NCBI GenBank assembly: GCA_001275005.1
Contig: JWZX01002813.1
Coordinates: 1 to 32,385, forward strand
Direction of reading: 5' to 3'
DNA: 32,385 nucleotides
DNA from: Chrysochromulina tobinii
Taxonomy: Eukaryota; Haptophyta; Prymnesiales; Chrysochromulinaceae
Of this stretch, positions 1 through 32,385 are shown piece by piece. Every line of letters begins with the position of its first letter. The stretch's first letter is position 1. Both the position numbers and the translations under genes were made by a program. The notes beneath the pieces are model-generated. The model was not told the DNA's origin, made no database searches, and saw nothing but the letters and a program-made list of their open reading frames with translations.

Positions 1-535
1 GGGCCCGCGCTTCGCGCAGGAGCCGGGGGCCGCCGGCGCCGCGCTGCGCTGCGCTTTCGCGGCGCTCGGGGCCGGCGTCGGATGTTCGTCGGCGACTCGC
101 GGCTCTCGCGGGCGGCGGCGCGACGCCGCCCCGCCCCGGCCGGGCCCGACACGCTCATTCTCGCTCCGCGACACGGGCCGGGCGGACACGCGACTTTCGC
201 TCGCTAAATCACGCACCAACCAAACGTGTCCGGCCACGACCCACGACCCGCGCCGCGTCCGGCGGCCGCGCACAACCATGCAGATCATGCGGCCATGGAT
301 GCATGCGGCACAAATTACAAACCGAACCACAAGCCGGCCGAGGACGCAATCTCCGGCATCCCGTGTACCTCCTCGTGTAGCATACGCGGCCTGTTCACTT
401 GGCCGCGGGGTGCATCATGTGCATGCCGCTCTCGCCCGGCCGTTGCACCTTTGAGCACGGCGCGTCGCGAGAACAACTGCCCGATTGGCAACTGCCCGAT
501 TGGCCCGTCGCCACCTGCCGAGAGGGGAGAGCTTT
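1..535. other. Gene-free GC-rich left edge
   Basis: Very GC-rich sequence lying downstream of the stop codon of the minus-strand gene at 536. The open frames here lack recognisable domains and mostly begin at non-ATG codons. I saw no RNA gene, array or long repeat. A short near-duplicate (gcccgattggcaact and its next copy) sits at about 478-505. Confidence 0.5.
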
Positions 536-1528
536 TCAGAGCGCCCGGAGCGCGGCAATAGCGAGCGCAATGTCTTTTATGAGGGCCACCGGCCCGGCTG
601 CGTCACGCAGATTCGCGTCGGAGAGCTGCGCGGTCGCCTCGCTCAGCCGGCTGCTCAGTACCGCCACCGCCTGCTGGACGTGAATCCGCTGCACCGGTGC
701 GCCTACGCCCCCGATCGCTGCGGCCGGCTGCAGAGCGTTCGGCGGCGCGCGCGGGGAGAAGCCCGCGTACGCGTTCGCATCGGCAGCGGCAAGGAGCGCA
801 GACGCCACGGCGCCCGAACCGCTTGGGAGCGGCGACTGTGGCGGCATGGCCCGCGGCGGCGGCGCGGAGCCCTGAGGCACAGGCCGCGCCGAATAGTTGG
901 TCGAGACGAAGCCCGAGTTCGGAGCGACAGCTGGCGTGTACGACTTGTATGGTTGCGGCGCGGACGGCGTGTACGCGGCGGGCTGGTACGGGAAGGAGGC
1001 CGGGGGTGCCGGGGTGCCAATCGTGGAGCCTGACATGCTTTCGAGGAGTTGGCCGCCAGTGCGCTCGTACCACTTACCGGTGCCTACTGAGAGGATGCGC
1101 CCGTGCTGGTCCTGCACGAGCGGCACCGACGTGACTGGGCATGACTCAGAGAGCAGCGTGTACCCCTCGAGCAGCTTGGCCGCCACGCGCGAGGAGAGCG
1201 ACTGGCCACCCTCCGTCGTGTCTGCACGCTGCGGCGAGTGATGGCTCACGCTAACCGATCCAAGTGGCGCATTGGTCGCTCCGCTGCGATACATCGATGC
1301 CGACTTGGGTGGTGAGCTCGGAGGAGGGAGCGCGTGCGAGGAGATCTTGACCAGCTCGCCGCCGTCCCGCACGTAGTAGCAGCCATTGCCAACAGAATAC
1401 ATGCGCCCATCGGCAGTGGACACAAGCGGCACATTGGTCTCCGGGCACGACTCGGAAAGCAGCTTGCAACCTTCCAACAGCTTCTGGCTGAGCTCGTTGA
1501 CATTTTTGTTGATGCGCTCTTGCTCCAT
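536..1528 (-). CDS. Protein with two degenerate p27/ZNRD2-type repeats
   Basis: A 330-residue intron-free ORF from an ATG at 1528. Two similar segments (residues about 13-50 and 115-155) share the pattern LLEG..LLSESCP.T.VPLV....GR..SVG.G. This matches the core of the autoantigen-p27 (Auto_anti-p27, ZNRD2/SSSCA1) family, in which a leucine-rich helix is followed by a small zinc ribbon. The family normally has two CxxC pairs; here only the first cysteine remains in each copy and the other positions are Thr, Ser or Asn/Thr, so classical zinc binding looks lost. The middle is rich in Pro, Ala, Ser and Tyr and is probably disordered. The C-terminal ~60 residues are predicted helical (IHVQQAVAVLSSRL and onward). 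Function is not known from the sequence. The family call is from motif recognition; the gene itself is well supported by its length and internal duplication. Confidence 0.7.
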   Translation of the reverse strand: MEQERINKNVNELSQKLLEGCKLLSESCPETNVPLVSTADGRMYSVGNGCYYVRDGGELVKISSHALPPPSSPPKSASMYRSGATNAPLGSVSVSHHSPQRADTTEGGQSLSSRVAAKLLEGYTLLSESCPVTSVPLVQDQHGRILSVGTGKWYERTGGQLLESMSGSTIGTPAPPASFPYQPAAYTPSAPQPYKSYTPAVAPNSGFVSTNYSARPVPQGSAPPPRAMPPQSPLPSGSGAVASALLAAADANAYAGFSPRAPPNALQPAAAIGGVGAPVQRIHVQQAVAVLSSRLSEATAQLSDANLRDAAGPVALIKDIALAIAALRAL

Positions 1529-1533
1529 AGTGG

Positions 1534-1586
1534 TTCCAGCACAAGAGTGGTGCGCAGACTATCGATTCAGCGCACTCGTGCTGGAA
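1534..1586 (-). promoter_or_regulatory. Hairpin just upstream of the p27-like start codon
   Basis: Inverted repeat: ttccagcac (1534-1542) plus gagtg (1545-1549) pairs with cactcgtgctggaa (1573-1586). This gives 14 perfect base pairs interrupted by a two-base bulge, with a 23-base loop. It begins five bases upstream of the ATG at 1528, so it would lie in the 5' leader of that transcript, or in the promoter as a palindromic protein site. The role is inferred from position only. Confidence 0.4.
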
Positions 1587-1922
1587 GGTGTGGCCGCACT
1601 TTGAGTGAGAGAGTTCTCACCTGTCGCCCGCGTTGTGTTGGGCGGATGCTCAGACCGACCCCCCCAGGACCTGGTCATGTACTAAAGACTATTCGATGTG
1701 GAGACGGATGTTAGAGTTTGGAGAGATGTTCGGTCTCTCGAGAACAATCAATGCGCATCGGTCGAGCGTCACCACAAAGGTCGTCGTCTTCATCGGACAT
1801 CATGGCCAGTTGGCCAGTGACCACAGCCATGCAGCATGCACGCACGTGCCATCTGCGCAGCCACTCACGCGCGGGAGACCTGGACGCCGGAGAGGGCGGC
1901 GCATCTCTACGCCGTGGCGCTC
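1587..1922. other. Intergenic spacer, no gene seen
   Basis: Spacer between the 3' end of the carrier gene at 1923 and the hairpin before the p27-like gene; both genes are on the minus strand. Open frames here are short or are antisense continuations of the carrier ORF. No motif recognised. Confidence 0.4.
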
Positions 1923-2971
1923 TCACATCGCCTTCGCCTTCGCCAGATCCTTCTGGCGCTGGTCCCATGCGTCTTGGCCGAGTCGCCAGAGCACGGAGAA
2001 GAGGATGCCCTGGAAGCCGTTGGATATGATCTTCGTCACCAGTCCACGGAAGAGGAGGCCCGACACGCCATCCTTGGCGATCACCATCGAGACAGCCTCG
2101 CCGTACCCGATCGGGGTCGTGCTCGACTGGACCGTCGTCTTGAGCACGCGCACCGAGTTCGAGATCGTGTCAGAGACGGCGCTGCTGCAGAAGCCCACGA
2201 CGGCGTTGCGCGCGAGATACATGGGCAACTCCTTCTTGCGATCATACTTGGGCAGGTAGTCGTTGAGTACGTTGTTGGTGAGGAACCACGGGTAGTGGCC
2301 CACAAAGGTGGCCGACATGGCGCCAATCGAGCCGTGCCAGAGCACAAAGATGCCGTTCGTCCTGATCTTGGCGCCGAGCTTGGCCAGGCCGGTCGAGCCC
2401 TCGACCTGCATGATCGTCTTCATCGCGTCAATAGGCATCAGGAAGACGCGAAACCCCGCAGCTGCCGCCGAGGCGGTGACCGTCTTGGCCGCGGCGGGCG
2501 CATTCTTGGTGACCTCGTACGAATCCCAGATGGCGAGCATGCCCGCGTTCGCGGCCGTGTCGCCCTGCGAAGCACGAGAGGCGACATCAAGCCACCCGGT
2601 GAGTACACAGGAGTTGCAGCTGCGGGCTGTGGCGGTTCGGCATCGCCTGTGTCACTTACGAAGCGCGAGAGCGGGCCCTGGAAGAGCGCTGGGCCGAGGC
2701 CCGCGTAGAAGCGGGGAATACCACCTTCCTTGTACAGGTGCCTGAGGGCTTCCATGGTGCCCATGCCGTACCGATACTGGAAGTTGACCGTGGTGCGCAT
2801 CCACATGAGTGTGCCGACGTTGATGAACATTGCCCCCGCGCCGGCGATACCGCCGCCGGCCGCCTGCCAGGCTGCCTTCTTCAGCGTAACCATCAGTGGC
2901 TGCTGCTCAGCAGGCGCGGGCACGAGCATCGTGCGCTGGAGCGAATGTAGGTGCTGCAAAGGCACTGCCAT
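1923..2971 (-). CDS. Mitochondrial carrier family protein, two exons
   Basis: Exons 2971-2660 and 2564-1923 join in phase 0 across a 95-bp intron with a strong donor (gtaagt) and acceptor (ttcgcag), giving about 317 residues, the usual carrier size. Splicing restores the conserved stretch LSRFGDTAAN across the junction. Signatures: FYAGLGPALFQGPLSRF ends repeat 1; repeat 2 has PIDAMK, fitting the PxDxxK carrier motif, followed by LWHGSIGAMSATFVGHYPWF; repeat 3 carries SNSVRVLKTTVQ and LLFRGLVTKIISNGFQGILF. Repeats 1 and 3 lack a canonical PxDxxK, so this is an atypical member and its substrate cannot be named. The expected site is the mitochondrial inner membrane (family knowledge), exchanging metabolites. 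The start ATG at 2971 is followed by a short non-conserved leader of about 28 residues; MVTLKKA inside it is a possible alternative start. Confidence 0.85.
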
Positions 2972-3363
2972 TTGGACTGCGAGAGCGACTCAACAGTCTG
3001 CTGCGTCACGGAGAGAGTCGAGCGCGAGCTGCGCCCTCACGTTGCGGTTGTGGCGCGGGCACGCTGGAAACGAAGAGCGCAAGGGGTGTGCTCTAGATGC
3101 CGCGTGCATGGATGCGCACCTGTGCTGATGAAGTGTGCCCTTCTTCGCTCGTCAAAAGAAGAGTCATTTTGTGGTCGATCCGGAACTTTTTAGTGGCACT
3201 GCCATGAAAAGCAATTATGGGTCCACATAGAGTCGACGCCGAAGCGGATATTCGTTGTTTCGACACTTGCCGAGTGTGCGAGCCTCGCCCTCCCCGCGCG
3301 CGTTCTCATCGAGCGCGCGTCTCCGATTGCAGCCGCGGCAGCATATCGCAGGAATCGACCTGA
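2972..3363. promoter_or_regulatory. Divergent intergenic region
   Basis: 392 bp between the carrier gene (minus) and the winged-helix-like gene (plus), so it should hold the promoters of both. Short open frames here have no recognisable content. No TATA-like box stands out. Confidence 0.35.
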
Positions 3364-3969
3364 ATGGCGGACGCGAGTAGGCCTCTGCCCAGCACAGCAC
3401 TGACGACGCTGCGTCGGATGCTCAACTCGACCGACAAAAATGCCACAACGTTTGGTGAGCTCCGCGCTGCGCTGGGCGCAAAGTTGGGCGTCGCGGTGCC
3501 ACGCTGGTGGCTCAAGGCTGCGCTGCCCGAGGCAGCAAACACCCCTATAGATGCTCCATACACGGCGGCGCGGCTCGCCAAGGACGCACACCTCGTGGCG
3601 TCCATGTACGAGCCTCGCAGCAGTAAGCGGAGGCGGGCATCCCTGCCGATCGACAGCCAGTCAGTGCCCAATGACGCGACGACGCAACCTTCTGCTCGCA
3701 CATGTACGCCCGAGGTTGGAAGTCTGCTGCGGCACACCTTGGCGTCGTTCCCGTCGCAGCATGGCGCTACACTATCCGAGTTGTGTGCGGCACTTAAGCC
3801 GACGCTGGGGCGCGTCGACCGTGCAGAGATGAAACTAGCACTGCGGGATTGCGCCGAGATCAAAAGGACTCGCCGAGCAGGCGAAGGTGGCGTTGGCGTA
3901 TGGTGTTACATGTTGCGTTTGCGCGCTCCGTCGACAATGGCGGCGGCAGTAGTGACCAACGTCACTTGA
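3364..3969 (+). CDS. Small protein with two winged-helix-like repeats
   Basis: A 201-residue intron-free ORF from an ATG. Two segments resemble each other in spacing and character: residues about 10-55 (LTTLRRMLNS..NATTFGELRAALGAKLG, then WWLKAALPEA) and about 120-180 (VGSLLRHTLASF..GATLSELCAALKPTLG, then EMKLALRDC, ending VGVWCYML). Each reads as helix, TF/SEL helix, recognition-like helix and a closing strand, which is how compact winged-helix or DEK-C-type folds look. A basic patch SSKRRRASLP between them could be a nuclear signal. No family was recognised; the fold is inferred from the pattern. Antisense frames over this stretch are less coherent, so the plus strand is preferred. Confidence 0.5.
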   Translation: MADASRPLPSTALTTLRRMLNSTDKNATTFGELRAALGAKLGVAVPRWWLKAALPEAANTPIDAPYTAARLAKDAHLVASMYEPRSSKRRRASLPIDSQSVPNDATTQPSARTCTPEVGSLLRHTLASFPSQHGATLSELCAALKPTLGRVDRAEMKLALRDCAEIKRTRRAGEGGVGVWCYMLRLRAPSTMAAAVVTNVT

Positions 3970-4516
3970 AAGCACGGCCGAGCAGGAGCACGTGTCGTTC
4001 ACCGGCACGTAATATTCGAAATATCGATAAAAACATAAAATTATTCGTTAACGGGCCGTAAACGGGTCTTGGGACGGCCCGCCCCCGCCGCATAATCGGC
4101 AGACGCGCTGAAGCTTCCAACTATGCGAGCTGCACGGCACCTTCCGAACTACGTATTTCCGAACGGAACCTGCACGACATAACCTCGACGCCGCGTCCCG
4201 ACACACGCCGACACGCGCTCGTGCATGCCTTAACATTTCGTCGGCGGTCGATCGCCCGTTCTCGAAACGGCCGCACGGCTTCGCTCATGCACTACTTACT
4301 AGATGACTTCACGACTGACGACACTCCAGGGGCTGCTGGGGGCCATGGATCCTGCTCATGATAGTCGAGAGTGTCCTGGGTTCGAACCATGCAGTTGCAT
4401 CTCCCTCCAGTCCCATCTCTTGGCCATGATCGCCGTGCACAATTAGAGTCCGTTTTCAGCAGTCCGAGCAGTCCGGAGGCACGTACGCTGCTCCTACCGG
4501 AGTGATCGGGCAGTCT
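3970..4516. other. Gene-free spacer
   Basis: Spacer between a plus-strand gene and the broken 3' end of the ankyrin/UBA gene, so it should be mostly 3' flank. Around 4015-4050 the sequence turns AT-rich with near-palindromes (aatattcgaaatatcgat). The string gggttcgaacc at 4378-4388 resembles a tRNA B box but has no tRNA around it. No gene found. Confidence 0.4.
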
Positions 4517-4867
4517 CTACTGGCGGCGATACTGCAGGTGCCATTGGCAGCAGGCTCGCCCATCCTGGTCTTGCCCTTGCCCGCTGCTGCCACTCGGGGC
4601 GCCTGCCCCGAGGCCTCTGCTGCCCATTCTTCCGGCACTAGCGCCGGCAACGGCGATGGTGCGGATGCCGCCGTTGGCACCACCGCGGCCGCCAGCGCCG
4701 TTGCCCCCATTCGAGCTGCTGTCGCTCGACTCGCCTAGCTCTGCATGCACGATCCAGTCGATTTGGACCTCGAGGCTGCTGTGCGCGGTGGCGGTGGCGG
4801 CCTGGCGCGCGAGCGCCACGTCAAAGCCCATCGCAAGCAAAGCGGCTTCGGTGTGCGAGAATTCCGC

Positions 4868-4933
4868 GCCTGCCGTTCCTGCCGTGCCTGCCGTGCCTGC
4901 CGTGCCTGCCGAGCCTGCCGTGCCTGCTGTGCC
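4868..4933. repeat. 9-bp minisatellite in the UBA fragment
   Basis: About seven copies of gcctgccgt with few substitutions. On the minus strand it encodes the Gly-Thr-Ala run just before the UBA domain, so the 9-bp period keeps the frame. Confidence 0.8.
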
Positions 4934-5026
4934 CGAAGCGCCTTCCGCGCCTGCCGCAACACACGAAGCCGACGTGAAGGGCTTGGCGTGTGGGTTGAGT
5001 ACGAAGCCACTGGCAACGGCGCAGGG

Positions 5027-5035
5027 CTTCGAGGT
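5027..5035. repeat. Target site duplication, left copy
   Basis: cttcgaggt directly abuts the left terminus of the transposon and is repeated exactly at 9764-9772 after the right terminus. Both copies read acctcgaag (Thr-Ser-Lys) in the interrupted host gene. Confidence 0.88.
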
Positions 5036-5143
5036 TACGGCTGCCTATTTGCCATAAACACTGTGTGACAGAGAACAGCTCTTGGCGTGACCTAAAAAAT
5101 TATCGAACGATTGGGTTGGAATCTAGATTTTTTTCTCTGTACC
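5036..5143. repeat. Left terminal inverted repeat
   Basis: Begins tacggctg. It aligns with the reverse complement of 9655-9763 with a few mismatches and small gaps, roughly 85-90 percent by eye. The best-kept block is aaacactgtgtgacagag; a second is the ctagatttttttctct region at the inner end. Similarity stops after about 5143. Confidence 0.9.
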
Positions 5144-5254
5144 ATGAGCTAACGAGAGTGGGGTTGTTCCTATGTAAGTTTTTAATACTTAGGCGATAAG
5201 ACGAAAGAGTATCGTTTTCGGCGGCTTTTTCCATGGCCGTCCTTGGCACTTTTT

Positions 5255-7450
5255 ATGGCTGACGGACGCAAGCGGCCGTGGAAGCCCGTGAAGCGCCGCT
5301 CGGCGTCCACTGGCAGCGGCGGCGACGTCGCCGACGAGGGTATCGAACTGGTCGACCTAAGAGCCGTCCACGACGAGCTCGTCGATGAGCGGCGACTTTT
5401 GATGCAGCCGCTGCAGAGTGAGGGCCTCTACAACATGCACGAGGCCGATGAGAAGGCTCGACTTGCGCGCGACTTGTGGAAGGGCGATTTTTCGGCATCG
5501 ATGCTCCTGCTGCGCGATCAGAACCCGCAGCTCGTCGAGGTGCTGCGGGCAAAGCTGGCCAACTCGTCGGATGCGACACGTTCAAGGGTGGCAGCTGTGG
5601 AGCGGTACATTGACGGTGTGCTGCTCGACTTATGCAGGGCGCAGAACATGTTCAAGATCCCGCTGCTCACCGCGGCTACGAGTCTGATGTGCGAGGTTAA
5701 CAAGACCGCGCGCGAGTACCACGACACTATCTCCGCGTTCCATCTCGGCGCGGCGTGCTCGGAGCGTTGGGTTGACGAGTTCCTGACCCTCGCGAACGCT
5801 TGCCGGCCGGCTCCGACCGAGGCGATGCTCCCGGGCGTGATGGCGTGCTGCTTCGACAACCTGTCGATGAAGATCGACTACAGCTCGTACTCAACCGAGG
5901 GCGAGACAGGCCGTCTGCTCGACATGACCAACTGGTTTTCGACGCAGCTGCCGGCGCACCTCGCGCCAAACTTCGACGCGGCGGCGATCTGTGCGCGCCG
6001 CGCCGCCCCCCCGCATCCCTGACCTGCTACTGATGACATGCGTGTGTGTGCCGGCATCGTGGCAGTTCATGATGGTCCCTTCGCACGCCTCTCGCTCCGC
6101 GACTTTGGCAGTTTATTTTATTCGGATAATCCAGATATTGTTGCGAATAAGACAGCGCGATGGATTCGGTTTTTGAATGCTGAACGCAATGGGCGCTTAC
6201 TTGATCGCCCTGCGTATGTGGCAGAGTGGCAACCACACAAGGTTTATCATGAACCTATGTACGGTGTGCTCCAATCATCGTACCAAGACGTGGAATTAGA
6301 GCTCCGAGTCATGTGTGGTCGACCGGCCGTGTGTGGCACCCCTCCGGCCCCTTATACGGACCATGACCCAGACTACCCAACCAAATTCAGATCGTGCAAG
6401 ATAATGTTTGTGGCTGGAGATGGACTGGCACTGATGCGACTCAACCACTTACTGGCAAACAAGCCTGATGTGTATATTGACCAGACCCCGTTGATTATTC
6501 CTATTCAGGGTGAGCATCCACATGGGCTTTTTCATGTCATGCATTGCGAGTGGCGCCTGCACCGCCAATTTATAATGTGGTGCGCTGGCGAGGTGAACAA
6601 CCAGCAGGTGATCGATGACCCAAATGTTTCCGTCTTCAATGAGCATCGATTTTTTTACCTCCATGTGCTTACCCGTGCGTGTGCACAATATATTATATTC
6701 ATCTCGAAGACCGCGGGGGCGGAGACTCTTGATGAGCCGATTGCTTTTTTGGCCAAGTCAGAGGCCAACATTGATTTTGCATGGGTTTGTCATTTCTTAT
6801 ACGATGCAGGGTTTTTCGTGCTCGATTTTTTGCAGTCAGTCCGTGCAAATCGCAGTCATACGCTTGATTTACTCTGGCGGGAATTCTTTGCGTCTGCGCA
6901 CAGTGGCACAGCCAATAAAACGCAGTATGTGCCTATGTCAATCATGCGAGTATTTTGGGGTATGGCCCTCACCCCTGAGCTCAGCAAGCTGTACCATAGA
7001 ATCCGTACTTTGCCCGGTGGTTTGGGGGCGGTCGGGTGGGATATGGCAGTGGAGATGCTCAATGCAGCGATCAAGGCACACGTCGCACACAGAGTCAGCG
7101 AGGCTCAGATCAATAGGTTCATTCGTAGCTGGGCACTCTTGGAATGTGTGCAGAAGAAGATGCGCGAATTCATCTATCCCGGGCGGAGTGCGCGCCAAGT
7201 TCCAAATTTGGCAGATGCGAACAGGGATGTTGCGCGCCTTGTTGAGCGCTTCAAGGCTGTCATTGGTACTACCTGGGCTCAAGCTGTGCGACCGAATCAG
7301 ACCAGCCATGTCACCACTGGAGCTCAGCGCCTCATGGTACCATGGCGCGAGGTCGCAGCTGTCATGAACCGGACGGGCGCGGAGGCTCCTGCAACGTACG
7401 TGCGCAACCATGTGACCCCCCTCACTCCCTTTTTTACCTGGGACCCATGA
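5255..7450 (+). CDS. Transposase, DUF6589/KDZ-like, two exons
   Basis: Exons 5255-5990 and 6066-7450 join across a 75-bp GT-AG intron (donor gtgcgc, acceptor tggcag, with a ctgac branch-like site), giving 706 residues. Without splicing the first frame stops at 6020. The start is the ATG at 5255; the frame remains open upstream only to a TTG at 5243. Motifs: a D-N pair at Asp201 (CFDNLSMKIDYSSY), then GDG with Asp364 (VAGDGLALMRLNHLL), then IPIQGEHPHGLFHVMH around His402. This order of DN, GD and a Pro-Gly-His block is what I know from the DUF6589 family of RNase H-like transposases related to Kyakuja/Dileera/Zisupton elements. The third acidic residue was not identified. Exon 2 is visibly less GC-rich than exon 1 and the host DNA. 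The element context makes transposase the natural role; the family call is tentative. Confidence 0.65.
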
Positions 7451-7732
7451 GTAGAGTTCCGATTATCGGAGATTATAATAGATCCCATCCTTTAAATATA
7501 TTTTTTGTATAAGTCGCTTCCCAGTGCACAAGGGAGGTACCGCAAGACGGAGAAACGCAAACGGAACAACTTAATTATATTTACGGGCGGCCGGCGGCGT
7601 CTGTGCTGCTCCCCAGAGTATTACTAGAGTATTACTGAGGTGAGTGTGGATAAGATGTGGATAAGATTGTGGAAAGAGGGATAGGGTGGTGTTAATAAAC
7701 ACCGGGGTAAAATGAGTAAAACCGAAGTATGA
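7451..7732. other. Convergent 3' spacer inside the transposon
   Basis: 282 bp between the two element stop codons, markedly AT-rich (cctttaaatatattttttgt near 7490). It holds small direct repeats such as agagtattact (7614-7624 and 7626-7636) and gtggataagat (7648-7658 and 7659-7669). It should supply polyadenylation signals for both convergent transcripts. Confidence 0.5.
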
Positions 7733-9554
7733 TCAGTGGCACTCGAAAAATAGATCGAGTGCCACTGGTGTCGCCGCCGCCCCTGCACCGGGCGTCATCT
7801 CGGCTGCGCCTGCGCTCGTCGTGCGCACACCCTCAGCGCGCTTGAGCATGAGCAAGCCCGCCTGCATCTTGGCTTGGAGGACCGCGATCTGGATGTCCTT
7901 ATCCGTTGAGGCCTTGAGCTCCTGGTACTTCTGCTCGACCTCGTTGGCCTTTTTTTCCGCGGCAGCCGCTTTCGCCTCCGCGGCAGCCTTGTCCTTCGTG
8001 AGCGCGTCGACCTTGGCCTTGAGCGTGGGGTGCTCCTGGATCATGCGCACCTGCTCTGGCGTCAGCTTCACACCTGCCAACACGCCAGGCAACCACACAC
8101 GAGGCACGCACGCTGGATGAGGAATCAATTCGGGAATATAAATATTCCGTCGGATGTGGGCATGGCGCGCAGGAGCACACCGTCAACCTTGGGCTTCTTG
8201 TTCGGGTCGACCGGTGCCGCTGCGCCTGGCAGCTGGTCCGGCTTGCGCTTGTTGAGCGCCCCTGGCGGGCGCCCACGGCCACCTTTGGCAGGTGGTGGTG
8301 GTGGTGGTGGTGGCTCGCCGCCTGGCGCGGCTGCAGGCGCGGCGGCCGTCGCCGCGGCGCCAGGTGGTGGTGGCTCGCCTGGCGCGGCTGCAGGCGCGGC
8401 GGCCGTCGCCGCGGCGCCAGGCGCGGCGACCGCCGCGGCAGCGGGTGCGGGGCGGCGCAGCCTCCCGTTGCCTGCAGCCGCCGCAGCGGCAGCAGCAGCA
8501 TCGGCGTCATCAGTGCGCGCGCGCGTCAGGAGCTCGCGCACGGGTGTGATCTTCGTGATGGCGTGCTCGCCCGAGCCAAGATCAGCCACAGCCGCCTCGA
8601 GCGCCGCCATCAGCAGCGGCGCAAACTCATCAGTCCTGCCAGCATGTGCGCGACGAAGCGAAGTGAGAATAAAATCGGAATATATTTCGGAGGCAATCAT
8701 GCGCGCGTGTGCGGCTCTCTCGCACGTGCGTGGGGATGGGCGGGCGCACACCGGAGCTCCTCCATCACCTTCGCCACCATCTCGGCCGTGGGCTTGCCTG
8801 TCGAGAGGTCAACGGGCACCTCGATGATGCGCTCGCGCAGCGGCTCGCCGTAGAAATTATTCACGCTGAGCATCGCCTTGGTCACGAGCGCCCAGCGCGC
8901 ACCTGCCTGTGTGCCGCCGGCGGCCGACTCGCCTGCATCTCGTGCGCGCGCCCCGCGCCCCGCCGCCGTCACTCGCTCGGCCTTCTCCATCTCGAGGAGG
9001 ACCTTCTTGATGGCCACCTCGTAGCCCTTGTCGACCCACCCCTTCAGGTTCTTGGTGTTTCGGATGCCAAGAACCTTGAACATGCCGAGGTGCGAGATCA
9101 GCACGTCCGCGTAGTCGCGTAGCTTGTCGGTCTCGGTGTCGACGAGCACCGAGAGCGACTCGAGGTTGGGGTCCGGGAACTTGAAGGACTGCAGCCACTT
9201 GTTCTCGTCAAGAAGCGCATTGGCAGCAGGCCGCGACTGCATCATCTCCTTGAGCTTCTCGACCGTCACGCCGTAGAGGTAGGTCGCGCCGGTGTTGGAT
9301 ATCTTGGTGGCGACGATCACCGCGTCGAACTCCTTGAACTTGGCAATGAGCGGCTCGCCCGAAGTGACCGCCACCTCCTTGCCAAAGTGGAAGTAGTGGC
9401 CGGGCACGCCGGCGTTGTAGGTGAGCTTCTGCACAACCGAGGCGACGTTGGCGCAGATAATCGCCGGCTCCTCGAGGTCGTTGGTAATCGCGAGCGGCGC
9501 CGCCTTGTTCGGGATGAGCACGCGGCCGTCGGTGACGAGGTTCAAGGCCGCCAT
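7733..9554 (-). CDS. Transposon accessory protein, AT-hook and coiled coil, three exons
   Basis: Exons 9554-8752, 8635-8181 and 8073-7733 join across two GT-AG introns of 116 and 107 bp, giving 532 residues. Both junctions keep the frame (Leu-Arg-Thr-Asp and Val-Asp-Gly-Val-Lys), both acceptors end tggcag, and both introns contain short strings similar to their exon edges. Residues 1-200 form a mixed alpha/beta region I do not recognise (VLIPNKAAPLAITNDLEEPAIICANV at its start, shown here only in part: NKAAPLAITNDLEEP). Next come Ala/Pro-rich repeats, an eight-proline run, and an AT-hook-like KGGRGRPPGALNKRK at about residue 385. The final exon is a Lys/Ala/Glu coiled coil of about 60 residues. 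DNA binding and oligomerisation are inferred from these. It starts 209 bp inside the right end of the element and converges on the transposase. Confidence 0.68.
8291..8421. repeat. GGT microsatellite and 57-bp tandem duplication
   Basis: Seven GGT units (8291-8311) encode the proline run of the accessory protein. They are followed by a 57-bp direct repeat: copy 1 at 8321-8377, copy 2 matching for 44 bp at 8378-8421. The duplication encodes Gly-Ala-Ala-Ala-Thr-Ala-Ala-Ala-Pro units. Confidence 0.8.
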
Positions 9555-9654
9555 GTACTGGTCTCGTTATACGCGTGACAATGAGCTATTGTTAGGCGGG
9601 ATTGTATAATTCGGGATTAAGACCGCGTCTATGTACTACTTTCCTCATATGTAA

Positions 9655-9763
9655 GGTGTAGAGAAAAAAATCTAGTTTTCAACCCAATCGTCGATATTTT
9701 TTTACTGTCACGCCTAGAGCTGTTCTCTGTCACACAGTGTTTGATGGCAAATCCTCAGCCGTA
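9655..9763. repeat. Right terminal inverted repeat
   Basis: Reverse complement begins tacggctg and matches 5036-5143. Its outermost bases supply the last codons (Tyr-Gly-stop) now read at the end of the truncated ankyrin ORF. Confidence 0.9.
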
Positions 9764-12355
9764 CTTCGAGGTCAGGCTGAGCCCAGACAAGCCAGAGGCA
9801 CTCGCGCTGAGGGCTTTGGTCGAGGGCGAGGCTGACAGCGCCGCCTCCACTATCTCCCTCTCCCCAAGCAATTGCTCCATCGAGCTCGGTCCGGACATGA
9901 TATTCGGTGGCGGCTGGGGCGAAGCCTTGGGCGACGAGCGCGAGCCGCCCATGGGCGAGCCGCCCGTGGGCGAGGGCGGCTCATGACGACCGATCGCGTA
10001 GACCTCACTGGAGACGGAGGTGGAGGCGGTGGGCGATGTCCCGGATGAGGTTGATGAGACGCGGTCGTCCTCGTCGTGCGTCCATTTGCGTCCCTTGCGC
10101 CGGTTCGGGCTCTCGACCACATTCCACGCGCTGCCAGCATCGCCCTCGCCTCGATGGCCCACTGGAGGTGCAGCGTCGAGCCACGCCCACTCCGTATGCG
10201 ACGAGCTGCCGAGCGCCATAGGGCCGGGCTCCATCACACTGTGTGGCGAGCGCGGTGCCGCAACCGGCTTATTGTGGCCGATGATCTGGCCGACGGAGAC
10301 AGCGCCCGCTCGAGCTTTTCGTTCAGCCAAGGCGGGCTGCGTGGGCGGTTGTGTGGGGTTGCTCACCTTTGGCCGTGCAAGCGCCCGTGCAAGCGCCCTG
10401 GCCATGCTACGCAGCCGCCGGCCCACCCAGCGCAGCAGCTGCCCCCCCTGGAGCAGCACGCCCACTACGACGCCCAGCACGGCGGTGAGAGCTGCACCAC
10501 GGATCACCGTAGGGTCATGCCAGCTCGGGGGGCTCGAGAGGGCGCCGCCCGAGACGACGCCCGCGCGAGCGCGAGCGCTCGACACGGGCTCAAACGGCGC
10601 TGCTTCGAAGGGCATCGCGCCGGTCCCAGGCCGAGGTGCGCTCGCGTGGCTACCAATGGCACCTGGAGTAGCGCCGGATGCGCCGGCGGCCGTCGCGGCG
10701 CTGGTCGTGGTGGCGGAGGCATCCGGCGCAGAGTTCCGGAGACCCGCCTTGATTACTTTGATGAGGCGACGGGTAACGGCGACGTGGTGCGTGCCGATCG
10801 GCGGCCCGAGCGCGCGCATGGCGAGGCCGTTGACCTTCTCGAGCGCCTCCCTCGCCAGATCGAGTGCGCTCAGCCCTTGCCAGCACACATGCGGATCTGC
10901 ACCCGCGCGGAGCAACTCCTTGACAACCTCCGAGTGCCCAGCCCACGAGGCGAGCATCAGGGCGCTCATCCCGGGGACGCGCCGTCCTGCAAATGTTGGC
11001 TGCTGGAGGGCCGCGGGCGAGGCCGCCACAAGCGGCGCCACGAGCTCCGCGTGTCCACGCCACGCCGCCAGGTGCAGCGCATTCATCCCGACCATTGCGC
11101 CCGAATGTGCTATCGCTGTTACACGTGCTATCGCTGTTACACTCGCTTTGGCGCTGAGGAGCACTTGGGTAGCCTCAGCGTGCCCGTTGGCGAGCGCGAG
11201 CAGGAGCGCCGTTGCACCGTCCAGAGGTGAGCGAGCATCCGCCTGCGCGCCCGCCCCGAGCAGGCGCTTGAGTGCGGGCAGCAGATTGTGTGCGCTTGCC
11301 AGCTGGAGCGCCGAGCGAGCGGGCGCACCGCTGTCCACGCTTGTGGCCAGATTCCCTATCAGCTCGTGGAGCTTCGATGGCACGGCGGCTGCCTCGCCCG
11401 AGGCCAGCGGAGGGACGCCCAGAAGCGCCTCGACCACCTCACGAGCCAGCCTGGCGGCGCGGCTCACCCGCACACGACGCTCCTCGGACGCCTCCCGAGC
11501 ATGAGGAGCACTCGCCTCGTTCGTCGGCGAGATGCCGTCGGAGCTTTCTTCCGAGAGGACGGCCCCCGTGGCCGAAGGCCGCAGCTCCTGTTGGGTCATC
11601 GATGCGAGCGTGAGCTGCTCGTGCAAGGCAAAGAGCTGCCCGACGGGCATGTCGATGGGCCCGGGCGGCACGCAACGGGGGGGCAAGGCCGAGAGCGCCG
11701 GCAACGGAGGGAGTGGCGGCAAGTCGGCGCATCGCTTGGCAATAGGCGGGGAGGCTGGTGTGGGGACAGACCGAGAGTCCATTTCCGCGTGGTCTTTAGC
11801 GGCGGGTGCGGAGTCGTGCACACTGCCAACTGCGCCGGCCTGCACCAACGCCTCCACCACGCCCACGTGGCACTGCTGCACCGCGAGCGAGAGGATGCTC
11901 ACGCACGAGCCCGGCAGGAGGTTGGGGTCGGCACCCCCGGCGAGGAGCAGGCGCACGATGTGCGCGTGCCCCCGGTTGGTGGCCGCTGAGAGCGCGCTAT
12001 CTCCAAGAACGTCTTGCGCATTCACGTCGGCTCCGGCAGCCAGAAGGACGGTCACCGACTCCTCAAGACCGGATGTGGCTGCCGCCATGAGCGCCGTTTG
12101 CCCGTCAGCGTCACGAAGGTTGGGGTCGGCTCCAGAGGTTAACAGAGCGCGCAACACCGCGACACGCCTACGCGAAGCGGCCAACATTAGGCTTGTTGAC
12201 CACGGGTGCGACTCGATTCTTTCGTCACCGCGGGCCTCGCCAGAACGGATCAGACGGAGAACCTCATCAACTTTCCCGAGCGCCGCTGCTTCGGTGATGA
12301 GGCGGGCGGATGAGAAGGTGAGAAGGCCGGCGAGGAGGGCATACATAAGGCGCAT
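9755..12355 (-). CDS. Ankyrin-repeat membrane protein, truncated by transposon
   Basis: A 866-residue ORF from the ATG at 12355; an in-frame TAG precedes it at 12364-12362, so no longer start exists without an upstream exon. Residues 1-18 are hydrophobic (MRLMYALLAGLLTFSSA) and could be a signal peptide or anchor. Ankyrin repeats occur in two clusters, about 20-190 (for example GQTALMAAATSGLEESVTVL) and about 343-505 (for example GMNALHLAAWRGHAELVAPL). A single transmembrane-like segment follows near 619-637 (ALTAVLGVVVGVLL) with a basic stretch after it. The last two residues and the stop come from the transposon's terminal repeat. Before insertion the frame continued into the UBA segment at 5035-4517, giving about 1033 residues. 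Ankyrins mediate protein binding; with a membrane anchor and UBA tail, a ubiquitin-linked membrane adaptor is plausible but inferred. Confidence 0.8.
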   Translation of the reverse strand: MRLMYALLAGLLTFSSARLITEAAALGKVDEVLRLIRSGEARGDERIESHPWSTSLMLAASRRRVAVLRALLTSGADPNLRDADGQTALMAAATSGLEESVTVLLAAGADVNAQDVLGDSALSAATNRGHAHIVRLLLAGGADPNLLPGSCVSILSLAVQQCHVGVVEALVQAGAVGSVHDSAPAAKDHAEMDSRSVPTPASPPIAKRCADLPPLPPLPALSALPPRCVPPGPIDMPVGQLFALHEQLTLASMTQQELRPSATGAVLSEESSDGISPTNEASAPHAREASEERRVRVSRAARLAREVVEALLGVPPLASGEAAAVPSKLHELIGNLATSVDSGAPARSALQLASAHNLLPALKRLLGAGAQADARSPLDGATALLLALANGHAEATQVLLSAKASVTAIARVTAIAHSGAMVGMNALHLAAWRGHAELVAPLVAASPAALQQPTFAGRRVPGMSALMLASWAGHSEVVKELLRAGADPHVCWQGLSALDLAREALEKVNGLAMRALGPPIGTHHVAVTRRLIKVIKAGLRNSAPDASATTTSAATAAGASGATPGAIGSHASAPRPGTGAMPFEAAPFEPVSSARARAGVVSGGALSSPPSWHDPTVIRGAALTAVLGVVVGVLLQGGQLLRWVGRRLRSMARALARALARPKVSNPTQPPTQPALAERKARAGAVSVGQIIGHNKPVAAPRSPHSVMEPGPMALGSSSHTEWAWLDAAPPVGHRGEGDAGSAWNVVESPNRRKGRKWTHDEDDRVSSTSSGTSPTASTSVSSEVYAIGRHEPPSPTGGSPMGGSRSSPKASPQPPPNIMSGPSSMEQLLGEREIVEAALSASPSTKALSASASGLSGLSLTSKYG
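9764..9772. repeat. Target site duplication, right copy
   Basis: cttcgaggt, identical to 5027-5035 and immediately outside the right terminal inverted repeat. Confidence 0.88.
11107..11142. repeat. 18-bp perfect tandem duplication in the ankyrin gene
   Basis: gtgctatcgctgttacac occurs twice back to back. On the coding strand it duplicates Val-Thr-Ala-Ile-Ala-Arg/His inside the second ankyrin cluster (about residues 404-416), adding six residues to one repeat without breaking the frame. Confidence 0.9.
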
Positions 12356-12650
12356 CTCCACCTAGCTAGGGGCTCCGTCTCAGGCTCGTCGCCCGGGCTC
12401 GTGCAGCACCCTCACCACGAAGGCCCCTACCAAGCCTGTTCCGTGAGCGGGGGGGAATCGGTGCTTACGGTCGGGAAGGCCGACAGGAAGTTTCGAATTG
12501 ACGAAATGAAATGAATTTTCAAGAAATGCGTTGGAAGAATACGGGGTGGGGAAGTATGCGTTTGGAAAAAAATCCCGTTGAAACACATACATGTAACAAG
12601 TGTTCACACGTTGAGCAAAATTCCTCAGCGGGACCTCGAAACGAATTTCG
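12356..12650. promoter_or_regulatory. Divergent promoter region with TACATGTA palindrome
   Basis: 295 bp between the ankyrin gene (minus) and the Sfi1-like gene (plus). The right half is AT-richer than its surroundings and holds the palindrome TACATGTA at 12588-12595, 56 bases upstream of the plus-strand ATG. The same 8-mer recurs at four other places in the window. Confidence 0.35.
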
Positions 12651-15600
12651 ATGCTTGTTCACCAGCGAGCGCCGTTCAACGCTTCCGCCCTCCTGCGCGC
12701 GGACCCGACCGTGGCGGCTGTGCTCGACTGGGCCCACAATTCCCAAAAGGTGGCCGTGCTCGCTAAAGCCTTCCGGTGCCTTCTGGACGCGAGCGCCGCG
12801 GCTACCAAGGCCACACGATGCCGGTGGCATGAGAGGACTCAGAGGTATAAATTGGAGCGGCGGCGCTTGCTAACATCTTTAATATGCTGGCACCGCGGCA
12901 CGGCGTCGCTCATCGCACGCAGGGCCGAGATCTCCCTCCGGCGCGGCCGAAGAGCCGTAGATCATGCCTTTGCCTTGTGGCTGCGCTGGTGTGCCTTGCA
13001 CCTTCGATTCGAGAAGGTGGCAGTGCACAGGTACCAGCTGCGGGCGGCCAAGCGCGCTCTGACGCTCTGGCGATGTCCGCAGCAGGAGCTCAAGGCGCGG
13101 CGGCAGCTCGTCGAGCCGCGGTACGTCTATGCACAGCACAGGCGGGTGCGCGCGTGCCTACTCGGCTGGGGACGTCGACAGCACGAGGTACGCGGCCTTG
13201 GCGAGGCGTCTGCGCGCGCCCACACCGCCCTCGCGCAACGCAGGCTGACTGCCGCGGTGCTCCGATGGCGCTACCAGTGGGAGGAATGGGCGTGCTTGCA
13301 ATTCGCGGTGTCAGCCCACATGCGCTCAGCACTCCGCCGCGTCTGCGCCGCGATGCGCGCTGCCGGACTGGCCGATGCGATGCGATGCGGTGCTGAGGCG
13401 ATGATGCACATGGGCGCGGCGCACCATCGGTCGTGTGCGCTGCCTCACTCGATGCTCAGCTGGTGCCGTCGAGCACGTTGGTCCGCACAGGCGCGCGCGC
13501 TCGATGGTCGGGGTCGACGCATCTGGCTCATCTCAATCAGTCGACGCGTGCTGGTCAAATGGCGTGCCTCGTGCCGGGCGCATGAGGCACGGCTGTCGCT
13601 CGAGGGCACTGCCGTCTTGGTGTGCTGCAAGCGCGGCGTGTACCGGTGGGCTGAGGCCGCGCAGCAGCGGCGCGCGATCAACACACGGCTGCCCGTGCCG
13701 CGGCTGCGGACTGCGCTCCGTCGGTGGCGGCGCAGCAGTGCCTACCTGCGCGCGTCGCGCGCCGTAGCGGAGCACGTGCGCGCAGTCAGCGTGCTGCGCC
13801 ACTTTGGGGGCAAGGCTGTGCGCCGTTGGCGGGCGCGCTTTGGCGCGACGAGAGACGCCGCTGCGCTGCAGCTGACTGGAGCGCTCTACTATCGGCGTCG
13901 GCGCATGGACTGGGCGAACATTCGGATTCGTTCGTGGTGGCGTGCGCGCGTGCGCGTGCGCCTCGGACGCGCACTCGAGACCTGGCATGGGCGCGCGCAG
14001 TGCGCGCGTCTCGAGCGCCACTTGGACGATGTGCTCAGCCAGCCCGATAATTGGATAGAGCGCTGGCAGCAGCAGCGCGCGCTCACGGCAGCGCTCGGCA
14101 CATGGAACACGCGAGCGCGCCAGTCGTCGCCTTTACATGGCGCTGCCGCTCGCAATTCTGGCGCTCGCAATCCTGATGCCGCTCGCAATCTTGCATCCAC
14201 AGCTCCATCTACGCGTACTCATTGCTTGCATCAGTGGGCTCGTCCTCCAAAGTTCGACGTTGCCTTGAGCACCTGCGCTCTCAAGCACTCTACGAGCCGA
14301 GGGCAGGCTCGCGTGCTGCAAGGGCTGCTACGGCACGCGACCCAGAGACAGGCGGATGCGCGCCTGTACGCCCTCGCGGGGCGCCAGGCTCGGCGCCTTG
14401 GGCTCTGGCAAGTGTGGCGGCCGTTGCTCGCCGCTCAAGAAGCGCACCGCATCGCCTCACTGGGCTTCGTGGCGAGCTGTAGATTCGGCCTCGCGCGCGG
14501 CTGGCGCAGCTGGCGCTCGAGGCGCTCCGCGCTGCGCCGAGGACCACGCTACACCGCCGCCGACGACACCCGCATCGCCCTGAACCGCGGCCTCTACCTC
14601 TGGTGCGAATGGCACAAGGCGGAGAATGTGATTGGCCACAGGCGGTTTCGACGGCGCGGAGCGTGGGCCCGGCTGCTCTTGTGGTATGCAGAGGCGCAGG
14701 TGCGTCGGGCAACGAATGGTGCCGCCGACACGCTGGCGCGGCGCAAGCAGGCACCCGTTGTGATGCAAGCCTTCCGCAGCATGTGCGCCGCCACCGCGCG
14801 CGACCTTCAGCTGCAGGCGACTGCTGGGCGAGTCGCTGCGTGGCGATCGACGGAGCGCCGGGGCTTCGAGCGCCTGCAATCGTACGTGGCGCTCACGATG
14901 ACGCTCGAAGCCACGGGCACGGCCGTGCATGAGCTGCTCGCACGTATTGGGTGTAGACGCGCCATCGCCAAGATGCACACGCACGCCCTCCCTCTGGCTC
15001 ACGCAGCACGCTGGCGGCGGCGCAGGGCTCTCGCGCGCTTGCTGCGCCTGTGCCTGGATGCACGTGTCTGGAACTTCGAGCGCGCCACCGCGAACGAGAT
15101 CGCCTCAATTTGGGTCTCGCGGCAGATGCGGCGGCGCGGCTTCGAGGCGTTCCAAAGGCACCAGGCGTCCACACTGCTCGCGTCCAGACTGCTCACCACG
15201 GCGCTCCAAAGGCAACGTCTCGATGCCGAGCACGAGCATACCCGCGGGCGGCGTGCGGAGGCGAGCGCGCGCGCGCCTCTCTTCCTGCTGCGCCGCCCCT
15301 TTGCCCGCCATCATGACGAGTCTCGGGTGCGGTTGGCTCTCGAGGCGGCGTCCGACCAATTCCGCCGCCTCGTGCAGGCCCGAGGCCTCAGCGCCTATGT
15401 CGCCGGCGTGCGCACGTGCGCCGTCTTGCGGCGGGCGCGAGAGCGGAACGTCGCGCTCGTCGAGTTGCGACGCGCGACGCGAAAGATGCGCGCTGCGTGC
15501 GAAGCGCGAGCTCGCCTCGTTGCGCTCTCAGCCCAGGCGTCCACACTGTTTGTGCGCCGAGTGGCGCCGGCACGGTCACTGGTCGCCTGGCGGCGGATGG

Positions 15601-17348
15601 CGGACATTCGATGGGCGGCCGCAACAGTCACCGAGCGCTTGCGGCGTGGGCGCCTTGGGTCCGCGCTTGGCATGCTGAGGACGACGGTCAGCATGGCTGC
15701 GTGGCGTGTGGCCTCCAGCGCGACCGGACTCTCACACTATCGGCGCGGCCGCCTAGGGTCCCATTGGGTAGCATGGCACACGTTCCTCTTGAGCGAGTCC
15801 GCATTGGCGCTGCAACGGGAGGCGGCGGCACGCATGCATCGGCGGCGGCAGCTGTGGAGTGCCACTGTTGCGCTCTCCGAGCACTGCCACTTCCAAATGA
15901 GCATCCCTCGCGCGACGCGGCGCATCGAGCGGCGCCGGTACGCGGAGGCACTGGCGCTCTGGCGCGGCAGGAACCACATGGTTTGCCAGTTTGTGGAGGT
16001 CACCCTGCTGCTGAGGGCGCAGGAGGCTATGCATATGGCCCTCGTGCGCTGGCGCCGCTGGCATGAGTCCCGAGTCTGCTGTTCGCTGCTCGACACAGCG
16101 TCCTCGAGCGTCGCAGCCGAGTTTACAAGATCCGTGGGCGGAGGGCAGCGCTGGCGTGCGTGGCACCTGTGGCGAGCGTGGGCGATCGAGCAGCGCCTCG
16201 TGCAGACGCTGCAGCTTGCCACGGTACGGCTGCGCGCCGTCACGCTCGCGCGCGCGTGCCGCTCATGGCTGAGCTATTCGATCAAGCGATGCGAGCTCGA
16301 GCTCTTGAGCGATCGTGGGGCCAAGATCGGCTCCAGGTATGCCAAAACGATCGCGATGCGCCGCTGGCGGCCTCTCAAGTGGTTTGGAGAAACCACCTCG
16401 CTGCTCTGGCCAAACCACCACGCCTCGCTCGTTGTCGAAACGCTGTACCGGCGCCCCGTTCGCAACGCACTGCAACGTTGGCACTCGCACGCCGTCGCGG
16501 TGCTCATCAGCGAGCGGAGCATGCAGATGGCGGCCCTGGGTGTGCACAGAATCGCACTCGAGCGAGCCTTGTTAATCCTCGCACGGCACGCAGTGCGCAC
16601 CATCCGCTCCCTGGTGGTCGACCAGCTTGCCACCGAGATCTGCATGCGTCGAATGATCCTTGAGTGGTCCGTCAAGGCACGCCGGCTGCTTGTGCCGAGA
16701 GTGCACGAGTTCGATATGACGACCATCGCGCTGCGCTTCTGGCGGCTCCGGAGCCTCTTCGACGCCTTTGCGCGCCTCGTGGGCACTTCCTTCAAATACT
16801 CGCCGCTTGCCCAGACATTCCTCCAGGGCACTGCCGAGCAGGGGATTCTGCAGGGGACTCGCCGCTCGCCCTTGCCGCCGAGCCGCGCCGCCATCGAGCT
16901 GCCGCCGTCACTGCCGCCGGCCAAAGGATTCGTCACTGAGCCGGCCGAAGACTCCGCGGTGCCCCTCACGATCACTTCCAGGGTGGTGCGTGGCATTTTC
17001 AGTCAAACGGCCGATGGCCCGGCGGTGCACCTCAGCCGCGGCGTCTACAGTCACAGCCAGGAGAGGCGCGAGCACGCACGGTTCGAGGTGCGCGTCGAGG
17101 CGTGCCTGACGAGCGCGACGGGCAAAACAGAGGCGGCAGGGCTTTCGCCGCCGGCCTCACCTGAGGCGCCCACGACAGAGGCGCCTACCCTCCGCTGTCT
17201 CACGCCGCCGACAGGGCTCTCGCCGCCGCCGCTGATGGCTGAGGTGGAAGCGGCGCTTCAGCGGCTCAACGCCACCGCCGCCACCGCAGCCGCGCACCCG
17301 CGCTCCGATCCAACGCTCCTCTCACGAGCCCAGAGAGACGAGCAGTGA
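12651..17348 (+). CDS. Sfi1-like tryptophan-repeat protein
   Basis: An uninterrupted 1565-residue ORF from an ATG. It is very rich in Arg, Ala, Leu and Trp. More than 25 short units of the type (A/L)Lx(x)W(R/H) recur every 25-70 residues, for example AFALWLRWCAL, TALRRWRRSSA, RALETWHGRA, LYLWCEWHKA, RSLVAWRRMA, EALALWRGRN, ALVRWRRWHE, ALQRWHSHAV. Sfi1 and its relatives use helices with such Leu/Phe-x2-Trp units to bind centrin along a long filament at centrosomes, spindle pole bodies or basal bodies (family knowledge). The repeats run from about residue 60 to 1385, followed by a Pro/Ser-rich tail of about 170 residues. Units are more arginine-rich than in yeast Sfi1, partly reflecting GC content. 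An internal 15-18-bp repeat at about 14145-14195 encodes repeated Ala-Arg-Asn. Centrin binding is inferred, not shown. Confidence 0.65.
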   Translation: MLVHQRAPFNASALLRADPTVAAVLDWAHNSQKVAVLAKAFRCLLDASAAATKATRCRWHERTQRYKLERRRLLTSLICWHRGTASLIARRAEISLRRGRRAVDHAFALWLRWCALHLRFEKVAVHRYQLRAAKRALTLWRCPQQELKARRQLVEPRYVYAQHRRVRACLLGWGRRQHEVRGLGEASARAHTALAQRRLTAAVLRWRYQWEEWACLQFAVSAHMRSALRRVCAAMRAAGLADAMRCGAEAMMHMGAAHHRSCALPHSMLSWCRRARWSAQARALDGRGRRIWLISISRRVLVKWRASCRAHEARLSLEGTAVLVCCKRGVYRWAEAAQQRRAINTRLPVPRLRTALRRWRRSSAYLRASRAVAEHVRAVSVLRHFGGKAVRRWRARFGATRDAAALQLTGALYYRRRRMDWANIRIRSWWRARVRVRLGRALETWHGRAQCARLERHLDDVLSQPDNWIERWQQQRALTAALGTWNTRARQSSPLHGAAARNSGARNPDAARNLASTAPSTRTHCLHQWARPPKFDVALSTCALKHSTSRGQARVLQGLLRHATQRQADARLYALAGRQARRLGLWQVWRPLLAAQEAHRIASLGFVASCRFGLARGWRSWRSRRSALRRGPRYTAADDTRIALNRGLYLWCEWHKAENVIGHRRFRRRGAWARLLLWYAEAQVRRATNGAADTLARRKQAPVVMQAFRSMCAATARDLQLQATAGRVAAWRSTERRGFERLQSYVALTMTLEATGTAVHELLARIGCRRAIAKMHTHALPLAHAARWRRRRALARLLRLCLDARVWNFERATANEIASIWVSRQMRRRGFEAFQRHQASTLLASRLLTTALQRQRLDAEHEHTRGRRAEASARAPLFLLRRPFARHHDESRVRLALEAASDQFRRLVQARGLSAYVAGVRTCAVLRRARERNVALVELRRATRKMRAACEARARLVALSAQASTLFVRRVAPARSLVAWRRMADIRWAAATVTERLRRGRLGSALGMLRTTVSMAAWRVASSATGLSHYRRGRLGSHWVAWHTFLLSESALALQREAAARMHRRRQLWSATVALSEHCHFQMSIPRATRRIERRRYAEALALWRGRNHMVCQFVEVTLLLRAQEAMHMALVRWRRWHESRVCCSLLDTASSSVAAEFTRSVGGGQRWRAWHLWRAWAIEQRLVQTLQLATVRLRAVTLARACRSWLSYSIKRCELELLSDRGAKIGSRYAKTIAMRRWRPLKWFGETTSLLWPNHHASLVVETLYRRPVRNALQRWHSHAVAVLISERSMQMAALGVHRIALERALLILARHAVRTIRSLVVDQLATEICMRRMILEWSVKARRLLVPRVHEFDMTTIALRFWRLRSLFDAFARLVGTSFKYSPLAQTFLQGTAEQGILQGTRRSPLPPSRAAIELPPSLPPAKGFVTEPAEDSAVPLTITSRVVRGIFSQTADGPAVHLSRGVYSHSQERREHARFEVRVEACLTSATGKTEAAGLSPPASPEAPTTEAPTLRCLTPPTGLSPPPLMAEVEAALQRLNATAATAAAHPRSDPTLLSRAQRDEQ

Positions 17349-18355
17349 GGCGATCTCGATCGTGCGGATCTCATCGCTTGAATCATTTTTTTTAGTCTCT
17401 AAAATTTCAGTATAGTCGTTAGTCCGTGCGTGGCTGTTTAGGTGTATACTACGCTAGTTATTACCCTTTGAACACGGCGTCACGGAACCGCGCCCCCGGC
17501 CCGGCCGGCGGCCGCGCAGCGTCGCTCCCGGAGATCGGTGGCCCGGCGGTCCGAGCCTTCGACCCCGGCCCTCTCGGGACTCCGCGGCGTCACACGTCGA
17601 GCCCAGACGCCGTGCGGACGAGGCGCGACAGAGACAGGACTCAGGAGAGAGAGAAAGGGAGCTCATGCAATGGAGCTCACGATTACGAGATCGGGCGAGA
17701 GGGGCGCTTGCGTAACCCCGCAGCTCTCGAGCCGCAACCGAGGGTTGACTGATAGCTTTCATCAGCTCCAGCACTCGCGTTGCTGAACACCGTACACGCT
17801 TAGTATGCCTGGGGGAGACCCCCTCGCCACGTGTACGCTGCCGGTTGGCGATGTTTACTTACTAACTTACTTACACGGTGCGGACGGACGAGCGCCAATT
17901 AGCAATTTTCGCAACTTCACTCCGGTCAGCGTAGAGGGCGAGAGTCGCATACGCGACCGGTCGCCCGGTTTCGTTGAGTCGTTAACGCGAGTTACGCCCG
18001 GTTTTTGCGGTTACAGGGGCGCGGGCCCGGCGGATGATTCGGTTCTCGCCCCGGCGCATGGATCATGGATCATCGGACGGGACATCGCAACAAATCTCAA
18101 ATGCGAAATGGTTCGTTGGTTGATGCATGATGGTTCCGGCTGCGGCTCGCGGTTCGGTTCGCGTTGCGGGCCGCCCGCCCGCACCCGCGCGCGCACCATC
18201 ATGCATAAAATCGAGTTTACATGATATTTCTCACGTGATCGTGAAAGCTAAACCTAGTACGCTGCGTATGCTATAATGTAAGAGTGCACCATGAGGTGCA
18301 CGCACGCGCTCGTTCGCTTGGTGCTGGCGTCGAGGGTTTCACCTTTCACGGCTTC
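17349..18355. other. 1-kb gene-free convergent spacer
   Basis: Lies between the 3' ends of the Sfi1-like gene (plus) and the Toprim-like gene (minus), so no promoter is required here. Composition alternates between AT-rich patches (17385-17465, 17855-17870, 18205-18280) and very GC-rich blocks (17485-17640). The open frames are short with no recognisable domain. A perfect hairpin is at 18284-18301. I could not identify rRNA, tRNA or transposon ends. Confidence 0.4.
18284..18301. terminator. Perfect 7-bp stem with 4-base loop
   Basis: gtgcacc-atga-ggtgcac, located 55 bases beyond the stop codon of the minus-strand Toprim-like gene. It could be a 3'-end structure; the function is a guess from position. 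Confidence 0.25.
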
Positions 18356-19597
18356 CTATGGCAAGCGCAGCAATTCCCAATCAACCGACTCCGCCATCGA
18401 CACGAAGCCCGTCTCGCTTCTCCAGCGCTCCACGCGCGCTTCCGCCTCGGGGCTGAGAAGCTCCTCAAACTCGACCCTCGTGATCCAGCGCATGACGGAC
18501 TCAGCAAGCACCCTCCTCGCCCCTCCATCCTCATTCGCGCCGGCACCGTGGCTCTGTAGCATCTCATCAACGTCACCCGGCCCGCCCTCGTCTGCCTTAG
18601 CCTCCTGCCCCCACCAGCCGACGCGCGCCTCGTATCCCCAGTCCTCAAGAAGTTTCAGCGTCTTGCAGTAATGCAGCGCCACCACGGGATTGCTTTGGCT
18701 CCCTGCGTCCGCCAGAAGCACCACCACCGGCGACGGGCGCGGCCCTGCAGCCGAGGACGACGAGGGCGGCGGCACCGCGTCGGACGCTGGCACGCCTTGC
18801 TGCTCTGATGCGGCCAGCTGCAGATACGCACGTAACTGCGTGGGCGAGCGATAAAACTGACCGCCGCCGCAGCTCCACTCCCCAAGTACAGGTACGCCAA
18901 AAGCCTGCGCGGCGCTCATCGACTTGAGAACCCCCTCGCACAGCCCGACCCACGCCGGCGAGGCGCTGGAAAGTGCAGGCGAGGCCGCTCCCGTCGCTCC
19001 CGCCGCTCCCGCCGCTCCCGCCCATGCGGAGCTCGCCATCGGCCGCGAAACGTGCAGAGGCATCTCAATGACCTCATCGACGCCTTGACCGCTGCCGCGG
19101 CTTCTTAGAATGCGCATCGACGCGTAGCCGCGCCCTGGCCGAGCTTGAGTGAGCGAAAACTGGTCGCCGAGCGTGAGATAGCGCCGGCCTGCGACGCGCC
19201 GCTCCAATGCCGCGGCTTCGGCGGTCTGCTCCCCGCAAGTCATCGGCAACATGATCCTGAGCGCGCCGCCGCCGATGCGCTGCTCCCAGTCGAGCGAGGG
19301 CACGAAAAAGGCGTCGAGATCGGCCAAATGCGCGAGATTGGGTACGCGAGGCATGCGGTCGTCCAGTTCTACGTGCGCAAGCACCGCCGGCCGCCACGTG
19401 CGGAGAAGATCGTCACCTCGGATCGAACCACTTCGGATGCCATACTTGCGCTGCAAAAAGGCCGCGTGCGCGTCCTCCAGCGGTGCCCGGCCTTCGACCG
19501 CCATGCGGCGAAGTAGCTGCCGAAATACCGCGTCCATGTCGGACGGCGTGAGCAACATCTGGCGGGCGCGCGCAAGGCCGCGCAAGGCGCTCTGCAT
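18356..19597 (-). CDS. Toprim/DUF3854-like protein
   Basis: A 413-residue intron-free ORF from an ATG at 19597. The central and C-terminal parts follow the layout of DUF3854, a Toprim-related domain known mainly from plasmid, phage and cyanobacterial primase-like proteins. The acidic-turn motif WVGLCEGVLKSMSAAQAFGV (Glu-Gly, then Lys) is followed by VPVLGEWSCGGGQF, then by VVVLLADAGSQSNPVVALHY and, further on, GPGDVDEMLQ. In classic Toprim folds the Glu and a DxD pair bind Mg; here the second Asp of DxD is Gly, so catalysis may be altered. The N-terminal 150 residues (including GLARARQMLLTPSDMDAVFR) are not recognised. A nine-base repeat at about 18985-19020 encodes Gly-Ala-Ala units. Its source could be ancient transfer from a plasmid or organelle. 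The gene is divergent from the coiled-coil gene by 222 bp. Confidence 0.55.
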   Translation of the reverse strand: MQSALRGLARARQMLLTPSDMDAVFRQLLRRMAVEGRAPLEDAHAAFLQRKYGIRSGSIRGDDLLRTWRPAVLAHVELDDRMPRVPNLAHLADLDAFFVPSLDWEQRIGGGALRIMLPMTCGEQTAEAAALERRVAGRRYLTLGDQFSLTQARPGRGYASMRILRSRGSGQGVDEVIEMPLHVSRPMASSAWAGAAGAAGATGAASPALSSASPAWVGLCEGVLKSMSAAQAFGVPVLGEWSCGGGQFYRSPTQLRAYLQLAASEQQGVPASDAVPPPSSSSAAGPRPSPVVVLLADAGSQSNPVVALHYCKTLKLLEDWGYEARVGWWGQEAKADEGGPGDVDEMLQSHGAGANEDGGARRVLAESVMRWITRVEFEELLSPEAEARVERWRSETGFVSMAESVDWELLRLP

Positions 19598-19819
19598 CGC
19601 GTGGCGACGCGAACAAACGATTTCATTGATTTTTACCCGAGAGTTCCGGCATCTGAGAAGACTGGCAAAACTTACTTTGGGGACCGTTTTACTTCATATA
19701 CCATTTTGAGTTTTTTCTTGTGGAATTTGAGGACTTTTCAGGTGAGGATTTCGAAACGGACGAGCCTCACGCACGCTGTTCTAGAACAGATCGAGGCTAC
19801 ACCCGGCACCGGAGCTGAA
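19598..19819. promoter_or_regulatory. Short divergent region, possible unrecognised 5' exon
   Basis: 222 bp between divergent start codons. The plus-strand frame of the coiled-coil gene is open through all of it but has no ATG. The string cttttcaggtgagg at about 19734-19747 contains both an acceptor-like cag and a donor-like gtgag. A 5' leader intron is therefore possible. Confidence 0.3.
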
Positions 19820-22800
19820 ATGACTGTCATGAACCACAGCCCTTCCGGTACCTTCAATTCCGGCTCTTTCATTCAAGCACAGCTGGAGGAGGTTCATCGA
19901 CTGAAGGTTCAGGCCGATCACCTCCATGTCGAATGCATGGAGATGAAGATGGTCCTCGTCGATGCTTCGCAGCTCAGAGCGCGTGGCCTCGAAGCTTTCT
20001 ATGGCCGTGGCCTGAAAGAGCATAAAATGAACCTTGCGGACGTGCATCGTATACGTGCTGATGTTCTCGCCGTGTGCGAGCCATCCTGTTCGCTCCCTAG
20101 CGCAAACAAGGACGAGCAATCTAGTATGCTTGCGGTCCTTGCCATAGCATGCGCCGATATCAGCATCAAGTGGGTGTGGTGGGCTCGTGTCTGCGCTCCG
20201 TCGCTACGAAGCATGCCTAACGTGCTCGGTAATCTCGACCGGCCGAACGAGGCGACACCCGGCGACGAGGCGGAGCGCGAGCGCATGCGCCACAACGCCC
20301 TCTGGCTCTTCCTCACTTGCCGAGTGCTCGTGCTCTCGCGAGAAGGCGACGAAGCCAGGGCGCCGCCCCAGGCACTCGCCGAGCTGTGGCTGGCGACAAA
20401 GACGGCCACGCCATTCGGCATACGCCAGTGCCGGCCGGGGCACGAGCGTTGCGTCTCGATTCTCGTCGCACCCGCTACCTTGACGCCGGCGGAGGCTCGG
20501 CCCGGGGCTCAGCATGATGTGGAGAGTACGGCGGGAGGAGAGGCCGCGCCGCTCGCCTTGGAGGCTGCCGCAGCTGGGAGCAACGACGAGCAGGGCGCAG
20601 CTCGAGCCGCGACCGTCCCGACGAGCGGCTTCTCGCTCCGGGTCGCGATCGGTGGGAGCCCTACGCCAAAAGCGAATCGAACCGATGCCTCGCCGATTGT
20701 TGCCCGCACCTCTACGGCGCAGGTTGCGCTAGAGTCGGGGTCAAAGCTGTCGCCGGACCGTCGGCGAATGCATGAGCAGCTCCAAGCATGGGCGGCCCGC
20801 TCGTTGCTCGAGGCATACCTGGCCCTGCGGCCTCAGGCTGGCTATGCACTGAACGAAAATGACGACTTCGAGCGCACTGGGGTGCTGTCGCAGCTGCTGC
20901 TGATAGATCAGCACGTACGCGAAGCGGGCGCCACGACGGCCAGTGCCGAGAAGCCACCGCCACCTGTATGGCCGGCTCGCTCAGCGGCCCGTCTGCACGC
21001 CAGTGCAGCCGGCGAGCCAGCCGACGAGGCAGCGAGACTGGACCAAGGCATTGAGGAGGTCCAAGGACTCCCTCTCGCGTGGCACGTGGCCCCGGATTTC
21101 GGCTCGCCCGCTCCGTCGCCCACGGCGATTCGGCGGTCCACGGCGACGCACCTACGCAGCGCGCTCAAGGGCGAGAAGGATGGTGATGCGTTCGGTGGCG
21201 GACGCGGATTGATCCGTAAACGTCGCAGCCTAAGCCAGGGGTCACAACCCGTCCAGCTGGCGGAGGAACAGCTGCAGGACATGCTCAAGCGTTCGCTCGA
21301 GAAGCTGCAATCGCGGCTACCCGAGGTGCTCACCAAGGACGATTGGGCGCAGAAGCAGCTTGCAATGGCCATGGTGCGACTGACGACCACGGGCGAGGAC
21401 TCTCATGTGAGCCCGATGATGAAGAAGCTGACCCGCGCCGCGGCCAAGGTGATGGGGATGAACCGGGCCGCCCGGCGGGAGGATATCACCTCGAAGAAGG
21501 TGGAGATGTTGCAAGGAATGCACAACTCCCGTGCAAAGGGGGCTACGTTTCGAGACGTGCGGGAGTCGCTCAATGAGCCGGCGCAGGCGCTCATTCGAGC
21601 AAGCGCGGAGCGGCGCCAGCTGCTGCGCCAGATGCAAGTGCTGCAGGAGCACCACGCGCTGCTAGCCGACGAGAGGCGCATGGCAGAGGCCATTACCATG
21701 CACAGACGAGTGCGCCAGCTGCAGGCGGTGAATGAGGCAGCCATCCAGAGGGGCGACGACACGTTCGCCGACGTGACGCTCGAGATTGAAGCCATCTTTA
21801 AGATAGCCTCGGCACCGGCGGCCGTTGTGGCGCAGCTTGCGGCAGAGCATGGGGGGACAGTGGACGGAGCGCTCGGGGCGGTGGGCGAGGCGTTGCGTGT
21901 CAAGGAAGCGACGCTGCGCGAGCTCGGCCGTGCGTACCAGGAGGCGCAGGTCGCGACTATCGAGGCGGCCCGACAGTGGAATGACGCGACGAAAGACTAT
22001 GCAAAGAGCAAAAAGGAGGAGGAGGAGGTGATGGTTGAGGAGCTCGAGCTCGTTTGCAACGCTCAGGTGACCTCGTGGCAGCGCCAACTCTGCGAGGCCG
22101 AGCACACGCAGCTTGAGTACTTGTTTGCCCGCCTGGAGAGCAGTGGCGAGAACGCGGCGCCCCATCAGGTGCATGAGTCCTCCCCATCTCGCCTTGTCGC
22201 GTGGAATCGCGCCGCGGCCGAGCAGAAGGCGAAGAACGCCGAGATGCTCAACGGGCTGAGTACCGCCCATGCGGAGGTGGCCACGGCGGCGGCGGCATTT
22301 GCCGAGGCGGCCGAGAGCGCCAAGGCAGCTGCGCAGACGGTGGGTCAGCTGAAAGAGAGCTTCGAGCGCATCTCATCCTTCCTGTCGGTACGTCCCAAGG
22401 GCAATGCGGCGCAGTGGGACAAGTGGCTCATCATTCTGCTCGATGCCGCGGACGCAGTGCGCAGCGCGCAAGAGGAGTACGCGCCGCACGTGCCAAAGCC
22501 GTCCGTGATTCCTGACTCCTCTTTGGCAGCGACGCCCACAGCTCGGGGAAGCAAGAGCGGCGCCGGTAAGCGCGGTGCCCCTGTGGGGATCGTCAGTGCG
22601 CGAGAGAAGCGGATGGCAGCCGAGAAGGCGGCGTTGGAGAAGGCGTTTGCCAACATAGCGGCGTTGGAGAAGGCGGCGGCCGAAAGGGCTGCATCTGAGC
22701 GGGCGCAGCGGGCGGAGAAGGCAGGTCGGGCAGCGGCGGAGCGGGCGAAGACAGGCGACTCGGGGAGCGACGACGAGGTACTGCACCGTGCCGAGAAGCG

Positions 22801-23755
22801 CTACAGGCAACAGCTGGACCACGCGGTGGACGAGATGGCCCGGCTGGTGCGGGAGTGCCGCGGCGTGCGACAGGCGTGGGAGGTCGAGATGCTCGCGCTC
22901 GCACGCGAGGAAGAGGCCCTTCTCGACCGCTTTGGCGTCGCTCCCAAGCCAAGAGCAAAGAGCCGAGAGGAGGAGCCAGCCTTGGGCATCGACTTTGGCA
23001 TTGCGCCTAGCTCTGCACCCATCTTCCAGTGGAGTGAGCTTGAGCGAGTCCAAGTGGACGAGGAGGCCGAGGAGCTCGCCCCTCCTGCATTTTCTCCAGC
23101 TGCCGAGGAGCTCCCGCTTCCACCTGTGCCGGCCCCAACCCCAGCCCCACCCTCGCGCGTGCCCACCCCTCCCCCAGCGCCCGTACTGCCACCGCGCAAG
23201 CCACGGCCAAAGCTGCCCAAGTACGCGCCCTTCAGCCCGCAGGCGCGCGCCAAGGACGGCTTCATGGAGAGCACCGGCTCGAGCTCAGCACGGCTCGGCG
23301 TGCGTGATGCGGACTCCACATGGCTCGAGTCGTCACTTCGAGTGCCGACTCCCCTGGCTGGCCGACACTGGCTGCTGCGCGATCTGGACACCGGCTCAGT
23401 GCCCCCTCACCGGCGGCCCAAACTGCGCAACGAGTGGTCTCTCCACTCGCCGCCGCGCGGGCCGGTCGTAGTCAACGCCTTCGGTGGTGCTGTCTCGACA
23501 GCTTTCTCGAGCTATGTCGGGCAATGGCAGCCGATCAGTCCGCGACCGTTGCCTCCGCGCCCCATCTCCACAGCCCCTGGTGGCACTCGTGCCGGCCTAG
23601 GCCCACAGCCCCTGCCGGCGGGATGCTGGGGCAGCCTCGCGATGAGGGATCCGCTTTTAGCGCCGCCTCTTGAGAGCCCACGCCCGCTCTTAGCGCCCCT
23701 CTTAGCTGCTGAACGCAGACCCGTGGATCCAGAGATCCAGCGATCGTGGTGGTAG
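19820..23755 (+). CDS. Large coiled-coil protein, unknown function
   Basis: 1311 residues from the first in-frame ATG at 19820; the frame is open further upstream but without ATG. No catalytic domain recognised. Residues about 18-55 are helical (QAQLEEVHRLKVQADHLH). The middle third is predicted long alpha-helix with heptad-like character (for example LKRSLEKLQSRLPEVLTK, LMEKK-type stretches and EEEEVMVEELELVCNAQV). A highly charged Ala/Glu/Arg/Lys block follows (ALEKAAAERAASERAQRA). The last 250 residues are proline-rich with a repeated FG(V/I)AP theme (LDRFGVAPK, IDFGIAPS) and end in Ser-Trp-Trp. This composition suits a cytoskeletal, ciliary or scaffold protein, which is inference only. 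The stop codon lies inside a 16-bp direct repeat that recurs 139 bp downstream. Confidence 0.65.
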   Translation: MTVMNHSPSGTFNSGSFIQAQLEEVHRLKVQADHLHVECMEMKMVLVDASQLRARGLEAFYGRGLKEHKMNLADVHRIRADVLAVCEPSCSLPSANKDEQSSMLAVLAIACADISIKWVWWARVCAPSLRSMPNVLGNLDRPNEATPGDEAERERMRHNALWLFLTCRVLVLSREGDEARAPPQALAELWLATKTATPFGIRQCRPGHERCVSILVAPATLTPAEARPGAQHDVESTAGGEAAPLALEAAAAGSNDEQGAARAATVPTSGFSLRVAIGGSPTPKANRTDASPIVARTSTAQVALESGSKLSPDRRRMHEQLQAWAARSLLEAYLALRPQAGYALNENDDFERTGVLSQLLLIDQHVREAGATTASAEKPPPPVWPARSAARLHASAAGEPADEAARLDQGIEEVQGLPLAWHVAPDFGSPAPSPTAIRRSTATHLRSALKGEKDGDAFGGGRGLIRKRRSLSQGSQPVQLAEEQLQDMLKRSLEKLQSRLPEVLTKDDWAQKQLAMAMVRLTTTGEDSHVSPMMKKLTRAAAKVMGMNRAARREDITSKKVEMLQGMHNSRAKGATFRDVRESLNEPAQALIRASAERRQLLRQMQVLQEHHALLADERRMAEAITMHRRVRQLQAVNEAAIQRGDDTFADVTLEIEAIFKIASAPAAVVAQLAAEHGGTVDGALGAVGEALRVKEATLRELGRAYQEAQVATIEAARQWNDATKDYAKSKKEEEEVMVEELELVCNAQVTSWQRQLCEAEHTQLEYLFARLESSGENAAPHQVHESSPSRLVAWNRAAAEQKAKNAEMLNGLSTAHAEVATAAAAFAEAAESAKAAAQTVGQLKESFERISSFLSVRPKGNAAQWDKWLIILLDAADAVRSAQEEYAPHVPKPSVIPDSSLAATPTARGSKSGAGKRGAPVGIVSAREKRMAAEKAALEKAFANIAALEKAAAERAASERAQRAEKAGRAAAERAKTGDSGSDDEVLHRAEKRYRQQLDHAVDEMARLVRECRGVRQAWEVEMLALAREEEALLDRFGVAPKPRAKSREEEPALGIDFGIAPSSAPIFQWSELERVQVDEEAEELAPPAFSPAAEELPLPPVPAPTPAPPSRVPTPPPAPVLPPRKPRPKLPKYAPFSPQARAKDGFMESTGSSSARLGVRDADSTWLESSLRVPTPLAGRHWLLRDLDTGSVPPHRRPKLRNEWSLHSPPRGPVVVNAFGGAVSTAFSSYVGQWQPISPRPLPPRPISTAPGGTRAGLGPQPLPAGCWGSLAMRDPLLAPPLESPRPLLAPLLAAERRPVDPEIQRSWW

Positions 23756-23895
23756 ACAGGGATCATGCTCACCTGCCCTCAGGGGGTGAGTGCGCTGAGT
23801 GGTATGGTATACATGTACATAGGAGGCCAGGTTGTGATTAACATCAGTGGTCGTGATGTTGTTGCTTGTGAGAGGGGATCGATCGTGGTGGTAGA
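23741..23895. repeat. 16-bp direct repeats flanking 123 bp
   Basis: cgatcgtggtggtaga occurs at 23741-23756, spanning the stop codon of the coiled-coil gene, and again at 23880-23895. The intervening 123 bp contains TACATGTA (23810-23817). It is either a small insertion with a target duplication or a local segmental duplication. Confidence 0.6.
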
Positions 23896-24081
23896 GCACA
23901 GTGACTCAGAGTGTGTCTCCTTGCAGACGTGTGCGGAGCGCCGTGGCGGGCGGACGTCCGAAACGCACACACTGACGATTCAGTACCTCTGGGCCAGCCC
24001 CTTTGCCTGGGCCCGCGGTTATTGCGGTGTGCCGCTACCCGCACGTGTGCATCGGCAGCTTGTCCTTGGCGGCAGATACGG
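23896..24081. other. Spacer before the small coiled-coil gene
   Basis: The frame of the next gene is open back to about 23911 but has no ATG and no recognisable content until 24082. It may be the 5' leader. Confidence 0.35.
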
Positions 24082-24417
24082 ATGGGTCGGCAGCTACGGA
24101 TCACGGCTGATCAGTACAAACAGTGCTGGGGCGATCGCATCGCCACGGACCAAGATAAGCTTGTGGACCTCCTCCAGAAGCAGGCAGACGCGGCGGCAGC
24201 GGCACCTTCACCAACGCCTGCTGCGCCTGCCTCTCGTGCGCCCAGTGATGCAGCTTCGGACGTGGCATCGGTTTCCGGATCGACCTCGAGATCATCGGTG
24301 CCCAGCTCTCGCATGGATGCGCGTCTAAAGGTTGAGGATCTCCAGGAGAAGCTAGCTGCGGAGCTGCGCATGCGAGACGAGCTGGAGATGCGATTGGCAA
24401 GCATCAGAGGACAATGA
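24082..24417 (+). CDS. Small coiled-coil protein
   Basis: A 111-residue ORF from an ATG at 24082. It has an N-terminal amphipathic helix (ADQYKQCWGDRIATDQDKLV, leading into a short LLQKQAD run), a Ser/Pro/Ala-rich linker, and a C-terminal heptad helix (LKVEDLQEKLAAELRMRDEL). No family recognised. The coherent pattern of helix, linker and coiled coil argues for a real gene. It could instead be a 3' exon of the preceding coiled-coil gene, although that gene ends in its own stop codon at 23753-23755 and no splice path was convincing. Confidence 0.45.
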   Translation: MGRQLRITADQYKQCWGDRIATDQDKLVDLLQKQADAAAAAPSPTPAAPASRAPSDAASDVASVSGSTSRSSVPSSRMDARLKVEDLQEKLAAELRMRDELEMRLASIRGQ

Positions 24418-25010
24418 TGCGTTGCGAGCTGCCCGACGGGAATCGCATGGCACACGGTGTGGCAGTGGGTCAGCAAAGCCATCTCATGCGGCACGATCAC
24501 CACCTCCTCGCTTGTCACTACGATCAACGAACACCGCCAAACAGCCAAATGTGTACTCTCTACATTAAGGCTGTGTACATGTATTCTCAAACTCTTCACG
24601 TTCTTGTGTGCCACCACAATTCGAAATGAGCTCACTGACCAGACATGTTCTACCTGAGTACGTCCGGTCGTAGGGGGGTCAACGAACAATCAACGAACCG
24701 CCCCTCGCCACAGGGGGCGAGTTCTAGGTATGGTCGCCCGCCTAACCCTTAAGCCCTAACCCCCCGGCCTCGTACATGTACCGGGTAGCTCGTTTGCGTT
24801 TCTCGTAAGATAGACAGTCCGGTGAGACCATGAAAAAAGACAACTTTTATACCTGAGTACTTTACATCGCTCTTCGCATAGGATATTTCAGCGAAAAGTT
24901 GTGCGCAATCAGTGCGCAATCAGGTAATAAGAAGCTTTTTACCGGTACAAAACTTGCCAGAACTTAGCCACTGGCTGTCGTGTGATCGCTCGGCTCGCGG
25001 TAAATCGCCC
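24418..25010. other. Intergenic region upstream of the kinase gene
   Basis: No convincing gene. Contents seen: TACATGTA at 24576-24583 and again at 24773-24780; a telomere-like stretch around 24740-24763 (two CCTAACCC-type units); an 11-bp perfect tandem repeat gtgcgcaatca at 24901-24922 followed directly by ggtaataag, which resembles a splice donor. The 150 bases before the kinase are AT-rich and probably contain its promoter. Confidence 0.45.
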
Positions 25011-25958
25011 ATGCTGGCTGCGCAGCGCTCTTTCAAGGCATCGTACGACGTGCTCATGTGTGACACTAAGAAGAGCAGCGCCCCGCCCCGCAATCCAACG
25101 ATGAAAGAGAAGGACTACACCGAGGTCAAACGGATCGGAAAGGGCTCTTTTGGCATGGCGATGCTCGTGCTCCGAGAGGAGACTCGGGAGCATTTTGTGG
25201 CAAAATACATGAAGTTCAAAACGTTGGAAAAGGAGCAAAAGGAGTTCATGCTCAGAGAGGTCCAGACAATGCATCACATTAGCTGCCAAGGTAGCCATCC
25301 TTACATTGTCCAATTCCGCGAGTCCTTCGTTACATCCTCAGGGCTGCTGTGCATCATCATGGACTATTGTGACAGCAGCGACATGGCCCACCTGATCGCG
25401 ACACAAAAGAAGCGAAGCGTCCCCTTCACCGAGGAGCAGGTGCACCTCTGGCTTCTGCAGCTTCTGAGCGCCCTCAACTTTCTGCACTCGTGCGACATCC
25501 TCCACCGAGACATAAAGCCAGCAAATGTCTTTATGAACGCGGGATGCTGCAAGCTCGCCGACTTTGGCCTTTCGAAACAGGTTCTGACAGCCTACGGAGG
25601 CAGGCAGGCGCACACTCAATGCGGTAGCCCGCTGTATCTTGCGCCAGAGGTGCACATGGGCCGCAAATATGACAGGGCTGTCGACATATGGTCGCTTGGC
25701 TGCACGCTCTTCGAAATCATGATGCTCTCGCACGCCTTCGTGGGCGCCGACAATGCCGAGATCTTGAAGAACATCGCCTGGGGGCGCCATGCCCCGATCG
25801 CAGGCTCCTGGTCGAACGAACTCAAGGCTATTCTCAAGGGGATGCTTGTCCTTAAAGCGAGTGACCGCCCTTCTGCTCTCGATGTCGATGCATCAGCCCA
25901 TGTTTGCTCCAGCGCTCCACGCCAACAGCCTGCACCCGGAGGCGCTTGCTCACGTTGA
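25011..25958 (+). CDS. NEK-like Ser/Thr protein kinase
   Basis: A 315-residue ORF from the first ATG in frame; a second candidate start lies just before KEKDYTEVKRIG. All main kinase elements are present: glycine loop GKGSFG, VAIK-type lysine in HFVAKYM, catalytic HRDIKPANVF, Mg-binding DFGLSK, APE as YLAPEVHMG, and DIWSLGC. The hinge region and the LLQLLSALNFLHSCDILHRD stretch fit NIMA-related (NEK) kinases, which act in mitosis, centrosome and cilium control (family knowledge). The C-terminal lobe reaches ASDRPSALDV and then the frame leaves conserved sequence. The continuation is found one frame over from 25888 (see next entry), implying a single-base insertion near 25887. The presence of an Sfi1-like gene in the same window is suggestive of shared basal body biology, but is only coincidence of location. 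Confidence 0.88.
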   Translation: MLAAQRSFKASYDVLMCDTKKSSAPPRNPTMKEKDYTEVKRIGKGSFGMAMLVLREETREHFVAKYMKFKTLEKEQKEFMLREVQTMHHISCQGSHPYIVQFRESFVTSSGLLCIIMDYCDSSDMAHLIATQKKRSVPFTEEQVHLWLLQLLSALNFLHSCDILHRDIKPANVFMNAGCCKLADFGLSKQVLTAYGGRQAHTQCGSPLYLAPEVHMGRKYDRAVDIWSLGCTLFEIMMLSHAFVGADNAEILKNIAWGRHAPIAGSWSNELKAILKGMLVLKASDRPSALDVDASAHVCSSAPRQQPAPGGACSR

Positions 25959-26130
25959 TGTAAAGGAGCGGCCAGGCATGACAACGAGGACTCCTGCCAT
26001 CGACTGTGCTGCCTTGCAAGCTGACTTAGAGGGAAACCTCGGCACACTCCAGGCCATACTCGAGAAGCAGGCCATCCTCGAGAAGCAGGCGCATGACACG
26101 CTTCGGCGCGCAAATGAAAAGCTCATGTGA
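25888..26130 (+). other. Kinase C-terminal tail in the +1 frame
   Basis: Reading from 25888 gives MHQPMFAPALHANSL, which fits the expected end of a kinase domain directly after RPSALDV. A coiled-coil tail follows (GNLGTLQAILEKQAILEKQA) and a stop at 26128-26130. An 18-bp near-tandem repeat at about 26059-26090 duplicates Ala-Ile-Leu-Glu-Lys-Gln. The coherent content suggests this is the true C terminus and that one extra base separates the two frames. Confidence 0.6.
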
Positions 26131-26948
26131 CAAGTGGAAGTGACAACTGCCATAGCGCGCTTGCATTGAAAGAGCAGCTCCCCGCGCCGCAGACCGTGCG
26201 AGCAGGTCGAGGTGTGCGGCGCTATTCGTTTCGATTTCCCCCCGCACGTGTTCCAGAGCGACAGCGATCAGCGTCTGTCCTTCCCGCGGAGACAGTCCCG
26301 GACGCCCGGCGGGACGCGACGGGAAGTCGCCTCCGCCGCCGATACGCCGCCGAGCCCGATGCCCGACAAGCTTACAACGCGGTCGACATCGTCAATCGTC
26401 TCGATATCGAGCCACTAGCGATCTACTGGCGATCGTACGGGGTACACATGCGATACACATGCGAACGAGGATCGCGTGCCCCGGATCGCGCAGTGGCTCG
26501 GCCGGGGCGGGAAGGACAAGGAGCGGCCGCGGTGCGTCGTAGCCGGTCGGGTACGGTCTATCGTCGAGGACGAGGCTGCCGTACACGCGATAGTCGAAAT
26601 ATTTTCTTTCGACTAGTAACACGTAATCGTCATGCCTCTTCACGTGCCGCGGTGCAAGATCGCGAAAGATGCACCCACCCCACCGCCCGACGTCGACGAC
26701 GGGACCCCCGCGACGAGCGTCGCGGCTCCAACCATACAGCTCTAGCCGTCATAGAATACCGGATACCGCGCACACTGGGTGAATTTGCTGCCTTCAGTGC
26801 TGCCTTCGAACCTTCGTGCCGCTGGGTATACTCGGCACGACCACGCGCCTTGGTCCCATCACCCGCCCACACTCATCTACGCTCCACACGGAAGCGGCAG
26901 CATCATGGCAGCCATCATAGCGCACCCATCTGTGGTCCACTGCCCTGC
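26131..26948. other. Convergent intergenic region
   Basis: 818 bp between the 3' ends of the kinase tail and the glycyl-tRNA synthetase. A long plus-strand open frame crosses it but is Arg-rich, has no domain and continues antisense into the synthetase, so it is not accepted as a gene. Contains a tandem tgcgatacaca-type repeat at about 26446-26463 and a 9-bp hairpin at 26591-26615. Confidence 0.45.
26591..26615. repeat. Perfect 9-bp hairpin
   Basis: tagtcgaaa (26591-26599) pairs with tttcgacta (26607-26615) around a 7-base T-rich loop. Role unknown. Confidence 0.5.
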
Positions 26949-29110
26949 TCACATCTTCTGCAACGCAGCCACCAGGAATGCGATGGGGTCATCGGGCTTC
27001 TCCTTTCCGAGCGCGTTGACCGCCGCATTCAGCTTCGCGGTGAGGCCGTGCTGGGCGAAGTACTCAAGCATCCCCGAGGCGCCCCCTGCTGGAGCCGCGG
27101 GTGTGGCAGCCGGTAGGCTGCCTGTGCCGTAGGCAGCCATCAGGTCGGCGAACGTGAGCGGATGAGCAGTGCTGAGCTTGGTCAGAGTGTCGGCGACGTC
27201 GGTGAGCGGCAGCCGCACCTGGCTCGTCGAGTCGCGATCGCGCAGCGTCACAGTGCCCGCTTTGCTCGGATCGTCGCTCTTGCCGAGGGTATCGAAGTCG
27301 ATGGTGACGGCGTATGGGATGCCGAGCTCGTCAGCCCGCGCGTATCGGCGGCCGATCGAAGCGCCCGACTCGTCGACCTTATACTGCAGCCCGTTATCGG
27401 TGAGTTTGGTGCGCAGGGTGTCGAGTGCCGCGGCATACGCGGTCGCATTGTCCTTGATCAAGTTGAGTTGGATCGGAAGGATGACCGCCTTGTAGGGGGC
27501 GATCTCGGCCGGGAAGCCGAGCACGTTCGGCTTTTGCTTGTCGTCGCTGCCCTCCTCCTTGCCCTTCTTCTTCTTCTTGCCATCATCCGTCGGCGGTGCG
27601 GATGCCGCCGCCGCGTCGCCGCCCTCGGCTTCGCGCGTGTAGAACGTGTGCTCAAAGATGGCCGCCATGATACGGTCGATCCCGAATGAGGGTTCGACCA
27701 CATTCGGGACGAAGACCTCGACGTGCTTCGTCTCGGTCTTGGACTCGCACTCCAGCAGCTCCTTGCTCAGCGAGAAGTCCTCGCCGTCCACGCTCACCGT
27801 CGCCGCGCCGTCCGCCTCAGCCTTGGCCACGAGGGCCTTGAGCGTGGCCTCATCGAGGCCTTGCAAGTACTCCTTCACCTTGGGTCCAGCTCCCTTGAGC
27901 TGCTTCCCAATGAGACCCTCCGCTTTCTTGGTGAGCGCGTACGACTCGATCGTGATCGGCTTGTCCAGGTCGACCTGCGCAGTCAGCGACGTCTTCGTCG
28001 CCTTGCCGTGGCACGTCAGGTCGTACGCCGAGCGGTCCGCAATGCCAACGCACTCGACCCAGCCAAGACTCATCTCGATCTCAGCGTCCCAGCAGTCCGC
28101 GGCGTAGTGGGCCATCTCGTCGGGCAGGTGCTGACGGAAGCGAATGTGCTCGGCCAGGCACCCCGCGCGCACCAGGAACAGGAACGTCCTTGCGATGAAG
28201 TAGCCGAGGGTCCCGTTGGCGATCGTGCGTTGAGCCACCGCCTCGCCCAGTGTCATGGTCACGGTACCCTCGCCCGCGAGCTGCTGCTGATGCGGATGCA
28301 ATTGCATCGCAAGGGACGCGACGCCCGCAAACTTGGGGTGCGGCTTGTCGCCCGGCTTGCAGAAGAACTCGATCTCCGCCTGCGTGAACTCGCGCTGCCG
28401 GATCAGACCGCCACGCGGCGCAATCTCGTTCCGAAAAGCCTTGCCGATCTGCGCCACGCCAAATGGGATCTGGCCGGCGTTCTGCTCGAGGCAGAACTTG
28501 AAGTTGAGGAAGATGCCCTGCGCCGTCTCGGGGCGCAAGAAACCCTGGAGCATGCCCGACGGGCCGATGGGCGTCGGGAACATCAGGTTGAACGCAACAG
28601 GCTCAGTCAGGTCATTCCCCGTGTCCGGCGACTTGATCTGATACTTTTGGAAGACAACCCACAGCTCGTCCTTGGAATATGCGTCGGCCTGATTCTTCAC
28701 CCTCTGATACTCCTGCTTAAGCTCGGGCGTCGTCTCCTTCGCCGCCATCCTGGCGTCCATCACATCCTCGAGCAACTTGTCGGCGCGGAAGAAGATGTTC
28801 GGGTCCTTCGAATCCTTGACGATGAAGTCGCTGAAGCGATCGACGTGACCCGAGGTTTTCAGTACGTCGTAGGGCATGATGTTGGTGTCATCCACCTCGA
28901 GCAGATTCTCCTCAACGATGAAGTGCTTGCGCCAGAGCGCGATCAGATTCTGCTTCACGGCGGCACCAGGCGGCCCATAGGTCCAGAAGCCGCCGACGCC
29001 GCCATAAATCTCGAAAGCCTGGCGAAAGAGAAGCGCCGCTTGATCAGGTCGTCCAGGTCCGGTTTCGACGTCGCGAACTTCAGCGAGCCCTCCGAAGCGG
29101 TGATCGGCAT
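26949..29110 (-). CDS. Glycyl-tRNA synthetase, eukaryotic type, with one apparent frameshift
   Basis: Class II synthetase charging tRNA-Gly. From the ATG at 29110 the frame reads DLDDLIKRRF and then leaves the conserved sequence; one frame over it resumes as QAFEIYGGVGGF, TYGPPG and ALWRKHFIVEENLLEVD. One missing base near 29020-29030 explains this; with it the product would be about 720 residues. Core motifs: VLKTSGHVDRFSDF, motif 2 as FRNEIAPRGGLIRQREF with AEIEFF, motif 3 as VVEPSFGIDRIMAAIFEH. The anticodon-binding domain follows (IAPYKAVILPIQLN, GASIGRRYARADELGIPYAV, GTVTLRDRDS). The insert between motif 3 and this domain is Lys-rich. There is no N-terminal WHEP domain or obvious targeting peptide. 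The last ~40 residues (MLEYFAQHGLTAKLNAAVNA, then KPDDPIAFL) form a Dpy-30/RIIa-like helical motif not usual in this enzyme. Confidence 0.93.
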
Positions 29111-29592
29111 GCTTTCGTGTCGATTACAAAGCCGAGGTCCAGACACCTCAGTGCACGTGGCCGTTTTGACGAGCGCCCGGTCGAGCGCCCTAAAATTGTA
29201 TGTCACAAGTCATCCCAAGTCATCCCGTTACTTCTCACCTACTCGTTCTCCGAGGGCACGTATGCCAGCACTTATGACGTGTCACCTAATTTTGGATCCC
29301 CCTTCGCCATCTCCATCGACTCCCGTCCTGGTGTCCTCCCACCTGCATGCTGCGCTTCCTAGCTCAGAGCCGCTTTCGATACGATAGCCACCGATATGCT
29401 TCCGTATGGTTGTCTGTTGTTTATGTATAGACTTGACTTGACCCTAACTTGACCCAATCACAAAAATCTCAAACCGGCCGCTCTGAAAACTGCACGAACT
29501 CGCTGAACGCACAATTCCAAACTTAGAGTTCTGAGACAGACCCCGACTGCTCACCGCTCCGCCCCGCCGCGCGCGCGTTTCTCGCGCGCACG
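29111..29592. promoter_or_regulatory. Region upstream of the synthetase gene
   Basis: 482 bp between the synthetase start (minus) and the 3' end of the phosphatase gene (minus). It should hold the synthetase promoter. Short direct repeats are visible: aagtcatccc twice at about 29206-29225, and acttgac-type units at about 29430-29456. No gene recognised. Confidence 0.4.
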
Positions 29593-31155
29593 TCATAGTG
29601 CCTTGCCCTTGACGTGCAGGAGCTCGGTACCGCGTGTGGCTGCCCTGCCCGCTGGCATGCCGCCGCGTCGCAGCATCTGCTGCGGCACCCGCCGACGCCA
29701 GAGCGCTGCGCACACGACCATGGCCCAGCCCACCACAAAGCCACCGCCGATAGCCACGAGCCAGCGGTACTTGGCGGCTGCCTCCAAGACGCTCGGCATG
29801 GCAAGCGCGTGCTCCCAGCGGAGAGCCTCTGCCTCTGGAGGCAGCCCCAGCGGCAGACGGTGCTGCATGACCGTGGTGCCGTTGACGTTGTGGATGCGCA
29901 CGAGCAAGTGCGGTGCTCCCGCGCCCGCGCCCGCGGAGAGCAGCTCCGAGTCGCCGTCCTCACTCGACTCGGCATGACCATCAAAGCGCGCTACTACTGA
30001 TCCGAAGTTGAGCGCGGGAAAGCTCGCGCCGAGGGGCCAACTGTCGGTGCCCCCGGGCGGATGCAGCCGGTGGCTCCCAAAGAGGCGTAGCGCCGCCTGG
30101 CACGCGACCCATCCGAACAGCTTGTCGCCGCACGAGTGCGTCAGCCCTGAAGAGGTGACTTCGAACAGACCAGCACCCTCGGGGAGCATCGGCGCAGAGA
30201 CCGAGGTGGCTGTTGCCGGCACGGCCGACCCGAGTCGAGCCGACGCAGATGAGGCAAACGTGCCCAGGAATTCGGCATAGTGCACGTCGCCCGAGATCAG
30301 CAGAGCGGCGGGCGGTCGTGTCCTGGCGAGCAGGCGAAGCAGCCGGCGGCGGCTGTTTGGGAAGTGGCCCCACGACTCCACAGGCGCGTTCGTCGTGAGC
30401 ACCTGCACCGATGAGACGATCAGGTGCGCCGCAGCGGTCGAATTGGTGAGTTCCTGCTCGAGCCACTCCCACTGCTCCTGGCTGCCCAACAGGTCCTCGG
30501 TGCTGCCGATTCCGAGGAGCGCGCACAGGGCGCGCAGTATGCCTGCGATGTTGCCCGGGCTTGGCAACCACGTGACGGCACCCACGGACGGCAGCGCTGG
30601 CTCGCCGCGCGCAAAACGGGTATCGAGTAGCAGCAGCTTGAGCTGGTGCGGCGGCTCACCAAAAGTGCGCATCCCGTAAAGGCCACCACTCTGTGTGCGC
30701 CGAGGAGAATCTGCTGGAGCGCCGACGACCTCATCGAGGAAGAGTTGGCGTGAGAGCTCACGTAGCTCGAAGGAGCCGCCAGCATCATTCTCGCCGTAGT
30801 CGTGGTCATCGTATACGCCGTCGATGATCGGCACGGCGGCGCGCAGCTTCCGTTCGCCATCCGTTGCTGCGGCCTCCAAATAGCTTGCCTTCAGTGCCGC
30901 AGCTATGTCGCCGGCGAGTCGCGCCTTGGGCTTGAAGTACAGGTAGTCGCCCGTCCAGACCCATGCGTCGGGTCTCTGGCGCGCGATCGCGTTGAAGATT
31001 GGCTGCGGCAACACCTGTTTGCGGCACGAGCCGAAAGCGATGGTCGCCGACGGCATCGCGGCGGCGCTTTTCGCGTCCAGACCGCACTCCTGTGGATTCA
31101 GGATGTCTCGGAGCGGATTACATGTAACGCGCCGTGAATCTCGAAAGCGATGCAT
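29593..31155 (-). CDS. PhoD-like metallophosphatase with C-terminal membrane anchor
   Basis: A 520-residue intron-free ORF from an ATG at 31155. PhoD/alkaline phosphatase D signatures occur in order: IAFGSCRKQ near residue 40, WTGDYLYFK, YDDHDYGEND, LLLLDTRF, and LISGDVHYAEF near residue 290. These Asp, His and Asn residues bind the metal ions (Ca/Fe in characterised PhoD; other members are metallophosphatases with unclear substrates). A single hydrophobic helix near residue 470 (WLVAIGGGFVVGWAMVVCAA) is followed by a basic tail, so the enzyme is likely membrane-anchored by its C terminus. No clear signal peptide is present, though the N-terminal ~33 residues are non-conserved and MPSATIAFGSC offers an alternative start. 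Phosphoester hydrolysis is expected; the substrate is unknown. Confidence 0.85.
   Translation of the reverse strand: MHRFRDSRRVTCNPLRDILNPQECGLDAKSAAAMPSATIAFGSCRKQVLPQPIFNAIARQRPDAWVWTGDYLYFKPKARLAGDIAAALKASYLEAAATDGERKLRAAVPIIDGVYDDHDYGENDAGGSFELRELSRQLFLDEVVGAPADSPRRTQSGGLYGMRTFGEPPHQLKLLLLDTRFARGEPALPSVGAVTWLPSPGNIAGILRALCALLGIGSTEDLLGSQEQWEWLEQELTNSTAAAHLIVSSVQVLTTNAPVESWGHFPNSRRRLLRLLARTRPPAALLISGDVHYAEFLGTFASSASARLGSAVPATATSVSAPMLPEGAGLFEVTSSGLTHSCGDKLFGWVACQAALRLFGSHRLHPPGGTDSWPLGASFPALNFGSVVARFDGHAESSEDGDSELLSAGAGAGAPHLLVRIHNVNGTTVMQHRLPLGLPPEAEALRWEHALAMPSVLEAAAKYRWLVAIGGGFVVGWAMVVCAALWRRRVPQQMLRRGGMPAGRAATRGTELLHVKGKAL
31119..31126. promoter_or_regulatory. TACATGTA palindrome near the phosphatase start
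   Basis: Extends to the 10-mer TTACATGTAA at 31118-31127. It lies inside the annotated N-terminal codons of the phosphatase, but would be upstream if translation begins at the internal MPSATIAFG. One of five copies in the window. Confidence 0.3.
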
Positions 31156-31273
31156 GTACCGTGGGCATTATCTTTTTTTTGAGTAAATTCCTAACTCGCC
31201 GCGTCAAGTTTTTCATTGGACCTTGTCCTTGGTCCCGCGTTCCGTCCACAGGTGGGCGATCGGGTCCGCGTGA
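31156..31273. promoter_or_regulatory. 118-bp bidirectional promoter region
   Basis: The only sequence between the divergent start codons of the phosphatase (minus) and WW protein (plus) genes. It includes an AT-rich patch (tatcttttttttgagtaaatt, about 31169-31189). A shared promoter is inferred from the spacing. Confidence 0.45.
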
Positions 31274-31978
31274 ATGGCGTCGTGGACGACCATGGCGACG
31301 ACCTTCGCGACGGTAAACACGGAGTGGATGGAGGCGCTCGATGTCGGTTCCGGCCGGTTCTACTTTATCAATCTAAACAGCAATGAGACCTCGTGGGAGT
31401 GCCCGCCTGGCTTCCTGATCCGCAAGGACCTCGTGGCAGCGCACGCAAAGCTGATAGGGAGCGGCGCCGGCGCGAACAGCGGGTGCATGACGGCACCGAT
31501 AGACGACGTCGCCTTTCTCGCATGTGTACGAGAGCGATTCCCGCCGCCGGTGACGCCACAATCAGGGGGGGGCGATGATGTCAACGAGCTTAAGAAGCTC
31601 AAGGCGAAGCTCGTGGAGATGGACGCACAAAAGGCGGACCTGCAGGCGGCGCTCACGGCTGCAACCTCGGAGAAGGCATTGCTCGAGCAGACCCTCGAGA
31701 CGCTTAGCGCTGTCCCCAGCATGGGTGCAGCGCCACCCTCTTGCGTGGCGCCGCCCATGCTCAGCGCGGCTGAAGCGATGCTGCCTACATGGAAGCGCGG
31801 GGCCTCGCAGCGCTTCGCGGGCGTCGAGATGCCACCCGCGCCACCGCCATGGGCGATCTGCCAGAGCAAGAGTGGCATACCAACAGTTGTCTCTTCAAGC
31901 GGGCCTCAGCTCGACACCTCACGTGCGGACGCCTTACGAGCCGCCCGACTGGAGCAGCGCAACAGCGTCCCAGAGTGA
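31274..31978 (+). CDS. WW-domain protein with coiled coil
   Basis: A 234-residue intron-free ORF from an ATG. A WW domain spans about residues 16-45: first Trp in TEWMEAL, the aromatic strand RFYFINLNSNET, second Trp and closing proline in SWECPPGF. WW domains bind proline-rich ligands (family knowledge). A coiled coil follows at about residues 105-150 (ELKKLKAKLVEMDAQKADLQ, then LLEQTLETL). The C-terminal part is Pro/Ala/Ser-rich with PPAPPPW. No catalytic domain, so an adaptor role is likely. A second ATG six codons downstream is an alternative start. Confidence 0.75.
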   Translation: MASWTTMATTFATVNTEWMEALDVGSGRFYFINLNSNETSWECPPGFLIRKDLVAAHAKLIGSGAGANSGCMTAPIDDVAFLACVRERFPPPVTPQSGGGDDVNELKKLKAKLVEMDAQKADLQAALTAATSEKALLEQTLETLSAVPSMGAAPPSCVAPPMLSAAEAMLPTWKRGASQRFAGVEMPPAPPPWAICQSKSGIPTVVSSSGPQLDTSRADALRAARLEQRNSVPE

Positions 31979-32385
31979 CTGCTAGAGTGATGCATGCTGT
32001 TTGAATCTCCGGGAGGGATGGACGCCCGAGCCGCCGGACGCCAGAGCAGGAGGCGGAACTACCTCCCCTTTAATGTGCGGCTACGGACGAACGTGGACCG
32101 CCCCGCTGGCGGTCGCCACGCGGGCCGGTCGCGTCCACAGTCACGCCACACCTCACGCGCCGGGCGTCCGCCGGACGCGCACATCACGTCCGACGTCGCG
32201 GACCGAACACTGTACACGCCCTGCCCCCGCGCGCCCGCGGCGCCCGCGGCGCCCGTCCGCCCTCTCTAAGTCTAAATCTTTCGACCGCGGAGCGCGGTCG
32301 CGGTAAACCGGGGCCGTATCCAGTTGGGACACTTTTTCTCTCGTCCTATCGTCTCCTCACACTCTCTCCTCACAGCCTCTTTCAA
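31979..32385. other. Gene-free right edge
   Basis: GC-rich 3' flank of the WW gene. A perfect 8-bp hairpin (cgaccgcg-gag-cgcggtcg) is at 32282-32300. The final ~70 bases are pyrimidine-rich (ctctcgtcctatcgtctcct), as often seen near a promoter or splice acceptor, so a gene may begin to the right of the window. Confidence 0.35.

What the first reader, a model, noticed from the sequence alone, without database searches (positions are those of the whole stretch)
5036..9763. Complete transposon with MuDR layout but a non-MURA transposase
Seen: 4728 bp, ~108-bp inverted repeats beginning TACGGCTG, perfect 9-bp duplication, two spliced genes starting 219 and 209 bp from opposite ends and converging. 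Known: maize MuDR is of similar size, has long terminal repeats, 9-bp duplications and convergent mudrA/mudrB. Inferred: the transposase motifs (DN at 201, GDG at 364, PHG-FH near 402) point to the DUF6589/KDZ group rather than MURA, so a Mutator-style architecture may have arisen, or been kept, in a different transposase lineage with an unknown partner protein.
Basis: partly seen in the sequence, partly recalled or inferred. Interest (0 to 1): 0.88.

Follow-up and report, generated by a model that had tools for sequence, protein, structure and literature searches.

The report
Two-gene transposon with DUF6589-like transposase
A complete jumping gene in a microbial eukaryote carries an unusual cut-and-paste enzyme from a poorly studied family plus a second gene of unknown function, and a distant cousin with the same layout sits elsewhere in the same genome.

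The parts
5027..5035 (.). left copy of the 9-bp target-site duplication CTTCGAGGT (preceded by AGGG)
5036..5138 (+). left terminal inverted repeat, starts TACGGCTG
   Evidence: 90% identical to the right end
5255..5990 (+). gene A (transposase) exon 1; holds D201
5991..6065 (+). gene A intron, 75 nt, GT..AG, phase 1
6066..7450 (+). gene A exon 2, to the stop; holds D364 and E575
7733..8073 (-). gene B (partner) exon 3, coiled-coil-like end and stop
7734..7767 (.). perfect 13-bp hairpin (8-nt loop) overlapping the end and stop codon of gene B; possible 3'-end signal (inferred)
   Evidence: fold; no Rfam family matched in the window
8074..8180 (-). gene B intron 2 (model only)
8181..8635 (-). 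gene B exon 2: Ala/Pro-rich linker and AT-hook-like KGGRGRPPG (about 8260-8289; motif name recalled)
8636..8751 (-). gene B intron 1
   Evidence: 5 of 7 partner homologs run on past the exon end at this site
8752..9554 (-). gene B exon 1: conserved N-terminal region of about 267 aa
9660..9763 (-). right terminal inverted repeat, ends CAGCCGTA
9764..9772 (.). right copy of the 9-bp duplication CTTCGAGGT
9764..12361 (-). 5' part of the interrupted host frame (ankyrin repeats)
4517..5035 (-). 3' part of the interrupted host frame (UBA-like matches below cut-off)

Best explanation
The element is an intact-looking, probably autonomous cut-and-paste DNA transposon. Gene A encodes an RNase H-fold DDE transposase of a DUF6589-like lineage. 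It would recognise the ~100-bp inverted ends, cut them at TACGG..CCGTA, and join them to target DNA with a 9-bp stagger, so repair leaves a 9-bp direct duplication, preferably at AGGGCTTCGA-like sites. Gene B would be an accessory DNA-binding protein (AT-hook-like motif, C-terminal coiled coil) that helps the transposase at ends or target, or protects the element from silencing, as a functional analogue rather than a relative of MURB. Shown by sequence: ends, duplication, clean empty site, gene structures, conserved acidic triad, predicted fold, a second element with the same anatomy. Inferred: catalysis, cut-and-paste (not copy-paste), autonomy, target preference (two sites only), and the whole role of gene B.
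Against: The ends and both genes are found only once in this assembly, so mobility cannot be shown from same-family copies. The window protein has no Pfam hit, and the whole-genome DUF6589 search found only contig 975, below cut-off on its exon alone (19.3 bits), not the window's gene. The contig-900 exons have no Pfam DUF6589 match at E <= 1 and only a 35% hhalign probability to the gene A profile. At contig 900 the joined host frame is not cleanly restored (469 codons, 38 after the join). Foldseek gave no PDB match at E <= 0.001. The P-element alignment has rmsd 8 A, so a family tie is not shown. The target pattern was chosen after seeing the two sites. Partner model unusable (pLDDT 42). No transcript or mobility data.
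Confidence: 0.85

Rival explanations
1. It is an ordinary Mutator-like (MULE/MuDR) element whose transposase has diverged too far for profile detection.
Against: No MULE match among the families listed for 39 members at E <= 10, while 13 match DUF6589. The whole genome has no MULE (PF10551) match at E <= 0.001. ISCth4 ranks below P element and Hermes, though Foldseek ranks it second.
Confidence: 0.07
2. It is a KDZ (Kyakuja/Dileera/Zisupton) element, as the reader half suggests.
For: Eukaryotic element with long inverted ends and an extra gene. KDZ1-3 of a fungus carry 139-241-bp inverted ends (PMC12810828 passages).
Against: No KDZ profile among the families listed for 39 members. Published duplications are 7-8 bp, and Kyakuja families lack inverted ends (PMC12730594 passages), or 4-8 bp; here 9 bp twice.
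Confidence: 0.04
3. Gene B is a passenger (a captured or unrelated gene), not a transposition factor.
For: No homology between gene B and the contig-900 opposite-strand frames (hhalign probability 0.1 and 0.3). Gene capture by transposons is common (recalled). Fewer homologs (7) than gene A (38).
Against: Both elements carry convergent frames with an Ala-rich, basic stretch and a coiled-coil-like end. Gene B is conserved at 63-94% across 5 near-complete exon-1 homologs.
Confidence: 0.4
4. Gene A is a domesticated or decayed relic and the element no longer moves.
For: Single copy; the ends differ at about 10% of sites.
Against: Both genes open, triad intact, duplication perfect, host frame restored exactly.
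Confidence: 0.15

Closest known systems
Pfam PF20231 (DUF6589, family of unknown function)
   Same: Weak match in 13 of 39 gene A family members; a distant same-genome paralog, spliced, matches over the cut-off (32.5 vs 27 bits) and aligns to the gene A family over 560 columns, hhalign E 9e-9.
   Different: The window protein itself has no hit and the genome-wide profile search missed it. The library names no function. No paper in the held library contains the word DUF6589.
Maize MuDR / Mutator-like elements
   Same: Long inverted ends, 9-bp duplication, transposase plus an opposite-strand second gene (PMC9168764 passages; MuDR size recalled).
   Different: No MULE domain match; partner has no Pfam match above cut-off. 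Not compared with MURB directly.
P element transposase (PDB 6p5a, 6pe2)
   Different: rmsd 8 A, 10% identity; the 8-bp duplication and THAP domain of P elements (recalled) are not seen here.
KDZ transposons
   Same: Eukaryotic elements, some with long inverted ends.
   Different: No KDZ profile match; published duplications 7-8 or 4-8 bp.
IS3EU
   Same: Termini TAYGG..CCRTA (PMC12730594) fit TACGG..CCGTA here; its TET+ families have transposase and alpha-kinase genes in opposite orientations.
   Different: 6-bp duplications against 9 bp; no rve (integrase) match; the contig-900 sister starts TACCC.

Membership tests
DDE cut-and-paste DNA transposon | terminal inverted repeats with a target-site duplication | tested here: met
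   second element
DDE cut-and-paste DNA transposon | RNase H-like fold in the transposase | tested here: met
DDE cut-and-paste DNA transposon | conserved D, D, E triad | tested here: met
   22/22, 38/38, 34/35 rows with letters; catalysis itself not tested
DDE cut-and-paste DNA transposon | excision and reinsertion | not testable with these tools
   empty site is inferred from the host frame only
Pfam DUF6589 | score over the curated cut-off | tested here: not met
   window protein no hit and not found by the genome-wide profile search; 13 of 39 members match weakly, best E 4.8e-4, the ones scored below cut-off; paralog L007 over cut-off
Pfam DUF6589 | remote homology to a protein over the cut-off | tested here: met
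   hhalign of the gene A profile to the L007 protein, probability 95.7, E 9e-9
Mutator-like element (MULE/MuDR) | MULE-type transposase domain | tested here: not met
Mutator-like element (MULE/MuDR) | long inverted ends and 7-12-bp duplication | tested here: met
   range from PMC9168764
KDZ | KDZ transposase core domain | tested here: not met
   absent from the 11 families listed for 39 members at E <= 10
KDZ | duplication of about 7-8 bp | tested here: not met
   9 bp at both elements
P element | P-element transposase fold | tested here: inconclusive
P element | THAP DNA-binding domain (recalled) | tested here: not met
   no such Pfam match
IS3EU | 6-bp duplication | tested here: not met
   9 bp
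IS3EU | IS3/integrase-like transposase (Pfam name rve recalled) | tested here: not met
   no rve match

The most novel reading that the evidence does not exclude
DUF6589-type proteins, a Pfam family of unknown function, are transposases of a separate superfamily of eukaryotic DNA transposons with TAC..GTA ends, 9-bp duplications, a convergent second gene recruited more than once, and a target preference for AGGGCTTCGA in coding DNA.
Probability: 0.5. Interest if true: 0.75.

Novelty: new variant of a known kind. Interest (0 to 1): 0.62.

Why it matters
It gives a family annotated only as 'family of unknown function' a link to two delimited elements: ends, duplications, gene layout and a predicted DDE fold. 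It adds a case of the Mutator-like two-gene architecture outside Mutator, which turns the old question of what a second transposon gene (MURB) is for into a comparative one. The shared 10-bp target at two distantly related insertions, if it holds, would be an unusually strong target preference that can be tested directly.

Tried and rejected
Viral origin: no confirmed relatives in viral contigs, phages or, at E <= 0.001, the viral structure library. Prokaryotic genome contigs, query P0002: none confirmed. PDB sequence search: one chance-level hit, a kinesin at E 0.53, for gene A and none for gene B. NCBIfam: nothing for two gene A homologs; for two gene B homologs only one match at E 0.09. Partner fold: the model is not interpretable, so not searched. 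End-derived short copies: pattern TACGGCTGNNNATTTGCC with 2 mismatches gave 54 hits in the genome against 56 for the reversed control, so hits other than the window's two are at chance level. Inverted ends for the contig-975 paralog (L007): none found, its contig stops 0.7 kb after the gene; a TACCCC start 161 bp before its ATG is unproven and does not align with the contig-900 ends. The contig-900 partner frame has one weak genome match elsewhere (contig 1828, 32%, E 0.017), not followed. Excision footprint: beside the contig-900 element a 9-bp direct repeat with a 2-nt spacer (L045 8121-8140) lies where leaving out 11 nt lengthens the joined host frame from 469 to 628 codons; 47 repeat positions of this type (spacer 0-4) occur in that stretch, mostly low-complexity, and 37 (spacer 1-4) in the window, so I keep it as a hint only. 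Host identity: 63% GC and 53 Mb recall Chrysochromulina (C. tobin: 59 Mb, 3,472 contigs, 63.4% GC, PMC4580454 passages), but the assembly numbers differ; not claimed. DUF6589 occurs in 0 papers of the held library; Repbase could not be searched. Searches were search listings; of the papers listed there I saw passages of five and the whole text of none.

Full report
The element. Window 5036-9763 is bounded by inverted ends that align over 103/104 bp at 90% identity, with CTTCGAGGT directly outside both. In the window, 1 of 27,639 9-mer pairs at that spacing match exactly, namely the duplication. The element interrupts a reading frame on the minus strand: with the flanks joined over one copy of the duplication, a 1035-codon frame is open, 863 codons before and 172 after the join. 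The first part is an ankyrin-repeat protein; the tail has UBA-like matches below cut-off. This is the anatomy of a clean insertion, not a chance pairing of repeats.

The genes. Gene A (5255-7450, one 75-nt intron, 706 aa) and gene B (9554-7733, minus, two modelled introns, 532 aa) converge. Gene A has 38 homologs in the public protein set, none with a precomputed Pfam domain. Of the 21 that cover the splice junction by my threshold, 15 join there with 1-5 residues and 6 read through with 23-40 residues; 17 do not cover it. Gene B has 7 homologs with a profile query. Five of them (P0039-P0043) run past the same exon end with the residues CA, which in the window come from the intron. P0045 departs earlier, and P0044 is 99% identical over about half the query and then runs into a different sequence labelled TPR by its source, so I dropped P0044 from the partner model alignment (6 of 7 homologs kept). 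Gene B carries an AT-hook-like KGGRGRPPG (recalled motif) and a coiled-coil-like end. It has no Pfam match above cut-off. No genomic context was available for the database homologs, so linkage of A and B outside this window is untested.

A second element. The contig-975 protein finds a relative on contig 900 (41%) and a broken one on contig 405 (43%, one stop); the contig-900 protein finds the same set. Contig 900 (locus L045) holds, at 1700-8114, a 6415-bp element with ~95-bp inverted ends TACCC..GGGTA and a perfect 9-bp duplication CTTCGACGA; 1 of 3,566 pairs at that spacing in L045 match, the duplication. Its transposase exon aligns to the gene A profile at hhalign E 4e-4, but with a probability of only 35%, and its two exon frames have no Pfam DUF6589 match at E <= 1; its tie to DUF6589 runs through contig 975. 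Downstream on the other strand lie two long frames (573 and 575 codons, one stop between them; no gene model made); the nearer has a basic, Ala-rich stretch and a coiled-coil-like end. Neither is detectably related to gene B (hhalign probabilities 0.1 and 0.3). The host frame before this element is 431 codons long but runs only 38 codons past the simple join, so this insertion is less clean than the window's. No inverted ends were found for contigs 975 and 405, where the genes lie close to a contig end. So two of the four related loci found in this genome have demonstrable ends, and both have 9-bp duplications.

Target. Both insertions sit in AGGG-CTTCGA, the duplication starting at CTTCGA. 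AGGGCTTCGANNNTAC occurs at exactly 2 places in the 53 Mb assembly, these two; the reversed control gave 1. The pattern was chosen from the two sites, so this shows rarity, not independent confirmation.

Mechanism. Most likely cut-and-paste: gene A binds the ends, cuts at TAC..GTA and joins with a 9-bp stagger. Gene B is probably an accessory DNA-binding or anti-silencing factor; I give a mere passenger 0.4. Shown: anatomy, conservation, fold prediction. Inferred: all biochemistry.

Known relatives and novelty. The layout resembles MuDR, but opposite-strand second genes unrelated to mudrB also occur in other MULEs (PMC9168764, passages), so layout is weak evidence of ancestry. KDZ elements make 7-8-bp (PMC12730594, passages) or 4-8-bp duplications (PMC12810828, passages). 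IS3EU shares TAYGG..CCRTA ends but makes 6-bp duplications. The word DUF6589 is in no paper of the held library, which is not proof that the lineage is undescribed: Repbase and subscription journals were not searchable. I rate it a new variant of a known kind.

Against my reading. Single copy of this family; window protein itself without a Pfam hit; remote DUF6589 tie; fold matches of moderate strength; contig-900 host frame not cleanly restored; no transcripts; partner function unknown.

Noticed in passing
window 7734-7767: Perfect 13-bp hairpin spanning the last codons and stop of gene B; could be an RNA 3'-end signal.
   Followed up: partly
L045 (contig 900) 8121-8140: Nine-base direct repeat with a 2-nt spacer just outside the second element; leaving out 11 nt lengthens the joined host frame to 628 codons. 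Looks like an excision footprint, but similar repeats are common in that stretch.
   Followed up: partly
L045 (contig 900) 186-214 and 9836-9864: A 29-bp perfect inverted repeat starting TAGGGTGGCC surrounds the second element at about 9.7 kb spacing; possibly another mobile element.
   Followed up: no
L007 (contig 975) 3186-5389: Intact-looking spliced DUF6589 paralog (705 aa) near a contig end, over the Pfam cut-off.
   Followed up: partly
protein P0044: Partner homolog 99% identical to gene B over about half the query, then a sequence its source names TPR; probably a chimeric contig or a capture event.
   Followed up: no
window 24912-31155: Neighbouring frames match protein kinase (24912-25958), class II tRNA synthetase with anticodon-binding domain (26949-28958, minus) and PhoD-like phosphatase (29593-31155, minus).
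   Followed up: partly
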